This document shows positions 1-64,000 of a DNA stretch of 64,000 nt, one piece after another. This DNA comes from Blautia sp. (GTDB lineage: Bacteria > Bacillota > Clostridia > Lachnospirales > Lachnospiraceae): contig JAFVGK010000180.1 in assembly GCA_017475035.1 (NCBI GenBank), positions 21,463-85,462 on the forward strand, written 5' to 3'. The notes beneath the pieces are model-generated. The model ran no database searches. It had not been told where the DNA came from and saw only the letters and a list, made by a program, of their open reading frames with translations. The first letter of the stretch is position 1. The number at the start of each line of letters is the position of its first letter. Made by a program: the position numbers and the translations under genes.

Positions 1-1
1 C

Positions 2-958
2 CTGATCAGCCTGATCGGCAGCAGACCGGCGGACGGGAGCGGCCAGATCCTGATTTATAAAAGTCAGGACGGAATATCCTGGAAATACTGGAAGACGTTG
101 ATCAAGAATGAGTGTCGTTATGGGAAGATGTGGGAATGTCCGGACTTTTTTGAACTGGACGGAAAATGGGTTCTGTTGACAAGCCCACAGGATATGCTGC
201 CGGAAGGCTTTGAGTACCATAATGGAAACGGTACTCTGTGTGTGATAGGAACCTGCGATGAAGAAAACATGGATTTTACCGAAGAGCATAATCAGTCTAT
301 TGATTATGGCATCGATTTTTATGCTCCGCAGACAGTTCTGACAGAAGACGGACGCAGGGTTATGATTGGCTGGATGCAGAACTGGGACGCCTGCGCAATG
401 CGTGAACCGGAGGATCCATGGGCCGGGCAGATGAGCCTTCCCCGAGAGCTTTCCATCAGAAACGGACGCCTGTATCAGTGGCCGATCCGGGAAATAGAGG
501 ATATGCGGTGTAATCCGGTTTCTTTTGAAAATGTGATTATTTCCGGTAAGCAGCAGTTTGAGGGAATATCAGGCCGCAGGATTGATATGGAACTTGAAAT
601 CGAACCGGTACCCGGTGAGGAGCTGTTCCAGAAGTTTTCTGTCTGGTTTGCCCAGAATAAAACCTATCATACCGGGGTGAGCTTCCGTCCTTTGGAATCT
701 ACATTAAAGATAGACCGCAAATTCTCAGGCTCCCGCAGAGCGATAGTACACCAGCGCAGGGCTAAGGTATACGCGCCGGATCATAAAATCCGCCTGAGGC
801 TGATTCTTGACCGATACAGCGCGGAAGTTTTCATCAATGATGGGGAACAGGTCATGTCCGCAACCCTCTATACTCCTCAGGAAGCAAATGGCATTTCTTT
901 CCAGACGATCGGGGGCGGCAGGGCGCGTATCAATGTCAGAAAGTGGGATCTGAGATGA
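2..958 (+). CDS. GH32 beta-fructofuranosidase / sucrose-6-phosphate hydrolase, 3' part
   Basis: The open frame runs from the left edge, so the N-terminus and the nucleophile motif are missing; 318 residues remain. The motif WECPDFF near residue 43 of the visible part carries the GH32 acid/base Glu (ECP). The GWMQNW motif and a C-terminal beta-sandwich (VFINDGEQVMSATLY) follow. The family hydrolyses sucrose, sucrose-6-phosphate or fructans to release fructose. No signal peptide can be judged. A PfkB sugar kinase at 2739-3710 fits as the fructose-phosphorylating partner. The stop overlaps the start of the next gene by ATGA, so the two are probably translated together. Family assignment is firm; substrate is inferred. 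Confidence 0.9.
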   Translation: MISLIGSRPADGSGQILIYKSQDGISWKYWKTLIKNECRYGKMWECPDFFELDGKWVLLTSPQDMLPEGFEYHNGNGTLCVIGTCDEENMDFTEEHNQSIDYGIDFYAPQTVLTEDGRRVMIGWMQNWDACAMREPEDPWAGQMSLPRELSIRNGRLYQWPIREIEDMRCNPVSFENVIISGKQQFEGISGRRIDMELEIEPVPGEELFQKFSVWFAQNKTYHTGVSFRPLESTLKIDRKFSGSRRAIVHQRRAKVYAPDHKIRLRLILDRYSAEVFINDGEQVMSATLYTPQEANGISFQTIGGGRARINVRKWDLR

Positions 959-2622
959 AATTTGAAGAAATGCCCTATGAGAGGGTAGAGGAAGAAAAGG
1001 TTAAGGAAGAATTTGCCGCTTTGATGGCCGCCTTTGGCGAGGCAAAGAGCGGATCAGAGCAGTTTGCTGTCCATCAGCGGTTTTATACGTTGACAGACCA
1101 TGTGATGACGGAGATGACTTTGGCGGAGATCCGTCATGATATCGATATGACAGACGAGTTTTATCGGGCGGAGCAGGATTATTATGACCGGCTGCGCCCG
1201 GTACTGCAGAATCTGATGGTAGAATACCAGAAGAAACTCTATATGTCTCCTTTTCGCGCTTATCTGGAGGAGAAGATCGGAAAAGTCGCTTTCAAGAATA
1301 TAGAGCTGGCGATGCGCTCTACGGATCCTTCCCTCGTTGAGCTCATGCAGGAGGAAAACGCCCTGCAGACCCGGTATAATGTATTGCTTGCAACGGCGGA
1401 GATCGACTGGCATGGAGAAACAAAAAATCTGTCATTGATGACGCCTTACCTTCATCATGCCGACAGACAGATCCGAAAAGAGGCCTGGGAAAAGTATTCC
1501 GCCTTCTTTGTGAAAAATGAAGAGGAAATTGAGGATATCTACGATCAGTTAGTCAGGAACCGGACAAAACAGGCGCAGACGCTGGGCCAGGAGAATTATC
1601 TGACCCTTGGCTACGACCGAATGATGCGAAACTGTTATGACCGTGACATGGTTGCCGAATTCCGCAGGCAGGTAAAGAAAGATCTCGTTCCTTTTGCCGG
1701 GCAGCTTCATGAACGGCGGAGAAAAAGGCTGGGCCTTTCCGGTCTTTCCTTTATCGACGAGGGCGTCTATTTCCCGAACGGAAATCCGGATCCTATCCTT
1801 TCTCCGGAGGAAATCCTCGCAAAAGGCAGACAGATGTACAGGGAGCTTTCTCCGGAAACGGGGGAGTTCATGGATTTCATGTGTGACAACGGGCTCTTTG
1901 ACGTGCTGGGGCGTAAAACGAAAAAAACCGGAGGTTATATGACGTATCTTCCGGATTATCATTCTCCCTTTGTTTTTGCCAATTTTAACGGGACCAGCGG
2001 AGACGTGGATGTCATCACCCATGAATGCGGACATGCTTTCCAGGGCTTTTTGTCCGGCAGGGATCCGATCCGTGAGCATGCCGATATTACCATGGAGACA
2101 GCGGAAACCCATTCCATGTCGATGGAGTTCTTTACAGAGCCATGGATGAAGCTGTTTTTCGGAGATCGGTATCAGGACTATCTCGAGATGCATCTGGAGG
2201 ATTCCGTGATCTTTATTCCTTATGGGACGATGGTGGATGAGTTCCAGGATATCATGTACGCAAACCCGGGTCTGACCCCTGCCGCGCGCAATCAGGTATG
2301 GAGGGATCTGGAACGGCAGTACAAGCCCCATCTGGACTACACGGGAAACGAGTTCTATGAGAAGGGCGGCTTCTGGCAGAAGCAGCATCACATTTTTGAC
2401 TGCCCGCTCTATTATATTGACTACTGTATCGCAGGCGCGAATGCATTGCAGTACAAAAACCGGATGGATAAAGATTTCCGTGAAGCGTTTGAAAGCTATC
2501 TGAAGCTTTGCAAACTGTCTGCTTCCGGCTTCTTTACGGAGCTGATTGCCGATGCAGGCCTGGATAACCCGTTTGAGGATGGTTGTCTGAAGCATATTGT
2601 AAGCGGGCTTATGAAATGCTGA
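955..2622 (+). CDS. M3 family oligoendopeptidase (PepF-like metallopeptidase)
   Basis: A 555-residue cytoplasmic zinc peptidase that cleaves short peptides. The zinc motif HECGH is at residues 356-360 and the third ligand Glu lies about 24 residues on, in METAETHS (Glu384). A GTG at 943 would add four residues, but the ATG at 955 overlaps the preceding TGA as ATGA and fits translational coupling better. Length matches the family (about 550-600 residues). No signal peptide is present. Its position behind a sucrase gene is unusual and gives no clue to the peptide substrate. Confidence 0.92.
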   Translation: MKFEEMPYERVEEEKVKEEFAALMAAFGEAKSGSEQFAVHQRFYTLTDHVMTEMTLAEIRHDIDMTDEFYRAEQDYYDRLRPVLQNLMVEYQKKLYMSPFRAYLEEKIGKVAFKNIELAMRSTDPSLVELMQEENALQTRYNVLLATAEIDWHGETKNLSLMTPYLHHADRQIRKEAWEKYSAFFVKNEEEIEDIYDQLVRNRTKQAQTLGQENYLTLGYDRMMRNCYDRDMVAEFRRQVKKDLVPFAGQLHERRRKRLGLSGLSFIDEGVYFPNGNPDPILSPEEILAKGRQMYRELSPETGEFMDFMCDNGLFDVLGRKTKKTGGYMTYLPDYHSPFVFANFNGTSGDVDVITHECGHAFQGFLSGRDPIREHADITMETAETHSMSMEFFTEPWMKLFFGDRYQDYLEMHLEDSVIFIPYGTMVDEFQDIMYANPGLTPAARNQVWRDLERQYKPHLDYTGNEFYEKGGFWQKQHHIFDCPLYYIDYCIAGANALQYKNRMDKDFREAFESYLKLCKLSASGFFTELIADAGLDNPFEDGCLKHIVSGLMKC

Positions 2623-2649
2623 CGGATACGGATCCTGTTCAGGATAACA

Positions 2650-2712
2650 GACAGGGGACGTTTTGGATGACTGGAATGGTCATCCAGAACGTCCCCTGTC
2701 CTTTTCATTTTT
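2650..2712 (+). terminator. Intrinsic terminator after the peptidase gene
   Basis: A 22-bp inverted repeat (arms 2650-2671 and 2679-2700, one G.U pair) is followed by a T-rich run, cttttcattttt. It separates the convergent peptidase and fructokinase genes. The T-run is on the plus side only. Confidence 0.9.
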
Positions 2713-2738
2713 ACAGGACCTTTTGCAGCCTGAATTCT

Positions 2739-3710
2739 TTAAAAGGATGCGATAAAAGCTTCAACTTCTTCTTTATCCGGCATGACGCGCAATGCACCCT
2801 TACGCGTTGTTACGAGGGAAGCGGCGGCATTGGCAAAGGTCAGCATCTCGGCAAGATTTTCATCTGTGAGATCCTCCAGGCCATGGTCGAGGATATAATT
2901 GATCATGCTGGCGCAGAAGGTATCGCCGGCTCCTGTGGTCTCGATGGTTTTGGAGGTGAGGAAGGGTCTTGCGGAGACCTTTCTGCCTTTATAATAAGCG
3001 CGGCTTCCGTCTTTTCCCATAGTGATGCAGATCAGAGGAATATGATATTCCTCGATCAGACGGGCAGCGCCTTCGTCATAATCTGTCGTCCCATAGAGGA
3101 ATTCTACTTCATTATCAGAAATCTTTAGCATGTCACAATGAGCAAGACCGTACTGGATCTCTGCCTTGGCGTTATCCAGAGATGCCCAGAGGGGAGGACG
3201 AAGGTTTGGATCAAAGGAGATCAGGTCTCCGGCTTCCTTTGCGACGGAAAGCGCATATCTCGTCGCTTCCCTGACGCCGGGATGCGTGGAAGAGAGGGTA
3301 CCGAAATGGAAGATCCTGCTGCTTTTAATTAAATCCGTATCTACCTCATCCTTTGTCAGCATCATATCCGCGCCGGGATCACGGTAGAAGGAGAAATCCC
3401 TGTCTCCGTCAGGATAGGTATGAACAAAAGCCAGGGTGGTATGGCACTTATCATCAACGATCAATCCACGGGTATCAATGCCGACTTCTTCTACGGCATT
3501 TTTTAACTGCTCACCAAACATATCGCGGCCGACTTTGCCGATGAAAGCGGTCTTTTTTCCCATTTTTCCCAGCATCGCAAGGACATTGCAGGGAGCGCCG
3601 CCGGGATTTGCTTCAAGCAGAGGATTTCCCTGTCCGCTGGTGCCGTTTTCTGTAAAATCAATCAGAAGCTCGCCGAGAGCCGTAACATCGATAGGACGAT
3701 TTTCAGACAT
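2739..3710 (-). CDS. PfkB family carbohydrate kinase, probable fructokinase
   Basis: A 323-residue ribokinase-fold sugar kinase. The N-terminal GELLIDFT, the NPGGAPCNVL sugar-binding segment and the C-terminal ETTGAGDTFCASM (catalytic Asp and anion hole) are all present. The frame is open for 31 codons further upstream, but AGGAGG lies 8 nt before the ATG at 3710, so translation should start at MSENRP. It would phosphorylate fructose released by the GH32 enzyme at the left edge; the two genes converge. Fructose as substrate is inferred from context. Confidence 0.88.
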   Translation of the reverse strand: MSENRPIDVTALGELLIDFTENGTSGQGNPLLEANPGGAPCNVLAMLGKMGKKTAFIGKVGRDMFGEQLKNAVEEVGIDTRGLIVDDKCHTTLAFVHTYPDGDRDFSFYRDPGADMMLTKDEVDTDLIKSSRIFHFGTLSSTHPGVREATRYALSVAKEAGDLISFDPNLRPPLWASLDNAKAEIQYGLAHCDMLKISDNEVEFLYGTTDYDEGAARLIEEYHIPLICITMGKDGSRAYYKGRKVSARPFLTSKTIETTGAGDTFCASMINYILDHGLEDLTDENLAEMLTFANAAASLVTTRKGALRVMPDKEEVEAFIASF

Positions 3711-3793
3711 AAACATTCCCTCCTGTTTTAGCCGGGAACGCAGAAAAAGCCTGGAAAAACCCTTCTTGCGTTCCATGATTTTTCCTGTCTTAT

Positions 3794-3823
3794 ATTTTAA
3801 CATATGGGTATTTCCTGCGTCAA
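3794..3823 (-). promoter_or_regulatory. Promoter of the fructokinase gene
   Basis: On the minus strand TTGACG (3823-3818) and TAAAAT (3799-3794) are spaced 18 bp apart, about 85 bp before the start codon. Confidence 0.55.
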
Positions 3824-3905
3824 CGAAGTTTTCACAAACACTACTTTTCTTTTCGCTTCGAAGATGGTATGATAAGGGATAAGAATTCTAAAGGGGGTAC
3901 CAGAT

Positions 3906-6011
3906 ATGTCGGATCTGGCTTACAGCTATATGGACTGGCCAAGGATAGAGGCCATTGTTTACCATGAAGAGGCTTCTCCGAGAGATGTGATGGCACCGCG
4001 CATTACACCGGATGGCATATTGATCCAGGGATATTTTCCTGATGCTGCGTCAGCTTCGGTCATTTCCTCGCAGAAAAAATACGAGATGGCGAGAGAGGAT
4101 GCTGCCGGCTATTTTGCGGCGGTCATACCGGGAAGAAAGATTCCGGAATACCGTTTCTGCGTGCAGTATGCAGAGGAGAAAAAAGAGTTTTATGATGCCT
4201 ATGCCTATCCCGGGACTTTGACTCCGGATGAGGAAAAGGCTTTTCTTTCCGGTGTGTTTTATGAAGCCTACAGAAAAATGGGAGCACACCGCGTGATACA
4301 AAACGGGACGTCAGGATATTCATTTGCCGTATGGGCGCCAAATGCCGTACGAGTCAGCCTTGTCGGTGATTTTAACCATTGGGACGGCCGACCTTTGCCG
4401 ATGCACAAGATGCCCATGTCAGGAATATTTGAACTCTTTATCCCCGGGATGAAGGCAGGGGAAAGATATGCCTACGAGATAAAAACAAAGCGTGGGGACG
4501 TATTTCTGAAGGTTGATCCTTATGGGGCATGTACGGTAAAAGGAAAGCCATCGGATGTTCTTCCTTTATACAGCGTGACTCCGCCGGAAGAAGATTTCAG
4601 CTGGGAGGATGCGGGATATCTGGCCGAAAGACCTGGTTTTGCGGACAGAGATACACCCTTGAGCATCCTGGAGCTGAAAGCGGATGAGTGGAAGGATCCT
4701 GCGGATCTGGTTTCCTATGTCAAGGAGAGAGGCTTTACACATGTAGAGCTTCTTCCCGTCGCGGATTATCTGCCGGACAGCGGAGAAGGGTATTCCACGG
4801 CTGCTTATTTTTCCGTAGGAATGGAGCTTGGCGGCGCGTCCGCTCTGAAAACCCTGGTTAATTCTCTTCACAAGGCCGGGATCGGGGTAATCTGTGACTG
4901 GACGCCGGCGCAGTTTTCCGGTTTTGCGGGAGGACTATCCAAATTTGACGGGACTCCTCTGTATGAACCGACAGATCCTTCGGCAGCGATTCATCCGAAA
5001 TGGGGAACGTATTTATACAATTATGACAGCCCCATGGTTAAGGATTTCCTTTTGTCAAATGCCTGTTATCTGGCGGAAGAGTTCCATATGGATGGTCTGC
5101 GGCTGGATGATGTGGATGCCATGCTGTATCTGGACTATTATCGTTCGGAAGGAAGCTATCAGCCAAATATATATGGGACGAATGAAAACCTTGCGGCAGT
5201 GGAGTTTTTCAAACACCTGAATTCCATTCTGCATAAGAAATATCCGGGGATCCTTACGATCGCCCAGGAGGACGGCTTATGGCCGGAGCTGACCCAGAGC
5301 GTGAAGGATGACCATCCGGGATTCGATTATAAATGGAATGGAAACTGGACGTCAGCCTTTTTATCCTATCTGGCTGTGGATCCGATCTATCGGAAAAATG
5401 ATCATGATCAGTTGACACTGTCGATGCTGTACGCTTATTGCGAGCATTATGTCCTTACCCTCGGAAGACGCGATGTAGGCGGCTATGCCGGATTTATGAG
5501 CAAACTTTTCGGCAGCGATGCGCAAAAACAGGCGCAGATCCGGACTGCGTTTGCGTATCAATATCTCCATCCGGGAGCAAAGATGATCACAGCCATGCCG
5601 GACGCTCCGGCAGAGCTGAAAAAGTTTCTGCATGACCTGAATGAAATTTATCGGGAATATCCGGCACTGTCGGTTCTCGATTCCGATTATGAGGGGTTTG
5701 AGTGGATTCAGCTTACCCGGTATGACGAGAATGTACTCGCCTTTTTGCGTAAGGGCAGGGAGAATGACCAGATGCTTCTGGCAGTATTGAATTTCTCGGC
5801 TGTTGATTTCGATCAATATGCCGTGGGGGTACCTTTCTCCGGAAAATATAAAGAGATATTTAATACAGATAAGACAATTTACGGAGGAAATGGTTTCACA
5901 AATCCGAGAGTAAAAGCTTCGCATCCTGAGGAATGCGATGAGCGCCCGGATTCGATCAAAGTGAGACTGGGGGCTTTATCTGCGGCGATATTTGTGTGCA
6001 GTGAAGCCTGA
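3906..6011 (+). CDS. GlgB-like GH13 protein with degenerate active site
   Basis: A 701-residue protein with the branching-enzyme layout: N-terminal region, CBM48-like module (about 125-215: SFAVWAPNAVRVSLVGDFNHWDG), GH13 barrel and C-terminal beta domain. It keeps a constant four-residue offset from remembered E. coli GlgB numbering, so the catalytic positions can be read off. Region I DWVPGHF is DWTPAQF (Asp331 kept, His to Gln336). Region II keeps Arg399 and nucleophile Asp401. Region III AEEST is AQEDG (acid/base Glu to Gln454). Region IV SHDE is GRRD (His and Asp to Arg521-Arg522). The loop around GNEFAQ and SLDW is deleted (TAMPDAPAEL). The family transfers alpha-1,4 chains to alpha-1,6 branches; this copy is probably not a normal branching enzyme and may bind glucan or act as a regulator. 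A GGGGG ribosome site precedes the ATG. Confidence 0.85.
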   Translation: MSDLAYSYMDWPRIEAIVYHEEASPRDVMAPRITPDGILIQGYFPDAASASVISSQKKYEMAREDAAGYFAAVIPGRKIPEYRFCVQYAEEKKEFYDAYAYPGTLTPDEEKAFLSGVFYEAYRKMGAHRVIQNGTSGYSFAVWAPNAVRVSLVGDFNHWDGRPLPMHKMPMSGIFELFIPGMKAGERYAYEIKTKRGDVFLKVDPYGACTVKGKPSDVLPLYSVTPPEEDFSWEDAGYLAERPGFADRDTPLSILELKADEWKDPADLVSYVKERGFTHVELLPVADYLPDSGEGYSTAAYFSVGMELGGASALKTLVNSLHKAGIGVICDWTPAQFSGFAGGLSKFDGTPLYEPTDPSAAIHPKWGTYLYNYDSPMVKDFLLSNACYLAEEFHMDGLRLDDVDAMLYLDYYRSEGSYQPNIYGTNENLAAVEFFKHLNSILHKKYPGILTIAQEDGLWPELTQSVKDDHPGFDYKWNGNWTSAFLSYLAVDPIYRKNDHDQLTLSMLYAYCEHYVLTLGRRDVGGYAGFMSKLFGSDAQKQAQIRTAFAYQYLHPGAKMITAMPDAPAELKKFLHDLNEIYREYPALSVLDSDYEGFEWIQLTRYDENVLAFLRKGRENDQMLLAVLNFSAVDFDQYAVGVPFSGKYKEIFNTDKTIYGGNGFTNPRVKASHPEECDERPDSIKVRLGALSAAIFVCSEA

Positions 6012-6012
6012 C

Positions 6013-6120
6013 AGTATATAAGTAAACGAATAAAATACTTGCATTCTGATTCGTTTACTGCGCCGGATTTACGCCGCTTCAAGCGGGATGATTCTGCGGT
6101 AAATCCGTACGCATACTATA
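6013..6120 (+). repeat. Dispersed repeat family C, copy C1
   Basis: Begins one base after the stop of the GlgB-like gene. It contains a 10-bp inverted repeat (6021-6030 with 6050-6059), a second hairpin ccgctt-c-aagcgg, and ends in gcatactata. Relatives are at 38050-38130, 51216-51242, 53905-53943 and 56060-56165. Confidence 0.75.
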
Positions 6121-6180
6121 AATCAGGTGGCAAAAGGTTATATTTTATTATCTGATGTAGTGGGAGCAGGGGGTATCGAG

Positions 6181-7200
6181 ATGAAAAAAAAGCTTTGCGC
6201 GTTATTTACGGCAGCATTTCTGGGGCTGAGCCTTTTTGCAGGCGCCGGATTCGCTGCTGAACCGGAAGAAGGGACGGATTGGACGGATTACGTACTGGAG
6301 TTTTCTGATGAGTATTTTGCTTTTCGAAGCTTTCTTGGGGAGGATATGGGAAACTTCTATTTACGTAAATCGACTGAAGATGAGTGGTCGAATACGCTGT
6401 CAAAAGTCGGTACTTCTTCTTATGATATCAGGTTTGTCGGTGACAAGGGCGGAGTTTTCCTTTTCTTTGGCCTGCCATTAGGCAATGCAAACCGGCTGAA
6501 CCTGTATTCTCAAAATGGGTTTGATTATGCGCAATATGTGACAGATAAAGGGGAGACTGTTACGACCACGCCTGTCCTTGGTTATGAAGAGCCTGTGGAA
6601 CTGACGGTAAGCGAGACCTTAAATGTCCGTTCCACTCCGGATACAAGCAAGACAAGGATCGGAACCGTGAGCACGAACGCAAAGGTAAAGGCCTACGGTG
6701 AAGCGGACGGAGACAACGGTTTTAAATGGTATCTTGTCAGATATAACAAGGGTTATGGATTCTTATCCGGGCAATACTTACGCGATGCGGACGGTGTCCC
6801 GGTACAGCCCACCCCGACACCGAAAAATACCAGGCCGGCAGATGAAGATTCCGATGAAGATTCCGATGAAGAGTCCGAGGATAATTCAGTGGAAGAAAAC
6901 TCTGAAGACGAAGCGGAAGAAAACTCCGGAGAAGCAGAGCAGGAAGAGGATTTCACTGAGGATGAGGCGGAAGAGAACCCTGAATCTGTCAATGAGGGGG
7001 AAGGCGCTGACTCTGACGAAGAGGATATTGCCGAACCGTCGGAAGGGGCAGATCAGGGCGGGCAGGGGGAAACCGCTGCCGCAGCTGAGGATTCTGGTAC
7101 GGAAGAAAATATTGTGAGAGTAGAGTCTTTACACAATCCGGGTCATGGATATATCTTCTATTTACGCGATGACGGAACGGTTGTTTCTGAGCTTTATTAA
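6181..7200 (+). CDS. Secreted SH3b-domain protein with acidic Ser/Glu tail
   Basis: A 339-residue exported protein. The signal peptide is MKKKLCALFTAAFLGLS followed by an AGAGFAA-type cleavage region. A bacterial SH3 module (about residues 140-205, ETLNVRSTPDTSKTRIG to YGFLSGQYL) probably binds cell wall. A Pro/Thr hinge (PVQPTPTPKN) and about 100 residues of Glu, Asp and Ser follow, then a short ordered C-terminus ending DDGTVVSELY. The frame is open from 6127, but the ATG at 6181 gives a proper signal peptide behind a GGGGG motif. It sits 17 bp before the next gene, probably in one operon with the Hsp70-like ATPase. Function unknown. Confidence 0.75.
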   Translation: MKKKLCALFTAAFLGLSLFAGAGFAAEPEEGTDWTDYVLEFSDEYFAFRSFLGEDMGNFYLRKSTEDEWSNTLSKVGTSSYDIRFVGDKGGVFLFFGLPLGNANRLNLYSQNGFDYAQYVTDKGETVTTTPVLGYEEPVELTVSETLNVRSTPDTSKTRIGTVSTNAKVKAYGEADGDNGFKWYLVRYNKGYGFLSGQYLRDADGVPVQPTPTPKNTRPADEDSDEDSDEESEDNSVEENSEDEAEENSGEAEQEEDFTEDEAEENPESVNEGEGADSDEEDIAEPSEGADQGGQGETAAAAEDSGTEENIVRVESLHNPGHGYIFYLRDDGTVVSELY

Positions 7201-7217
7201 AGGGAAGGCATGGATCT

Positions 7218-8108
7218 ATGAAAGCGAAAGAACTTCTCGAACAGGATAAAGATCGTTTCATGTCGAAGTTTGGGCAGGATTTATCTCCGAGTGACGGAAT
7301 TCTGGCGGTGGAAGATCAGCTTGACCGTATCCTTTACAGATATTGTACGGACGAGACGCCGCCGCAGGTTGCCATGCATGCCCGTTTGAGCTTTACAGCG
7401 CTGAAAGCTTCCCTGCCTCTGATGGACGAAGTCGGAGAGATAAAAATCTATGAGCAGACGAGGGAACGGACTCCAAAGGATGCTCTGAAAAAAGAAAGGG
7501 GCATACTTGCCGCGGCAATCGCTGCCGTGCTTTTGATTGCGAGTGTCATGCTGGCTTCATGCGGGGGAGGAAACGGTATTCTTATTTTTCTTTCTCTTTG
7601 TTCGGGGAGTGCAGCACTTGTGACCGCCTTTTTGCAAGGACAGCAAAAAGGAAAACCGGTAAAGGCGCAAGCCTCTCAACGTAAGATTGAAAAATGCGTT
7701 GACGTGGAAAAGCTTTATCATGATCTGTCAACCCTGATGACAGTCATGGATGAAAACCTGGAGGAAATAGAGAGTTCAGCTGCGGAAGCTGACAGGACCG
7801 AAGAGACGGAGACTGGTCCTGAGGTGCTGGATTCGTCAGTTTTGGACGCGGATTTTCTCAGCCTTCTGGCTTCTGTCCTGGAAAGCGTTTATGTGTCGGG
7901 AGAGGATGCTTACGCTCAGGAGATTGTCGCACAGATACGATTTTTCCTGCATAAGTATGGAATTGAAATGGTAGATTATTCTGCTGATCAGCAGCAATTA
8001 TTTGATTTGATGCCGTCCCTTCACGAACAGACGATTCGTCCTGCTCTTGTGCATGAGGGTGTGCTTCTAAGCAAAGGCCTGTCTACATTGAAGACAACGG
8101 TTACTTAA
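7218..8108 (+). CDS. Uncharacterised membrane protein of the Hsp70-like operon
   Basis: I do not recognise this 296-residue family. The first 90 residues are soluble and helical (MKAKELLEQDKDRFMSKFG). Two hydrophobic segments at about 95-115 and 120-142 form a hairpin with CGGGNG between them. A soluble helical tail follows with an acidic stretch (EEIESSAAEADRTEETE). No signal peptide is present. It starts 17 bp after the SH3b gene and is followed, across repeat A1, by the Hsp70-like gene. The N-terminal layout suggests a cytoplasmic adaptor anchored in the membrane, which is inference only. Confidence 0.6.
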   Translation: MKAKELLEQDKDRFMSKFGQDLSPSDGILAVEDQLDRILYRYCTDETPPQVAMHARLSFTALKASLPLMDEVGEIKIYEQTRERTPKDALKKERGILAAAIAAVLLIASVMLASCGGGNGILIFLSLCSGSAALVTAFLQGQQKGKPVKAQASQRKIEKCVDVEKLYHDLSTLMTVMDENLEEIESSAAEADRTEETETGPEVLDSSVLDADFLSLLASVLESVYVSGEDAYAQEIVAQIRFFLHKYGIEMVDYSADQQQLFDLMPSLHEQTIRPALVHEGVLLSKGLSTLKTTVT

Positions 8109-8115
8109 GGAGACT

Positions 8116-8210
8116 GATTCTGCTGCTTTGGCAGCCCGGCTGCCGAAGCAGCAGAATCGTCATCCGAAGACGTTTAGTCACCCTGCAAAACTGCGTTTTT
8201 GGGAGGAGGA
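8116..8210 (+). repeat. Dispersed leader repeat, family A, copy A1
   Basis: A 20-bp hairpin (arms 8116-8135 and 8139-8158, loop ccg, one T.G pair) is followed by the core gtcatccgaagac, a small AAAAC-tgc-GTTTT hairpin and GGGAGGAGG, which is the ribosome binding site of the gene at 8216. The large hairpin has no T-run, so it is not a normal terminator. Related copies are at 46581-46634, 48092-48161, 48523-48613, 51245-51271, 52436-52485 and 57720-57804. Confidence 0.8.
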
Positions 8211-8215
8211 GACCT

Positions 8216-10129
8216 ATGGAACGCTTTTTTGGCTTTGATCTGGGGGATGCGGAGAGCGCGGTCTGCGTGCTTTCCAGAAAAGGGGAAAAGTCACCAAGGA
8301 TTCTGCCTGTCTGTGGGGAAAAAAGCCTGGTGACTGCCTATGCGACCCTTTCGGATAAAAAAATCCTGATCGGAGAAAATGCCTGTTACCATCCGGAAGC
8401 GACAGAGCGTAAGCTGCGTTTTAAAAGCAGGTTCCTGAAGGATGAGTCGAGTGAACGGGATGTGCGCTGCTTTGCTCTTGGCCTGCTGAATGAATTGTAT
8501 CAGGACGGCAGCCTGGAGCGGGACGAAGACTGCGCTTTTTATATCGGCTGCCCCGCAGGCTGGAACAGGGTGGAAAGAGAAAGGTACCGAAAGCTGTTCG
8601 AAGAGAGCGGTTTTCCTCCGGTACGGATTATTTCGGAATCCCGCGCGGCAATGGTATCGGCCTGCCAGTCACGGCATCTGCAGGTTGGTTATGATATTCT
8701 GTCACATCCGGTCCTGGTTGTGGATATAGGCTCTTCTACTACGGACTTTGCCTATATTATGGGCGGCAAAGAAGTGGAGCTGCGCACGGCGGGAGAAGTG
8801 TATCTCGGCGGGGGACTGATGGATGAGCTGCTTTTGGAGAAAAGCGTGGCTGCCAGTCCGGATGCTGACCGGATACGGGAAGTATTTGCCAAAAGTGAAG
8901 CATGGCGAAGCTATTGTGAATTTGCGGCGCGGCGGTTAAAGGAAAAATATTTTTCCGATGAGGAATATTGGAAAACAAATGATTGCGTTCAGACAGTTCG
9001 TATTTTGTATGACAGTCCCTTGCGCCTGACGCTGAGAATGAATGAAAAGATTGCGGAACAGATTCTCTACGGTCCCATGGAAGCTCTGGGAGGAAGTTCT
9101 TTCTATAAAGTATTTCGTGACAGTCTTGTACAGATTCGGGACGGACTGGCAAAGAGCCAGCCGGATCTTGTTTTTTTAACCGGCGGCGTCTCAAAGCTGA
9201 GTGTTCTTGCAAGATGGTGCAGTGTGGTTTACCCTGACGCAATCGTGATTACCGGAACCGAACCGGAGTTTTCCGTAGCCAGAGGGCTTGCCTGGTGCGG
9301 GCGGGTCGATGAGGATCTGAGGGCCTTTTCCCGTGAGGTGGAGGATCTGAAGGATTCCTCTACAGTGGAGAGGATCGTATCAAAGCATATCGGGGAGCTG
9401 TATCGTGACGCGGTGGATCATCTGACTCAGCCGATCATTGAAAATGCGGTTCTTCCTGTCCTGGATCAGTGGAGAAATGGGGAAATAACAACATTAAAGG
9501 AAATTGATGGTATATTGACAAAAGAGGTAGCGGATTATCTCCGGACAAAGGAAGTAAGGAAGCTTTTGCAGGCACCTGTAGCGGCGTGGCTGAAGCCCGT
9601 GGCTTATGAGCTGGAGGAATACACAGTTCCGATTTGTGTCAGACATAATGTCCCTTATCGCGCATTAAGCCTGAATTCCTATCTGTCTCTTTCAGAGGTG
9701 GATATTCGGGTGGAGGCAAAAGACGTTTTTGCCGTGGAAGAACTGACGTTAATGATTGATACGATTATCACGATCCTGGTAGGCATCCTCTGCGGGGGAG
9801 GAGGGATTGCCATGATCGCGCAGGGACTGCCGGGGATTATAGCGGGAGCCGTGCTTTCGATCCTGGTTCTTCTTCTGGGAAAAGAAAAAATGCAGAATGT
9901 CCTGCTTACCGCGAATATCCCGACAGCTGTGAGGAAACTGATTCCCAGGAGCACCTTTGTCAACCGTATGGATAAGGTTGCGGATCAGGTAAAGGAAAAA
10001 TTCTACGAAAGTCTGCAAAAGGAAAATAATGCCGCTATCACAGAGCATATGGCAGATGAGATATCCGCGCAGATCGATGACTGCCTGGTACGTATGGCTA
10101 AGGTGGTGGAGGTTCCTCTGGCGGGATGA
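8216..10129 (+). CDS. Hsp70/actin-fold ATPase with C-terminal membrane hairpin
   Basis: A 637-residue protein. The N-terminal 380 residues carry the actin/Hsp70 nucleotide fold: phosphate-1 FGFDLGDAES (about 4-13), phosphate-2 VVDIGSSTTDFAYIM (Asp170) and adenosine motif LTGGVSKL (about 321-328). The usual Hsp70 substrate-binding domain is absent. In its place is a helical region (380-500), two hydrophobic segments (about 510-560, ITILVGILCGGGG and GIIAGAVLSILVLLLG) and an amphipathic helical tail (570-637). Known Hsp70-like ATPases lacking the peptide-binding domain act in complexes or on filaments; the membrane hairpin points to action at the inner face of the membrane. Probably one operon with the two upstream genes. 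Confidence 0.75.
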   Translation: MERFFGFDLGDAESAVCVLSRKGEKSPRILPVCGEKSLVTAYATLSDKKILIGENACYHPEATERKLRFKSRFLKDESSERDVRCFALGLLNELYQDGSLERDEDCAFYIGCPAGWNRVERERYRKLFEESGFPPVRIISESRAAMVSACQSRHLQVGYDILSHPVLVVDIGSSTTDFAYIMGGKEVELRTAGEVYLGGGLMDELLLEKSVAASPDADRIREVFAKSEAWRSYCEFAARRLKEKYFSDEEYWKTNDCVQTVRILYDSPLRLTLRMNEKIAEQILYGPMEALGGSSFYKVFRDSLVQIRDGLAKSQPDLVFLTGGVSKLSVLARWCSVVYPDAIVITGTEPEFSVARGLAWCGRVDEDLRAFSREVEDLKDSSTVERIVSKHIGELYRDAVDHLTQPIIENAVLPVLDQWRNGEITTLKEIDGILTKEVADYLRTKEVRKLLQAPVAAWLKPVAYELEEYTVPICVRHNVPYRALSLNSYLSLSEVDIRVEAKDVFAVEELTLMIDTIITILVGILCGGGGIAMIAQGLPGIIAGAVLSILVLLLGKEKMQNVLLTANIPTAVRKLIPRSTFVNRMDKVADQVKEKFYESLQKENNAAITEHMADEISAQIDDCLVRMAKVVEVPLAG

Positions 10130-10149
10130 CAAAAAAATAAAAAAGGTTC

Positions 10150-10178
10150 TTGACAGGCAAGGGTTCATATCATATAAT
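10150..10178 (+). promoter_or_regulatory. Promoter of the tRNA-Thr gene
   Basis: Perfect consensus TTGACA (10150-10155) and TATAAT (10173-10178) with a 17-bp spacer, 43 bp before the tRNA. Confidence 0.9.
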
Positions 10179-10221
10179 AGCATTCGTGCCAAGGAGAAGG
10201 CCTTATTTCTCCTTGGGATAA

Positions 10222-10294
10222 GCTGGAATAGCTCAGTCGGTAGAGCACTTCACTCGTAATGAAGGGGTCGAGAGTTCGAGTCTCTTTTCCAGCT
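10222..10294 (+). tRNA. tRNA-Thr (anticodon CGT)
   Basis: A 73-nt cloverleaf: acceptor arms gctggaa/ttccagc, D arm gctc/gagc, anticodon stem cttca/tgaag with loop ctcgtaa (anticodon CGT at 10255-10257), T loop ttcgagt. It reads ACG threonine codons. CCA is not encoded. It is transcribed from its own consensus promoter. Confidence 0.95.
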
Positions 10295-10301
10295 TTTTCT
10301 T

Positions 10302-10336
10302 AGCCTTGTATCTGTTGAGGATATAAGGCTTTTTTA
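10302..10336 (+). terminator. Terminator of the tRNA-Thr gene
   Basis: A 10-bp stem agccttgtat/atataaggct (one G.U) is followed by tttttt, 7 nt after the tRNA. Confidence 0.85.
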
Positions 10337-10364
10337 TTATCCCAGAGCCGACCGGAGGAAGATA

Positions 10365-11741
10365 TTGATTATAGGAATTATGAAGCAAAGGCAGAGTATC
10401 ATGGAACAGAAAAAGCTGGAAATAGTTATAGAAGATAATCCGATCGACAATGTGCAAAAGACAGTGGGGCTTGCTCTTCTCGGGCTTGGCACGGTTGGAG
10501 GAGGTACATACCGGGTCCTGACGGGACAGCTTGATGAGATTCAGAAAAGACTGGGCTGCAGGATCGAAATTCGGCATATTCTTGTAAGAAATTTAAAAAA
10601 GGCTTCTTTACGTGTGCAGGATTCCCGGATTCTGACGAATCGCTGGGAGGATGTCATAGAGGATGATGGTGTCGATATTGTCGTTGAGCTGATGGGAGGT
10701 ATGGAACCTGCTTACACCTATATCCGGGAGGCAATGGAGCGGGGAAAACATGTCGTTACGGCAAATAAGGATCTTCTTGCCGAGCACGGTCCTACGCTGC
10801 TGGAGCTGGCTTTAAACAAGGGTGTTGACTTTATGTTTGAAGCAGCGGTAGCGGGAGGCATTCCGATTATCATGCCTTTGGAGAAAAGCCTTGCAGGAAA
10901 TCATCTGACGGAGATCATGGGTATTGTCAACGGGACGACCAACTTTATTCTCACCAAGATGTCGGAAGAGGGAATGGATTATCGGGAAGCTTTGATTCAG
11001 GCTACGGAGCTGGGGTATGCGGAAGCGGATCCCACAGCGGATGTGGATGGACTGGACGCAGGCAGGAAGGTCGCGATCCTTGCTTCCCTGGCGTTTCATT
11101 GTCCGGTCTATTTCCATGATGTCCATGTAGAAGGGATGTCTATGATTTCGGCAAAGGATATCCGATATGCCAGCCAGATGGGAAGAACGATCAAACTGGT
11201 AGGGGTAGCGAGAGATACGGATACCGGTGTGGAAGCTTATGTGTGTCCGATGCTGCTGCCGAAGAGCCATCCGCTTTCCAGCGTGAATGATTCCTTTAAT
11301 GCTGTTTTTGTTCACGGAGACGCAGTGGGTGACGCGATGTTTTTCGGAAGAGGCGCGGGGGATCTGCCGACAGCCAGTGCTGTAACCGGTGATATTCTAT
11401 CGATCGCGGAAAATATTCTTCATGGCAGTTCTGGGAGGATCGGACAGCTTCTTTATAAAAAGCGGCCGATGAAACGGATGGAAGATACCTACAACCGCTA
11501 TTTCCTGAGACTGCATGTGGAAGACCGCTGCGGTGTTCTTGCCGAACTGACAGAGATTTTTGCGCGCTATGAAGTAAGCGTCGCACAGATCATACAAAGG
11601 GAGCATCAGAAGGATGATCTGGCAGAGGTAGTTGTAATCACATCACTGGTTCGTGAAGGAGATTTTCAGACGGCGATTGAAGAGCTGTCTTATCGTACTT
11701 CGGTTAAAAAAATATCTCGTATGATTCGTGTTTATGAATAA
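10365..11741 (+). CDS. hom: Homoserine dehydrogenase with ACT domain
   Basis: A 458-residue enzyme reducing aspartate semialdehyde to homoserine, the branch point to threonine and methionine. The NAD(P) fold GLGTVGGG is near residues 43-50. The catalytic region has VVTANKDLLAEHG, FEAAVAGGIPI, GIVNGTTNFIL, EAD-TADVDGLDAGRK. The last 80 residues (YFLRLHVEDRCGVLAELT) are an ACT domain, normally the threonine feedback site. A GGAGG sits 6 nt before the TTG at 10365; the ATG at 10380 is the alternative start and would remove five residues. The gene follows a tRNA-Thr gene directly. Confidence 0.95.
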   Translation: MIIGIMKQRQSIMEQKKLEIVIEDNPIDNVQKTVGLALLGLGTVGGGTYRVLTGQLDEIQKRLGCRIEIRHILVRNLKKASLRVQDSRILTNRWEDVIEDDGVDIVVELMGGMEPAYTYIREAMERGKHVVTANKDLLAEHGPTLLELALNKGVDFMFEAAVAGGIPIIMPLEKSLAGNHLTEIMGIVNGTTNFILTKMSEEGMDYREALIQATELGYAEADPTADVDGLDAGRKVAILASLAFHCPVYFHDVHVEGMSMISAKDIRYASQMGRTIKLVGVARDTDTGVEAYVCPMLLPKSHPLSSVNDSFNAVFVHGDAVGDAMFFGRGAGDLPTASAVTGDILSIAENILHGSSGRIGQLLYKKRPMKRMEDTYNRYFLRLHVEDRCGVLAELTEIFARYEVSVAQIIQREHQKDDLAEVVVITSLVREGDFQTAIEELSYRTSVKKISRMIRVYE

Positions 11742-11805
11742 AACGTATTGGGATAGAATTCAGGAACAAGAGGTCATGAAAAGTCGGGAGGTTTAGCTAC
11801 GAAAG

Positions 11806-13986
11806 ATGGAGCTTTTGAATGATAGAATAGATGTAGAAGAAAAAGAGGCGACCTCAGAGGAGATGGCTGAAGCTGCTGCCGGGAATAATGAGACGGAAGC
11901 ACACGAATCAATGACAGAAGACGCCGTAAAAGAGACCGCATCTCAGGAATCGGAGCCCCAGGAAACCGGGAGTGAAACGGCATCCCCGGAGTCGATAACC
12001 GAAGAGGAAGAGGATGAGGAAGATTCATCCGAGGAGTCAGATACTGAGGAGGATGAGGAAGATTCATCCGAGGAGTCAGATACTGAGGAGGATGAGGAAG
12101 ATTCATCCGAGGAGTCAGCCGCCGAAAAAAGTTTTTATGGTGATCCGCGGCCTGCAGGTGAAGATTATATAGATGAAGAATCACCTCTGGATGAGGAGAT
12201 GCCTTATGAAGAACAGCAGGCATATCGGTCTCAGCGTGCTTACGATCGGGATTTTGAGCGGCTGTTGGAGGATGAGACAGATGATGTAATCTTTTATGAT
12301 GACCGCTTTATCGTAAAACGTGATCCCTACCATGCCAGACAGTCGGAAACGCAGGGGCGTACCGGATCCCGGGAAGGAAGAGCAGAGCAAAGACAGAACC
12401 ATGGCGAAGCATCATCTCAGGAAGGTGAACGTAAGGTAACGCTTCCGCCGGGGAGACAGGATGGATATCCGGTCAGAAATCTGAGACCGAGATCGGCGCG
12501 TCCGAGACAGATCACGTATGTGGATATGTCCGTTCATGATGAATATGTCCCTCCGCTGATAAAAAAGAAAAAAGGTCATAAAGGCGCTAAGGTTATGGCG
12601 GGGCTGCTTGGAATTGTAGTATTGCTGCTTGCGGCCGGTTATGCGGGATTATCCTATTACTATACGGATCACTTCTTTATTGGCACCAGAATCAACGGCA
12701 TAGACAGTTCCAATATGACGCCCTATGAAGTGGAGCAGGCCATTGCAAAAAGATTCGATGATTATTCCATTTCCGTGGCGTCGAGAAATCAGGAAACGCA
12801 AACGATTCAGGGAAGCGCGATTGATTATTGCTATCTGTCGGATGGCGAGATATTGAAGCTTTTGCAAAGACAAAAACCATATGAATGGATCCGCGGCTTT
12901 TTTGATCGGACCAGTTATACGGTGGAAGAAAACGTCAGTTATAATAAAAAACTATTGCGCACACAATTAAGCAGTCTTGCATGTGCGCAGGAAGAAAATC
13001 AGGTTCCTCCGGTAAACGCATATATCACACGGGTAAATGATGAGTTTGCGATCGTTCCCGAGACGGAGGGCAGCGATCTGAACTTAAAAGAAGCCTTTTA
13101 TGCTTTGGATGAAGCGATTGAAGAAGGGGAAGCTTCCATTGATCTGGATCAGGCCGGGGCATATGAAGCAGCGCAGCTGACCGGAGACAGCCCTGAGATC
13201 ATAGGTATGCTGAACGCATATAATAATTATGCGAACGCCAGTATTACATATACTTTTGGGGATGACAGGGTGACCTTAAACGGTGATCAGCTTACGGATT
13301 GGCTGGAAGTGGATGAAAACGGACGTATTATTCAGGATCCCGGTATTTTTATGGGGCATGTCTACGACTTTGTAGGGAACCTTGCAGCAGAACATGATAC
13401 CGTCGGTACCACCCGCCCGTTTTACGCTTCGGACGGTCGTCTGGTATATGTGTACAGTTATGTTTTCGGCTGGCAGATCGATCAGGTAGCGGAAGCGGAG
13501 CACCTTGCAGCTGATATTGCGGGCGGAGCAGTGGTAACCAGAGAGCCTGAATATGCGATGCGTGGTAATTCCTATGGGTTTAATGACCTTGGAGATACCT
13601 ATATCGAAGTAGATATGGGAAATCAGCATATGTATTATTACCAGAACGGCTATATTATTTTTGATTCCGATTTTGTCTCAGGGGATGTCACAAAAGAAGG
13701 ACGCGCTACGCCGGAGGGAGTCTATTATCTGTACGGTAAACAAAGCCCCGCTGTCCTTCGCGGAGAACAGGATGAAAACGGGAAATATGAATATGAGACG
13801 GAAGTGGAATACTGGATGCCTTTTAACGGAGGCGTAGGTTTCCATGATGCTCCCTGGCAGCCTTACTTTGGCGGGGACCGGTATATGGGAGGCGGCTCCC
13901 ATGGCTGTATCAATCTTCCTTCTTATGCTGCGGCAGAGCTTTACAATATCATCGGCTACGATGTGCCGATCGTCTGTTTCTATTAA
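11806..13986 (+). CDS. Membrane-anchored L,D-transpeptidase with acidic repeat tail
   Basis: A 726-residue wall enzyme. Residues 1-250 are cytoplasmic and very acidic, with three near-identical 13-residue units (EDEEDSSEESDTE) from 12010 to 12117. One membrane segment follows at about 264-286. The outer part contains a PG_binding_4-like region (DQAGAYEAAQLTGDSPEI) and a C-terminal YkuD domain. The catalytic motif is His699-Gly-Cys701 in GGSHGCINLP, with an upstream His in GVGFHDAPW. L,D-transpeptidases make 3-3 peptidoglycan cross-links. A GGGAGG lies 14 nt before the ATG, which is far, so the exact start is uncertain. Confidence 0.9.
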   Translation: MELLNDRIDVEEKEATSEEMAEAAAGNNETEAHESMTEDAVKETASQESEPQETGSETASPESITEEEEDEEDSSEESDTEEDEEDSSEESDTEEDEEDSSEESAAEKSFYGDPRPAGEDYIDEESPLDEEMPYEEQQAYRSQRAYDRDFERLLEDETDDVIFYDDRFIVKRDPYHARQSETQGRTGSREGRAEQRQNHGEASSQEGERKVTLPPGRQDGYPVRNLRPRSARPRQITYVDMSVHDEYVPPLIKKKKGHKGAKVMAGLLGIVVLLLAAGYAGLSYYYTDHFFIGTRINGIDSSNMTPYEVEQAIAKRFDDYSISVASRNQETQTIQGSAIDYCYLSDGEILKLLQRQKPYEWIRGFFDRTSYTVEENVSYNKKLLRTQLSSLACAQEENQVPPVNAYITRVNDEFAIVPETEGSDLNLKEAFYALDEAIEEGEASIDLDQAGAYEAAQLTGDSPEIIGMLNAYNNYANASITYTFGDDRVTLNGDQLTDWLEVDENGRIIQDPGIFMGHVYDFVGNLAAEHDTVGTTRPFYASDGRLVYVYSYVFGWQIDQVAEAEHLAADIAGGAVVTREPEYAMRGNSYGFNDLGDTYIEVDMGNQHMYYYQNGYIIFDSDFVSGDVTKEGRATPEGVYYLYGKQSPAVLRGEQDENGKYEYETEVEYWMPFNGGVGFHDAPWQPYFGGDRYMGGGSHGCINLPSYAAAELYNIIGYDVPIVCFY
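12010..12117 (+). repeat. In-frame 39-bp tandem repeat (2.8 copies)
   Basis: Units at 12010-12048, 12049-12087 and 12088-12117 (partial) are identical at the DNA level. They encode a 13-residue acidic Ser-rich unit in the cytoplasmic tail of the L,D-transpeptidase. The identity implies recent expansion or ongoing slippage. Confidence 0.9.
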
Positions 13987-14056
13987 GCGGCTATCTGAGC
14001 TTGCTGCAAAATAAGGCTTTATGTCTTGAATGCTTGAATGACCGGCTAAGATGTAC

Positions 14057-14124
14057 AAAAAGGTTCACAGGTATACGGAAAAACCATCAGGATTTCCGCG
14101 GGCATCATACCTGTGAACCTTTTT
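14057..14124. terminator. Bidirectional terminator between the L,D-transpeptidase and HAD genes
   Basis: Arms aaaaaggttcacaggtat (14057-14074) and its complement ending at 14124 flank an inner ggaaa/tttcc hairpin. A-runs and T-runs flank both sides, so it can serve both convergent genes. Confidence 0.88.
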
Positions 14125-14236
14125 CTGAGATTGTATCATTTTGATTCAGCCGAAAGCAATTCCATTGCGAAGCGTTTCGCAGAATCAGTTTTTGCCCGTG
14201 CAGGCGGCTTTTGATCATTGAGGTTCGGAACCTTGA

Positions 14237-14869
14237 TCAGTCGGGCTCCTTTATCAGCTGGATCAGTTCCGCAGGTTCATGGATATGGTGAAGCGCTTCC
14301 GGTACCTCTCCAAATCCATATGCGGCATGTATAAAAGATACACCGGCCTCCTGGCATGCCAGATAGTCACCGTGTGTATCACCTACATACACGGGTGCGG
14401 TTAAATGATGTCGCGTGACGATCTCCCTGATGTTGGAAGCCTTTGCAAATCCGGTATCACCGGGGCAAAGATGATCCGTGACAAAGGAGGACAGCCCGGT
14501 TTTCTTTAAAAAAACCTCAATATAGCCTGCTTCGCAATTGCTGACGATAAACAGAGGATATTCTTTGGAAAGCTCCCGGAAAACAAAAGGAATCCCGTCG
14601 TATAACAGCTTCTGATCCGTTGCAAGGATTGCTTCGTGCTCTCTTTGGCAGCAAAGATCAATCAACCGAAGCTGTTCCTTTTCAGATTTGTCAGGAAAGA
14701 TCTGTTTTGCGATATCCGGTAAAAGCTGTCCGAACAGATGTGTCAGATCTTCGGCAGTGATGGTGATGTCAAGTTTCTCCTCGTCTTTCAGGTAATGCGT
14801 CCAGGCATCAGCCACAACAGGAGTGGTGTTCCAGAGCGTTCCGTCGATATCAAAGATAATGCCGTCCAT
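14237..14869 (-). CDS. HAD-superfamily hydrolase, phosphoglycolate-phosphatase-like
   Basis: A 210-residue cytoplasmic phosphatase with all four HAD motifs: I DIDGTLWNT (nucleophile Asp8, acid/base Asp10), II IVSNCEAGY, III the Lys in GFAKASNIREIV, IV YVGDTHGDYLACQEAG. The cap lies between motifs I and II, as in subfamily I. AAGGA precedes the ATG by about 9 nt. The substrate cannot be told from sequence; phosphoglycolate or pyrophosphate are the usual ones in this branch. It is divergent from mutY. Confidence 0.88.
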   Translation of the reverse strand: MDGIIFDIDGTLWNTTPVVADAWTHYLKDEEKLDITITAEDLTHLFGQLLPDIAKQIFPDKSEKEQLRLIDLCCQREHEAILATDQKLLYDGIPFVFRELSKEYPLFIVSNCEAGYIEVFLKKTGLSSFVTDHLCPGDTGFAKASNIREIVTRHHLTAPVYVGDTHGDYLACQEAGVSFIHAAYGFGEVPEALHHIHEPAELIQLIKEPD

Positions 14870-14950
14870 GGATAAAGTTCCTTTCTTCTATAAATATAAA
14901 AAGTATAGCAGGATTCTTTGAAATTGCAAGGAAAGAAATAACGGACAGAT

Positions 14951-15988
14951 ATGAAATCTTTTGCGCCTTTACTGATCGAATGGTATCACCGGAATAAGCG
15001 AAGCCTGCCCTGGCGCGGCCAGCATCAGGCGTATTACACCTGGGTTTCTGAAATCATGCTGCAGCAGACCCGGGTAGAAGCTGTAAAGCCGTATTTTTTA
15101 CGGTTTGTGGAGGAGCTGCCGGATGTATTTGCGCTGGCTGATTGCGACCCTGACCGGCTTTTAAAGCTCTGGGAGGGATTGGGATATTACAGCCGGGTGA
15201 AAAATATGCAGGAGGCGGCAAAAACGATCACCACAGAATATCATGGTGTAATTCCTGATTCCTTTGATGCTTTGCTGAAGCTGAAAGGAATTGGCAGATA
15301 TACGGCTGCGGCGATTGCTTCGATTGCTTACGGAGAAAAGGCTGCCTGCGTGGACGGGAATGTATTGCGCGTTTTCATGCGGTTGACGGAAAACCCTGCG
15401 GATATCAGAAAAGCGGCAGTAAAACGAGAGGTTGAAAAAGAATTAGAAGAAATGATGCCGGCGGAGGCTCCGGGAGATTTTAATCAGGCGATGATGGAAC
15501 TCGGAGCTTTGATCTGCGTACCGAACGGCTTGCCTAAATGCGGGGAATGTCCATTGAGAAGACAGTGCCTTGCCTTTCTTCATGATACCGTATCTTTGTA
15601 TCCGGGCAAAACGGCTGCAAAGGAGCGGGAAAAAGAAGACCGCACAATCCTGATTCTTCAGGATGAAGAAGGCACTGCAGTGAGGAAACGCCCGCCAGGT
15701 GTCGTTTTGGCCGGACTGTATGAACCGGTCAACATCCCGGGGCATTTGTCGGAGCAGGAGGTTCAGGCCTGGGCAGAACGCGCGGGGCTTCACCCGATTG
15801 AAATAGAAGCATTGCCCGCGTCCCGACATGTGTTCACGCACCTGGAATGGAGGATGAAAGCGTATCGTATTCGTGTGGGAACATTGGAGGGCATAGAAAA
15901 CAAAGAAGTGCCTGCCCTGGTTCGTATGAAAAAAGAAGAATATGCGATACCGTCGGCATTTCGGGCATATAAAGATATGATTTATTAA
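14951..15988 (+). CDS. mutY: A/G-specific adenine DNA glycosylase
   Basis: A 345-residue base-excision repair enzyme removing adenine mispaired with 8-oxoguanine. The catalytic Glu34 is in VSEIMLQQT. The helix-hairpin-helix KLKGIGRYTAAAI and the catalytic Asp135 in VDGNVLRVF follow. The 4Fe-4S ligands are C-X6-C-X2-C-X5-C in CVPNGLPKCGECPLRRQC. The C-terminal NUDT1-like domain that recognises 8-oxoG occupies the last 110 residues. It is a single gene transcribed away from the HAD gene. Confidence 0.95.
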   Translation: MKSFAPLLIEWYHRNKRSLPWRGQHQAYYTWVSEIMLQQTRVEAVKPYFLRFVEELPDVFALADCDPDRLLKLWEGLGYYSRVKNMQEAAKTITTEYHGVIPDSFDALLKLKGIGRYTAAAIASIAYGEKAACVDGNVLRVFMRLTENPADIRKAAVKREVEKELEEMMPAEAPGDFNQAMMELGALICVPNGLPKCGECPLRRQCLAFLHDTVSLYPGKTAAKEREKEDRTILILQDEEGTAVRKRPPGVVLAGLYEPVNIPGHLSEQEVQAWAERAGLHPIEIEALPASRHVFTHLEWRMKAYRIRVGTLEGIENKEVPALVRMKKEEYAIPSAFRAYKDMIY

Positions 15989-16107
15989 ATGATTACATCG
16001 ACAAAAGCCTGATTCTGCGAATCGCTTCGCCGTGGAGCTGTTCGGAATCCAATTATTTTCACAGAAAGATTTACGAAATCAGGTGCAGTTACAGGAGGTT
16101 ATCATAG

Positions 16108-17124
16108 ATGAAATTATTGAGTATTGCAGTACCTTGTTATAATTCCCAGGATTATATGGAAAAGTGTATTCACTCCCTGCTCCCGGGTGGAGAAGAAGTT
16201 GAGATTCTCATTGTCGATGACGGATCAAAGGATCATACTGCTGAGATTGCGGATCGACTTGCCGCAGAGCATCCGACGATCATACGTGCCATTCATCAGG
16301 AGAACGGAGGGCATGGAGAAGCGGTCAATACAGGAATTGCCAACGCCACAGGCTTATATTTTAAGGTTGTGGACAGTGATGACTGGGTAGGAGAGGAAGC
16401 GTATCAGGAAATTCTGAATACGCTTAGGCAGCATCAGGAAGAGGCTGATCAGCTGGATCTGGTAATAAGTAATTACATCTATGATAAACAGGGGGCTGTA
16501 AGAAAGAAGGTTATGCAGTTCCGAAAATCCTTCCCGAAAAATCAGGTGTTTGGCTGGGAGGAGACCCGGAGGCTGCCTGCAGGGAAATATCTGCTGATGC
16601 ATACGCTGATTTATCGCAGACAGCTGCTGCTTGACTGTGGGCTTCATCTTCCCGCCCATACCTTCTATGTGGATAATCTGTTCGCATATGAACCACTTCC
16701 TTATGTGAAAAAGATGTATTATGTGGATGTGGATTTTTATCACTATTTTATCGGAAGAGAAGATCAGTCCGTCCATGAAAGTGTGATGATTCGAAGAATT
16801 GAACAACAGCTGAAGGTGAATCGCCGGATGATAGAAGCCTACGGGGAGCATGATTATTCGGATAAGCATTTAAAGAAGTACATGATCAGCTATGCTAATA
16901 TTATTACAACGGTTTCCTCCATCATGCTGATCCGGTCCGGGACAGAAGATGCACTGGAGAAGAAAAAACAGCTGTGGCAATACATAAAAGAAACCAATCC
17001 TTCCTTATACCGGGCGTTTCGCTGCAGTCTGACCGGTTTTATTATAAATCTGCCCGGGAGTGTGGGAAGATTCATTGCGGTTATCGTTTATAAGATTACA
17101 CAAAAGATATATGGATTTAACTGA
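16108..17124 (+). CDS. Family 2 glycosyltransferase
   Basis: A 338-residue GT-A enzyme. The N-terminal SIAVPCYNSQDYMEKCI, the nucleotide-binding VDDGSKDHT and the metal motif DSDDW are present. The hydrophobic segment near the C-terminus (FIINLPGSVGRFIAVIVYKI) may bind membrane. It would transfer a sugar from a nucleotide donor to a wall or lipid acceptor; donor and acceptor are unknown. ACAGGAGG lies before the ATG. The 120-bp leader contains a cctgatt/aatcagg pairing (16008-16014 with 16077-16083). Confidence 0.88.
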   Translation: MKLLSIAVPCYNSQDYMEKCIHSLLPGGEEVEILIVDDGSKDHTAEIADRLAAEHPTIIRAIHQENGGHGEAVNTGIANATGLYFKVVDSDDWVGEEAYQEILNTLRQHQEEADQLDLVISNYIYDKQGAVRKKVMQFRKSFPKNQVFGWEETRRLPAGKYLLMHTLIYRRQLLLDCGLHLPAHTFYVDNLFAYEPLPYVKKMYYVDVDFYHYFIGREDQSVHESVMIRRIEQQLKVNRRMIEAYGEHDYSDKHLKKYMISYANIITTVSSIMLIRSGTEDALEKKKQLWQYIKETNPSLYRAFRCSLTGFIINLPGSVGRFIAVIVYKITQKIYGFN

Positions 17125-17133
17125 AAAGGAACA

Positions 17134-17184
17134 AAAAGCCTATATCCCACGCAAGACGCCAGGCATGGGATACAGGCTTTTTAC
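17134..17184. terminator. Bidirectional terminator between the glycosyltransferase and PAP2 genes
   Basis: Arms aaaaagcctatatcccac and gcatgggatacaggcttttt pair with few mismatches, and T-runs occur in both reading directions. Confidence 0.85.
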
Positions 17185-17210
17185 CTTAGCTGTTATGTTT
17201 TTATATCCTC

Positions 17211-17897
17211 TTATCTGCGAGGCAGGGATTTTCCTCCCTCGGCGTATGCAAGCTGTCCGACTTTGACTTCCTGCGGTGTATAGAAAATCACATATCCAAG
17301 CATAGCCATAGCTGATCCGAGAGCGACATCGATTACGGAATGCTGCTTTAAGAACATCGTCGCTAAAATGATGGTAATGCACAAAACCAGAGAACTGACG
17401 GATATAACCGGGTATTTTTTCAACTGCATGCTGTGGGCTATCGCCATATGACAGGCCAGAGAATTAAATACATGGATGCTCGGAAGGACGTTCGTCGGAG
17501 TATCGGTGGCGTAGAGCCATCTGACGATGGGAGTGAAAACGCTTGTGTCATCGAGAACGAGAGGTCTTAACTCCTGCATATTCGGGTATACATAGGATAC
17601 CACAAGAAAAATGCTCATGCCGATCATCAGATTTGAAATCAGACGATAATATTCACCCTTGGTTTCCGCAAAAAGAATAAACAACACGGTAACCAGAATA
17701 TATGGGAACCACAGCATATACGGGATGATAAATGCCCCACAGAATGGGATCATGTCATCCAGCGGCATATGAACAACATGATATTCATAAACCTGCCGGG
17801 ACTCCAGCATACTGAAAAGGATACAGTATATGATCATATAAAGCAGAATAATACCGCCACGACGATAATGCAGGCAGAAGGAACCAACCTTTCGCAT
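17211..17897 (-). CDS. PAP2-superfamily membrane phosphatase
   Basis: A 228-residue integral membrane protein with about six hydrophobic segments. The PAP2 motifs are LPSIHVF (PSxH, catalytic His) and KQHSVIDVALG (HxxxD). It probably dephosphorylates a lipid phosphate such as undecaprenyl pyrophosphate or phosphatidate on the outer face, or acts as a phosphotransferase of the inositol-phosphoceramide-synthase-like branch. AAGGAG lies 8 nt before the ATG. It converges with the glycosyltransferase gene. Confidence 0.85.
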   Translation of the reverse strand: MRKVGSFCLHYRRGGIILLYMIIYCILFSMLESRQVYEYHVVHMPLDDMIPFCGAFIIPYMLWFPYILVTVLFILFAETKGEYYRLISNLMIGMSIFLVVSYVYPNMQELRPLVLDDTSVFTPIVRWLYATDTPTNVLPSIHVFNSLACHMAIAHSMQLKKYPVISVSSLVLCITIILATMFLKQHSVIDVALGSAMAMLGYVIFYTPQEVKVGQLAYAEGGKSLPRR

Positions 17898-18145
17898 AAT
17901 GAAAACTCCTTAAACTCCTTTCATAGATTGTAAACATAGCATATAACGCAGCAAAACAGATGGAATAAATGTTTTGTCACGAATACATAATATATTCTTA
18001 ATGTTTAACGGATATTATATCACAGGTTTCCTTCTTTGGAAAGAGGGAAAAGCGAAAGAAAAATGGGAGAAACAAGAATGCTTTTTAGCATTTTGCCCAG
18101 AGGAATTTGCGTAAAATATAGAAGGCCTGATTAAATTTCTGTCTT

Positions 18146-18187
18146 AACCTTTCACTGCCCCGGCCATAGCTCCTTCAATAATATGAT
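18146..18187 (-). pseudogene. Relic of a CUT1 sugar ABC permease C-terminus
   Basis: Read on the minus strand this gives IIEGAMAGAVKG and a stop. That is the typical C-terminal end of MalG-type permeases, which finish in a segment like IIEGxxxGAVKG. Upstream the frame is lost at once. It probably marks a deletion that removed an ABC operon. The match is only 12-13 residues, so chance is possible. Confidence 0.45.
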
Positions 18188-18251
18188 ACAGAGGATACAG
18201 ATCAGGATTCCTTTAAGCAGTGAAGCTCTAAAAAAATATTTGAAAGACCAC

Positions 18252-18280
18252 TTGACACGCATACTGCTTTATGGTATTGT
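18252..18280 (+). promoter_or_regulatory. Promoter of the infC-rpmI-rplT operon
   Basis: TTGACA (18252-18257) and TATTGT (18275-18280) with a 17-bp spacer. The distance to infC implies a leader of about 300 nt. Confidence 0.8.
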
Positions 18281-18383
18281 AGCACAGGTAAAGAAAGCAG
18301 AGTTCCGCTCTCACCATAGCACTCCGTGTGACTATGGTTTATACTATGTCAACTCCCTTTTTAATGGGGGTCTCTATGTATGT

Positions 18384-18411
18384 GTGCGGGCTTTGTCTGC
18401 ACTATTTTTTT
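18384..18411 (+). terminator. Attenuator in the infC leader
   Basis: The stem gtgcggg/gtctgcac (7 bp with G.U pairs) is followed by tatttttttg. A preceding hairpin ccatag-N12-ctatgg lies at about 18318-18341, and actccc/gggggt at about 18352-18371. In other Firmicutes this operon is regulated in its leader by L20 binding and premature termination; the same logic is inferred here. Confidence 0.6.
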
Positions 18412-18589
18412 GCCGTTTCACAGATTTTCCATGATGCCATGGACGGATGGGTCGGGGATTGGGTGCACCAGGGAGAGGCATCCAAGCAGTTTCACCAGGC
18501 GGTGGCAGGTTGATCATCATCGATACGCATCCGAGCCGGCCGGGACAGTCCGGCGGCTGCCACAGATTCAGGTATGGAGGTAAAAGACA

Positions 18590-19096
18590 ATTAGCAATTT
18601 AATGATTAATGAGCAGATTAGGGACAGGGAAGTGCGCCTGGTTGGCTCAGACGGAGCGCAGCTCGGTATCGTTTCTTCCAGAGAGGCATTGCAGAAGGCA
18701 CAGGAAGCCGGATTGGATCTGGTGAAGATTGCACCTCAGGCAAAGCCGCCCGTGTGTAAGATTATTGATTATGGCAAATACCGTTATGAGCTTGCGAGAA
18801 AAGAAAAAGAGGCCAAAAAGAAGCAGCGGACGATAGAGATTAAAGAAGTCCGTCTGTCGCCAAACATCGATACCAATGACCTGATGACAAAAGCAAGCGC
18901 GGCGAGGAAGTTTCTGACAAAAGGCGACCGCGTGAAGGTGACCTTGCGCTTCCGCGGCAGAGAGATGGCACATATGGCCAGCAGCAAGCATGTCCTGGAT
19001 GATTTTGCCCAGCAGCTTTCGGATATTGCCGTCGTAGAGAAGCCGCCCAAGGTAGAGGGCAGGAGCATGACCATGTTCTTGTCTGAGAAACGGTGA
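18590..19096 (+). CDS. infC: Translation initiation factor IF-3, probable AUU start
   Basis: A 168-residue factor that binds the 30S subunit and checks start-codon pairing. The ATG at 18602 (MINEQIRDREVRLVG) lies 21 nt after the GGAGG at 18576-18580, which is too far. An in-frame ATT at 18590 (encoding ISNLMINEQ) is 9 nt after it. AUU starts on infC are known in other bacteria and let IF-3 repress its own synthesis, so I take ATT as the start. The N-domain, linker rich in Lys/Glu (YELARKEKEAKKKQR) and C-domain with RFRGREMAH are complete. Confidence 0.92.
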   Translation: MSNLMINEQIRDREVRLVGSDGAQLGIVSSREALQKAQEAGLDLVKIAPQAKPPVCKIIDYGKYRYELARKEKEAKKKQRTIEIKEVRLSPNIDTNDLMTKASAARKFLTKGDRVKVTLRFRGREMAHMASSKHVLDDFAQQLSDIAVVEKPPKVEGRSMTMFLSEKR

Positions 19097-19125
19097 GAAA
19101 CACGTAGATAAAGGAGGAATACACT

Positions 19126-19323
19126 ATGCCTAAGATGAAGACCTGCAGATCAGCAGCGAAGCGTTTCAAAGTTACCGGTTCCGGTAAGCTGGTTCGCAAT
19201 AAAGCGTACAAGAGCCATATCCTGACCAAGAAATCTCAGAAGAGAAAGAGAAACCTGAGAAAAGATACGGTCGTCGATCAGACAAACGTAAAGAACATGA
19301 AGAAGGCTATGCCTTATCTTTGA
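19126..19323 (+). CDS. rpmI: 50S ribosomal protein L35
   Basis: A 65-residue basic protein beginning [18 protein letters not shown] and ending MKKAMPYL, full length for the family. AAGGAGG precedes the ATG. It lies between infC and rplT in the conserved order. Confidence 0.97.
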
Positions 19324-19358
19324 TGAATAAGATCGACGATATACAGGAGGGATAAAAA

Positions 19359-19715
19359 ATGGCAAGAATTAAAGGCGGTTTGAACGCAAAGAAAAAACAC
19401 AATCGTGTATTGAAGCTCGCAAAGGGCTATAGAGGAGCAAGGTCAAAGCAGTACAGGATCGCGAAGCAGTCCGTTATGCGCGCACTCGCATCATCCTACG
19501 CAGGCAGAAAGCAGAGAAAGCGTGACTTCCGTAAGCTGTGGATTACCCGTATCAATGCGGCGGCAAGGATCAATGGCATTTCCTACAGCAAGCTGATGTA
19601 TGGCCTGAAGGTTTCCGGTATCGAGATCAACCGCAAGATGCTCGCTGACATGGCTGTCAACGATGCAGAGGGCTTCGCAGCTCTGGCTGAGATCGCAAAG
19701 AAGGCAGTTGCATAA
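19359..19715 (+). CDS. rplT: 50S ribosomal protein L20
   Basis: A 118-residue early-assembly 23S rRNA binding protein, [19 protein letters not shown] to the C-terminus, full length. In other Firmicutes it represses its own operon by binding the infC leader. AGGAGG precedes the ATG. Confidence 0.97.
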
Positions 19716-19756
19716 ATATTTGCAGAAGGCCAAGGCGAGTATTGAGAGAATGATAA

Positions 19757-19799
19757 AAAAAGCAGCAGGTGTAAAAGAGACACCGGCTGCTTTTTTTAT
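19757..19799 (+). terminator. Terminator of the infC-rpmI-rplT operon
   Basis: Stem agcagcaggtgt/acaccggctgct (one mismatch) with a loop of about 7 nt and a following ttttttt. Confidence 0.92.
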
Positions 19800-20024
19800 G
19801 GCTGAGGCGGAGTTGTTTGCTTATTGTCGCGAAGCAACAGCGAGAGGAAAATGGTAAGGATGAGAAGTAACAAAAGATGACCATACAAAGTCGCTCTTGA
19901 TAAAGAATCCGGTGAACGGTATACTTAAACTATCTTCTTTCGTATAGGTTTTTTCGCTCTGCACTCTGACAGAATACAAAAGCGGAGCGGACAAATTTAA
20001 AGACAAAAGCACATGGAGATAAAA

Positions 20025-20365
20025 ATGCGGACAGTAGGACTGGGAATTCAGGAATTCGAAAAAATACGAAAAAACAATCAATTTATTTAGATAAGACAGA
20101 TTTTATTCGGGAATGGTATCAAAAGAATGATGATATAACCTTGATTACAAGGCCGAGAAGATTTGGAAAAACCTTGACAATTGATATGCTCTATTGTTTT
20201 TTCTCTCCCCTTTTTGCAGGAAGGTCAGATCTTTTCAAAACGAAACATCCCTTTGCTTACATCCTGGAATTTAAAGTGTTCAGTGTAAAAGATCATGATC
20301 ATAATCTTGAGGATACCGCGATCCGGGCAAGAAAACAAATAGACGATGGCTACAAAAAACCTTGA
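20025..20365 (+). pseudogene. Decayed AAA-ATPase-like / PD-(D/E)XK nuclease gene
   Basis: ATG at 20025 starts MRTVGLGIQEFEKIRKNNQFI and meets TAG at once. The family continues two bases out of frame as LDKTDFIREWYQKNDDITL then RPRRFGKTLTIDML (Walker A), so a small deletion caused a frameshift. After SPLFAGRSDLF the frame jumps to the C-terminal nuclease segment YILEFKVFSVK and ARKQIDDGYKKP. About 400 middle residues of the usual AAA-ATPase_like plus PDDEXK_9 protein are missing. Intact relatives have 500-600 residues. At least two lesions make it a clear pseudogene. Confidence 0.85.
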
Positions 20366-20390
20366 AAACCCATCCTTTAGATGTTATACT
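20362..20390 (+). promoter_or_regulatory. Promoter of the liv operon
   Basis: TTGAAA (20362-20367) and TATACT (20385-20390) with a 17-bp spacer. It overlaps the last codons of the pseudogene. Confidence 0.78.
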
Positions 20391-20407
20391 TACGTTCGTA
20401 TTATCAG

Positions 20408-20501
20408 GCAGAGTATACAAAAATGCCCAGGCCGGCTGACTCGCTTTTGAGCAGCAGGCTTTCTTTTGCGGATATTTCTGCCATCATTTTTGTAAGGAGG
20501 G
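20408..20501 (+). promoter_or_regulatory. Structured livJ leader with pseudoknot-type complementarity
   Basis: Two pairings interlock: GGCAGA (20408-20413) with TCTGCC (20478-20483), and TACAAAAATG (20417-20426) with CATTTTTGTA (20486-20495), a perfect 10 bp. The second ends directly at the AAGGAGG ribosome site. Between them is a hairpin gcc-gctg-ctc / gag-cagc-ggc (20432-20460). The pairings could form a pseudoknot or exclude each other. I do not recognise it as a named riboswitch. Confidence 0.5.
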
Positions 20502-20507
20502 AAAACG

Positions 20508-21656
20508 ATGAAAAACTTCAAAAAGGTACTTAGCCTTACCGCAGCTGTAGCTCTGGCTGCCTCTGCACTTCTTCCTGTCACGGCATTTGCCGATGATACC
20601 TTTAAGATCGGTATGATCGGACCGCTGACCGGCGGGGCTGCTATTTACGGCAGCGCTGTAGCCAATGCGGCAAAGATCGCTGTTGATGAGGTAAATGAAG
20701 CAGGTGGTATCGCGGGCTTCACCGTAGAGTACAATCCACAGGATGATGAGCATGACGCGGAAAAGTCTGTAAATGCATACAACACCCTGAAGGACTGGGG
20801 CATGCAGCTCCTGCTCGGCACGGTTACATCTGCTCCGTGTATCGCGGTTGAGGCTGAGGCAGCCAGTGACAATATGTTCCTTCTGACACCGTCAGGCACG
20901 GCAGTAGACTGCATCACCGCTGGCGACAACGCTTTCCGTGTATGCTTCTCCGACCCGGCACAGGGTACTGAGGCGGCCCGTTATATTGGCGAGCATGGTC
21001 TTGCAGAGACCGTCGGCGTTCTCTATGACAGCTCCGATGTCTATTCTTCCGGTATCTATGCTACCTTCCGCGCAGAGGCAGAAGGACAGCCGTTCGAGAT
21101 CGTTGCTGAGACATCCTTTACGGCTGATTCCAAGACTGATTTCTCCGCACAGCTTCAGACTCTTAAAGATTCCGGCTGCCAGCTTGTGTTCATCCCGTTC
21201 TATTATAACGAGGCGACCATCGTTCTGAAGCAGGCACATGATATGGGCTTTGAAGCCGCATGGTTTGGCGTAGACGGCATGGACGGCATCCTTTCTGTAG
21301 AAGGCTTCGATACCTCCCTGGCAGAGAATCTGATGCTTCTTACCCCGTTCTCCGCGACTGCTGAGGATGAGCTGACCCAGAACTTTGTTGCGAAATACGT
21401 AGAGCTTTACGGTGATATCCCGAACCAGTTTGCGGCAGACGCTTATGACGGGATCTATATCATGAAGCAGGCTGCTGAGCAGGCAGGCGTGACCCCGGAT
21501 ATGGATCCGAGCGAGATCTGCGACGCTATGAAGACTGCCATGACCGAGATTACCTTTACAGGCATCACCGGCGAAATTACCTGGACAGCTGAAGGTGAGC
21601 CCACCAAGGATCCGATCGCTGTCATCATCAAAGACGGCGTTTATGAGTTTATGTAA
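20508..21656 (+). CDS. livJ: Branched-chain amino acid ABC transporter, substrate-binding protein
   Basis: A 382-residue type I periplasmic-fold binding protein. The signal peptide (FKKVLSLTAAVALAASALL, then TAFA-DD) has no lipobox Cys, although binding proteins in Gram-positives are usually lipoproteins. The mature protein begins FKIGMIGPLTGGAAIYG, the typical Peripla_BP_6 opening. It would capture Leu/Ile/Val or related compounds for LivHMGF. It is 149 bp before livH, with a hairpin between. AAGGAGG lies before the ATG. Confidence 0.92.
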   Translation: MKNFKKVLSLTAAVALAASALLPVTAFADDTFKIGMIGPLTGGAAIYGSAVANAAKIAVDEVNEAGGIAGFTVEYNPQDDEHDAEKSVNAYNTLKDWGMQLLLGTVTSAPCIAVEAEAASDNMFLLTPSGTAVDCITAGDNAFRVCFSDPAQGTEAARYIGEHGLAETVGVLYDSSDVYSSGIYATFRAEAEGQPFEIVAETSFTADSKTDFSAQLQTLKDSGCQLVFIPFYYNEATIVLKQAHDMGFEAAWFGVDGMDGILSVEGFDTSLAENLMLLTPFSATAEDELTQNFVAKYVELYGDIPNQFAADAYDGIYIMKQAAEQAGVTPDMDPSEICDAMKTAMTEITFTGITGEITWTAEGEPTKDPIAVIIKDGVYEFM

Positions 21657-21757
21657 TTAATTGCAGAAACTTATAGATTAAAAATAATGGTTCAATAAAG
21701 AGCTGATTTCTGATATCCATAAAGATATCGTTCAGCCTGCATACAAAAAACAATGTG

Positions 21758-21782
21758 GCGGGGGCATGTTCCATGCCTCCGC
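21758..21782 (+). other. Intercistronic hairpin between livJ and livH
   Basis: A perfect 11-bp stem (21758-21768 with 21772-21782, one G.U pair) with a 3-nt loop and no T-run. Such hairpins often stabilise the upstream mRNA and raise the ratio of binding protein to permease. Confidence 0.65.
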
Positions 21783-21805
21783 TTCAATGGATAATGAGGT
21801 GACTT

Positions 21806-22690
21806 ATGAGTTTTTTATCCTATCTGATTAATGGCATCAGTCTCGGTAGCGTATATGCCATAATCGCATTGGGGTACACGATGGTCTACGGCATCGCAAA
21901 GATGCTGAATTTTGCCCATGGAGATGTCATCATGGTCGGAGGTTACGTCGCGTTTACCTGTTCGATGACGAAAGGATTAGGGCCGCTGCCTTCGATTCTC
22001 ATAGCGATTGTGGTATGCACGGTGCTGGGAGTTGTGATTGAGACGATCGCCTACCGCCCTTTGCTGGAAGCGGCGTCTCCTTTGGCAGTGCTGATTACGG
22101 CGATAGGCGTGAGTTACTTCCTGCAAAATATTATTCTTCTGATTTTCGGCTCAAATCCAAAGAGCTTTCAGTCCCTCGTTCCGGTTCCTTCTCTTCGTCT
22201 GGCAGACGGTGCGCTTTATATCAGCGGGGAAGCCATTACTACAATCGTGACCTGTATTATCATCATGATTGCCCTGACGACGTTTATCAGCCGTTCCAAG
22301 ATGGGTCAGGCGATGCTGGCAGTTTCTGAGGATAAAGGCGCAGCACAGCTGATGGGTATTAACGTCAACGGAACGATTGCCCTTACCTTTGCCATTGGTT
22401 CGGGACTGGCTGCAATTGCGGGAGTGCTCCTTTGCTCGTCTTATCCTTCCCTGTCGCCCTATACCGGGGCGATGCCTGGGATCAAAGCGTTCGTCGCGGC
22501 AGTTTTTGGCGGCATCGGATCGATTCCGGGAGCTTTTCTGGGCGGCATCATGTTAGGTGTGATTGAAATTCTGGCAAAAGGCTATATTTCCACCCAGCTG
22601 TCGGATGCAATCGTGTTCGGCGTGTTGATCAGTGTATTGCTTGCAAGGCCTGCAGGTCTTCTGGGCAAAAAAATACAAGAGAAAGTGTAA
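21806..22690 (+). CDS. livH: Branched-chain amino acid ABC transporter permease LivH
   Basis: A 294-residue membrane protein with about eight helices. It opens LINGISLGSVYAIIALGYTMVYGI and has the LNFAHGDVIMVGG motif and the late GIKAFVAAVFGGIGSIPGA segment of LivH. It forms the membrane channel with LivM. Gene order livJ-H-M-G-F is the standard one. Confidence 0.95.
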   Translation: MSFLSYLINGISLGSVYAIIALGYTMVYGIAKMLNFAHGDVIMVGGYVAFTCSMTKGLGPLPSILIAIVVCTVLGVVIETIAYRPLLEAASPLAVLITAIGVSYFLQNIILLIFGSNPKSFQSLVPVPSLRLADGALYISGEAITTIVTCIIIMIALTTFISRSKMGQAMLAVSEDKGAAQLMGINVNGTIALTFAIGSGLAAIAGVLLCSSYPSLSPYTGAMPGIKAFVAAVFGGIGSIPGAFLGGIMLGVIEILAKGYISTQLSDAIVFGVLISVLLARPAGLLGKKIQEKV

Positions 22691-22699
22691 GGTGGCGAG

Positions 22700-23749
22700 A
22701 TGAAAACAAAGAAAAGAAGAAATGCTCTCATCACCTATGGCATCATCATAGCTGCTTTTCTGGTCGTACAGTCCATGTTAAATTCAGGCAGGCTGTCCAG
22801 TTTAATGAAAGGCTTGCTGGTACCGATCTGTGTTTATGTTGTCCTGGCTGTATCCTTAAATCTTGTTGTAGGTATTTCAGGTGAATTAAGCCTTGGTCAT
22901 GCCGGTTTTATGTGTGTCGGAGCTTTTTCCGGAGCTTTTTTCTCTAAATGCATGCAGGAAAGCCTGACCATAGCTCCGCTCCGGTTTGCCCTGGCCATAG
23001 TGATAGGCGCACTCGTGGCTGCTCTGTTTGGCCTTCTGATCGGAATTCCTGTTCTGAGACTGAAGGGAGATTACCTGGCTATTGTGACGCTGGCGTTTGG
23101 TGAGATAATCAAGAATGTCATGAATATCTTTTACATCGGCAGGGATTCTGCCGGTTTTCACATGTCTGTGAAGGATCAGTTTTCCCTGGGTATGGAGCCG
23201 ACAGGAAAGGTAATCGTATCCGGCCCCATGGGCATAACAGGCACGCCCAAGGATGCCAGCTTTGCAGCGGGAGTGATCCTGATACTGGTAGTGCTTTTTA
23301 TTGTGCAGAATCTGATTGATTCGCGCAGCGGTCGCGCGATCATGGCGATCAGGGATAACCGTATCGCTGCCGAATCCGTCGGTTTAAACGTAACAAGCTT
23401 CAAGCTGATGGCGTTTACTCTTTCCGCAGCCATGGCGGGAGCTGCCGGTACTCTTTATGCCCATAACCTTGCCACGCTGCAGGCAAAGAAATTTGATTAT
23501 AATACTTCCATTCTTGCCCTGGTTTTTGTGGTACTGGGCGGCATCGGAAATATCCGTGGCTCTGTGATCGCGGCTGTGGTTCTTTATGCGCTTCCGGAGA
23601 TGCTGCGTGGGACGGATAAATATCGTATGCTGATTTATTCCGTTGTTCTGATTGTCATGATGCTCTTTAACTGGTCGCCGAAGTTCCTGGAGTGGAGAGA
23701 GCGTCACTTTGGCAGATTTTTCCGCCGGAAAACAAAAGGGGGTGAATGA
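22700..23749 (+). CDS. livM: Branched-chain amino acid ABC transporter permease LivM
   Basis: A 349-residue membrane protein, the second permease subunit. It has SLNLVVGISGELSLGHAGFM, RLKGDYLAIVTLAFGEII and the SAAMAGAAGTLYAH region typical of LivM. It starts 9 bp after livH and its stop overlaps the livG start as ATGA. Confidence 0.95.
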   Translation: MKTKKRRNALITYGIIIAAFLVVQSMLNSGRLSSLMKGLLVPICVYVVLAVSLNLVVGISGELSLGHAGFMCVGAFSGAFFSKCMQESLTIAPLRFALAIVIGALVAALFGLLIGIPVLRLKGDYLAIVTLAFGEIIKNVMNIFYIGRDSAGFHMSVKDQFSLGMEPTGKVIVSGPMGITGTPKDASFAAGVILILVVLFIVQNLIDSRSGRAIMAIRDNRIAAESVGLNVTSFKLMAFTLSAAMAGAAGTLYAHNLATLQAKKFDYNTSILALVFVVLGGIGNIRGSVIAAVVLYALPEMLRGTDKYRMLIYSVVLIVMMLFNWSPKFLEWRERHFGRFFRRKTKGGE

Positions 23750-24516
23750 CGGTTATGGGAACGATGCTTGAAGTCAACCACCTGAGTATCTCATTCGGCG
23801 GCCTTGCGGCTGTGGATGATTTTAATGTGTCCATAGAAAAAGGCGAGCTTTACGGTCTCATCGGACCGAACGGAGCCGGAAAAACCACCGTTTTTAACCT
23901 TCTGACCGGCGTATATAAGCCGAATGAAGGGAAGATTTTTCTCGACGGAAAGGACATTACCGGAAGACGGACGATTGATATCAACAAAGCAGGAATTGCC
24001 CGTACGTTCCAGAATATCCGCCTGTTCCATCAGCTTCCCGTTATCGATAATGTTAAGGTCGGTCTTCACAATCGTCATGCTTATTCTACCCTGTCGGGAA
24101 TTCTCCGGCTTCCGTCCTATTGGACGAAGGAGAAGGAAATGGACGAAGAGGCCATGAGGCTTCTTTCCGTTTTCGGTCTGGATCAGAATGCGTTTACCCT
24201 GGCCTCAAATCTGCCTTACGGGCAGCAGAGAAAGCTGGAAATCGCGAGAGCATTGGCTACAAAGCCGAAACTCCTTTTACTGGATGAACCGGCAGCAGGC
24301 ATGAACCCCAATGAAACTGCGGAGCTCATGGAGACGATTCGGTTCGTATTATCAGAATTTGATATCACGGTTCTTCTGATCGAGCACGATATGAAACTGG
24401 TTTCCGGTATCTGTGAAAGGCTGACGGTGCTGAATTTCGGACGCATCCTCGCACAAGGGGAAACTGCCGAGGTACTGCATGATCCGGAAGTGATCAAGGC
24501 ATACCTGGGAGAGTAA
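23746..24516 (+). CDS. livG: Branched-chain amino acid ABC transporter ATPase LivG
   Basis: A 256-residue ABC ATPase. Walker A is GPNGAGKTT, the signature is the LivG form LPYGQQRKLEIARAL, and Walker B is LLLLDEPAAGMNP, with the switch His in LLIEHDMKL. ATG 23746 overlaps the livM stop; ATG 23755 (MGTMLEV) is 9-12 nt from the GGGGGTGA site and is an equally plausible start. Confidence 0.94.
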   Translation: MTVMGTMLEVNHLSISFGGLAAVDDFNVSIEKGELYGLIGPNGAGKTTVFNLLTGVYKPNEGKIFLDGKDITGRRTIDINKAGIARTFQNIRLFHQLPVIDNVKVGLHNRHAYSTLSGILRLPSYWTKEKEMDEEAMRLLSVFGLDQNAFTLASNLPYGQQRKLEIARALATKPKLLLLDEPAAGMNPNETAELMETIRFVLSEFDITVLLIEHDMKLVSGICERLTVLNFGRILAQGETAEVLHDPEVIKAYLGE

Positions 24517-24534
24517 AGAGAGGGAGGCGAGGGA

Positions 24535-25245
24535 ATGGCGTTACTGGAAGTAAAAGATATTAAAGTCTACTATGGCGTTATCCAGGCACTGAAAGGGCTC
24601 TCCTTTTCCGTGGAGGAAGGGGAGGTTGTTGCCCTGATCGGTGCCAATGGCGCCGGCAAGACGACGACACTGCATACCGTCACGGGTCTGCTCAGGCCGA
24701 AGGAAGGGCAGATCCTTTATGACGGAGAAGACATCACTCACGTCGGAGCCCATAAGATTGTGGCGATGGGTATGGCTCATGTCCCGGAAGGCCGCAGAGT
24801 CTTTGCAAATATGACGGTTCTGCAGAATCTTCGCATGGGTGCCTTTACAAGATCCGATAAAGCCGAAATAGCCGACACTCTGAGAAAGGTTTTCCGGCGT
24901 TTCCCAAGACTTGAGGAAAGACAGAATCAGATTGCCGGCACGCTCTCCGGCGGGGAACAGCAGATGCTGGCTATGGGGCGGGCGCTGATGAGCAAACCAA
25001 AGATCATCCTGATGGATGAACCATCCATGGGACTTTCTCCGATTTTCGTAAATGAAATCTTTGACATCATCCGCAGTGTATCAGAAAGCGGCACTACAGT
25101 TCTTCTGGTGGAGCAGAACGCAAGGAAAGCACTTTCCATCGCAGACCGGGCATATGTACTTGAGACCGGCACGATTTCCATGACCGGCAAGGCAGATGAC
25201 CTGCTGCATGATGAGGCGGTTCAAAAGGCTTATCTGGGCGAGTAA
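24535..25245 (+). CDS. livF: Branched-chain amino acid ABC transporter ATPase LivF
   Basis: A 236-residue ABC ATPase, partner of LivG. It has Walker A GANGAGKTT, signature LSGGEQQMLAMGRAL, Walker B IILMDEPSMGLSP and the LivF-typical AHVPEGRRVFANMTV. GGGAGG precedes the ATG. Confidence 0.95.
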   Translation: MALLEVKDIKVYYGVIQALKGLSFSVEEGEVVALIGANGAGKTTTLHTVTGLLRPKEGQILYDGEDITHVGAHKIVAMGMAHVPEGRRVFANMTVLQNLRMGAFTRSDKAEIADTLRKVFRRFPRLEERQNQIAGTLSGGEQQMLAMGRALMSKPKIILMDEPSMGLSPIFVNEIFDIIRSVSESGTTVLLVEQNARKALSIADRAYVLETGTISMTGKADDLLHDEAVQKAYLGE

Positions 25246-25267
25246 GATTCAGAAAGGGGGCGTCAGC

Positions 25268-25897
25268 ATGACCTATAATTGCATTACAATTGCCAGGCAA
25301 TATGGCAGCGGCGGGAGGTCGATCGGTGAAATACTCTCAAAGAGGCTGGGCATTGGCTATTATGACAAGGACATCATTCGCATGGCCTCAGAGGACAGCG
25401 GTATTAACGAAGCCCTCTTTGGCCGGGTGGACGAACATACCGGAACAAAACCGGGTTTTTTTTCACGGTCAGGCAGTTATGGCTCAGGAGCGCTGATTCC
25501 GCCGCCGAGCAGGGATTTTATCTCGGATGACAATCTGTTCAATTATCAGGCAAGAGTCATCCGCCATCTGGCTGAGACCGAATCCTGTGTCATTATCGGC
25601 AGATGCGCCAACTTTCTTCTGAAAGACTATCCGAATGTCCTGCGGGTCTTTATCCATGCAGACTGGGCTGTCCGCATGGAATGGGCATCCAAAAAGCTGT
25701 CCATGAGCGAAAAAGAACTGGAAAGGTTTTTGCGGAAAGACGATAAGAGAAAAGAAGATTTTTGCCGCCATTATACCGGTCATGAATGGACAGACGTGAC
25801 ACAATATGACCTTTGTCTCGACACAGGGCGGCTTGGATATGACCGGTGCGTAGAGGAAATCATGAAATTATCCGGGATGAAACCAGTTTCAGAATAA
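25268..25897 (+). CDS. Cytidylate-kinase-like family protein
   Basis: A 209-residue P-loop protein of the Cytidylate_kin2 type. The N-terminal ITIARQYGSGGRSIGEILSKRLGI is the nucleotide-binding loop; YYDKDII and VIIGRCANFLL follow. The frame is open from 25196, but AAAGGGGG lies before the ATG at 25268. The family resembles Cmk but its substrate is unknown. It starts 22 bp after livF and is probably the last gene of the operon. Confidence 0.82.
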   Translation: MTYNCITIARQYGSGGRSIGEILSKRLGIGYYDKDIIRMASEDSGINEALFGRVDEHTGTKPGFFSRSGSYGSGALIPPPSRDFISDDNLFNYQARVIRHLAETESCVIIGRCANFLLKDYPNVLRVFIHADWAVRMEWASKKLSMSEKELERFLRKDDKRKEDFCRHYTGHEWTDVTQYDLCLDTGRLGYDRCVEEIMKLSGMKPVSE

Positions 25898-25970
25898 GTA
25901 TTCTCTTTACATAGGCGCCGTTCACCGGCAGATGTAATACACTACGCATACTACGCTGCATCGGCGATAA

Positions 25971-26012
25971 AAAAAGAGCATCTGTTTTCAGATGCTCTTT
26001 TTTTTACACCGT
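25971..26012 (+). terminator. Terminator of the liv operon
   Basis: Stem aaaaagagcatctg with its complement around ttttc, followed by tttttttt. The A-run on the other side also lets it serve the DUF4364 gene on the minus strand. Confidence 0.92.
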
Positions 26013-26046
26013 CACAAGGAAACTGTTATCGATTTTGCAACAGCCC

Positions 26047-26661
26047 TTATCTAAGCAATTCCTCCATCAGAATATCATAAACATTCTGCCACCGCAGTGC
26101 CCAGGAGTCACAGATCGCCTTTGCGGCTTCTTCGCTGGGCACTTCAAACTTCAGATCCATGACGGTCATGCTTCCTTCCAGCAAAACGCAATGAACCCTT
26201 TTTCCGGTTGTAACACTATCATCATATCGCGTAACAGTCCGATAAGGCTTTTGGGAAGGAAGGCGAAGCTCTTCCATCCGCTTCACAATCGTACGCCTCA
26301 GGTCAAGGGAAAGCTCAGACAAAAGACTGCTCAAAGTATCTCTGCCATCCTCCGTGATCTGATAAGTAAGCGTTTTCTCCGCCTTTTCCGTCAGGAGGAA
26401 ACCATCTCTTTCCATTTCCGCCACAGCCTGCTGCAGATGGAAAAAATTCCCGAATATTTTCTCCAGCAGAACATCACAAAGCTGCGAAACAGAAGCCGGC
26501 TTGTCCAGCTGATCCAGCATATACAGGACACACAGCTTATATTTCATCATGACCTGTGTCTGAGGAGGAATATAGGGCTCATTCTCGTCATCTACAGCAG
26601 GGGTATCCTTCTGAGTTCCGGCAGCCATACACGTACTTTTGTCAGACAGGTCTTTCTGCAT
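26047..26661 (-). CDS. DUF4364 family protein
   Basis: About 204 residues. The core MMKYKLCVLYMLDQLDKPASVSQLCDVLLEK reads as a winged-helix-like start, and YQITEDGRDTLSSLL is the family's second motif, so a transcriptional or protein-interaction role is likely. The frame is open to 26718, overlapping the DUF624 stop; ATG 26661 has GGGAGG 13 nt upstream. Start uncertain. It is downstream of the DUF624 gene in the same direction. Confidence 0.75.
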   Translation of the reverse strand: MQKDLSDKSTCMAAGTQKDTPAVDDENEPYIPPQTQVMMKYKLCVLYMLDQLDKPASVSQLCDVLLEKIFGNFFHLQQAVAEMERDGFLLTEKAEKTLTYQITEDGRDTLSSLLSELSLDLRRTIVKRMEELRLPSQKPYRTVTRYDDSVTTGKRVHCVLLEGSMTVMDLKFEVPSEEAAKAICDSWALRWQNVYDILMEELLR

Positions 26662-26692
26662 TTTTTCTTTTGATCCTCCCGGGACCGGATTA

Positions 26693-27433
26693 TCACGCCT
26701 GCGCCTTGCTTTCTTCATTTACTCCTCCGGAAGTATTGTCTGTATTCTCGTCCAATGATTCAAAATTGAGCTGACCCATTTCGGTCAGGTCTTCTTCCCC
26801 TTCTTCTTTAGGGATATACTGATCAAATATTTTAACAAGAAAATGAGAGTTCACATAAGCCACAGAAGAAATCGCCAGCAACAGATACAATGGCGTCAGA
26901 ATCCCCTGCAGCTGTCCGGAAGCAAAATAGATCGCCACGATGGGAACCACTGTGGCAAGAATCATCAGCAATGTATAAGGCAGATGCCGGATCGACATAA
27001 GGAAAGCATTCGTAAAGGTTCCCTTTATCGTATTTACGAATTTGGCCAATACCGGGTATATATAAGTAAAGACCATCAGATAAAGCATAAGGACAATCAT
27101 CAATAAAAAGTACATCACGATGGCAGTGGTCCCCTCCATCTGGTTTACAAGAGAAAAATCAAGCCAGAGAAGACCGCCTGCCGCCAGCATAATAAGATTG
27201 ATCACCAGCCCCTGCCTGAAATTTTCTTTAAAAGAATGAAAGAAGCCTCGAACAATATAGGACTCTTCATTGCGGACCATTTTCAGGGTCATATAAAATA
27301 AAGCCGTAAGCGCGGGACCGATCGTAATGACAGGAATGCATAAAACCAGGCATAAAAGATTCAGTATGATCAAATCGGCGATCCGGTTCATAGCAGTGAA
27401 AAATTTGTTGTCCATATTGAAAAAACGATCCAT
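26693..27433 (-). CDS. DUF624 (YesL-like) membrane protein
   Basis: A 246-residue protein with about five membrane helices. MDRFFNMDNKFFTAMNRIADLIILNLL and the GPALTALFYMTLKMVRNEESYIVRGFF segment are typical of DUF624. Homologs often sit by sugar ABC transporters, but none is adjacent here. AAGGAG lies 7 nt before ATG 27433; ATG 27439 is too close to it. The ribosome site is the end of repeat B3. Confidence 0.85.
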   Translation of the reverse strand: MDRFFNMDNKFFTAMNRIADLIILNLLCLVLCIPVITIGPALTALFYMTLKMVRNEESYIVRGFFHSFKENFRQGLVINLIMLAAGGLLWLDFSLVNQMEGTTAIVMYFLLMIVLMLYLMVFTYIYPVLAKFVNTIKGTFTNAFLMSIRHLPYTLLMILATVVPIVAIYFASGQLQGILTPLYLLLAISSVAYVNSHFLVKIFDQYIPKEEGEEDLTEMGQLNFESLDENTDNTSGGVNEESKAQA

Positions 27434-27440
27434 ATCCATT

Positions 27441-27501
27441 CTCCTTCTCTTACAATGATACTTGTAAACCGACATACCGTCGGGATGACGATTTTGCTGT
27501 A
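27441..27501 (-). repeat. Dispersed leader repeat, family B, copy B3
   Basis: On the minus strand: the cgtcatccc core, gtcggtttacaa, a TTACAA-N6-TTGTAA hairpin and an AAGGAG ribosome site. It lies within the predicted 5' leader of the DUF624 gene. Relatives: 44641-44736 and 62990-63087. Confidence 0.75.
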
Positions 27502-27522
27502 AGATATCCATTTCTCCAGTGT

Positions 27523-27551
27523 AGTATAGACATTTATTCAGAAAATGTAAA
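27523..27551 (-). promoter_or_regulatory. Promoter of the DUF624-DUF4364 operon
   Basis: On the minus strand TTTACA (27551-27546) and TATACT (27528-27523) with a 17-bp spacer. Transcription would begin just before repeat B3. Confidence 0.7.
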
Positions 27552-27686
27552 GTCCTATACAGCTGTGAAGCGAAAGTCCTGCTATGAAGAAACGAAATCA
27601 TTTGTTGCACAAATTCTTCAAGTAGTGTAAACTATAAAGATAAGAAAGTGAAATAGCTTATAGGAAGATAAAAGGGAGAATATCCT

Positions 27687-30362
27687 ATGGGGAAAATGAC
27701 TGCACTAAATCGGGCTTTTGAGAAAGCTTTTGCCCACACGGCAACGAAGGAGACTCTGTACGATCTTCTGGCTTGTCTCGGGGAAGAGCTTTCCTGTGAC
27801 CGGATCGCTGTCTTTGAGTATAATATAGATGGAACGATTGATAATACCCATGAATGGTGCCGCCAGGGGATGCAGAAGGAACAAGGGCTTTTACAGGGGT
27901 TCAGGATCGAAGGCTTTCATTCCTGGAAAAAAAGGCTGGAACAGGATGAGATCATAAGGATTCCTTCTCTTGAGATGATACGAAGGACGGATCCGGATAC
28001 CTATGACTTCTTTTCCCGGCAGGATGTGGAATCAGTCATCATATCCAAGCTTGCCTTCCACGGAGGAGAGCTTGGCTTTTTCGTTCTGGAAAACCCTGAT
28101 AAAGAGATGCTGGATGAGACGGAAATCGTCCTTCCGGGGATGCGGTATATCCTTTCTTCCCTGGTCTATTCTGATCAGCTTATCCATCGACTGGAGAAGA
28201 TCGGATTTAAGGACCGCCTTACAGGAACAGGCAACCGTATGAGCCTTCAGGAACACCTGGAGGAGCTTGACCCCAAAGTCTCCATCGGTATTATTTATTG
28301 CGAAGTGGTAGGCTGGGAGGTAGAGGATAACCGGCCGGAGCATCTACAGGATGAACAGAAGCTTTTGCATGCAGGGAGAGTCCTGAGGGATGTCTATGAG
28401 GAAAGTGAAGTATTCAGGGTCGGCGTAGATGAGTTTCTGGTTGTTGTGACATCAAAGAAGGAGCAGGATTTTGACAGGACACTGAGCATGATCCGGCATT
28501 TATTTGCTGAAAGCGATCTCCTGGTAGCCATAGGACATTTATGGAAGCCTTACTGTGATGCGAATTTTGATTCTCTGATCCGTATGACGCACCTGCTGGT
28601 TTTCGAAGAGAAAAAGAAACTGCTGAAAAATCACGCCAGGTATCATGAGAAGGCAAAAGTTCTGCAAAAAGAAAAGTATGAGCATGCAAATATCACACTG
28701 CCTCGAGGAGATGATTTTTTCCGCCTTGCAGAACTTTTTCTTGCAGAAATCTTTGACCAGCCCGTGATGACAGGGGTCCTTGATATCAATTATTTTAAGC
28801 TCTACAATGACATCTTTGGAAGGCGTGCCGGCAACAGGATCCTGGAGGATATTGCGGACTCCCTCAAGGAGCAGGCCGACTTGTATCATGGGATTGCAGG
28901 GTACCTTGGCGGAGACAATTTCTGTCTGATGCTGCCCATCCCGTATGAAGACACCCTGAAGCTGAAAGACTTCATGGAAGAGAGATTCAGGGAAATGAAA
29001 TATGCGGACGGATTTATGCCCGCGATAGGCATCTATCTCTCCTATAACCGGGAAGAGACGATGATCACGATGTATGACCGGGCTCTCACCGCGCTTGCAG
29101 AGATTAAGGGCAGCTATATGGAGCATTTTCGCTTCTATGAAGCAGGGCATTTTGAACATCTGAAAGAAGACAAGCTGCTGCTGATGGATCTCAGAAGAGG
29201 CCTTCAGGATGGGGAGTTTACTTTCTACCTGCAGCCTCAGGTTCATGAAAAAACAGGAAAAATTATCGGTGCGGAAGCGTTGGTGCGCTGGCGGAAAGGC
29301 AGGGAGATGATTTCTCCATCCAGATTTATCCCCCTGCTTGAAAAAACCGGCTACATTTTTGAAGTGGACTGTTTCGTGTGGGAGTCCGTCGTCAAGTGGC
29401 TGAAGAGCCTGATTGAGAGGGGAATCTCACCGGTGCCCTGTTCGGTAAATGTTTCCCGGATGGATTTTTATTTCACGGATATTGCGGATCATTTTATCGG
29501 ATTATTAAATAAATACGATCTGAAGCCGGAATATCTTGGCGTTGAGATAACGGAGAGCGCTTTCACGGATAATACGGAAAGTATTCTCGAAGCGGTAAAT
29601 AAACTGCATGACGCCGGCTTTCGTATCCTGATGGACGACTTTGGCAGCGGCTCCTCCTCGCTTTCCATGCTTCATACCATGGATCTGGACGTATTAAAAA
29701 CAGACGTCCGGTTTATGAGCAAAAAGGCGCAGGATAATCGCGCCGTGAGTATCGTGGAGGCAGTGATTACCATGGCTCACATGATCGGTATGATGGTTGT
29801 TACGGAGGGTGTTGAGACGACAGAGCAGAGAGACAATCTGATAGCCATGGGAGACAATTATGCCCAGGGGTTTCTTTTCTACCGGCCGATGCCGGTCGAA
29901 CAGTTTGAAAAACTTCTCAGGATCCCGGATAATGTCGGCCGTTCACCGAAACGCGGCGACAAGCTGATGACGAATCATCTTTGTTTCCGCAATATGATCC
30001 AGGAAGGCATGGTAAGTGATACCCTGCTCGATAATATCATCGGCGCCGCTGCCGTTTACCGGGAAGCTGACGGACATTTTTCACTGGTTCAGGTGAATGA
30101 TCAGTTTACGGAGCTGACCGGTCTTTCTTTAGATGAAAGTGAAAAGGCGGAGCATTATTCCGAAAGGTACCAGGAGAGAGAATTAGACAGGATTATGGGC
30201 ATCTTCCATGGGGCGGATGTTCATCCTTTGGAAGGTTCAAAGGGAAATGTTAAGCTGTATCGGGCTGATGGAAACGAGATTGAAGTTGAGGCACGGATAT
30301 TCCTGCTTTTCTCAAGCAGTGAACATAAGCTGTATCTTGCCACGATTCAGGAGCGGGCATAA
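27687..30362 (+). CDS. GAF-GGDEF-GGDEF-EAL-PAS-like cyclic-di-GMP protein
   Basis: An 891-residue cytoplasmic signalling protein. An N-terminal GAF-like sensor (1-165) precedes two diguanylate-cyclase folds. The first (170-320) has GVDEF at 246-250 in place of GGDEF, and the second (330-490) has GGDNF at 408-412; both are probably inactive. The EAL domain (500-755) keeps its key residues: Glu530 in EALVRW, NVSR, EITESAF, DDFGSG, KTD and TEGVE. A PAS-like segment (VQVNDQFTELTGLSLDES) ends the protein. It is most likely a c-di-GMP phosphodiesterase. AAGGGAG precedes the ATG. Confidence 0.9.
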   Translation: MGKMTALNRAFEKAFAHTATKETLYDLLACLGEELSCDRIAVFEYNIDGTIDNTHEWCRQGMQKEQGLLQGFRIEGFHSWKKRLEQDEIIRIPSLEMIRRTDPDTYDFFSRQDVESVIISKLAFHGGELGFFVLENPDKEMLDETEIVLPGMRYILSSLVYSDQLIHRLEKIGFKDRLTGTGNRMSLQEHLEELDPKVSIGIIYCEVVGWEVEDNRPEHLQDEQKLLHAGRVLRDVYEESEVFRVGVDEFLVVVTSKKEQDFDRTLSMIRHLFAESDLLVAIGHLWKPYCDANFDSLIRMTHLLVFEEKKKLLKNHARYHEKAKVLQKEKYEHANITLPRGDDFFRLAELFLAEIFDQPVMTGVLDINYFKLYNDIFGRRAGNRILEDIADSLKEQADLYHGIAGYLGGDNFCLMLPIPYEDTLKLKDFMEERFREMKYADGFMPAIGIYLSYNREETMITMYDRALTALAEIKGSYMEHFRFYEAGHFEHLKEDKLLLMDLRRGLQDGEFTFYLQPQVHEKTGKIIGAEALVRWRKGREMISPSRFIPLLEKTGYIFEVDCFVWESVVKWLKSLIERGISPVPCSVNVSRMDFYFTDIADHFIGLLNKYDLKPEYLGVEITESAFTDNTESILEAVNKLHDAGFRILMDDFGSGSSSLSMLHTMDLDVLKTDVRFMSKKAQDNRAVSIVEAVITMAHMIGMMVVTEGVETTEQRDNLIAMGDNYAQGFLFYRPMPVEQFEKLLRIPDNVGRSPKRGDKLMTNHLCFRNMIQEGMVSDTLLDNIIGAAAVYREADGHFSLVQVNDQFTELTGLSLDESEKAEHYSERYQERELDRIMGIFHGADVHPLEGSKGNVKLYRADGNEIEVEARIFLLFSSSEHKLYLATIQERA

Positions 30363-30390
30363 AAAATAATTATTGGAGGAACTACGAATT

Positions 30391-31368
30391 ATGATTGTAC
30401 CTGTATTATTGTTTATTCTGGGTTTGGTTTTACTCATCAAGGGCGGCGACTGGTTTGTGGACGGCGCATCTGCTATTGCTCATCGATATCATGTCCCTGA
30501 GCTGATTATCGGAGCGACAATCGTGTCCATCGGCACAACCCTGCCGGAGGTTCTGGTTTCCGCAACCTCGGCGGTCAGCCATCATGGAGAGATTGCCTAT
30601 GGCAACGCGATTGGCTCGATTATCTGTAATACGGCTCTGATTTCTGCCATTACCATGGCAGTCCGCCCGGGTATCGTGGCTGCCTCCGAGCTGATTCTTC
30701 CGGTCATTTTTTACTTTCTGGCAGCGATTTTTTACGCTGGAAATGCATATCTGACAGGGTATTTTTCCCGGCCGATCGGTCTGGTTCTTCTGGGCATCTT
30801 TCTGATCTATATGATTCTGACACTGCGCAGGGGGTTTGCTTCACAGTCTGCGCCGTCGAAAGAAGAGGTTCTGGAAAAGGCCGAGGAGATTACCATGTCC
30901 CTGGGAAAAGCTGTGGCGCTTTTGGTCATCGGCGCGGCTTTGATTGCGGTCGGGGCAAATCTCCTTGTTAATAACGGTACCAAAATCGCGGCCTGGATGG
31001 GCGTGCCGGAGTCCGTTATCGCCCTGACCTTCGTTGCCTTGGGGACATCGCTGCCGGAGCTTGTCACAGCAGTGACTTCTCTGATCAAGGGACACAGCGC
31101 TCTGTCTGTCGGTAATGTCATCGGAGCAAATCTCTTCAATCTCGTTTTGGTTTGCGGAGTTTCTGTCACACTGAGCCCGTTCAGCATACCGACAGAGAAG
31201 TTATTGTTTGGCAGAAATGCTTCTCTTGTATTGGACATTCCTCTGACGTTTATTGTCATGCTGATCATGACGGTACCTGCGTTATGGAAAGGAAAGCTGT
31301 ACCGCCTGCAGGGTATTTCCCTGCTTGCCATTTACGCGGCATTTTGCGCGTTCCAGTTTATGGCTTAA
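30391..31368 (+). CDS. CaCA-family Ca2+/Na+ exchanger
   Basis: A 325-residue membrane protein with about ten helices and the two inverted alpha repeats: GATIVSIGTTLPEVLVS with GNAIGSIICN, and ALTFVALGTSLPELVTA with GNVIGANLFN. The acidic residues that bind the cation are present in both. It probably exports Ca2+ in exchange for Na+ or H+. The frame is open from a TTG at 30373, but GGAGGA lies 10 nt before ATG 30391. Confidence 0.92.
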   Translation: MIVPVLLFILGLVLLIKGGDWFVDGASAIAHRYHVPELIIGATIVSIGTTLPEVLVSATSAVSHHGEIAYGNAIGSIICNTALISAITMAVRPGIVAASELILPVIFYFLAAIFYAGNAYLTGYFSRPIGLVLLGIFLIYMILTLRRGFASQSAPSKEEVLEKAEEITMSLGKAVALLVIGAALIAVGANLLVNNGTKIAAWMGVPESVIALTFVALGTSLPELVTAVTSLIKGHSALSVGNVIGANLFNLVLVCGVSVTLSPFSIPTEKLLFGRNASLVLDIPLTFIVMLIMTVPALWKGKLYRLQGISLLAIYAAFCAFQFMA

Positions 31369-31377
31369 GGAGAAAAA

Positions 31378-33654
31378 ATGTTAACGATACCGATTTATGA
31401 CCTGTTGCTTCTGCCAGGCGTAAACTTTTTCTTTAAGAGAGATACTTTCCCCGGACATTCTCTTTCTGCGGAGGATGTGGGGCAGGACGTCCTCTTTTTG
31501 ATGCTGAAAACGGACCGCGACCGACAGGCGGTTCAGCCGGAGGATATTTACCCTGTCGGTATCATGGGCAGGCTTGAGAGCATAGACGACGATGACAGCG
31601 CCAGGATCCACGCGACTTCCCGGGTAAAGATCTCTTCTGTCCATCAGGAAGAAGGGATGCTGAAGGCAGAAGTCGAGCCCTTCCCGGATGAGGTGGACAT
31701 TACCCCTGAGGAAGAGAAGGAAAGCTTCGCGAAGATTAAAAAAGAGCTTATGGAGTTTGCCAGAGGCTTTCAATGGGGAATCTGGGCCAGGACGATGATT
31801 TATCACTGGAATACACTGGAAGAAGCGATCTGTGCCCTTTCCGGTTATCTGAATTTTACCTGGGAGGATAAATACGCTCTTTTGGAAATTTCCTCCCGCA
31901 AAGAAAGAAACAGCCGTATTCAGGAAGCGCTTTTTGAGCTGATGGAGATTTTCCGTGTGAGTGAGGAGGCTGAAATTGCGCAGAAGGACTCCAATGAAAA
32001 GCTCTATCGGGAATCGGCACTGAAAAAACAGATAGATTTTCTGCAGACCCAGCTTGACGATCTGCATCCGGAAAATATCTCGGATATACGGCGTTATGAA
32101 AAAAAGATCCAGGAGTCCGGGATGAACGAAGAGGCTGAAAAAGAAGCCCTGAAAGTCCTGAACCGGATGAAACAGGAAGGAAAGGACAGTCATGAGTATG
32201 GCATCCTGTATGATTACCTGGATTTTGTAACGACCCTGGTATGGAAAACAGAGGAGATTGATGATATTGACCTTAAAAAGGCGGAAAAGATACTGGAAGA
32301 GGATCATTATGGCTTGAAGAAGGTCAAAGAACGCATTATTCAGCAGCTGGCGGTTATGGCTTTGAATAAAAAGCAGTCAGGATCCATTCTGCTCTTTGTG
32401 GGGCCTCCCGGTACAGGAAAAACGAGTATCGGCCAGAGTATAGCGAAAGCGCTTGGGCGGAAATATGTTCGCATCAGTCTGGGAGGCGTGCGGGATGAAG
32501 CTGAGATCCGGGGACATCGCAGAACCTATATCGGAGCAATGCCCGGCAGGATTATGGAAGGAATCAAGCGCAGCGGCGCGAGCAATCCGGTCATGGTCCT
32601 GGATGAGGTAGATAAGCTGGGCAATGATTTTCGGGGAGATCCCTCCAGCGCTCTTCTGGAGGTACTGGATCCGGAGCAGAACTACACCTTTACCGACCAT
32701 TACATGAATGTACCCTATGATCTGTCAAATGTTCTATTTGTGTGTACGGCAAATTCTCAGGATACCATTCCGGAGCCTTTGCTGAATCGTATGGAGGCAA
32801 TTCCCTTTCCCGGATATACGGAAATAGAAAAGTTTCAGATCGCGAAGAAGCATCTGATCATCCGCGCTATGGAGGAAATGGGAATTAAGAAGGAAAACCT
32901 CCGGATTCAGGATGCGGCCCTGCGCAGGATCATTACCGAATATACGGCAGAGGCGGGTGTGCGTGGACTGAAAAAGCAGATTGATATCTTATGCAGGCAT
33001 GCGGCTGTCAAGCTGGTGAAAGGAGAACAGAAATCCGTTACCCTGACTGAGAAACGGGTGCCGGAGTATCTGGGAAGAAACCGGCTGCACCATGAGAAAG
33101 TCATGGATGAGCCGAGAGTCGGGGTGATGACAGGGCTCGCATATACACAGGCCGGCGGCGAAATCCTGTTTATAGAAACGGCGTTTACCAAAGGAGACGG
33201 AAAGCTTCTTATTACCGGACAGCTGGGAGACGTCATGAAGGAGTCAGCCCAGATAGCGGTTACCCTTGTGAAAGAGATGTTCCCGGACAGGGCTTCCATG
33301 TTTATGGAAAACGACCTTCATATCCACGTTCCTGCCGGAGCGGTGCCGAAAGACGGCCCGAGCGCGGGTATTACGCTCACAACAGCGATCGCTTCGCTTG
33401 TTACAGGACGATGTGCGGATACCCATACGGCTATGACGGGAGAGGTTTCACTTCGGGGAAAGGTGCTGCCGATCGGCGGACTGAACGAAAAGCTCATGGC
33501 GGCACAGCGGGCAGGCGTTACGACGGTTTACATTCCCGGAGAAAATATGGATGATCTGGAGGATGTAGCAGAGGAAGTAAGAAAAACCCTGACGATTTAT
33601 CCCATGGATGAAGCAAAAACAGTTGTGGAGGCATTGCTTTGCAGGCCGGAATAA
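31378..33654 (+). CDS. lon: ATP-dependent protease Lon
   Basis: A 758-residue protease, 9 bp after the exchanger gene. It has an N-terminal LAN domain ([12 protein letters not shown]), a coiled helical region, an AAA+ module (Walker A GPPGTGKT, 342-349; [19 protein letters not shown]) and a C-terminal serine-lysine protease domain (Ser662 in [10 protein letters not shown], Lys705 in GLNEKLMAA). It degrades misfolded and regulatory proteins. All parts are intact. Confidence 0.96.
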
Positions 33655-33977
33655 TGCTGTATGAAAAGTCTGATAACAGGGTAAAGTACAAATCTGAATA
33701 ACAGGAAATATTATTTGAGTATTTCACGAGATTTTCATATATTATAAGTATACTGAAGACAACCGGAGAGCCGTACTTTTTGGGCATGGTCTGACTGCAG
33801 GTTTTACGTGTGCGGCATGAAGGTGATTCATCTGTTTTTCTCTGTATCGATGGATGCGGCAGAAAAAAGGAAAGCAGACAGATATGAAAGACAGGATCCT
33901 TCATAAGCTGTAAGCTCCAGGCTCTCGCACAGACATGTGCGAAGCTATGAACAAAAAAAGAAAAGGAGGAACCAAGG
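33655..33977. other. Gene-free stretch of 323 bp upstream of the DUF1002 gene
   Basis: A+T-rich. A possible promoter is TTGAGT (33715-33720) and TATATT (33738-33743) with a 17-bp spacer, leaving a leader of about 225 nt. No convincing hairpin terminator for lon was found. Confidence 0.45.
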
Positions 33978-36056
33978 ATGAAAATAAGAAAGCTTGCTCA
34001 GAGCATACTTCTGGCTGTTTCTTTGCTTGCAGGAAGTATTCTGCCATCTCTCCCCGCGAGAGCTGACGCGATGCGTGTCGTGACTCTTGGCGCGGATCTT
34101 TCCCAGGCACAGCAGGATACGATGCTGAAATATTTTAAGGTAAACAGAGACGAGGTCAGGATTATTTATGTAACGATCCAGGATGAGATCGCACACCTTT
34201 CTACCTATGTGCCGATGGAGCAGATCGGTTCCAGGACAGTCAGCTGCGCATATGTACGGCCGACGACGTCCGGCGGCATCAAGGTACGTACCGCTAATCT
34301 GAACTGGGTGACGGGCAATATGATCGCGGCGTCCCTCTCTACTTCGGGAGTGACGAACTGTGAGGTCATCGCCGCCTGTCCGTTTGAAGTTTCCGGTACC
34401 GGTGCCCTGACAGGCGTGCAGATGGCCTATGAGGTCGCTGTGGGTGAGAAGCTGGACAACAGAAAGAAAGAGATCGCTACAGAAGAGATCGTCGTCACGG
34501 GCAACGTGGGAAATGTCGTCGGACAGGATGCCGCTACCTATGTGATTAACCGTGCGAAGATCGAGGTACTTGGCCGCGGCCTGACGAATTATGTTGATAT
34601 TTACAATACCGTCATTGATATTATTGATGAAAACCATCTGCAGTTAAGTGATGAGATGATCTATGATATTGTCAATCTGCTTGAAGAGATGGTGGCAGAA
34701 GATTATCAGTATGAAGATGTGATAGATACACTGGCAATGGTCGGAAACAACGTGGCTGAAGCCGCCGATGATGATTTCTTCAGTGAGACCGGCGGTTTCT
34801 CGGAGATTGCTCCTCCGGAAATGTCACTTCGCACAGATGATGACTATGACGACGAGTTCGATGATGAATTTGACGATGAATTTGATGAAGACAGTATCGT
34901 CATGGATCTGGACGAAAGTGTACTGGGAGATGATGTCGTTGTAAGCTCCACTCTCAATGATGCAGAGGATGATGAGTTTGATGATGACGAACTCGATGAT
35001 GACTACTGGGATGTGTTTGAAAATGCAGACGATATGACGGATGATCCTGACCTGGATGACGATGACGACCTGAATGAAGATGATGATCCGGATGGTGAGG
35101 CCGGCTGGCTGCAGACTCTGTTCGGAACAGAAGATGACGATGATGATATCGGCTTGCCCGCAGATGATGACATCGAGACGGATGATGACATCGAGACGGA
35201 TGATGATTTCGATGAGCTTGATGATGACGGGTTTGATGAATTTGATGATGAAGATGATCTTGTGGATGCCGATCTTGCAGAGGATGATCTCTTTGATGAT
35301 GAGATGATATCAGATGATACTGATTCGGCAGGTCAGGTAACGGAAACTGAATCACATACAGCAGAAACCGGTACCGATGAAGTTGATATCTCTTATCTCA
35401 GCGCAGACAGGCAGAAGCTGTACAGACAGGCCGATCTGTTCTGCCAGAGCGAATATGAAGGAAAGAAGAAAGCCTTAAAGAAGCTCAATAAACAGATTGA
35501 TTTTATGGTTGAAAAATCTTCTGTATCATTGGACGAGAAAACCGGCAGTGCACTCAAGGATCTTGTGCTTGACCGTTATTTAAGCATTCTGGGTAATGGC
35601 GGCTATTATACGCCTGCCGCGGATGACCAGTATCTGACACCGGAGCTGAATATGCTGAAGGATTCCCTGCAGAGGATCTTTGGCGTCAATGCTGTTCAGG
35701 ATGCGGATGCCGGCGATGTCCTGATGAACGTCTTTGATGATGAAGCGGCGGCCCTTTATGAGGAGACGATGACATTCTTCGCGAAGCTGTATGATGAATA
35801 TACTGAGATCGATGAAGACTTTGATGATTTAGATGATATTGACGACCTAGATGACATTGAAAATGCTGACGCGGCTGATGACGGCCTGATCGAAGCAGAT
35901 GATCTCGATGAAACAGAAGACGACCTTGCGGATGACGATATGGTTATCGGCGAAGCTTCCGAGTTCGACGAGGAAGAATATGACGTTTTCGGAGATGAAG
36001 ATCTTGCCGGAGAAGGGGAGTTTGATGTCGAAGATTGGGATCTTACCGTATTCTGA
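33978..36056 (+). CDS. Secreted DUF1002-domain protein with long Asp-rich insert
   Basis: A 692-residue exported protein. The signal peptide is MKIRKLAQSILLAVSLLAG to ARA-DAM. Residues 30-260 match DUF1002 as I recall it (MRVVTLGADLSQAQQDTMLKYF, YVRPTTSGGIKV, SGTGALTG). Residues 285-465 are mostly Asp and Glu in short repeated units (DDEFDDEFDDEF, DDIETDDDIETDDD). A helical segment follows (about 475-600, LSADRQKLYRQADLF), then a second acidic tail to the C-terminus. DUF1002 proteins normally have about 300 residues, so the rest is an addition. The acidic tracts may bind Ca2+ or basic surface molecules; this is inference. AAAAGGAGG precedes the ATG. Confidence 0.8.
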   Translation: MKIRKLAQSILLAVSLLAGSILPSLPARADAMRVVTLGADLSQAQQDTMLKYFKVNRDEVRIIYVTIQDEIAHLSTYVPMEQIGSRTVSCAYVRPTTSGGIKVRTANLNWVTGNMIAASLSTSGVTNCEVIAACPFEVSGTGALTGVQMAYEVAVGEKLDNRKKEIATEEIVVTGNVGNVVGQDAATYVINRAKIEVLGRGLTNYVDIYNTVIDIIDENHLQLSDEMIYDIVNLLEEMVAEDYQYEDVIDTLAMVGNNVAEAADDDFFSETGGFSEIAPPEMSLRTDDDYDDEFDDEFDDEFDEDSIVMDLDESVLGDDVVVSSTLNDAEDDEFDDDELDDDYWDVFENADDMTDDPDLDDDDDLNEDDDPDGEAGWLQTLFGTEDDDDDIGLPADDDIETDDDIETDDDFDELDDDGFDEFDDEDDLVDADLAEDDLFDDEMISDDTDSAGQVTETESHTAETGTDEVDISYLSADRQKLYRQADLFCQSEYEGKKKALKKLNKQIDFMVEKSSVSLDEKTGSALKDLVLDRYLSILGNGGYYTPAADDQYLTPELNMLKDSLQRIFGVNAVQDADAGDVLMNVFDDEAAALYEETMTFFAKLYDEYTEIDEDFDDLDDIDDLDDIENADAADDGLIEADDLDETEDDLADDDMVIGEASEFDEEEYDVFGDEDLAGEGEFDVEDWDLTVF

Positions 36057-36114
36057 TATGAATCAGGCTTTGCCGATGCAATCATAGTATAAACGCTATA
36101 AAATCATATGAATG

Positions 36115-36164
36115 ACAAAGGGTCATGCAAAAATGAGCGGTTTCATTTTTGCATGACCCTTTGT
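36115..36164. terminator. Strong palindrome after the DUF1002 gene
   Basis: A 22-bp perfect inverted repeat (acaaagggtcatgcaaaaat and its complement) with a short loop. The T-run after it is weak, so it is terminator-like rather than classical. Confidence 0.65.
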
Positions 36165-36206
36165 CGTACACAGTTTTATTTCCTGTTTGATTTTATGAAA
36201 AAGCAG

Positions 36207-36236
36207 TTGTGCGGAATACGCATTATGTGGTATCAT
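36207..36236 (+). promoter_or_regulatory. Possible promoter of the NhaC gene
   Basis: TTGTGC (36207-36212) and TATCAT (36231-36236) with an 18-bp spacer, 69 bp before the start. Confidence 0.45.
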
Positions 36237-36304
36237 AGTAAAGCGTTAAATTGATATAGCGCAAATACTATTTTGATTTCATTCGTTAAAAGGAGGAAAA
36301 GGTG

Positions 36305-37939
36305 ATGAAAAATCGGTTTTCATCTAAAATTCGCTGCCTGTGGCTGAGCTTATCTGCGCTTTTGGCAGCTTTGATTTTGCCTCAGCTTGTGTTGGCTGCA
36401 GAGGAAGAGGCTGCCGCTGCGGCGCCGAAAATGTATGCATCGTTCTGGGCGCTGATTCCGGCGATCGTAGCAATTGCTCTGGCTCTTATCACGAAAGAAG
36501 TATATAGCTCGCTCTTTATCGGAATCGTGGTAGGCGCTCTTTTTGCTTCCAATTTCCATATCGAGGCTACGATCCGGAAAATCTTCGACGGCGGTATCGT
36601 TACGGCTCTTACGGATTCCTATAATCTGGGTATTCTGGTGTTTCTGGTGATTCTGGGCATGATGGTAGCGCTCATGAACCGGGCCGGCGGTTCCGCGGCT
36701 TTTGGCCGCTGGGCAAGTGTGCATATCAAAACAAGAGTAGGAGCTCAGCTTGCGACGATTCTTTTGGGTGTGTTGATTTTCATTGATGACTATTTCAACT
36801 GCCTTACCGTAGGTTCTGTCATGAGACCGGTTACGGATAAGCATAATATTTCCCGTGCGAAGCTGTCTTATCTGATCGACGCAACGGCGGCCCCGGTATG
36901 CATCATTGCCCCTATTTCCTCCTGGGCGGCAGCGGTCAGCGGCTTTGTGGAAGGAGAGGACGGTCTTGCTCTTTTCGTAAAAGCAATCCCATATAATTAT
37001 TATGCGCTCCTTACGATTGCGATGATGATTCTCATGGTAGTGCTGAAGGTAGAATATGGTCCCATGGCGACTCATGAGGCAAATGCACTGAAGGGTGATA
37101 TTTATACGACACCTGAACGTCCGTATGCAAATGCTTCCGCAGATACGGAAGGAAATCCGAATGGTACGGTTCTGGATCTTCTGATTCCTATTCTCTGCCT
37201 TGTTGTCTTCTGCGTAATCGGGATGATCTATACCGGCGGCTTCTTTTCCGGAGAAAGCTTTATCACGGCGTTCTCCAACAGCGACGCCTCTGTCGGCCTT
37301 GCTTTGGGAAGCTTCTTTGGCATGGTGCTTGCCATCATCATCTATTGTATACGCAAGGTGCTGTCCTTCAAGGAATGCATGGCCTGTCTGCCCGACGGCT
37401 TTAAATCCATGGTGCCGGCGATCCTGGTTCTTACATTTGCATGGACACTAAAGGGTATGACTGACAGCCTTGGAGCGAAGGAATTTGTAGCTGACCTGAT
37501 GGCGTCCGCCTCCGGAAATCTCGCAGTATTCCTTCCGGCTATCATTTTCCTGGTAGCCTGCTTCCTGTCCTTTGCGACAGGAACCTCCTGGGGCACCTTC
37601 GGAATCCTGATTCCGATCGCTCTGGCGGTATTCCCGGAAACCTCCAACCCGCTCTGCATCATTTCCGTATCTGCCTGTATGGCAGGCGCGGTTTGCGGTG
37701 ATCATTGCTCACCGATCTCAGATACGACGATTATGGCGTCGGCTGGAGCGCAGTGCGATCATGTGAATCATGTATCGACACAGCTCCCATATGCGGTTAC
37801 CTGTGCGGCTGTATCTTTTGTGACCTATATTATTGCAGGTTTCTCAAAGAATATCGGGATTTCCCTTGGCAGCGGTCTGATTATCCTGTTGATCACGATC
37901 CTGATTCTCAAAGCTGTCTTTAAGCCTAAGGATCTGTAA
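36305..37939 (+). CDS. NhaC-family Na+/H+ antiporter
   Basis: A 544-residue membrane protein with about 11-12 helices. The family signature region FIDDYFNCLTVGSVMRPVTDKHNISRAKLSYLID and CGDHCSPISDTTIMAS is intact. The N-terminus (IRCLWLSLSALLAALILPQLVLAAEEE) resembles a cleavable signal peptide, as some members have. It exchanges Na+ for protons, or possibly an organic anion pair. AGGAGG lies 8 nt before ATG 36305; the GTG just before is less likely. Confidence 0.88.
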   Translation: MKNRFSSKIRCLWLSLSALLAALILPQLVLAAEEEAAAAAPKMYASFWALIPAIVAIALALITKEVYSSLFIGIVVGALFASNFHIEATIRKIFDGGIVTALTDSYNLGILVFLVILGMMVALMNRAGGSAAFGRWASVHIKTRVGAQLATILLGVLIFIDDYFNCLTVGSVMRPVTDKHNISRAKLSYLIDATAAPVCIIAPISSWAAAVSGFVEGEDGLALFVKAIPYNYYALLTIAMMILMVVLKVEYGPMATHEANALKGDIYTTPERPYANASADTEGNPNGTVLDLLIPILCLVVFCVIGMIYTGGFFSGESFITAFSNSDASVGLALGSFFGMVLAIIIYCIRKVLSFKECMACLPDGFKSMVPAILVLTFAWTLKGMTDSLGAKEFVADLMASASGNLAVFLPAIIFLVACFLSFATGTSWGTFGILIPIALAVFPETSNPLCIISVSACMAGAVCGDHCSPISDTTIMASAGAQCDHVNHVSTQLPYAVTCAAVSFVTYIIAGFSKNIGISLGSGLIILLITILILKAVFKPKDL

Positions 37940-38001
37940 TTCATCTGATCAGAAGAAGAAAGCGCTGCGGGCGCCGCAGAATGATGGCGATACAGCAAAA
38001 A

Positions 38002-38045
38002 AAGCCTCTCTTCGGATTCAAAACATGCCGAAGAGGGGCTTTTTC
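38002..38045. terminator. Bidirectional terminator between the NhaC and VanZ genes
   Basis: Stem aagcctctcttcgg/ccgaagaggggctt with A-run before and T-run after, working in both directions. Confidence 0.9.
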
Positions 38046-38049
38046 ATAT

Positions 38050-38130
38050 TGCGGAAAGATACCGCTTACGCAGCGTAAACCCGGCGCAGCTAACGAATCA
38101 AAATGCAGGCATTCTGTTCGTTTACTATAA
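38050..38130 (-). repeat. Dispersed repeat family C, copy C3
   Basis: On the minus strand it begins about 8 bp after the VanZ stop (tatagtaaacgaacag), and continues with tgcattttgattcgtt and gctgcgccggg, as in C1 and C2. Confidence 0.7.
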
Positions 38131-38138
38131 CACTTGAT

Positions 38139-38642
38139 TTACATGAAACTGCGTTCATTTGGCCGGTGCGTCACAGACCAGCAGAAGGCCTGCACCAGGA
38201 TGCAGCCCAGTAAAACTCCGATGCTGTCTATGCCGACATCCTTAATTGATGAGCCTCTTCCGGAAACCATGGACTGATGGAACTCATCGAGGCCGGCGTA
38301 GCAGATACAGAATATGCAGGCAAGCAGAAACAGGCGGAATCCGCGTATCCCATATACATAGAGAGGAAAGGACAGGCAGACCGCAAGCAGGAAAAATTCT
38401 GTGATGTGCGCGGCTTTGCGAACGTAATAATGGAGGCTGTAGGCTTGCTCGGATAATTCCCATTCGGACAGCTGCGTATTGAGAAGAATATCTTTTGTTT
38501 CTACGATCTCATAACTGATTCTGTAGCTTAAATCGCCGGATGACGAACCTGTCTGTGAGGAAAAAGAGTAAATCACGACCATCATGATGATAGCTGGAAT
38601 AAATGAAAGAGGTTTTAACAGAGCTATAATCGTTTTTTTCAT
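38139..38642 (-). CDS. VanZ family membrane protein
   Basis: A 167-residue protein with four hydrophobic segments. VanZ motifs are SFSSQ, VRKAAHITEFFLLA, DEFHQSMVSGRGSSIKDVGIDSIG. The founder confers low-level teicoplanin resistance; the role of most relatives is unknown. It starts 8 bp after deoD with no clear ribosome site of its own, which suggests coupled translation. Confidence 0.88.
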   Translation of the reverse strand: MKKTIIALLKPLSFIPAIIMMVVIYSFSSQTGSSSGDLSYRISYEIVETKDILLNTQLSEWELSEQAYSLHYYVRKAAHITEFFLLAVCLSFPLYVYGIRGFRLFLLACIFCICYAGLDEFHQSMVSGRGSSIKDVGIDSIGVLLGCILVQAFCWSVTHRPNERSFM

Positions 38643-38650
38643 AAATAGTA

Positions 38651-39361
38651 TTAAATCTCAAGTGCAATTTCCATCATCTGATGAAAACTGTTCTGCCTGT
38701 CTTCGGCAGAGAGAGCCTCAGGACGATAAAGATGATCGGAAATCGTGAGGATCGCCAATGCTTCCTTTCCGGCCCTTGCGGCGTTCATATACAGGGCGGC
38801 TGCTTCCATTTCCGTACACAGAACGCCCATGCGTCTCCAGAGATCGCTCTCCGATGGATCATCCGCATAGAAGACATCGGAGGAGAAGATGTTGCCGACG
38901 TGGTAACGGACGCCGGATTTTTCCGCATTTTCAACTGCTTTCGCCAAAAGGGAATAGCTGGCGATGGGCGCGAAGGTACCCGGCAGATGATACTGGCTGG
39001 CATATGAGGAATTCGTGCAGGCTCCCATGGCAATGACGACATCACGAAGCATTACGTCATCCTGCAGAGCGCCGGCAGAGCCGATACGGATAATCTGGTC
39101 TACATCATAAAAATGATATAATTCATAAGAATAGATCGCAATGGACGGGATACCCATGCCGCCTCCCATGACGGAAACAGGTTTTCCTTTATAGGTGCCT
39201 GTGAAACCGAACATGTTCCGAACCGTGTTAAAACAGACCGGATTTTCCAGATAATTTTCCGCAATGTATTTTGCGCGAAGCGGATCGCCGGGCATCAGTA
39301 CTTTCTTTGCAATATCGCCGGGTTTTGCCCCGTTATGGGGAGTAGGTGTGTGTTGACTCAT
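38651..39361 (-). CDS. deoD: Purine-nucleoside phosphorylase DeoD
   Basis: A 236-residue hexameric-type phosphorylase that splits purine nucleosides with phosphate. It has MPGDPLRAKYIAENYL (phosphate site), GSAGALQ, the EMEAAALY ribose site and the catalytic Asp in TISDHL. The frame is open to 39418, but AAAGGAG lies about 9 nt before ATG 39361 and MSQHTPTPHNGAKPGDIA is the usual N-terminus. Confidence 0.95.
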   Translation of the reverse strand: MSQHTPTPHNGAKPGDIAKKVLMPGDPLRAKYIAENYLENPVCFNTVRNMFGFTGTYKGKPVSVMGGGMGIPSIAIYSYELYHFYDVDQIIRIGSAGALQDDVMLRDVVIAMGACTNSSYASQYHLPGTFAPIASYSLLAKAVENAEKSGVRYHVGNIFSSDVFYADDPSESDLWRRMGVLCTEMEAAALYMNAARAGKEALAILTISDHLYRPEALSAEDRQNSFHQMMEIALEI

Positions 39362-39730
39362 GGTGTACGCTCCTTTCTTTTCAGAGAATGATGAAGCCGT
39401 GTCTCTTTTTCCTTCCATTAGATTTATTATATCATAACCGTGAATGTTTCACAACTCCCCAATTCAGAAGCATCACGGTTGGCAAACCGTAAGGAACCTT
39501 TGCGTTGTTCAGGTTTTATCATCGCGTACTGTCAAACCCTTGGAATCTGTTCTGATACACAAATGGATTGAGTATCCGGCAGTGCGTCCGGCTTTGCCGA
39601 TACTTTTGAATGAATTGTTTCATGGTTGGCTCAACCTGTTCATAATTACCAATATCGTTCTGAATATTGACAGGTTTATGATGTACTGTTATACTGATAA
39701 GCGGATTATTGATAAAGGAAGGTGAAATAA
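39362..39730. other. Gene-free divergent control region, deoD / TetR operon
   Basis: 369 bp between two divergent genes. It holds the TetR promoter (39667-39695). The 39440-39640 part shows no recognisable gene or strong hairpin. Confidence 0.5.
39667..39695 (+). promoter_or_regulatory. Promoter of the TetR-led operon
   Basis: TTGACA (39667-39672) and TATACT (39690-39695) with a 17-bp spacer, 35 bp before the TetR start. TetR proteins usually repress their own promoter, so the operator should lie here. Confidence 0.85.
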
Positions 39731-40360
39731 ATGTCAATTCCCGATAAGAGCATTGATCCACGATTGTTATCTGCGGCAAGAGAAGAATTCCTGAAAAATG
39801 GTTTTGAGAAGTCTTCTCTTGCTGTGATCTGTAAGAGAGCAGGCGTTACGACCGGCGCTCTTTACAATCGCTTCAGCGGCAAGGAAGATCTGTTTTCCGC
39901 CCTTGTAACTGATACGATCCGGGACATGGAGGAATATGTTCTGAAAATTGAAAGCGTAGACCTGACAAGCTGCACAGACCGGCAGATTTATGATGCGTTT
40001 TTCATGTCTTCTGAAATAAACAGGCAATGGCTTGAGTTTTTGTATGAACATAAAGAAGGACTTACGCTTCTGATCCGGTCTTCAGCCGGAACCAGATATG
40101 GAAGCTTTCACCATGACTGGGTGAAAATAATGTCCCGGTTCGATAATAAGTATTATCAGGAGGCGTACAGGCGCGGGTTGACGACAAAACTGGTTTCAGA
40201 GGAAGAGATGCACGTTTTGACTTATGGAGTATGGGGGCTTTTCTATGAGCCGTTTTTCTATGATTTTGCCTGGGAACAGATTGAGAGGCATGCAGAAATC
40301 ATACAGGATTTTGTAGACTGGCATAAAGCATTGGGGATAAAAAATCCCAGTGTTGATTGA
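39731..40360 (+). CDS. TetR/AcrR family transcriptional regulator
   Basis: A 209-residue one-component repressor. The helix-turn-helix is in REEFLKNGFEKSSLAVICKRAGV then TGALYNRFSGKEDLF (residues 14-60). The C-terminal ligand domain has no recognisable specificity. It heads an operon of two dehydrogenases, a membrane protein and a UbiB-like protein, and probably controls it in response to a lipophilic ligand or intermediate. GGAAGGTG precedes the ATG. Confidence 0.9.
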   Translation: MSIPDKSIDPRLLSAAREEFLKNGFEKSSLAVICKRAGVTTGALYNRFSGKEDLFSALVTDTIRDMEEYVLKIESVDLTSCTDRQIYDAFFMSSEINRQWLEFLYEHKEGLTLLIRSSAGTRYGSFHHDWVKIMSRFDNKYYQEAYRRGLTTKLVSEEEMHVLTYGVWGLFYEPFFYDFAWEQIERHAEIIQDFVDWHKALGIKNPSVD

Positions 40361-40421
40361 AAACTCTTCCGGGATGGTATTATACCTGGAAAGGTCCTAT
40401 ATAAGAAGGAGGATGGAAATC

Positions 40422-41459
40422 ATGACAACGCAGATGAACCCGAATACTATCTTTCTTGTTACCGGCGCGGCAGGCTTCCTTGGCGGTACCGTATGCCGTC
40501 AGCTGGTAGAGGAGGGAAGAAAGGTAAGAGCGCTGGTTTTGCCGAATGACCCGGCAAGTAAATTTATTCCGGAGGAAGCAGAGGTTGTTGAAGGCAACCT
40601 GGCGGACCTGGAGAGTCTGAAGCCCTTTTTTGATATACCGGAAGGGGAAGAGGCGATTGTGCTGCATATCGGGAGCATCGTCACGACGACTCCCGAATTT
40701 AATCAGAAAGTTATCGATGTAAATGTGGGAGGAACGAAAAATATTATTGAGCTTTGCCTGAGTACGCCGGGCGTAAAAAAGCTGGTGTATTGTTCCAGTA
40801 CAGGAGCGATCCCGGAGATGCCGGAGGGAACCGCGATACGGGAGATCGACTATTTTGACGAGACAAAGGTGCCCGGCTGTTATGCCCAGAGCAAAGCGCT
40901 TGCCACGCAGGAAGTCCTGGATGCCGTTCATCACAGGGGGCTGAACGCCTGTGTCGTCCATCCGAGCGGGATTATGGGGCCTGGTGACTACGCAGTCGGT
41001 GATATCACCAGGAACCTGATCCAGATCATCAACGGAGAGCTTCCCGCCGGAATTGACGGTGATTTTAATCTCTGTGATGTCAGGGATCTGGCGCAGGGCG
41101 TGATCGGAGCCGCTGAAAAAGGCCGCTGCGGGGAGTGCTATATTCTTGCGAACGAGCCTGTTACCTTTAAGGAATTCTGCCGTATGATTACAGATGAAAG
41201 CGGCGGAAAGAAAGTAAGCGTTTTTCTTCCGATCTTTGCGGCGAATATTATGGGCGCCGCAATGGAAATGAAAGCAAAAAGGACCGGAGAAAAGCCCGTG
41301 ATGACAACCTTTGGCGTTTACAGTATGGCGAGGAACAATTGCTTTGATTCGAGCAAGGCGAAAGAGGAGCTGGGATATAGCACCCGGCCTTATGAAGAAA
41401 CGATAAAGGATATGATATCATGGCTTATCGAGGAAGGGATCCTTAAAGTGGAATCATAA
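40422..41459 (+). CDS. Extended SDR: NAD-dependent epimerase/dehydratase-like protein
   Basis: A 345-residue Rossmann enzyme. Cofactor motif GAAGFLGGTVCRQL is near residues 17-30. The catalytic Ser is in YCSSTGAI and the YxxxK in CYAQSKALA. It resembles dihydroflavonol-reductase-like or 3-beta-hydroxysteroid-dehydrogenase-like proteins acting on bulky ketones. AGGAGG lies 9 nt before ATG 40422; the frame is open upstream to 40350. Substrate unknown. Confidence 0.85.
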   Translation: MTTQMNPNTIFLVTGAAGFLGGTVCRQLVEEGRKVRALVLPNDPASKFIPEEAEVVEGNLADLESLKPFFDIPEGEEAIVLHIGSIVTTTPEFNQKVIDVNVGGTKNIIELCLSTPGVKKLVYCSSTGAIPEMPEGTAIREIDYFDETKVPGCYAQSKALATQEVLDAVHHRGLNACVVHPSGIMGPGDYAVGDITRNLIQIINGELPAGIDGDFNLCDVRDLAQGVIGAAEKGRCGECYILANEPVTFKEFCRMITDESGGKKVSVFLPIFAANIMGAAMEMKAKRTGEKPVMTTFGVYSMARNNCFDSSKAKEELGYSTRPYEETIKDMISWLIEEGILKVES

Positions 41460-41495
41460 GGAGCATGATGAGTCTGGAAAAAAGGAGGAGAAAAG

Positions 41496-42335
41496 ATGGC
41501 AAAGGTTTGTGTGATTACCGGCGGCGGAAGCGGTATGGGGCTTGAGGCTGCAAGAAATATAGATAAAGATGTTATTCTGGTATTAACCGGCAGAACGGTC
41601 GCGAAACTTGAAAAGGCAAAAGCGCTGCTGGAGTCGGAAGGGCACGAAGTTCACGTGACAGCCTGCGATGTTTCCGTACGCCGGGATGTTCATGAACTGT
41701 GCCTGCTGGCTGCAGGCCTTGGCACGATTAAGACCGTGATCCATGCGGCAGGATTGTCGCCCACGATGGCCGATCCGGAGAAGATTATCATGGTTAATGC
41801 GGTGGGCACAAAGAATGTCAACATGGAGTTCTATAAATATATGAATGACGGCGGCGTGATCGTGGATGTAGCCTCCAGCTCTGCCTATGAAGCGCCGGCG
41901 ATTCTTGTGAAGCATCAGATTTACGAAGAGGCGGAGTACAAGGAGGAGGCATTCCTGAAGCATATGACAGGAGAGGCGAATCTCGCTCCGCAGGATTATC
42001 TTAAATCCGGGATGGCATATACATTAAGCAAAAACTTTGTCGTATGGTATGCGCAGAAATGCGCACATGAATACGGGAAAAAGGGAATCCGCGTGGTTTC
42101 TGTCAGCCCCGGTCTGATTGAGACGGATATGGGGACGCAGGAAGTGGAAAAATCAGATTTCGCGAAACAGATGATCGAGAATACCTGTGAGCGCAGAATG
42201 GGAAGACCCGAGGAGCTGGGCTTCGCCATCGCCATGATCGCCGATGAGAGAAACGGATATCTCAGCGGGATTGATGTATTGATCGATGGCGGGGCGTCCA
42301 CAGGCAAACGGTTCAAAGGGGTAAAGGGAGAATAA
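41496..42335 (+). CDS. Classical SDR oxidoreductase
   Basis: A 279-residue dehydrogenase. TGGGSGMG binds NAD(P); catalytic residues are Ser in VASSSAYE and Tyr/Lys in AYTLSKNF. The C-terminal SPGLIETDMG and GYLSGIDVLIDGG are typical. An insertion between Ser and Tyr (about 35 residues, EEAEYKEEAFLKHMTGEANL) is longer than usual and may cover the active site. AAAGGAGG precedes the ATG. Substrate unknown; it may act in sequence with the preceding enzyme. Confidence 0.88.
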   Translation: MAKVCVITGGGSGMGLEAARNIDKDVILVLTGRTVAKLEKAKALLESEGHEVHVTACDVSVRRDVHELCLLAAGLGTIKTVIHAAGLSPTMADPEKIIMVNAVGTKNVNMEFYKYMNDGGVIVDVASSSAYEAPAILVKHQIYEEAEYKEEAFLKHMTGEANLAPQDYLKSGMAYTLSKNFVVWYAQKCAHEYGKKGIRVVSVSPGLIETDMGTQEVEKSDFAKQMIENTCERRMGRPEELGFAIAMIADERNGYLSGIDVLIDGGASTGKRFKGVKGE

Positions 42336-42902
42336 ATGCTGTTTAATACTTTGGACAAATTTAAAAGAACGTTGCTTATGACGATCGTTCTTCTTATGTT
42401 TACGGGGCTGACGATGTTTCTGATCCCGGTATCCTATGTTCCGATGCTGGGAAAATTATTGGGTTTTACTCTCCTGGTATTTTCTATTCTGAGGATAATG
42501 GATTTTTTCAGCAGCAATAAGGCACTGATTCATTATATCAACCTTAGTATAGGGCTTCTGTGCGGTCTGCTCGGTATCATGCTGTTTGCCCTGGACAGCT
42601 TCTTTCTGGCGGCGCTTAACTGGCTGGTCGGAACACTGCCGATCGTGATCGGCGGTTACGGCCTTTACCATGCGCTTACCTATGCGCGGCGCTCCGGACG
42701 AAAAGGGTGGGGGATGCTTGTGCTATTCGACTGCCTGCTGCTGCTGTTTGGAACGATTCTTTTTGTAAATCCATGGGCGGATGATCCCCGCAAGCTTTTG
42801 TATGTGATCGGTGGGACGCTTTTTTACTCTGCGGCGGTTTATTCGGTCAGCTTATTCTGGATCTGGCCGTTTCGATTGGATGACGGGAGTGATGTGGAAT
42901 GA
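42336..42902 (+). CDS. DUF308/HdeD-like membrane protein
   Basis: A 188-residue protein of six hydrophobic segments in the HdeD style (LTMFLIPVSYVPMLGKLLGFTLLVFSI). The start ATG directly follows the previous stop (TAAATG), and its stop overlaps the next start as ATGA. Such tight packing implies coupled translation. Function unknown. Confidence 0.75.
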   Translation: MLFNTLDKFKRTLLMTIVLLMFTGLTMFLIPVSYVPMLGKLLGFTLLVFSILRIMDFFSSNKALIHYINLSIGLLCGLLGIMLFALDSFFLAALNWLVGTLPIVIGGYGLYHALTYARRSGRKGWGMLVLFDCLLLLFGTILFVNPWADDPRKLLYVIGGTLFYSAAVYSVSLFWIWPFRLDDGSDVE

Positions 42903-44524
42903 GTGAGCAAGTTAATAAGACAGAAGGGAAAAAGAAGAACCGTAAACGAACAGCCCAGATCCTTGGAGTTTTCGCAAAGCATAATTTCTATACGAATGGT
43001 TTTACGCCGGAGGAGCTTCGGACAACACTGGAGGATCTGGGACCCACTTATGTAAAGATCGGCCAGATCATGTCCAGCCGGACCGACATGCTTCCGAAGA
43101 GCTACTGTCGGGAACTGGAAAAGCTGCGAAGCGAGGTGAAGCCGCTTGACGCGGCTGTAGCGCGAGAGGTGATCGAACAGGAGACGGGAAAGCGGATCGA
43201 GGAGCTCTATAAAGAATTCCGCGACGAGCCTTTGGGTTCCGCATCCATCGCACAGGCACATTATGGCGTGCTTCTGGATGGCACAAGGGTCGTCACGAAA
43301 GTTCTCAGACCTGGTATTGCCGATCTGATGCGGGATGATTTTGTTTTATTGAACAGTCTTGCCGGGATGGTGAGCATGACGGCGGAAGGAGAAGACGAAA
43401 CCGAAACGATCGACCTGAAGGGGATTCTCCATGAACTGGAAAAGGTAACGGAGGAAGAGCTGGATTTCCGGATTGACGCGGATCATACGAGAACCTTCCG
43501 TGAGCTTTGCCTGGAGGATGAGACCGTTTGTTCCTGTCCGAGGATCATTGATGAACTGTCTACGGAACGTATCCTGACGATGACGTATGTGGACGGATAT
43601 TCCATCTCTCATCGGGATTTTGTGGAGAAGGACGGATATGACCGGGTGGAGATCGGAAAGGCACTTGTGAACAACTACCTGCATCAGGTGCTGGATGCCG
43701 GATTTTTCCACGGAGACCCGCATCAGGGAAATATCATGATCTGTTCCGGCGTGCCTTACTGGATCGACTTCGGTATGGTGGGACGGATCAGCGAAGCCAA
43801 CATCAGCTCTATTCAGAACCTGATTTTCGCGCTGGTTCAGGAAGATGTGGAGGCGATGACCAATGCGGCGCTTGCGATGGGAACCGTACATGGAAAGCTC
43901 AATAAATCCCGATTGATGGAGGATCTGGAAAGCATCAGTTCCCGGTATATGTCCGCCACAAATCTTAATGATATCGATGTGGGAAAACTGATGACAGAAC
44001 TGACGGATCTCCTGAATGAGCATCACATTGTCGTTTCGCCGGAATATACCATGATGGTCCGAAGCCTGGTCACGATGGAAGGCGTGCTGGAAATGTTCTG
44101 TCCGGAACTGGATCTGTTCGGATTTCTCCAGGAAAAGCTGCTGGCCAGGGCAAAAGAAAGCTTTGATGTCAAGGAGCAGCTGGCCTCCTCCATAGAAGCG
44201 TTGGCTGCTACGGCAGCGCGCACGGTGAAACTGCCCGGGCTGGCTACGGACGTGCTGCGAAATCTGGTAAAGGGCAGGCTGAAGATCAGCTTTGAGCTGA
44301 CTGGATATGAGGGACCTTTCCGGGTGCTGGTCGAAGTAATCATAAATGTGATATTATCCATATTTGCCTGTGTGCTTTTCACCGGATCCTGCATGATCTG
44401 CATGGCGCATATCCCGCCGATGATTGACGGGGTGCCTTTATTTGCGCTGGGAGGGTTTGCCGTTTCGATCGCGCTTGCCATTTTCAGCGTGAAAAATCTG
44501 AGAAAAGCAGTCAGCAAATTCTGA
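42899..44524 (+). CDS. ABC1/UbiB/AarF family atypical kinase
   Basis: A 541-residue protein-kinase-like ATPase with two C-terminal membrane helices (about 475-535). It has the family's KIGQ motif (YVKIGQIMSSR), GSASIAQAH, the ion-pair Lys in VVTKVLRPG, DPHQGNIMI and the IDFGMVG metal motif. UbiB proteins support isoprenoid quinone or lipid handling as ATPases. Most Lachnospiraceae lack quinones, so the partner here is more likely another lipid, perhaps the product of the adjacent acyl pathway. Last gene of the TetR operon. Confidence 0.92.
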   Translation: MSEQVNKTEGKKKNRKRTAQILGVFAKHNFYTNGFTPEELRTTLEDLGPTYVKIGQIMSSRTDMLPKSYCRELEKLRSEVKPLDAAVAREVIEQETGKRIEELYKEFRDEPLGSASIAQAHYGVLLDGTRVVTKVLRPGIADLMRDDFVLLNSLAGMVSMTAEGEDETETIDLKGILHELEKVTEEELDFRIDADHTRTFRELCLEDETVCSCPRIIDELSTERILTMTYVDGYSISHRDFVEKDGYDRVEIGKALVNNYLHQVLDAGFFHGDPHQGNIMICSGVPYWIDFGMVGRISEANISSIQNLIFALVQEDVEAMTNAALAMGTVHGKLNKSRLMEDLESISSRYMSATNLNDIDVGKLMTELTDLLNEHHIVVSPEYTMMVRSLVTMEGVLEMFCPELDLFGFLQEKLLARAKESFDVKEQLASSIEALAATAARTVKLPGLATDVLRNLVKGRLKISFELTGYEGPFRVLVEVIINVILSIFACVLFTGSCMICMAHIPPMIDGVPLFALGGFAVSIALAIFSVKNLRKAVSKF

Positions 44525-44578
44525 CCGGCAGGCATCGTCAGACGCGTTTCGCAAAAATACAAAGTGTTTGTGAAAGAA

Positions 44579-44622
44579 AAAGCCCCGCGGTACCAATTTC
44601 GGTACTGCGGGGCTTACTTTAT
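44579..44622. terminator. Bidirectional terminator between the UbiB and ligase operons
   Basis: Stem agccccgcggtacc/ggtactgcggggct. On the minus strand it is followed by ctttttctttc, on the plus strand by tactttatt. Confidence 0.88.
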
Positions 44623-44640
44623 TATCCCGGAGCCGTCCAA

Positions 44641-44736
44641 AGGAGACATATTTTGTCCTAGAGCGCGAAACGCGATAGGCAACAAGATAGTCATCCGGAC
44701 GTTATGTCGGTTTACAATCAGCATTGTAAGAAGAGA
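44641..44736 (+). repeat. Dispersed leader repeat, family B, copy B1
   Basis: Contains ttgt/acaa enclosing CCTA-GA-GCG-cgaaa-CGC-GA-TAGG (tandem G.A mismatches), then agtcatccgg, a TTACAA-N6-TTGTAA hairpin and AAGAG. No plus-strand gene follows, so this copy is an orphan beside the ligase gene end. Confidence 0.75.
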
Positions 44737-44776
44737 ATGTCACAAAAAAACATTCAGCGCAGAGAAGTCAGGCTCG

Positions 44777-46303
44777 TTAATCGTCAAGTTCTGCTTCCGT
44801 ACGTTTTATTTTTCCGGTTGCGTTCCGGTGGAAAGGATTCTGACGAATGACCAATCCCGTTATCTGGCGGTAGGTAGGCTGGTTGAGATTGTATTTATCC
44901 AGCATCTCCTGCAGGGAGGCCTTTATCATTTCCGGCTCAAGCCCTTTCGCCTGTACGACATCCTGATCCGGATAAATCCGTGCCGTAAGGCCGTTGTTTT
45001 CACCGGTAACAATGATTTCGCCGACCAATGGGCTGATCCCAAGCTTATTTTCGATCTCCTCGGGAGAGATGTTTTCTCCGTTGGAAAGGATGATGAGGTT
45101 TTTTACCCTTCCGTTGATAAAAAGGAATCCGTCCTCATCCAGGTAGCCCTTGTCGCCTGTGTGCAGCCAGCCTTCCGCCAGAGTCTCCGCCGTTTCCTTC
45201 GGCATTTTGTAATAGCCCTGCATGACGCTGCTGCCTTGTACCTGTATTTCCCCATCAACAAAACGAAGCTTTACATTAGGAAGAGGTTTCCCGATGGATC
45301 CTGTCTTATGATCCTCCGGCGTATTGGAACTGATGACCGGCGAGCACTCCGACATCCCGTACCCCTCCAGAACCTGTATGCCATACTCGGCCAGCTTGTC
45401 CACGTAGAACGGATCCAGATGTGCGCCTCCCGTAAAAATAATCCTGAGCTTCCCGCCGAATACCTGTCCGGCCACAACTGACTTCGGTATTGCGCCGTCT
45501 GCCGCGGCAAGACGCTTGTAGATGGTTTCTATCATCAGAGGAACCATCAGCATGACATCCGGCTGATAGATTCCCATGTTACGGATCATGTGCATAAAAG
45601 AATCATTGATGCAGATGACGGATCCGAGTGAGAAACCCTTGAGCCAATCCATCACCAGACAGAAGGCGTGGTGTACGGGAAGTACACTCATCAGCACACA
45701 GCCCGGATCGACCGTAAACGGAACAGAGGCGACATTTTCGGACAGATTTAGCTGTGTCAGCATGACGCCTTTGCTTTTTCCGGTGGTCCCTGAAGTATAT
45801 ATCAGTGTTGCAATCTCATCCGGAGCGCGCCCGGCTGTGTCAGAGACACTCTCACCCTTTGCCTTCAGGTCAGTGACTGTTTCCATTCCTTCTGCAGCTG
45901 TCTCCTGCAAAAGCCAGATGCTGCGAAGCTTTGGACATTCCCTTCGGAGAGTATCCGCGGCAGCGGCAAGCCTGGGCGATAAAAACAGTGCCTGAGCATC
46001 TGCGTCGTTAAGCAGAGCTGCCAGATCCTCAATCGGTAGTCCCGCATCCAGCGGAACCGCCACATTTGTCCCGGTTGTAATGCCCAGATAGCTTCCGATC
46101 CATTCTACCGAAGCGTTTCCGATGAGTGCGATATGCGCATCGGAAAAACCACTGGCGGCGAGCCCTTTCCGGACGGCTGTGATATCCTCATTCAGCCCTT
46201 CATAACTGCGTTCCTTTATTTCCTTCTTTACCAGCCAACGGACAGCCGGGCGCTCTGCGTATGCATTACATGCTGTATCCCATATCTCACGAATTGTTTT
46301 CAT
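44777..46303 (-). CDS. AMP-binding acyl-CoA/acyl-ACP ligase
   Basis: A 508-residue ANL-family enzyme. ATP motif IYTSGTTGKSKGV, then GYGMSECSPVI (A5), GWLHTGDKGYLDEDGFLFINGR (A7-A8) and the catalytic Lys in NATGKIKR near the C-terminus are complete. It activates a carboxylate as acyl-AMP and passes it to a thiol. The gene for an acyl carrier protein lies 41 bp upstream, so ACP is the likely acceptor. AAAGGGTG precedes ATG 46303; the frame is open to 46336. Confidence 0.9.
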   Translation of the reverse strand: MKTIREIWDTACNAYAERPAVRWLVKKEIKERSYEGLNEDITAVRKGLAASGFSDAHIALIGNASVEWIGSYLGITTGTNVAVPLDAGLPIEDLAALLNDADAQALFLSPRLAAAADTLRRECPKLRSIWLLQETAAEGMETVTDLKAKGESVSDTAGRAPDEIATLIYTSGTTGKSKGVMLTQLNLSENVASVPFTVDPGCVLMSVLPVHHAFCLVMDWLKGFSLGSVICINDSFMHMIRNMGIYQPDVMLMVPLMIETIYKRLAAADGAIPKSVVAGQVFGGKLRIIFTGGAHLDPFYVDKLAEYGIQVLEGYGMSECSPVISSNTPEDHKTGSIGKPLPNVKLRFVDGEIQVQGSSVMQGYYKMPKETAETLAEGWLHTGDKGYLDEDGFLFINGRVKNLIILSNGENISPEEIENKLGISPLVGEIIVTGENNGLTARIYPDQDVVQAKGLEPEMIKASLQEMLDKYNLNQPTYRQITGLVIRQNPFHRNATGKIKRTEAELDD

Positions 46304-46344
46304 ATGATTCACCCTTTTCCCTGTCTGAGCAGCCATCCCTGTGT

Positions 46345-46572
46345 TTATTCTTCCTCAAGCATTTTCAGTGCGTCCCCGATGGTAAGCACGTGCATCACCT
46401 GCTCCTGTTCGAGCTCTACATCAAAGGTATCCTCCAGCTCTCCCAAAAAGGACATGAAATCCAGTGAACTGAGCCCAAGATCCTCACGGAACCTCATATC
46501 ATCGGTAATATCCTCTGCCTTTACATTGCTGTACTGTGCTACGATTTTCTTAAACTCTGCTGCTTTATCCAT
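46345..46572 (-). CDS. Stand-alone acyl/peptidyl carrier protein
   Basis: A 75-residue acidic four-helix protein. The phosphopantetheine Ser is Ser36 in DLGLSSLDFM. AAAGGAG precedes ATG 46572 and is the end of a family A repeat. It is not near fab genes, so a dedicated carrier for the adjacent ligase and condensation-like protein is likely rather than the housekeeping AcpP. Confidence 0.93.
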   Translation of the reverse strand: MDKAAEFKKIVAQYSNVKAEDITDDMRFREDLGLSSLDFMSFLGELEDTFDVELEQEQVMHVLTIGDALKMLEEE

Positions 46573-46580
46573 TTGATGTT

Positions 46581-46634
46581 CTCCTTTCATAACGAAGCCT
46601 TGTACGTTGATTCAATGTCTTTGGATGACGATTT
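46581..46634 (-). repeat. Dispersed leader repeat, family A, copy A5
   Basis: On the minus strand: aatcgtcatccaaagacatt, gaatcaacgtacaa, a GGC-ttc-GTT mini-hairpin and AAAGGAG, the ribosome site of the carrier protein gene. The large upstream hairpin is replaced by unrelated sequence. Confidence 0.7.
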
Positions 46635-46697
46635 GGAAAATAATTCCGTTTGCTGCTTCTGCAGCGTAAGGATTGAGTAAGAAATTGCTGCCCCGGC

Positions 46698-48083
46698 TTA
46701 TACCTGGTCCATCAGATCTCCGATCCGGATATCCGGCTCAGAAATCCCCCGGAACAGGATCCTCATCATGTAATAGTACATCAGTTCCACATCCTTCTCG
46801 TTCAGGCTGGCAGTCTGATAGTGATAGGAGAAGTTCGTTCCCTGATCGGCCGTGTGAGACACGGTGAGGTACATTTTCTTCGTGGCCGCGCCGTTGGCGA
46901 ACCATTTGGAATGAACCGGTATATTTGCCAGATATGGGTTGTCCATCCGCACCGGCATGGGCTGGTAGGTAAGGTAACAGCTTTCGTAGGTGGTATTGTC
47001 CGGCGTGTGATAGCGGCGTTTCATTTCTTCACGGATCAATGCCGGGTCATAATTGCTGTGCATATAAATTCTGTTCTGCACATTCTGAATCTCGTAAGCA
47101 GCCGAAAGGAAATCCATTTCCGCCGGAATCACTGTCCGGCAGGGGAACATGATGGTTCTGCTGCCGCCGGAGGTCCATTCATCGTGGGTGCTTCTTCTTG
47201 AGATAAAGTTTTCGATGGTAATGTCCTCCTGGCCGTTATTGACCTTAGAGAGATATGTCCGGATGCTGAGTAAGAGAAGGTTCGTCATAGAGATCTGGTG
47301 ATTCATGCAAAAGGCGATCAGGCCTTTTGTCGGCGCCGGTTCCAGTATATAATCCCTTACCGCGACAAACAGATTTTCTCTCTCAATATCTGCGGAACGG
47401 AGATTTTCATTCTGATGTTTCTTTCGTGCCGCTTCCAGCACAGAGGGACCTTGAATATCGGAGTAAAGCGGTTCTCCCAGAGCATCCAGCTGATCGTCCC
47501 AGAATTTTTTATCTTTGGCGAAACGCTTTTCGTTTGTGGCTTTCTTCAGGTCGTTTGCCAGCACTGTTTCGAAATCAGCCAGGTCTTCCGGATATTGCGA
47601 TCCGAAACGGTAATGGGTATAAAGCTTCATCAAATCATTAACCAATACCACAAGTCCACAGGAATCAATGAGGCGGTGATCCATATGGATAAAGAATCCA
47701 TTATAGCCCTCCGGCAGTTTTACCATTGTGATGTCGCACATCGGCCGGTCGTCGCCATCCAGAGTTTCATAAGCCCAGCTCTGCATCAGATCGTCTGCCT
47801 GGTCGAGCGTCATCCCTGAAAGATCCTTGAAGGGGATGTCCCGGGTCTCTTTCTCTGCTAAATACTGTCTGATATTCCCGTCAGCATCCGGCTTTGTGAA
47901 ACGCAGACGCATACAGCCGTATCTTTGATATTCAAGCTGAATACATTTTTTCAGAAGTCCGAAATCGATCTCTGACTTTAAGGATGCTACGCTGCTCACT
48001 CCGGATACCTGCTGTGTTTTGTATTCCCGGATCCATTGATAATGCATATTCTGTGCCGCGGTCAGTGGGTATTCATTTCTCAT
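46698..48083 (-). CDS. Condensation-domain-like CoA/carrier-dependent acyltransferase
   Basis: A 461-residue protein of the condensation / alcohol-acetyltransferase superfamily. The catalytic HHxxxDG motif is DHRLIDS here: His136 and Asp140 are kept, while the first His is Asp135 and the Gly is Ser. The second lobe contains TYQPMPV and the bridging strand region. NRPS C domains join a carrier-bound acyl group to an amine; free-standing relatives make esters or amides. Lying 125 bp before the carrier and ligase genes, it is the probable product-forming enzyme. The frame is open to 48242, but GGAGG is about 10 nt before ATG 48083 and the upstream part is repeat A4. Confidence 0.82.
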   Translation of the reverse strand: MRNEYPLTAAQNMHYQWIREYKTQQVSGVSSVASLKSEIDFGLLKKCIQLEYQRYGCMRLRFTKPDADGNIRQYLAEKETRDIPFKDLSGMTLDQADDLMQSWAYETLDGDDRPMCDITMVKLPEGYNGFFIHMDHRLIDSCGLVVLVNDLMKLYTHYRFGSQYPEDLADFETVLANDLKKATNEKRFAKDKKFWDDQLDALGEPLYSDIQGPSVLEAARKKHQNENLRSADIERENLFVAVRDYILEPAPTKGLIAFCMNHQISMTNLLLLSIRTYLSKVNNGQEDITIENFISRRSTHDEWTSGGSRTIMFPCRTVIPAEMDFLSAAYEIQNVQNRIYMHSNYDPALIREEMKRRYHTPDNTTYESCYLTYQPMPVRMDNPYLANIPVHSKWFANGAATKKMYLTVSHTADQGTNFSYHYQTASLNEKDVELMYYYMMRILFRGISEPDIRIGDLMDQV

Positions 48084-48091
48084 CTCAGGAA

Positions 48092-48161
48092 TTCCTCCTC
48101 GGCTGATGTCTTCGGATGACGATTTTGCTGCTTCGGCAGTTGGGCTGCCGGAGACAGAATC
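48092..48161 (-). repeat. Dispersed leader repeat, family A, copy A4
   Basis: On the minus strand: imperfect hairpin (48161-48121), then cgtcatccgaagacatc and GAGGAGGAA, the ribosome site of the condensation-like gene. Confidence 0.75.
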
Positions 48162-48260
48162 AGTCTCCTTTTTGAATGTAAGCTGCTTTGCTGCATAATT
48201 CCAAATCGATGTTTCAGATTTGTGAAAATGGCGTGGAAACATGAACAGGTCAATTACATA

Positions 48261-48289
48261 TTTAAAAAAGCATCCCTGTCTGGTATACT
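48261..48289 (+). promoter_or_regulatory. Plus-strand promoter without a following gene
   Basis: TTTAAA (48261-48266) and TATACT (48284-48289), spacer 17 bp. Downstream are only repeat A2 and the 3' end of the opposite TraX gene. Confidence 0.45.
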
Positions 48290-48522
48290 AATAGTTGATA
48301 ATGAACCAAAAAAAACCAGCAGGAGATGCCTTTTATATATTTATGATAGCATAAGCAGAGGAAAATTCCAATACTGTTTTTCGAATTATAAAATATTTTT
48401 GTTTCTGAAGAGAGAGAATGTAAAGTTATCAGACCAATCAGAAGATTCAAATAACTGATCAGAAAGAAGGATGTATCAGGATCCTGTTTATGATACGAGC
48501 TGTGCTGTGGAAAGAGGAGTCT

Positions 48523-48613
48523 GATTTTCGTTTCGGCAGTCCGACTGCCGAAGCGGCAGAATCATCATCTTGAGACATGGAATCAACGTACAAAACTGAG
48601 TTATGGGAGGAGA
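48523..48613 (+). repeat. Dispersed leader repeat, family A, copy A2 (orphan)
   Basis: Imperfect hairpin ending gccgaagcggcagaatc, then tcatcttgagac, aatcaacgtacaaa, AAC-tga-GTT mini-hairpin and GGGAGGAGAGG. No start codon for a real gene follows. Confidence 0.75.
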
Positions 48614-48616
48614 GGA

Positions 48617-49405
48617 TTATCCGGAAGAAAGCAAAAGTAAGATGCATATGTGGGCAGGATAGTATATATAAAAAAACCATCGTTTGCATGCGTGTCTGCT
48701 GCCGGATGAACTGTTGTCATAGAAAAAGAGCATGAGCAGGGCAGAGAGAGCGGGCCCGATGGTGTGCAGGAGAATAGATATTATTATGGAAAAAGAAACA
48801 GGAGTACTTTCGGAAATAACACCAGTAAGTTCTATGATGAAAAACGTAAAGACAAGAGTCGGATAGATCCTGCAGAGCGACTTTTGGTCATCATAATATT
48901 TTTCAAAGAAATAGGCGCACAGCGGAATATAAAAACCCCATTCAAAAAAGCCGCTTACTATATATAGAGCCAGAATGATCGCATAACGATGGAGTTCCGG
49001 CCAATGCTTCTGATTCATGGTATGTACGATCCCGAGGCACAGGGCCAGGGTAAAAAGAATATTCAGCCGGGGCAAGCCAAACAGAGCATAGTAAGGAGCC
49101 TGTGCGGTCAGGCCGAACAGGATAAGCCTGAGGGCATAGGCCCGGAGATTTCCGGTATGATGATAACCTTCTACGAGCAGGAAACACATTGTAATTGCGG
49201 TGAAGTACCCGATCCCGATCAGCGTTTCATACAGCAGAGTATCCGGTTTTAAAAAAACATGGGCAATATGGTTTCCTGTCATGGCAATCACTGCCAGGAC
49301 TTTGACCACATCTCTCGATAAGGAAATGTGCATGCCTTTACGTATTTTCCTTTCGAAGGAGGTGGAATCAGAGCCGGGATGATTTGAAATCCTGTGTTTC
49401 ATCAT
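48617..49405 (-). CDS. TraX-family membrane protein
   Basis: A 262-residue protein with about eight hydrophobic segments. VVKVLAVIAMTGNHIAHVF at the start and RWFFYIYYPAHICILLLL at the end are typical of the TraX family. The founder acetylates F-pilin, so acyltransfer across the membrane is the family expectation; chromosomal Firmicutes members are uncharacterised. GAGG precedes ATG 49405 by about 6 nt. Its closeness to the acyl pathway may be meaningful. Confidence 0.85.
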   Translation of the reverse strand: MMKHRISNHPGSDSTSFERKIRKGMHISLSRDVVKVLAVIAMTGNHIAHVFLKPDTLLYETLIGIGYFTAITMCFLLVEGYHHTGNLRAYALRLILFGLTAQAPYYALFGLPRLNILFTLALCLGIVHTMNQKHWPELHRYAIILALYIVSGFFEWGFYIPLCAYFFEKYYDDQKSLCRIYPTLVFTFFIIELTGVISESTPVSFSIIISILLHTIGPALSALLMLFFYDNSSSGSRHACKRWFFYIYYPAHICILLLLSSG

Positions 49406-49486
49406 GAAAATCCTCAAAATTGACAGTACGAAAACATATTTACAGCTGAATGAGGCTGCTTTTACGTCGTAAATTCAGCACAGTAA

Positions 49487-50881
49487 TTAAGCTGTGGCGC
49501 CAACACTGACTTTTTTTGCGTGCCGGATTGACGGGCGTGCATTGACTTGCCCAAGCTGACGATCTATTTTCTTCAGTACATGGATGCACATCGGGATGAT
49601 ATAACAATCTGCCAGAATCCACGCTGTCTGGTCGGCAATACAGATCGCCCAGAAGCCGTATCGGGGAACAAGAAAAAGGGATACGCCTGTCCTTGCTGCC
49701 ATTTCAATGGCACCGGAAACCATTGCCCTGCCGGAAAAGCCAAGTCCTTGAACAGTGATGCGGTTTACATTCAAAAGACCGAGAATCCAGAACCAATAGC
49801 CTTCCATTCTCAAAAGCTGTGACGCGGCGTTCAGGATTGCCGTGTCTGTGGGTTTCAAAAAGAGCAGGCAGGAGGTACGGCCAAAGAAAATGATCACGGC
49901 ACCAATGAAGGCACCATAAACGCCTCCTGTGATGGCCCCGATCCGATAACCTGTCCGGATTCTGTCGCTTCTGCCGGCTCCATAGTTCTGTCCGCAGAAG
50001 GTAGCTGCAGCGGCAGCAATGGCGTCAATGGGGCACATGGCAAACATCTTGATCCTGGAGCCGACGGTAAAGGCAGAAACATAGATACTTCCCAGTCCAT
50101 TGTTGGCGGACTGCATGAACATGCTTCCGATTGCGGTGATGGAAAATTGGATGCCCATGGGAAAGCCCATGACGACAAGCGTCCGGCATAAATCAGGCCG
50201 AAATTGCCGCTCTTCCTTTGAAAAATGCAGGAACTGAAATTTCTTATAGATAAACCATGCGCATCCGATCCCGCAGGCGGCCTGGGAAGCGATGGTCGCG
50301 ATGGCGGCGCCGGCGCAGCCCCATCCGAGCACGGCGATGCAGAACAGATCCAGAAAGATATTTGCGATGGTTGAAAAAGCCAAAAACATAAACGGTGTCT
50401 TACTGTCGCCTACCGCTCTGAGAACCCCTGCGCAAAGGTTGTAAAGAAGGGTAAAGGGAATACCGAGAAAGATTACAAGAATATATGCGTATGTGTCATT
50501 ACGGATATTATCCGGAGTGGACAGGATCCGTAAAATCTGCGGAGTTAAAAGAGCACAGGAAACGGTAAAGATGAAAGCTCCCGCAATAACCAGAAGAATA
50601 CTGTGATAAAACAGCTTTCTCAGGGAAGAATAATCTTTAGCCCCGAATTTCTGAGCCATGGGGATACAGAAACCGCTGCAGGTACCGGTACAGAATCCCA
50701 GGATCAAAAACTGGACGCTGGTGGTTGCTCCTACGGCTGCCAGGGCGTCAGCTCCGAGAAAACGGCCGACGATAGCGGCATCCGCGACGTTATAAAACTG
50801 CTGCAGGAGATTGCCCAAAAGAAGGGGCAGAGCAAAACTTATGATTAAACGGAGAGGCTTTCCGGTTGTCATATCTTTCAT
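49487..50881 (-). CDS. MATE-family efflux transporter
   Basis: A 464-residue protein of 12 helices. KDMTTGKPLRLIISFALPLLLGNLLQQFYNVADAAIVGRFLG is the usual MATE start, and the second half repeats the fold. It exports drugs or metabolites using Na+ or H+. ATG 50881 follows AAGGAAC by about 12 nt; the frame is open to 51022 but without MATE similarity. It may export a product of the acyl cluster; this is inference. Confidence 0.92.
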   Translation of the reverse strand: MKDMTTGKPLRLIISFALPLLLGNLLQQFYNVADAAIVGRFLGADALAAVGATTSVQFLILGFCTGTCSGFCIPMAQKFGAKDYSSLRKLFYHSILLVIAGAFIFTVSCALLTPQILRILSTPDNIRNDTYAYILVIFLGIPFTLLYNLCAGVLRAVGDSKTPFMFLAFSTIANIFLDLFCIAVLGWGCAGAAIATIASQAACGIGCAWFIYKKFQFLHFSKEERQFRPDLCRTLVVMGFPMGIQFSITAIGSMFMQSANNGLGSIYVSAFTVGSRIKMFAMCPIDAIAAAAATFCGQNYGAGRSDRIRTGYRIGAITGGVYGAFIGAVIIFFGRTSCLLFLKPTDTAILNAASQLLRMEGYWFWILGLLNVNRITVQGLGFSGRAMVSGAIEMAARTGVSLFLVPRYGFWAICIADQTAWILADCYIIPMCIHVLKKIDRQLGQVNARPSIRHAKKVSVGATA

Positions 50882-51215
50882 TTGAGTGATCAGTTCCTTC
50901 CTGAAATAATACTGTTTTTCTGTGATTGATTTGAAAGCAAGAGGAATTATAGTTCTTTTTAAAAAAAAAGATAGAGTGGGAATAGACAAAAATAAAAAAG
51001 AAGTTGTAGGCGGCTTAGGCATTATGGCTAAGGAGCCGTATCGAAAAATGCCTTTTCTGACAGGTATTTTTTTCCTGATTCTTATGTTATACTGTAATCA
51101 TACATGATTCCGCTGTTATACTCGTGAACGCATTTAACTGCCGCTTTCGGATTGAAAAGGGAGCGCGTTCACTCGTTATATGTTGGGCAGATCGGCAGAC
51201 ATTTCCGTTACCGGG

Positions 51216-51242
51216 TATAAATTCGTGCGCATACTATAAGTT
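51216..51242 (-). repeat. Dispersed repeat family C, fragment C4
   Basis: Shares gtataaattcgtgcgcatactata with the end of C1/C2. It is directly fused to a family A end, so the repeats have recombined. Orientation on the strand is judged loosely. Confidence 0.5.
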
Positions 51243-51244
51243 AA

Positions 51245-51271
51245 CCTGCGAAACTGCGTTTTAGGAGGAGG
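51245..51271 (+). repeat. Dispersed leader repeat, family A, 3' end A7
   Basis: cctgcg, AAAC-tgc-GTTT mini-hairpin and AGGAGGAGG, matching the end of A1. It supplies the ribosome site of the PstS-like gene. Confidence 0.65.
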
Positions 51272-51276
51272 AAGAA

Positions 51277-52428
51277 ATGAAGAGGATAGTTTTTTTGTGT
51301 TTCATGGGAATAGTACTGGCAATGACACAGCCGGTCTGGCTTGCGGCAGCAGCGTCAGCGGAAAGCGGTCTTTCTTCCGTCGACGATTTGTATCCGGCAG
51401 CCGATGATGAGGTCGCCGTAGAAGAGATCCTGGTTCCTTCGGATAATGGGGCAGGAGTACCTGTGAATGAATCCGGTGAAGTACAGCCGGCTCCGGGACC
51501 TGCTGCTATCTCTGTCGGCACCGATGCTGCTTCCGGGAATGTTTCTGTTGTGTTTGATGAAGATGCGAAACCGGTTACGGGCGAAAATATCATTGATCAT
51601 TCCGAAGATGTTGTCGGGAATTCTGTCAGCTTACCTGTCATGGCTTATGAAGATTACCCCAGGATAGACGGTTCTCTCGCCTGCGTTCCCTTGTGCGAGG
51701 CACTGGCGAAAAAGGTCACCGGCTGTTCCGACAAGGAGGCTGAGGCGACTATGAATGATTTCACGAATACGAATCCCTGCTACCTGCAGATGGCGGTATA
51801 TGGAAACAGAGATATTTTGCTGGCCTATGAGCCCGCCGAAGAGACAAAGGAAAAGTTAAAAGAATATCCGCCTCTCAGGATGGATCCGGTAGGAAAGGAT
51901 GCCTTGGTTTTTATTGTGAATGAAGGCAACCCGGTGGAAAGCGTTACCAGAGATCAGCTGATCGGGATTTATACCGGGCAGATTACGAACTGGAAAGAGG
52001 TGGGCGGCAATGACGAAGAAATCCGTGCCTTTTCCCGCCCGGAAACCAGCGGAAGCCAGACTATGATGAGAAAGCTTCTTCTGGGCGATGCTGTTATGCC
52101 GGAAGGACCTGAAATCCAGCAGATTCGGACCATGGAGGGAATTATCAGCAAGCTGATGGAATATGATAATTCTGCGGAGGCTATCGGATATTCTGTATTT
52201 TACTATGCATCTATGATGTTTGCCCAGCCGGGGCTGAAGTTTTTAAAGGTGGATGGGGTAGAACCTTCCAATGAGACAATCCGTTCCGGCGAATATCCGC
52301 TGATCAATGCATTCTATTGTGTGACAAATGAAGCGTCGGCGCCAAATGCATTGCTGCTTCGGGACTGGCTGTTGACGAAGGAAGGCCAGGAGTTTGTGGA
52401 GGAATGTGGTTATGTATCCATTCAATAA
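51277..52428 (+). CDS. PstS-like periplasmic-fold binding protein
   Basis: A 383-residue exported protein. The signal peptide (FLCFMGIVLAMTQPVWLAAAASA) has no lipobox. Residues 27-110 are an acidic Ser/Pro-rich linker. The rest is a PBP_like_2 domain: YPRIDGSLACVPLCEALAK, EGNPVESVTRDQLIGIYTGQITNWKEVGG, RPETSGSQTMMRKL. Phosphate binding is the family role, but no pstCAB is near, so it may be a sensor or wall-attached scavenger. Its last codons carry the ribosome site of the next gene. Confidence 0.85.
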   Translation: MKRIVFLCFMGIVLAMTQPVWLAAAASAESGLSSVDDLYPAADDEVAVEEILVPSDNGAGVPVNESGEVQPAPGPAAISVGTDAASGNVSVVFDEDAKPVTGENIIDHSEDVVGNSVSLPVMAYEDYPRIDGSLACVPLCEALAKKVTGCSDKEAEATMNDFTNTNPCYLQMAVYGNRDILLAYEPAEETKEKLKEYPPLRMDPVGKDALVFIVNEGNPVESVTRDQLIGIYTGQITNWKEVGGNDEEIRAFSRPETSGSQTMMRKLLLGDAVMPEGPEIQQIRTMEGIISKLMEYDNSAEAIGYSVFYYASMMFAQPGLKFLKVDGVEPSNETIRSGEYPLINAFYCVTNEASAPNALLLRDWLLTKEGQEFVEECGYVSIQ

Positions 52429-53902
52429 AATATTTCGTCATCCGAAGACATTGAGTCAACATACAAAGCTTCGCTATGGGACGAAAATGCTGAGCCTGAG
52501 CCTGTTGCTTTGTCTGGGTCTGCCATGGATTTGTCAGGATGCTCAGGGTGCTGCTCTGGAGGCTGGCTGCATATGCGGCGATGACGAGCTGATGGTTCTG
52601 ATGGACGGTCTTGATCATGGCGTGATCTATGATAAACATCTGAATTATGTTATGGATGGTTCCATTACTTATTTCAGTCAACTGCCTGCTGGTGTGATCA
52701 GCAAGGATAATCTGGTTCTGTCATCTCATGACGGATATACGTACATTGTTGATCTGAGAACGATGGAAGAAATCAAAGGTTATGATAATAGATATTTCAG
52801 GCTTTCGCATAGTGAAGATTATATAGGTATTTATAATTTAAAGAAACATACCGCCCGCCTGGTTGACCGAAACGGAAAGGTTTTGGCAAAGCTGAAGCTT
52901 CATGATACCGAAGAGGATTACGACTGGACCGGGCATATGCATATTCTTTCGAAGGGGAAGTATATCGGATTTTTTGTCTCTGATTCGGGAAGCCTGAGAG
53001 GGGTGATCCGCGATAAGGCGAGCGAAAAGGAATGGAATTTTGAAGGCCTTGGCGGGTATCCGACTTTTATCGGGGATTACTTTTTTTTCTCCTACACCGC
53101 GGGAGGGACCTTACAGGGAAAGACGCTGGAATCGAATACCGTTTATGATATGGATGGAAACCGGAAGCTTGAAAATGTCCTGAGAAGCTTCGATGATCCT
53201 GCAAATAAGAGTATGGAGAACCGTCTTTACAATGAATATTCTTATAAGAACTATATCGTTGCCGAGTCGGAAGAAGGCTATGTCCTTTATGACGAGACCC
53301 TTAAGCAGGTCTGTGTATTGCCTGATTCATTATATCCGGACGAGATGAGCGTGAACAGTCTTGAGATATATGGCGGATGGATCAGGGGAATGGCTTATCC
53401 GGAGCTGGGAAACCGTATCTGCGATGGTTTTCTCCTTTTTGAGGGGCAAGAGAGTATCCCCTATGCCCACGAAGAAAACGATTGGTATTTCTGGGTGGAC
53501 GACAGGCTGGAAACCATAAAACTGGAAGAAGGCTTTGCTCCAAAAGAACTAAATGAAAAGCTTCTGATTGCGAGGAAGAAAAATGAGAAGAATGGAGGAA
53601 CACAGGCTCCTGAATGGCGTATATACCGACGGGAAGATCATACCTGTATTCTTTCTTCACCGCCAGGTTCCACAAATAATTTTCTGCGTTATGAGTTGAT
53701 AAAAGACGGAATCCTGTGCGGGAACGGGGGCAGTTATATCATATATGACGAAAACGGTCTGCAGACCTATGCGACAGATAAGATGGTATATCAGATCAGT
53801 CCGGGACTGTGTTACCACAAAAGGGGAATCTACACAGGCTTTATTGATCTGTATGGGAATTGGATCGCAAAGACGATCAGCAGCGGATTAGATGGCATGT
53901 AG
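52412..53902 (+). CDS. Secreted repeat protein with WG/propeller-like strands
   Basis: About 496 residues, family not recognised. Starting at ATG 52412, GGAGG is 9 nt upstream inside the previous gene; the first 25 residues then derive from repeat A6, followed by the hydrophobic SLSLLLCLGLPWICQ and a cleavage region. ATG 52487 (MLSLSLLL) is the alternative start. The mature part has recurring beta-strand units (VLMDGLDHGVIYDKHLNYVMDGS, LVDRNGKVLAKLKL, YDMDGNRKLENVLR, DLYGNWIAKTI) like WG repeats or a propeller. It overlaps the PstS-like gene and is probably its partner. Confidence 0.7.
   Translation: MYPFNKIFRHPKTLSQHTKLRYGTKMLSLSLLLCLGLPWICQDAQGAALEAGCICGDDELMVLMDGLDHGVIYDKHLNYVMDGSITYFSQLPAGVISKDNLVLSSHDGYTYIVDLRTMEEIKGYDNRYFRLSHSEDYIGIYNLKKHTARLVDRNGKVLAKLKLHDTEEDYDWTGHMHILSKGKYIGFFVSDSGSLRGVIRDKASEKEWNFEGLGGYPTFIGDYFFFSYTAGGTLQGKTLESNTVYDMDGNRKLENVLRSFDDPANKSMENRLYNEYSYKNYIVAESEEGYVLYDETLKQVCVLPDSLYPDEMSVNSLEIYGGWIRGMAYPELGNRICDGFLLFEGQESIPYAHEENDWYFWVDDRLETIKLEEGFAPKELNEKLLIARKKNEKNGGTQAPEWRIYRREDHTCILSSPPGSTNNFLRYELIKDGILCGNGGSYIIYDENGLQTYATDKMVYQISPGLCYHKRGIYTGFIDLYGNWIAKTISSGLDGM
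52436..52485 (+). repeat. Dispersed leader repeat A6, inside a coding region
   Basis: cgtcatccgaagacattgag, tcaacatacaa, AGC-ttc-GCT mini-hairpin and atgggacg. The ribosome site is degraded (gggacg). It is read in frame as RHPKTLSQHTKLRYGTK if translation starts at 52412. Confidence 0.7.
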
Positions 53903-53904
53903 AT

Positions 53905-53943
53905 ATGGTATACGCACGAATATACTACAGAAATATGCCGCTT
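53905..53943 (-). repeat. Dispersed repeat family C, fragment C5
   Basis: tatggtatacgcacgaat and atatgccgctt match the reverse of C1 and the plus strand of C2 with scattered changes. It begins 2 bp after the preceding stop. Confidence 0.55.
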
Positions 53944-53975
53944 ACTGAAAAAATGAATTTTTCTTTGGATAACAG

Positions 53976-54026
53976 AAGGGGAGGGTACCGGCAATTGCAG
54001 TCATTGCCGGCACTCTCCCCTTGTTT
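53976..54026. terminator. Bidirectional terminator between the repeat-protein and permease genes
   Basis: Stem aaggggagggt-ccggcaat / attgccgg-actctcccctt followed by gttta; it separates convergent genes. Confidence 0.82.
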
Positions 54027-54066
54027 ATGAGCTTTTTGTTGAATTTTCAGGTTCAGATACCGTTTT

Positions 54067-54897
54067 TTATTTGACAGAACCTGTGATTCCTTCCGCGAAC
54101 TGCTTCTGCAGAATGAAGAAAATAATGATCGTCGGCATGGAACAGAAGAGGACGCCCATCATCAGCATGCCGTAATCAACCGTATAACCGCCGGCAAGGT
54201 TGGCGATGAGCATCGGCATTGTCTGCGCACGGTTGTTGTTCATGACTACCTTTGGCCAGAGATAGGCGTTCCAGGAGTTCATGAAGGTGATAACAGCAGC
54301 TGCCGCATACGTGGATTTCATGATTGGCAGATAAATCTTAAAGAAGATCTTGAATTCACCTTCTCCGTCTATACGGGCGGCTTCCAGGACATCTACGGGG
54401 AAGTTCCTGGAGTTCTGCCGGAACATCATGATCATGAAAGGGGTGGATACAGAAGGCAGCAGGAAAGCCCAGACTGTGTTCAAAAGCCTGAGTCTTGATA
54501 CCATTTTAAATAATGGAATCAACGTTGCAACCTGAGGTACCATCATAGCGAGCAGAAGGATGGAAAAAAGCCGGTCCTTCGCTTTGTCATGATACAGTTC
54601 AAATCCATATCCGGCGAGGGAACAGATCAGAAGGCAGGCCAGGGTTGTGACGGTACTGTAAAGGAATGAATTTCCCAGGGAACCCCAGAGATTCTGATTT
54701 TGCAGAAGCTTCTGGAAATTTGCCGCTGCCTGATCGCCAAACCAGATCTTGCCCCGGGCCACATCTACGGTATTGTTGGTTGCGGCCGTGATCATCCAGA
54801 ACAGAGGAAAAACTGAGATCAGGGATACAATGGTCAGGAAAATATAAGCCGGGATCAGCTTTCGCTGAATATGGGAAACATTTCTCTTTTTAGTCAC
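54067..54897 (-). CDS. CUT1 sugar ABC transporter permease (MalG-like)
   Basis: About 276 residues, six helices. The ATPase-contact EAA loop is EAARIDGEGEFKIFFKIYLPIM, and the C-terminus ends EGITGSVK. GTG 54897 has AGGTGA 5 nt before it; GTG 54906 is an alternative start. It overlaps the end of the MalF-like gene. No ATPase gene is present nearby; such systems share an MsmX-type ATPase encoded elsewhere. Confidence 0.92.
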   Translation of the reverse strand: MTKKRNVSHIQRKLIPAYIFLTIVSLISVFPLFWMITAATNNTVDVARGKIWFGDQAAANFQKLLQNQNLWGSLGNSFLYSTVTTLACLLICSLAGYGFELYHDKAKDRLFSILLLAMMVPQVATLIPLFKMVSRLRLLNTVWAFLLPSVSTPFMIMMFRQNSRNFPVDVLEAARIDGEGEFKIFFKIYLPIMKSTYAAAAVITFMNSWNAYLWPKVVMNNNRAQTMPMLIANLAGGYTVDYGMLMMGVLFCSMPTIIIFFILQKQFAEGITGSVK

Positions 54898-55792
54898 GTG
54901 TATCACCTACTTTCAGATTGATCGCGGCAAGGATAGCCACCAGAATGAAGACAAAGAATGCCATGGCGGAGGCATATCCGAAATTGGCCACGCCTTGTCC
55001 AAAGGAATTGTTATAAATATAATGTGACATCGTGATCGTAGAGTTTGCGGGGCCGCCGCTGGTCAGGTTGACCGATTCGTCAAACAGCTGCAGCGTACCG
55101 TTGATGGACATGATGAAGGTCATGACGATGACCGGCTTCAATAACGGGACGGTGATGGACCAGAAGGTTTTCCATCCGTTCGCTCCGTCTATTTTAGCAG
55201 CCTCGTAGACAGAATATTCGATATTCTGCAGGCCTGCCAGATAAAAGACCATGTTATATCCTGTCCAGCGCCAGAGAAGCGCAAGGATGATGATCGCTTT
55301 TGCGCTGCCGGGGTTTCCCAGGAAATTATAGTTTTCACTGAAAATATGAAGCTTCACCAGAACGGAGTTCACCAGTCCCTGGGTCGCAAACATGGACTTA
55401 AAGATCAAAGCGTAGGAAACCAGTGAAGTCGCGCAGGGCAGGAAGACACAGGTACGAAACAGGCCTTTGAATTTCAGGTCTCTGTTGTTGAGCAGCTGTG
55501 CCAGAAGGATAGCCAGAATCAGCATGATCGGCACCTGGATGATCAGATATAAAAAGGTGTTGACCACGGAGGTACGGAACAGTTTATCCTGAAGCATACG
55601 CTGGTAATTAAAGATCAGAGGCTCCGCCCACTGCAGATTTGCTGAGGAACCTCTTTTAAAAGAGGTGATAAAAGCCTGGACCATGGGGTAGAAGCTCATG
55701 ATGAAGATTAATAACGTGGCAGGGGTCAGGAATGCCCAGCCTGCCGCACGTTGTTTCGCGAGAAGGCTCATGCCTTTTTTTTCTTTCTCCAA
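54890..55792 (-). CDS. CUT1 sugar ABC transporter permease (MalF-like)
   Basis: A 300-residue membrane protein with the N-terminal AAGWAFLTPATLLIFIMSFYPM and the EAA loop YEAAKIDGANGWKTFWSITVPLL. The TTG at 55792 has AAGG 8 nt upstream; ATG 55771 (MSLLAKQR) is the other possible start. It forms the membrane channel with the MalG-like protein and is downstream of the binding-protein gene across a terminator-like hairpin. Confidence 0.92.
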   Translation of the reverse strand: MEKEKKGMSLLAKQRAAGWAFLTPATLLIFIMSFYPMVQAFITSFKRGSSANLQWAEPLIFNYQRMLQDKLFRTSVVNTFLYLIIQVPIMLILAILLAQLLNNRDLKFKGLFRTCVFLPCATSLVSYALIFKSMFATQGLVNSVLVKLHIFSENYNFLGNPGSAKAIIILALLWRWTGYNMVFYLAGLQNIEYSVYEAAKIDGANGWKTFWSITVPLLKPVIVMTFIMSINGTLQLFDESVNLTSGGPANSTITMSHYIYNNSFGQGVANFGYASAMAFFVFILVAILAAINLKVGDTRD

Positions 55793-55994
55793 AATGAATA
55801 CCTTGCTATGAAATAGCTTTTCCTTTCTTTTTATCCTGAAAAGACAAAACGCCCGCGTTTTGAGTCTTATACCACTCTGAATTTATACCCGGCAGCATGA
55901 TCGGATTCATTGCGTCCACGTGTAAACGCCGCGGGAGCTGTTGTATCGGTCACGTAAGTGACCGCACAGGTCGAAATTCCTGCAAAGATTATAA

Positions 55995-56040
55995 CAAAAA
56001 GAAACGAGCAGACCCGCCCATGAGGGAAGGGCCTGCTCGT
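55995..56040 (-). terminator. Terminator after the sugar-binding-protein gene
   Basis: On the minus strand, stem acgagcag-gcccttccc region / tgctcgt (56040-56004) is followed by ttctttttg. It lies between the binding-protein gene and the permease genes, so partial read-through could lower permease expression. Confidence 0.7.
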
Positions 56041-56059
56041 TGGTCTTTTTTATGAACCG

Positions 56060-56165
56060 TTTATAGTATGCACACGAATTTACTGCGGAATCATGCTGCT
56101 TGCAGCAGCATCAATCCGGCGCAGCAAACGAATCAAAATGCAAGCATTTTATCCGTATACTATAA
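56060..56165 (-). repeat. Dispersed repeat family C, copy C2
   Basis: On the minus strand it starts directly after the binding-protein stop (tatagtatacgg), then aaatgcttgcattttgattc, gctgcgccgg, a gctgctgcaagcagc hairpin and gtgtgcatactata. It matches C1 along its whole length with scattered substitutions. Confidence 0.78.
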
Positions 56166-57440
56166 TTATCCTTCCATTGCGAAGTTCAGCTGATCCTCGG
56201 CGTCTTTGAGGGCGGACTCAACATCTGTGCCCATCAGAGCCTGCTGAATCGCGGAGGCAACATACTGACGGCAGGTATAATGGAAGTCGTTCTGCTCTAC
56301 GACAGGAACATTCGCGCCCATCTCCACGATCTTGGCATAGATCGGCTGATCGTTGAAGTAAGGAACGCCTTCCTGATAAACTTCAGACTGGCCTGCGGAG
56401 ATGGAGCAGGTGATAACGCCGCCGTTGCGCAGAGCATCGTCATAGGTAGCAAAGCTGCCTGCGCCGAAGGTCTTTGCAAGGAAATCCTTCGCAAGCTCAG
56501 GATTCTTGCAGTTGGAGGTGACATAGAGAGAGGAACCGCCGTTAGCGGCATAACCCTCGCCGCCTTCGAGAGTAGGCATAGAGGTAATCTCCCACTTTCC
56601 GCTGTTTTCCGCAACCTGTTCGATGGTGGGGATGATCCAGTTTCCGTTCATGACGCCGGCAACCATGTCGCCTACGATGGTCTGATCGGTATAATCGGAC
56701 CAGTCATTCGCAAGGTAAAGAACGTTGTTCTGAGCCATCTCTACGATCTTGGAGATGACAGCGACCATCTTTTCATTCTCGGTGATGAAGGGCTTGCCAT
56801 CCTTAAACTGGGAGATACCTTCTGCCTGAAGCATCATATAAGGAAGGTCATTTCCGTCGCCGTCCGTGGAGAGGAGATATTTTCCGGTAGTTTCATAGAC
56901 TTTTTTGCCGATCTCGATGAACTGATCCCAGGAGATACCGGTAACATCCTCAAGGGTATAGCCGGCTTCTTCCAGAAGGTCGATACGATACGCGAAAATG
57001 ACAGTGCCGTTATCTACCGGTACGCCATAATGTACGCCGTCGATCGTAGAGTAGGAGAGCTTCTCTTCTCCGAAATCAGACCAGTCGATCCCGGCATCGT
57101 CGATATTGATCCATGCATCCGGATAATCCGCTACATAGCGCTGGATATAATGATCCTGGAAAAGAACGATATCCGGAAGATTGGAATAATCACCTGAAGA
57201 GCCGGCTGTCGTAATGGCATTTTCTACGTCCTGCGACTGAGACTGCTCAATGATCTCCAGATTGAAATCCGGGTTGACATTTGCCTTGTAGTCTGCTGCT
57301 GCGGCTTCGAGAGCAGGGATGTTAAAGTTTTTGTCCCATGCGGCAACAGAAACCGTGTTTTCATCTGCAGCCATGGCAGCGCAGGTCATCAATGCGGCAG
57401 CCATCGCGCCGGCGAAGACAGTGAGAATTTTCCTGTTCAT
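56166..57440 (-). CDS. Sugar ABC transporter substrate-binding protein
   Basis: A 424-residue family 1 solute-binding protein. The signal peptide is MNRKILTVFAGAMAAALMT then CAAMA-ADEN; the Cys is not in a good lipobox, so ordinary cleavage after AMA is likelier. The mature start VSVAAWDKNFNIPALEAAAADY and the MMLQAEGIS, NGNWIIPTI and GSSLYVTSNCKNPELAKDF segments are typical. It delivers a mono- or oligosaccharide to the two permeases downstream. AAGGAGG precedes ATG 57440. Confidence 0.92.
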   Translation of the reverse strand: MNRKILTVFAGAMAAALMTCAAMAADENTVSVAAWDKNFNIPALEAAAADYKANVNPDFNLEIIEQSQSQDVENAITTAGSSGDYSNLPDIVLFQDHYIQRYVADYPDAWINIDDAGIDWSDFGEEKLSYSTIDGVHYGVPVDNGTVIFAYRIDLLEEAGYTLEDVTGISWDQFIEIGKKVYETTGKYLLSTDGDGNDLPYMMLQAEGISQFKDGKPFITENEKMVAVISKIVEMAQNNVLYLANDWSDYTDQTIVGDMVAGVMNGNWIIPTIEQVAENSGKWEITSMPTLEGGEGYAANGGSSLYVTSNCKNPELAKDFLAKTFGAGSFATYDDALRNGGVITCSISAGQSEVYQEGVPYFNDQPIYAKIVEMGANVPVVEQNDFHYTCRQYVASAIQQALMGTDVESALKDAEDQLNFAMEG

Positions 57441-57514
57441 GAAAAACTTCCTCCTTAGTAAACGGTTGTGCAAAACGCCGAAACGCTTTGCGCTTGTGAA
57501 TGGTTTCTGCCGTC

Positions 57515-57544
57515 ATTATAACAGTGGGGGATTACATTTGTCAA
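57515..57544 (-). promoter_or_regulatory. Promoter of the sugar ABC operon, with operator-like site
   Basis: On the minus strand TTGACA (57544-57539) and TATAAT (57520-57515), spacer 18 bp. Just downstream, gcgcaaagcgtttcggcg (near 57475-57495) resembles a LacI/CcpA-type half-palindrome around a central CG and may be an operator. Confidence 0.75.
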
Positions 57545-57719
57545 GGGGAACGTCCCTGACACTTCCATATCGGATGGACCCTGATTGTTGTTTGCGGGAT
57601 GATTATCTGCAGTTTCGATACATTCGATGACGAAAACAGAACCGGTCTCCCTTGACGTAAAATATGAGGTATTATAAAATATTTACAAGACCTTTGATAC
57701 CAGAGTCATAAAAGAGACT

Positions 57720-57804
57720 GATTTTGCTGCTTCGGCTGCCCGACTGCCGAAGCAGCAGGATCGTAATCCGAAGACATTGAGGCAGCCTGAAAACTGTGTT
57801 TAAG
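57720..57804 (+). repeat. Dispersed leader repeat, family A, copy A3
   Basis: Hairpin of about 17 bp (gattttgctgcttcggc with gccgaagcagcaggatc, keeping pairing through G.U), then cgtaatccgaagacattgag, AAAC-tgt-GTTT mini-hairpin; the ribosome site after it has decayed. Confidence 0.75.
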
Positions 57805-57846
57805 AAAAAAAGTGGGAAAGATTCCCGGAAGGATGGGCAGAGTGTA

Positions 57847-60003
57847 ATGATAATAAAGATGAAGCTGTGGGCTTTGGCAGGGATCCTGATTTCGGCGGTT
57901 TTACCTTTGGGCGTACAGGCACAGGAAGAACAGGCAGCTTATGTCAGGATTTCCGATATTCTGGATGCGGAAAGAAATATCATAGAGGAGAGGTATCTGG
58001 ACGAAGAAGGGAATCCTGTAATGGGAGAAGAAGGATATGCTTCTTTTAAAAAAGAGTATGATGAGGCCGGAAGAGAGACAAAGATCTCTTATTATGACAT
58101 AGAAGGAAAACCGGCTGCCCCCAGAAAGCTGGGATACGCGATTGTCACGAAACGCTATGATGAAGAGGGCAGACTGATCTCCGAGTCCTATTTCGGTGAA
58201 GATACAATGTCTCTTGCAGATCAGGGACATCCCTCCCACGAGTGGATTTATGACGGAAAAGGCCGCATCATACGGGAATTTTATCGAAACGGGGCCGGTG
58301 AACCTTGCATGAATCCGGAAAAGGGTTATGCAGCGCTTGACCGAACCTATGATGAAAGAGGCTTTGAGACGGATATCAGATATTATGATGAATATCTGGC
58401 ACCGGTATCAGTCAACGGTGCCGGACATATATCAAGGGAGTATGATGAATCCGGAAAGATCATAAGTGAGCGGATGTATCTGGTTCAGGAAGAGCTGATT
58501 TCTGAGATAAGAGATTCTGACGGCGGGGAAGAAAAACAGGGGGAGGAAGGCCTGCTGCCGCCTGAAAGTTCCGGTATCGCAGAGACTCAGGGAATGGAAC
58601 CAGAGATTCCTGAGACGGACAAATCTGAGGCGGATGAGGAAAGCCATGAGGCGGTTATAAGTCCGGCGTCATCCCGGGAGGTTCGATTTACCCGGGGAAG
58701 CGTGAACATTGTAACGTCCTCCTCATTCAAAACCATGTCAGACTGGCTGTCCGGCCATGAAAACCTGGAAGGAGAAGAGTTCTCAAATGCCCTTGCGGAA
58801 GCCTGCGGTACGATGGAAGACTTTACATTGCGGGCTGTGGATCAGCTCTGCCTTCTGGCGAGAGAATCTTCGGATACGGTGATCGTATATGTTTCTCATC
58901 GTTTTGCTTATGCTTCAAAAAGACAGCTTCAGGAGCTGATTCCCGCGGATGTCTGTGACTGTGGACAGCTTCCCGTGATAGCTGATTACCGCAGCCTTAC
59001 CCTCGGCATGACAGGAGAAGATGTGGCTTTGACACAAAAAGGCCTGATCCTGTTAGGATATCTGGACGGGGAGGCAGACGGGATCTATGGAGAACAGAGT
59101 GTGAGCGCCGTGAAAGCGTTTCAGCAAAGGGAGGGCTTCAATGAAGACGGGATTGCGACTGGCGTTCAGCAGCTTCTGATCCAGGTCATGGCAGAAAGCG
59201 CAGACCGTCTTTCGGATCAGGCCGAATCAGAAAGCGCCGGGCAGTTATCGGATCAGGCCGGGTCGGAAAGTGCCGGGCAGATACCGGATCAGGCCGAGTC
59301 AGAAAGCGCCCGACAGCTTTTGAATGAGCCCGATCCGGAAGGCGCCAGCCGGCTTTCGAATGAAGCCGAGCCGGAAAGCGCCGGGCAGATTTCGGATCAG
59401 GCCGAATCAGAGAGTACACAACAGGATCCTGATGCAGATTCTGAGAAAATGGACGCTCTGATTTCAGAGAGATTTTCCGATATTGCCGGAAAAACGGATC
59501 TTGATCTGGCAGCATTTCTTGACTATCCCTGGGCTGGAAAATTCGATGGCGAATCGGGAATCGGAATCATCAGCAATGGTTACCAGCTTACGGTTTCCCA
59601 GGGAAGCTCAGAATCAGACAGACTTGATACGACAGCCGCGTTTGATCTGCTCCTGGAAGAAGCAGATGAGACGGAAGGAAAAATAACGGCTGTGCCGATC
59701 ATAAACATTACAAGCCGTGGTTCCTTCCTCCCTGATAATAAAGAAGTATCGATTGTAAGCAAAGAGGCATCCTTTCCGTTGGAGATCATTACCTCAGGTA
59801 ATGACCAGACAGAAGCTTCCGTCTTAACGGAAACATTTATCGTCAGACTGGATCAGGCTTCTGCCGAGGAGGTATTACGCAGCGGAAACACTCCGGACAC
59901 TGTAAAATTAGTTCTGTCCGGCGGAGCCGCGATTGAAATTCCGCTGAATGACGGTGGATTAAGAAAGACGCTGGAAGCATATCAGACTGCCGGGGTATTT
60001 TAA
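57847..60003 (+). CDS. Secreted modular protein: YD-like repeats, PG-binding domain, tandem linker
   Basis: A 718-residue exported protein. The signal peptide is KMKLWALAGILISAVLPLG with a VQA-QEE site. Residues 30-205 hold four or five YD/RHS-like units (YDEAGRETKISYYD, YDEEGRLISESYF, YDGKGRIIREFY, YDERGFETDIRYYD). A peptidoglycan_binding_1 domain is at about 383-440 (LTLGMTGEDVALTQKGLILLGYLDGEADGIYG). About six 12-residue units (QAESESAGQLSD type) follow at 450-530, then a beta-rich C-terminal domain. ATG 57847 is chosen for the signal peptide; the frame is open from GTG 57796. It probably sits in the wall. Confidence 0.75.
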   Translation: MIIKMKLWALAGILISAVLPLGVQAQEEQAAYVRISDILDAERNIIEERYLDEEGNPVMGEEGYASFKKEYDEAGRETKISYYDIEGKPAAPRKLGYAIVTKRYDEEGRLISESYFGEDTMSLADQGHPSHEWIYDGKGRIIREFYRNGAGEPCMNPEKGYAALDRTYDERGFETDIRYYDEYLAPVSVNGAGHISREYDESGKIISERMYLVQEELISEIRDSDGGEEKQGEEGLLPPESSGIAETQGMEPEIPETDKSEADEESHEAVISPASSREVRFTRGSVNIVTSSSFKTMSDWLSGHENLEGEEFSNALAEACGTMEDFTLRAVDQLCLLARESSDTVIVYVSHRFAYASKRQLQELIPADVCDCGQLPVIADYRSLTLGMTGEDVALTQKGLILLGYLDGEADGIYGEQSVSAVKAFQQREGFNEDGIATGVQQLLIQVMAESADRLSDQAESESAGQLSDQAGSESAGQIPDQAESESARQLLNEPDPEGASRLSNEAEPESAGQISDQAESESTQQDPDADSEKMDALISERFSDIAGKTDLDLAAFLDYPWAGKFDGESGIGIISNGYQLTVSQGSSESDRLDTTAAFDLLLEEADETEGKITAVPIINITSRGSFLPDNKEVSIVSKEASFPLEIITSGNDQTEASVLTETFIVRLDQASAEEVLRSGNTPDTVKLVLSGGAAIEIPLNDGGLRKTLEAYQTAGVF
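59214..59430 (+). repeat. In-frame 36-bp tandem repeat
   Basis: About six units of 36 bp beginning gatcaggccgaatcagaaag encode a 12-residue Ser/Glu/Gln-rich unit. Units differ by a few bases, so the array is older than the one at 12010. Confidence 0.8.
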
Positions 60004-60154
60004 AGGCTTATGAGTCCATGACCAAAACCCGGTCTGAGTAATCGCTTTGCGAAAATATTTTTTTTCTGAATACCATAAAACTGTCCGGTCTCATTCGTAT
60101 CATTGACAGAAGAGAGACACGGTACCGTCTCATATCTTTTCACGGAGGAACATC

Positions 60155-60697
60155 ATGGACAACATGCAGTTTGCCTCATGCATGGAGCGGATGAGGCAGG
60201 GAGACAGGGAGGCGCTGAAAGCGATCTATGATGCCTATGCTCCCTACTTATATCACCTGATACTGGGCATCGTCCTATCCAAAGAGGATGCCGAAGACCT
60301 CACGAGTGAATGCTTTCTCAAAATCTGGCAGATGGCAGGACGCTTTGATTCTGAAAAAAGCCATAAGGCATGGATCTGTGTTATGGCGAGAAACCTGGCA
60401 TTTGACTTTTTGCGCAGGAGGCGCAGAGAGATACCGTCAGGAGACAGCCAGGAGCTGTCTCTTGAACGACCGGAGTTTCAGGATGAAGGTGGATACGAAG
60501 AGGTTCTGTCAAATATTTCCATAGAAGACGCGCTTTCCCGATTAAGTGCGTCCGAGAGGGAAATCGTTCATCTGAAAGTAGTTGGCGAGCTTACATTTAG
60601 AGAGATTTCAGATATCCTGAATGTTCCTATGGGCACAGTTACATGGAGATATCGTCAGGCTGTCGGCAAGCTGAGGAGGTGCGGCTATGAAGCGTGA
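60155..60697 (+). CDS. ECF-type RNA polymerase sigma factor
   Basis: A 180-residue sigma-70 family protein with region 2 (LYHLILGIVLSKEDAEDLTSECFLKIW and AWICVMARNLAFDFLRRRRR) and region 4 (LSASEREIVHLKVVGELTFREISDILNVPMGTVTWRY). Regions 1 and 3 are absent, as in ECF factors. It overlaps the next gene by 11 bp. ACGGAGGA precedes the ATG. It should direct RNA polymerase to a small envelope-related regulon, perhaps including this locus. Confidence 0.92.
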   Translation: MDNMQFASCMERMRQGDREALKAIYDAYAPYLYHLILGIVLSKEDAEDLTSECFLKIWQMAGRFDSEKSHKAWICVMARNLAFDFLRRRRREIPSGDSQELSLERPEFQDEGGYEEVLSNISIEDALSRLSASEREIVHLKVVGELTFREISDILNVPMGTVTWRYRQAVGKLRRCGYEA

Positions 60698-62969
60698 GTT
60701 TTCCAAGGAATATGAGAGCTATCTCGCAGATCGCACGCCTGATCTCTGGAGCCGCATCGAATCTTTGATCGATGAGAGTGAAAGCCTGGACCCATTGGCG
60801 AAGGGAGAAGAAATGATGGAAAATAGAGATAAATCGATTGCGGAAGAGATCAGACAGGAGGGCGGAGAGAATCCGGCGGAAGAGATCAGACAGGAGAGCG
60901 GAGAGAATCCGGTGCAAAACGAAGATTCTGCAGATGTAAAAGCAGAGACAGAACAGATTATCGGAGAAACGGAGATAAAAATGCAGTCAGATCCGTCGGT
61001 TCATAAGGAGGATCATACAGAGGAAACCAGGGCTTATGCATCAGGAAAACGTCCTCGAAGGATGTCTGTAAGGATTTTTTCTCTTGCCGCCTGCCTTTGT
61101 ATCGTATTTGTGGGATGGATGAGCATCCGGATCCTGCGCACGGGCGGTCAGAGAGAATCGGCTTCGAATATCACAAAGATGGACGATGCTGACGATGATG
61201 TATTGACAGGGACGCAGTCTGACAGCGGACAGCAGGAAGACATTACGGATGTTTCTCTGTCTCAGTCACAGGCCGCTGATCCGGCGGCAGGTCCGGAGTC
61301 TGCCGAAGCATCCGGCAAAGGGATGGCTGAACCGTCAGAGCCGGAAGATTTCGATGTTCTGACAGAAGAGGCGGAAATCTGGGATGACGGCGGGATGTAT
61401 GAGGAAGCATTTGACATGGAGGCTGCTCCTCTCATGGGAGCTTATGAGTTTGACAGCAGCGCCGTTGTCGGCGGAAGCGCTGCAATGTGGGATGGAATGC
61501 TGATGACCGGTCAGGAGGATCCGTATGTAACCTATGGCAGGGAAAAGGGAGATCTTTCCGGAGAGACTTATCAGGAGCAGGAGGAGACCGGTTTTTCCCT
61601 TGTGGCCACAGAGCCTGTCTCGACCTTTTCCGCCGATGTGGACACCGCGTCTTATGCGAATGTGCGGCGCATGATAGAGGACGGCTATGAACTGGATGAA
61701 ATTCCTGCCTATGCCGTTCGTCCGGAGGAGTTTGTAAATTATTTTTCTTACGATCTTTCCGGCCCTTCACAGGGTGAAAAGTTCGGCGTTACGACAAAGA
61801 TCGGTGTCTGCCCGTGGAATGAAGCACATGAGCTGCTGATGATCGGACTTCGGACGGAGGACATTGATCTTGAAGAAGCGCCGGCGGAAAATCTGACCTT
61901 CCTTCTGGATGTTTCCGGTTCCATGTCAGACGATGATAAACTTCCTCTGGTTCAGAAAGCTTTCCGGCAGCTGGTAGAAGCGTTGGATGAAGACGATACG
62001 GTTTCTATTGTCACATATGCCAATGGCGTTGAGGTTGTCCTGGACGGAGCAAAAGGCAGCGAAAAAAAGGAAATCATCAAGGTTCTGGATTCACTGGAAG
62101 CTTCCGGCGGAACCTACGGAGAGGGCGGGATCCAGAAAGCCTACGAGCTGGCTGAGCAGAATTATGTCGAGGGAGGAAACAACCGTATCCTTCTCGCTAC
62201 GGACGGTGATCTGAATATCGGGATTTCCGATCCGGACGAGCTGGAAAAGCTGATAACCGAAAAACGGAAATCCGGCATTTACCTTTCGGTCCTGGGGTTT
62301 GGCTGGGGAAACATCCGTGATGACAATATGGAGCGGCTGGCAGACGTCGGAAACGGCAATTATTCTTATATAGACTCTCTGCTGGAAGCGAAAAAGGTTC
62401 TCGTTGAGGAGATGGGAGCAACCTTCCATACTGTAGCGGATGATGTAAAGCTGCAGATCGAGTTTAATCCGGCAAATGTCAACGCCTATCGCCTGATCGG
62501 TTACGAAAACCGCCGCCTGGCAGCGACCGATTTTGCAGATGATACAAAGGACGCAGGGGAGATCGGCGCCGGTCATAGTGTCGTTGCGCTTTATGAGCTG
62601 ATTCCTGCCGATGGGGCGGACGCCGTTCGGCTGAAATATCAGAAGACCGTCCCTGCCGCTTCGACGGATGAGGATGATGCTTATGCCGGGGAGTACGGGA
62701 CACTGAAAATCCGCTATAAGGAGCCGGGGGAAGATACATCTGAAGAGATCGAGCATGTGATAGATACCTCTTCCCGGATGGAGGAACCGGACGAGGACTT
62801 TGTCTTTGCCTCCCTGGTGACTGAATTTGCCATGATTATTTCCGACAGCCCAAATAAGGGAACTTCCTCTCTTGATGAGATCAAAAGGGTCTATAAGACG
62901 CTGAAGATCGATGATGAATATAAAGAGGAGTTTTATCATCTTGTCTGGATGCTGGCAAAAAATGAATAG
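60687..62969 (+). CDS. Transmembrane anti-sigma-like / von Willebrand A (YfbK-type) fusion
   Basis: A 760-residue membrane protein. The first 40 residues (EYESYLADRTPDLWSRIESLIDE) look like the cytoplasmic start of an anti-sigma factor. A duplicated 12-residue unit (AEEIRQEGGENP) follows, then one membrane helix at about 130-150. Outside are an acidic linker (160-300) and a YfbK-type module: VSTFSADVDTASYANVRRMI, then a von Willebrand A domain with MIDAS DVSGSMS (Asp408, Ser410, Ser412) and a DUF3520-like end. The gene overlaps the sigma gene, the usual pattern for sigma/anti-sigma pairs. The VWA part may sense a ligand or wall state. Confidence 0.85.
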   Translation: MKREFSKEYESYLADRTPDLWSRIESLIDESESLDPLAKGEEMMENRDKSIAEEIRQEGGENPAEEIRQESGENPVQNEDSADVKAETEQIIGETEIKMQSDPSVHKEDHTEETRAYASGKRPRRMSVRIFSLAACLCIVFVGWMSIRILRTGGQRESASNITKMDDADDDVLTGTQSDSGQQEDITDVSLSQSQAADPAAGPESAEASGKGMAEPSEPEDFDVLTEEAEIWDDGGMYEEAFDMEAAPLMGAYEFDSSAVVGGSAAMWDGMLMTGQEDPYVTYGREKGDLSGETYQEQEETGFSLVATEPVSTFSADVDTASYANVRRMIEDGYELDEIPAYAVRPEEFVNYFSYDLSGPSQGEKFGVTTKIGVCPWNEAHELLMIGLRTEDIDLEEAPAENLTFLLDVSGSMSDDDKLPLVQKAFRQLVEALDEDDTVSIVTYANGVEVVLDGAKGSEKKEIIKVLDSLEASGGTYGEGGIQKAYELAEQNYVEGGNNRILLATDGDLNIGISDPDELEKLITEKRKSGIYLSVLGFGWGNIRDDNMERLADVGNGNYSYIDSLLEAKKVLVEEMGATFHTVADDVKLQIEFNPANVNAYRLIGYENRRLAATDFADDTKDAGEIGAGHSVVALYELIPADGADAVRLKYQKTVPAASTDEDDAYAGEYGTLKIRYKEPGEDTSEEIEHVIDTSSRMEEPDEDFVFASLVTEFAMIISDSPNKGTSSLDEIKRVYKTLKIDDEYKEEFYHLVWMLAKNE

Positions 62970-62989
62970 GGTTAAGCTCTGAACGGCTG

Positions 62990-63087
62990 CAGGGATATAT
63001 TCTGTCCAGGAGCCCGAAGCGCGACAGGCAGCAGAATAATCAATCATGCGGACGGCTATCGGTTTACAGGTATCCTTGTAAGAGGAG
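62990..63087 (+). repeat. Dispersed leader repeat, family B, copy B2
   Basis: ttctg/cagaa enclosing a ccgaag-loop hairpin, atcaatcatgcgg, TTACA/TGTAA mini-hairpin and AGAGGAG, the ribosome site of the SIMPL gene. It aligns with B1 over its full length. Confidence 0.78.
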
Positions 63088-63098
63088 CGTTCGGGGTC

Positions 63099-63860
63099 AT
63101 GATAAAGAATAAGAAAAACGAAAGAAAAGAAAGGATGAAGAAAATGAGAAAGAGTGTAAAGATTGTTTGTTGTTTTGCAGTGGCAATGTTGCTTGTAAAC
63201 GGCGTATCTGCGTCAGAGCTTTCCACAATTACGGTAACCTCGCAGAGCAGCGTTACGAGCGTGCCGGATAAGGCGGAGATCTCTCTGGGCGTCAATACCG
63301 AAGCGGCTTCCCCGGCGGAGGCGCAGGCACAGAATACGGAGATCGTGGATCAGATTATTGCTGCATGCCTGGAGCAGGGAGTAGATGAAAAGAACCTGAA
63401 AACTTCCAATTATGACCTTTTTCCGCTTTATGACTATGATTATGATGGAGGAGAAGATATTCTGAGGGGATACCGGGTCAGCACCACGCTGCTGATCAGT
63501 GATCAGGATCTTGCGGGCGTAGGTGAACTGATTTCTGTCTGTGTGGCGAATGGGGCTAATTTCCTGAACAATGTCGCTTACAAATGCAGCGATTATGACG
63601 CATGCTATTCCCAGGCCCTTGCCCAGGCAGTGGGAGCGGCGGAAGAAAAGGCAAAGGTTCTTGCCGCGGCAGCCGGTAAAGAGCTTTCCGGGATCGCAAG
63701 CATTACAGAGGGCTATCAGAATACCGCTCTGCAGTATAAATCAGCTGCGATTGAGGAATTTGCCATGGATTCCGCTTCAGGTAATACGTCTTCCGTCTCT
63801 TTGATGCCTGGAGAGAGCGAGATCAGCGCAAATCTGACGGTTGTGTACTATATGGATTAA
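63099..63860 (+). CDS. SIMPL-domain (DUF541) secreted protein
   Basis: A 253-residue exported protein. The hydrophobic segment SVKIVCCFAVAMLLVNGVSASE is a signal peptide. The SIMPL domain spans nearly all the rest (TITVTSQSSVTSVPDKAEISLGVNTEA, EKNLKTSNYDLFPLYDY, AEEKAKVLAAAAGKELSGIASI). The family is linked to oxidative stress and channel-like ring assembly, with no settled function. ATG 63099 has AGAGGAG 11 nt upstream; ATG 63135 and 63144 are possible starts with a shorter signal peptide. Confidence 0.88.
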   Translation: MIKNKKNERKERMKKMRKSVKIVCCFAVAMLLVNGVSASELSTITVTSQSSVTSVPDKAEISLGVNTEAASPAEAQAQNTEIVDQIIAACLEQGVDEKNLKTSNYDLFPLYDYDYDGGEDILRGYRVSTTLLISDQDLAGVGELISVCVANGANFLNNVAYKCSDYDACYSQALAQAVGAAEEKAKVLAAAAGKELSGIASITEGYQNTALQYKSAAIEEFAMDSASGNTSSVSLMPGESEISANLTVVYYMD

Positions 63861-63875
63861 GGATCGCCCCGTAAA

Positions 63876-64000
63876 TAAATGGAACATCTTTCGCGTCTAA
63901 ATCGTCGTCTGCTGCGTTGTCGTCAGTCGTCGATGCCCGCATCGACTCCATCCTCCGCCTTGCATACGGCGATTTATCCTGCGAAATCTTGTTCCATTTA
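63876..64000. mobile_element. MITE-like long palindromic element at the window edge
   Basis: Imperfect terminal inverted repeats (taaatggaacatctttcgcg at the left, gcgaaatcttgttccattta at the right). Inside them taaatcg/cgattta pair again, and the centre is gtcgatgc/gcatcgac. No open frame. The right end coincides with the window edge, so it may extend further. Confidence 0.6.

Follow-up and report, generated by a model that had tools for sequence, protein, structure and literature searches.

A glycogen branching enzyme homologue with a replaced active site in Blautia and apparently recurrent loss of catalytic residues at its locus in Lachnospiraceae

The closest known enzyme to the protein studied here, P0001, is the bacterial branching enzyme GlgB (E. 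coli b3432, the Cyanothece BE, M. tuberculosis 3k1d), which we take to be GH13 subfamily 9. P0001 differs from it by a Gln in place of Glu458, an Arg in place of Asp526, the replacement of His525 and the absence of the beta-8 loop. Members of the Lachnospiraceae, among them Blautia, the source of P0001, are common in the gut. In plants, the isoamylase ISA2 has its catalytic residues replaced throughout the clade, has been non-catalytic since the common ancestor of its lineage and, in maize, acts beside ISA1 (excerpts of PMC12510319). The long GlgB described below, GlgB-L, shares with ISA2 that it is a GH13 paralogue of an alpha-glucan enzyme, with clade-wide catalytic replacements and an active paralogue alongside, but ISA2 is a plant protein of the debranching type whose loss is ancestral to its lineage, whereas GlgB-L is a bacterial protein of the branching type with, apparently, at least nine losses. 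GlgB-L is not placed in the isoamylase clade, presumably GH13_11, since its best matches are branching enzymes; the likeness to ISA2 is in role only. A GlgB unit without detected branching activity has been described in the GlgA-GlgB fusion of Waddliaceae and Criblamydiaceae, whose genomes carry a second GlgB, GlgB2 (excerpts of PMC7935935 and PMC11046441); the inactivity is attributed, probably, to the N-terminal fusion, and the genes are seen as disappearing (excerpts of PMC7935935). An inactive GlgB unit plus a second GlgB is what these genomes have in common with those carrying glgB-L, for which inactivity is a sequence-based prediction, but GlgB-L is free-standing and conserved, with active-site residues replaced. 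A further parallel is offered by GlgD, a paralogue of GlgC unrelated to GlgB in fold and in pathway step. As with GlgB-L, a second protein is retained beside a catalytic one of the same pathway, here as the regulatory subunit of the ADP-glucose pyrophosphorylase GlgC (excerpts of PMC10395257). That source surveys glycogen genes of the gut and gives numbers of glgB homologues, three for Blautia obeum; the available excerpts do not consider inactive copies. A search of titles and abstracts in the open PMC literature, with subscription papers mostly outside its reach, returned no report of a catalytically degenerate free-standing GlgB in Lachnospiraceae. Non-catalytic paralogues within GH13 have been described from plants; what is new, as far as searched, is such a paralogue among free-standing bacterial branching enzymes, and with such recurrence.

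The gene, glgB-L, was found in the window analysed here, a stretch of 64,000 nucleotides from Blautia sp. (assembly GCA_017475035.1, contig JAFVGK010000180.1, positions 21,463 to 85,462; Table 1). Its product displays the GlgB architecture of N1, CBM48, (beta/alpha)8 barrel and C-domain according to Pfam, fold comparison and alignment with E. coli GlgB; the Pfam Alpha-amylase match is weak and partial (residues 269-332 only), and branching enzymes are the best matches in both sequence and structure. P0001 scores 516.6 bits against the NCBIfam equivalog TIGR01515, above the cut-off of 463.95, such that its automatic naming as a branching enzyme is possible; it stays below other GlgB models, for instance NF003811 (558.8 vs 741) and NF008967 (539.4 vs 577). 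Promoter and terminator scans around glgB-L returned about as many sites as shuffled sequence, and Rfam and tRNA scans of the window yielded one tRNA and nothing else.

Table 1. Features of glgB-L and its immediate surroundings (positions in the window; residues of P0001 unless E. coli is named).
Feature	Position	Strand	Basis
PfkB-family sugar kinase, divergent neighbour in 39/46 Blautia-type loci	2739..3803	-	Neighbour table, Pfam
Shine-Dalgarno-like AAAGGGGG, 5' of the glgB-L ATG	3890..3897	+	Read directly
glgB-L, 701-aa GlgB homologue with replaced active site (P0001); ATG start, no interruption	3906..6011	+	ORF, alignment
N1 domain (GlgB_N, residues 12-99)	3939..4202	+	Pfam; conservation about equal in degenerate and intact copies
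CBM48 (residues 124-207)	4275..4526	+	Pfam
Trp159 within CBM48, equivalent to E. coli W159, surface glucan site IV	4380-4382	+	Alignment; site list of PMC10254366
GH13 barrel, residues ~250-560	4653..5585	+	Limits set by the authors from alignment and structure model
Region I: Asp331 kept (4896-4898), Gln336 for His340 (4911-4913)	4896..4913	+	Alignment
Region II: Arg399 and nucleophile Asp401 kept, Asp402 new	5100..5111	+	Alignment
Gln454 where the acid/base Glu458 stood	5265..5267	+	Alignment
Arg521-Arg522 where His525-Asp526 (transition-state stabiliser) stood	5466..5471	+	Alignment
Beta-8 loop deletion, approximate site	5592..5612	+	Alignment with E. coli (GNEFAQ...SLDW)
C-terminal domain (Alpha-amylase_C, residues 600-697)	5703..5996	+	Pfam
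Trp600, first residue of the C-domain, equivalent to E. coli W628, surface glucan site VI	5703-5705	+	Alignment

With E. coli K-12 GlgB (from NC_000913) as the reference for the residue map, the seven GH13 positions, invariantly DHRDEHD, read DQRDQRR in P0001 at an offset of four throughout: D335 corresponds to D331, H340 to Q336, R403 to R399, D405 to D401, E458 to Q454, H525 to R521 and D526 to R522, and Y300 is likewise conserved as Y296. The catalytic triad (Asp405/Glu458/Asp526) is thus incomplete, with Asp401 kept and Gln454 and Arg522 for the others. The GNEFAQ...SLDW segment of the beta-8 loop is absent near residues 563-569, and E. coli Trp586 (glucan site I) has no counterpart. The initial annotation had already read four of the seven invariant residues as replaced, Asp335, Arg403 and Asp405 as retained at that constant offset, and the loop with GNEFAQ and SLDW as missing, all of which the alignment confirms. 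With neither the acid/base nor the transition-state stabiliser in place, P0001 should not branch glycogen, and its branching activity has very probably been lost. A feature that defines a branching enzyme was looked for and is missing, so that P0001 should not be filed as one.

This loss occurs in genomes that also encode a complete branching enzyme. The source genome has one further GlgB, GlgB-S, on a different contig, with DWVPAHF, LRVDAVAS, AEEST and SHDE and all seven residues, which answers the early question of whether a second, intact glgB exists; from it and two GlgA genes above the family cut-off, glycogen synthesis is expected. This pairing alone would be no proof, since the assembly has 200 contigs and 5.03% contamination. 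An artefact or binning error was ruled out by the open reading frame and by a single-contig genome (G001, 3.74 Mb) that carries an orthologue together with a GlgB in which none of the seven residues is missing. The short GlgB likewise keeps all seven in 20/20 further same-genus genomes fetched. An intact second GlgB was also sought in 41 genomes, 24 in a first set, made up of 23 genomes with a degenerate long GlgB plus G281 (whose copy L094 retains the seven residues and has lost only the loop), and 17 in a second set; a GlgB with all seven residues is present in 24/24 and 15/17, respectively (39/41 in total). As to the two remaining genomes, in G174 five intact residues are readable before the contig end cuts the copy, and G108 offers only pieces of a single, contig-cut GlgB.

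Orthologues of P0001, full or contig-cut, occur in 28 of 37 same-genus genomes (source genome included); those of the relatives are 50-61% identical to it. They were not found in the other nine, six of which are less than 90% complete and one of which holds a 47-residue orthologue fragment. The record names of fifty loci comprise 33 Blautia, 16 Lachnospiraceae, Eubacteriales or Clostridia bins and one Candidatus Scatomonas. Among 53 distinct Blautia-type sequences, drawn from 80 rows in which one genome can stand both as a named and as an unnamed copy and some rows are cut, D331, R399, D401, D402, Q454, E455, G457, W459 and R522 are each present in 53/53 and position 296 is always Tyr or Phe; D404 and D456 are found in 51/53 and D523 in 49/53. 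The position of Asp402 is Ala in 77/78 intact long GlgBs. The position of H340 varies (Q in 33, His in 14, A in 5, S in 1), and that of H525 is S, T, R, K, L or others. The signature of Gln454 with Arg521-Arg522 envisaged at the outset is therefore shared by all 53 sequences as regards Gln454 and Arg522, and not as regards Arg521, whose position is variable. The substitutions of E458 by Q and of D526 by R are not due to chance. Column identity reaches 0.93, 0.91 and 0.91 in motifs I, II and III, compared with 0.75 for the barrel, and is 0.65, 0.78 and 0.71 in the beta-2, beta-7 and beta-8 regions. NG86 estimates of dN/dS, from pairs with 72-98.5% protein identity that are not independent of each other, gave a median of 0.076 and a maximum of 0.121 over the entire gene (70 pairs, 37 of them usable) and a median of 0.082 and a maximum of 0.144 for the barrel (58 pairs); the intact short GlgB of Blautia has a median of 0.061 (58 pairs). 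The replaced active site is maintained by selection and is not drifting, and the original impression that glgB-L shows no decay stands, given its open frame, the conserved substitutions and the whole-gene median.

GlgB-L is one orthologous locus across the Lachnospiraceae. A match at E <= 1e-140 was detected in 87/299 genomes of the family, and 85 of these 87 loci were additionally fetched with their flanks; the fetched loci are long GlgBs with an N1 domain and most have a Lys/Ala-rich tail, as seen in pooled composition. In a neighbour table of 128 loci, all longer than 6 kb and with L085 counted as degenerate and not as Blautia-type, mscS lies directly downstream in 53/61 intact, 14/21 degenerate and 5/46 Blautia-type loci. 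Within the stretch, the same three classes have serA in 29/61, 12/21 and 33/46, serC in 28/61, 9/21 and 35/46, ilvB in 24/61, 10/21 and 32/46, and DUF1015 in 30/61, 10/21 and 0/46. Pfam backs mscS, DUF1015, the 2-hydroxyacid dehydrogenase (serA) and the class-V aminotransferase (serC) in one example each, and the ilvB and ilvD neighbours are putative. These shared surroundings support the orthology of intact and degenerate copies. In its first 16 kb the window showed no recognisable serA, serC, ilvB, ilvD, DUF1015 or mscS, and these genes, which mark many loci, allow no function to be derived for GlgB-L.

The phenomenon is wider than one gene. We drew 150 genomes, each from a different genus, and found 97 with an N1-type GlgB at E <= 1e-16, a cut-off of our own choice; the best copy per genome was read at the seven residues and called degenerate if any of them had changed. 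Copies with changed reaction residues are carried by 28/97 of these sampled genera, with 66 complete and three unclassified but kept in the denominator (G093, partly unreadable; G108, cut; G105, not fetched). In all but one of the degenerate copies (27/28) the triad of Asp405, Glu458 and Asp526 is altered, in a few of them by an Asp/Glu exchange only; the sole change in G101 (L164) is at His525, as it is in L088. The patterns are diverse, including DYKTEKD, DYRNQHD, RSLADDL, DHNIQHD, NGCRARK and others. Apart from L001 and L003, which are pieces of the source genome, the residue classification covered all loci fetched up to that point. A tree built without the motif columns comprised 137 rows, 47 of them degenerate and 10 of these of the Blautia type; eleven near-duplicates among the intact rows and the cut rows L209, L236, L239 and L247 were left out, and 5 of the 13 second N1-type copies, all 13 of which are complete, were used. 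At least nine changes are needed on this tree, and a 59-row mixture-model tree gives ten; many forks are weakly supported in both, and long branches meet in the former, such that some joins may be false. Intact outgroup rows lead us to read these changes as losses. A single ancestral loss was rejected: one clade of all degenerate rows has a p-AU of 0.00051 and a log-likelihood 260 lower, as calculated under a simple model on a quick tree. Judging from these reconstructions, catalytic residues have been lost in at least nine separate events within the Lachnospiraceae GlgB-L locus, and the loss in Blautia would be one of several independent losses at this orthologous locus. Where two or three genera of a lineage were sampled, the residues differ between them, which looks like drift or different functions.

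A second lineage, genus g232, conserves a different constellation, without the nucleophile. A match at E <= 1e-120 was detected in 23/26 of its genomes and, in the 20 copies read, the acid/base is Lys in 20/20, Asp526 is Glu in 20/20, the His340 position holds Phe (19) or Tyr (1), and Ser (15), Ala (4) or Thr (1) takes the place of the nucleophile. What degenerate copies keep can be followed by the mean identity of each domain to intact copies, which is not a formal rate test. For intact, Blautia-type and other degenerate copies, in this order, it amounts to 0.409, 0.387 and 0.387 in N1, 0.649, 0.604 and 0.555 in CBM48, and 0.491, 0.447 and 0.417 in the C-domain; the largest fall is in the barrel (0.727, 0.486 and 0.486). 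Twelve glucan-site residues of E. coli GlgB are listed in Table 1 of PMC10254366, the excerpts of which report reduced activity upon mutation of sites I, IV, VI and VII. Trp occupies sites I, IV and VI in 77-78 of the 78 intact long GlgBs (site I in 77). Trp159 and Trp600 are each kept in 10/10 Blautia-type rows and in 34/37 and 35/37 other degenerate rows, respectively; the site I Trp is kept in 0/10 and 12/37. At site XII, the 78 intact rows have Leu, Phe or Tyr and degenerate rows most often an acidic residue, and most other E. coli glucan sites are not conserved even among intact GlgB-L. Of Trp sites I, IV and VI, just IV and VI survive in degenerate copies, so that a retained glucan surface rests on two residues.

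Loss repeated in relatives, together with selection on the look-alike, suggests a useful non-catalytic role, and we lean, at somewhat better than even confidence, towards GlgB-L being a glucan-binding, non-catalytic partner protein that works in an ISA2-like manner. The useful part of the protein would then be something other than catalysis: alpha-glucan chains might be held at surface sites of CBM48 (Trp159) and of the C-domain (Trp600), and the N1 domain, in many orthologues together with the Lys/Ala-rich tail, could place glycogen or couple it with other glycogen proteins, candidate partners being GlgB-S, GlgA and GlgP. For the Blautia clade, the former active site would have been rebuilt as a fixed polar pocket (Asp331, Arg399, Asp401, Asp402, Asp404, Gln454, Glu455, Arg522), more likely to bind a chain end or another ligand than to stay empty, and this pocket probably has a new use. 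The glucan-binding pseudoenzyme proposed by the initial annotation is well supported, from sequence, as a pseudoenzyme, and glucan binding gains indirect support from the conserved W159 and W600, which may instead be structural and not glucan contacts. The two alternatives that it named, a regulator of glycogen synthesis and a changed chemistry, remain candidates. The repeated loss offers a natural experiment in which the needs of the catalytic barrel are separated from the reason why the remainder of the protein is retained, and roles of a branching enzyme besides branching become directly testable in a bacterium. A bolder reading, to which we give limited credence, is that the main task of GlgB-L is not branching at all and that it is a scaffold or sensor on a branching-enzyme body, the Blautia and g232 pockets each serving a new ligand; this would explain why catalysis was apparently dropped at least nine times with the gene retained and two rigid pockets formed. 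Somewhat less probable is a metabolite or chain-end sensor, with scaffolding secondary, in which the ligand of the Blautia pocket is either a small, perhaps anionic molecule or the end of a maltodextrin and the protein signals to glycogen enzymes. Such a sensor would fit the charged or polar D402, D404, Q454, D456, R522 and D523, unlike intact GlgB and present in 49 to 53 of 53 sequences, the better conservation of motifs I to III than of the whole barrel, and the other set fixed in g232; yet parts of the pocket are modelled poorly (pLDDT <50 at 287-300 and 457-468), and the new residues may instead stabilise a loop-less barrel.

Changed chemistry, with the Asp401 nucleophile and Arg399 supporting another reaction and Arg522 or Asp402 in new roles, seems distinctly unlikely. 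It could account for the invariance of Asp331, Arg399 and Asp401 and for the aromatic residue at 296, but Gln and Arg replace two of the three GH13 catalytic carboxylates, and acid/base Glu-to-Gln variants hold substrate in GH13 crystals, as the PDB titles of neopullulanase E357Q with maltotetraose and alpha-glucosidase E271Q with maltose indicate. Moreover, the nucleophile itself has gone in the parallel lineage g232, which implies that the GlgB-L locus is not always in need of one. The repetition of independent losses with different residues, the lower conservation of the barrel in degenerate copies and the differences among the two or three genera within several lineages could also reflect a redundant paralogue eroding neutrally beside GlgB-S. 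This we judge more improbable still, because degenerate copies without a contig cut remain open frames of 678-1040 aa, dN/dS is about 0.08 in the Blautia clade, the new residues are invariant across Blautia and across g232, and N1 identity is almost unchanged; neutral decay is largely refuted for these two lineages, and may still apply in those sampled by a single genome and in those whose residues vary between genera. Least credible of all is that P0001 still branches, its chemistry rescued by other residues: the GlgB architecture and the TIGR01515 score would favour this, against the replaced acid/base and stabiliser, the deleted beta-8 loop and the complete GlgB elsewhere in the genome.

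A tail of at least 20 residues, Lys/Ala-rich when compositions are pooled, is found in 54/72 Blautia-type, 16/21 other degenerate and 55/62 intact rows, a count in which some Blautia-type genomes are present twice and eight truncated Blautia-type rows are left out. P0001 has no tail and mscS adjoins few Blautia-type loci, so that neither is essential for P0001. Elsewhere in the order, outside the Lachnospiraceae, most genomes have one match, and the active sites are complete in both copies read (L031, L032).

The replaced acid/base glutamate is not confined to P0001, the 701-residue GlgB homologue of the window. In the long GlgBs of the genus coded g232 (loci L311-L330), this residue has become a lysine and the nucleophile is substituted by serine, alanine or threonine, both changes being fixed genus-wide; the g232 constellation is a second conserved pseudo-active site. 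Another long GlgB, L094 (genome G281), lacks the beta-8 loop and retains all seven catalytic residues, making it an apparent intermediate.

Most Lachnospiraceae long GlgBs (for example, loci L005, L089 and L091) carry a C-terminal tail rich in lysine and alanine, of tens to more than 200 residues in length, which resembles histone H1-like tails. P0001 has no such tail. The genome encoding it possesses, alongside its two GlgBs, two glycogen synthases (GlgA) above the family cut-off, located on separate contigs (C112 and C90).

Other features of the window
Feature	Window coordinates	Observation
GH32 gene, 5'-incomplete	2-955	Frame open from the first positions of the window
296-aa protein, precedes the 637-aa protein	7218-8105	No Pfam match
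637-aa protein	8216-10126	Weak MreB/HSP70-like matches, under Pfam cut-offs

The two proteins encoded at 7218-10126 are possibly an actin-like/chaperone pair. Since the GH32 frame is already open at the window start and the ORF as listed matches the GH32 N-terminal profile only from position 180 of 307, the start of this gene lies outside the window, before it.
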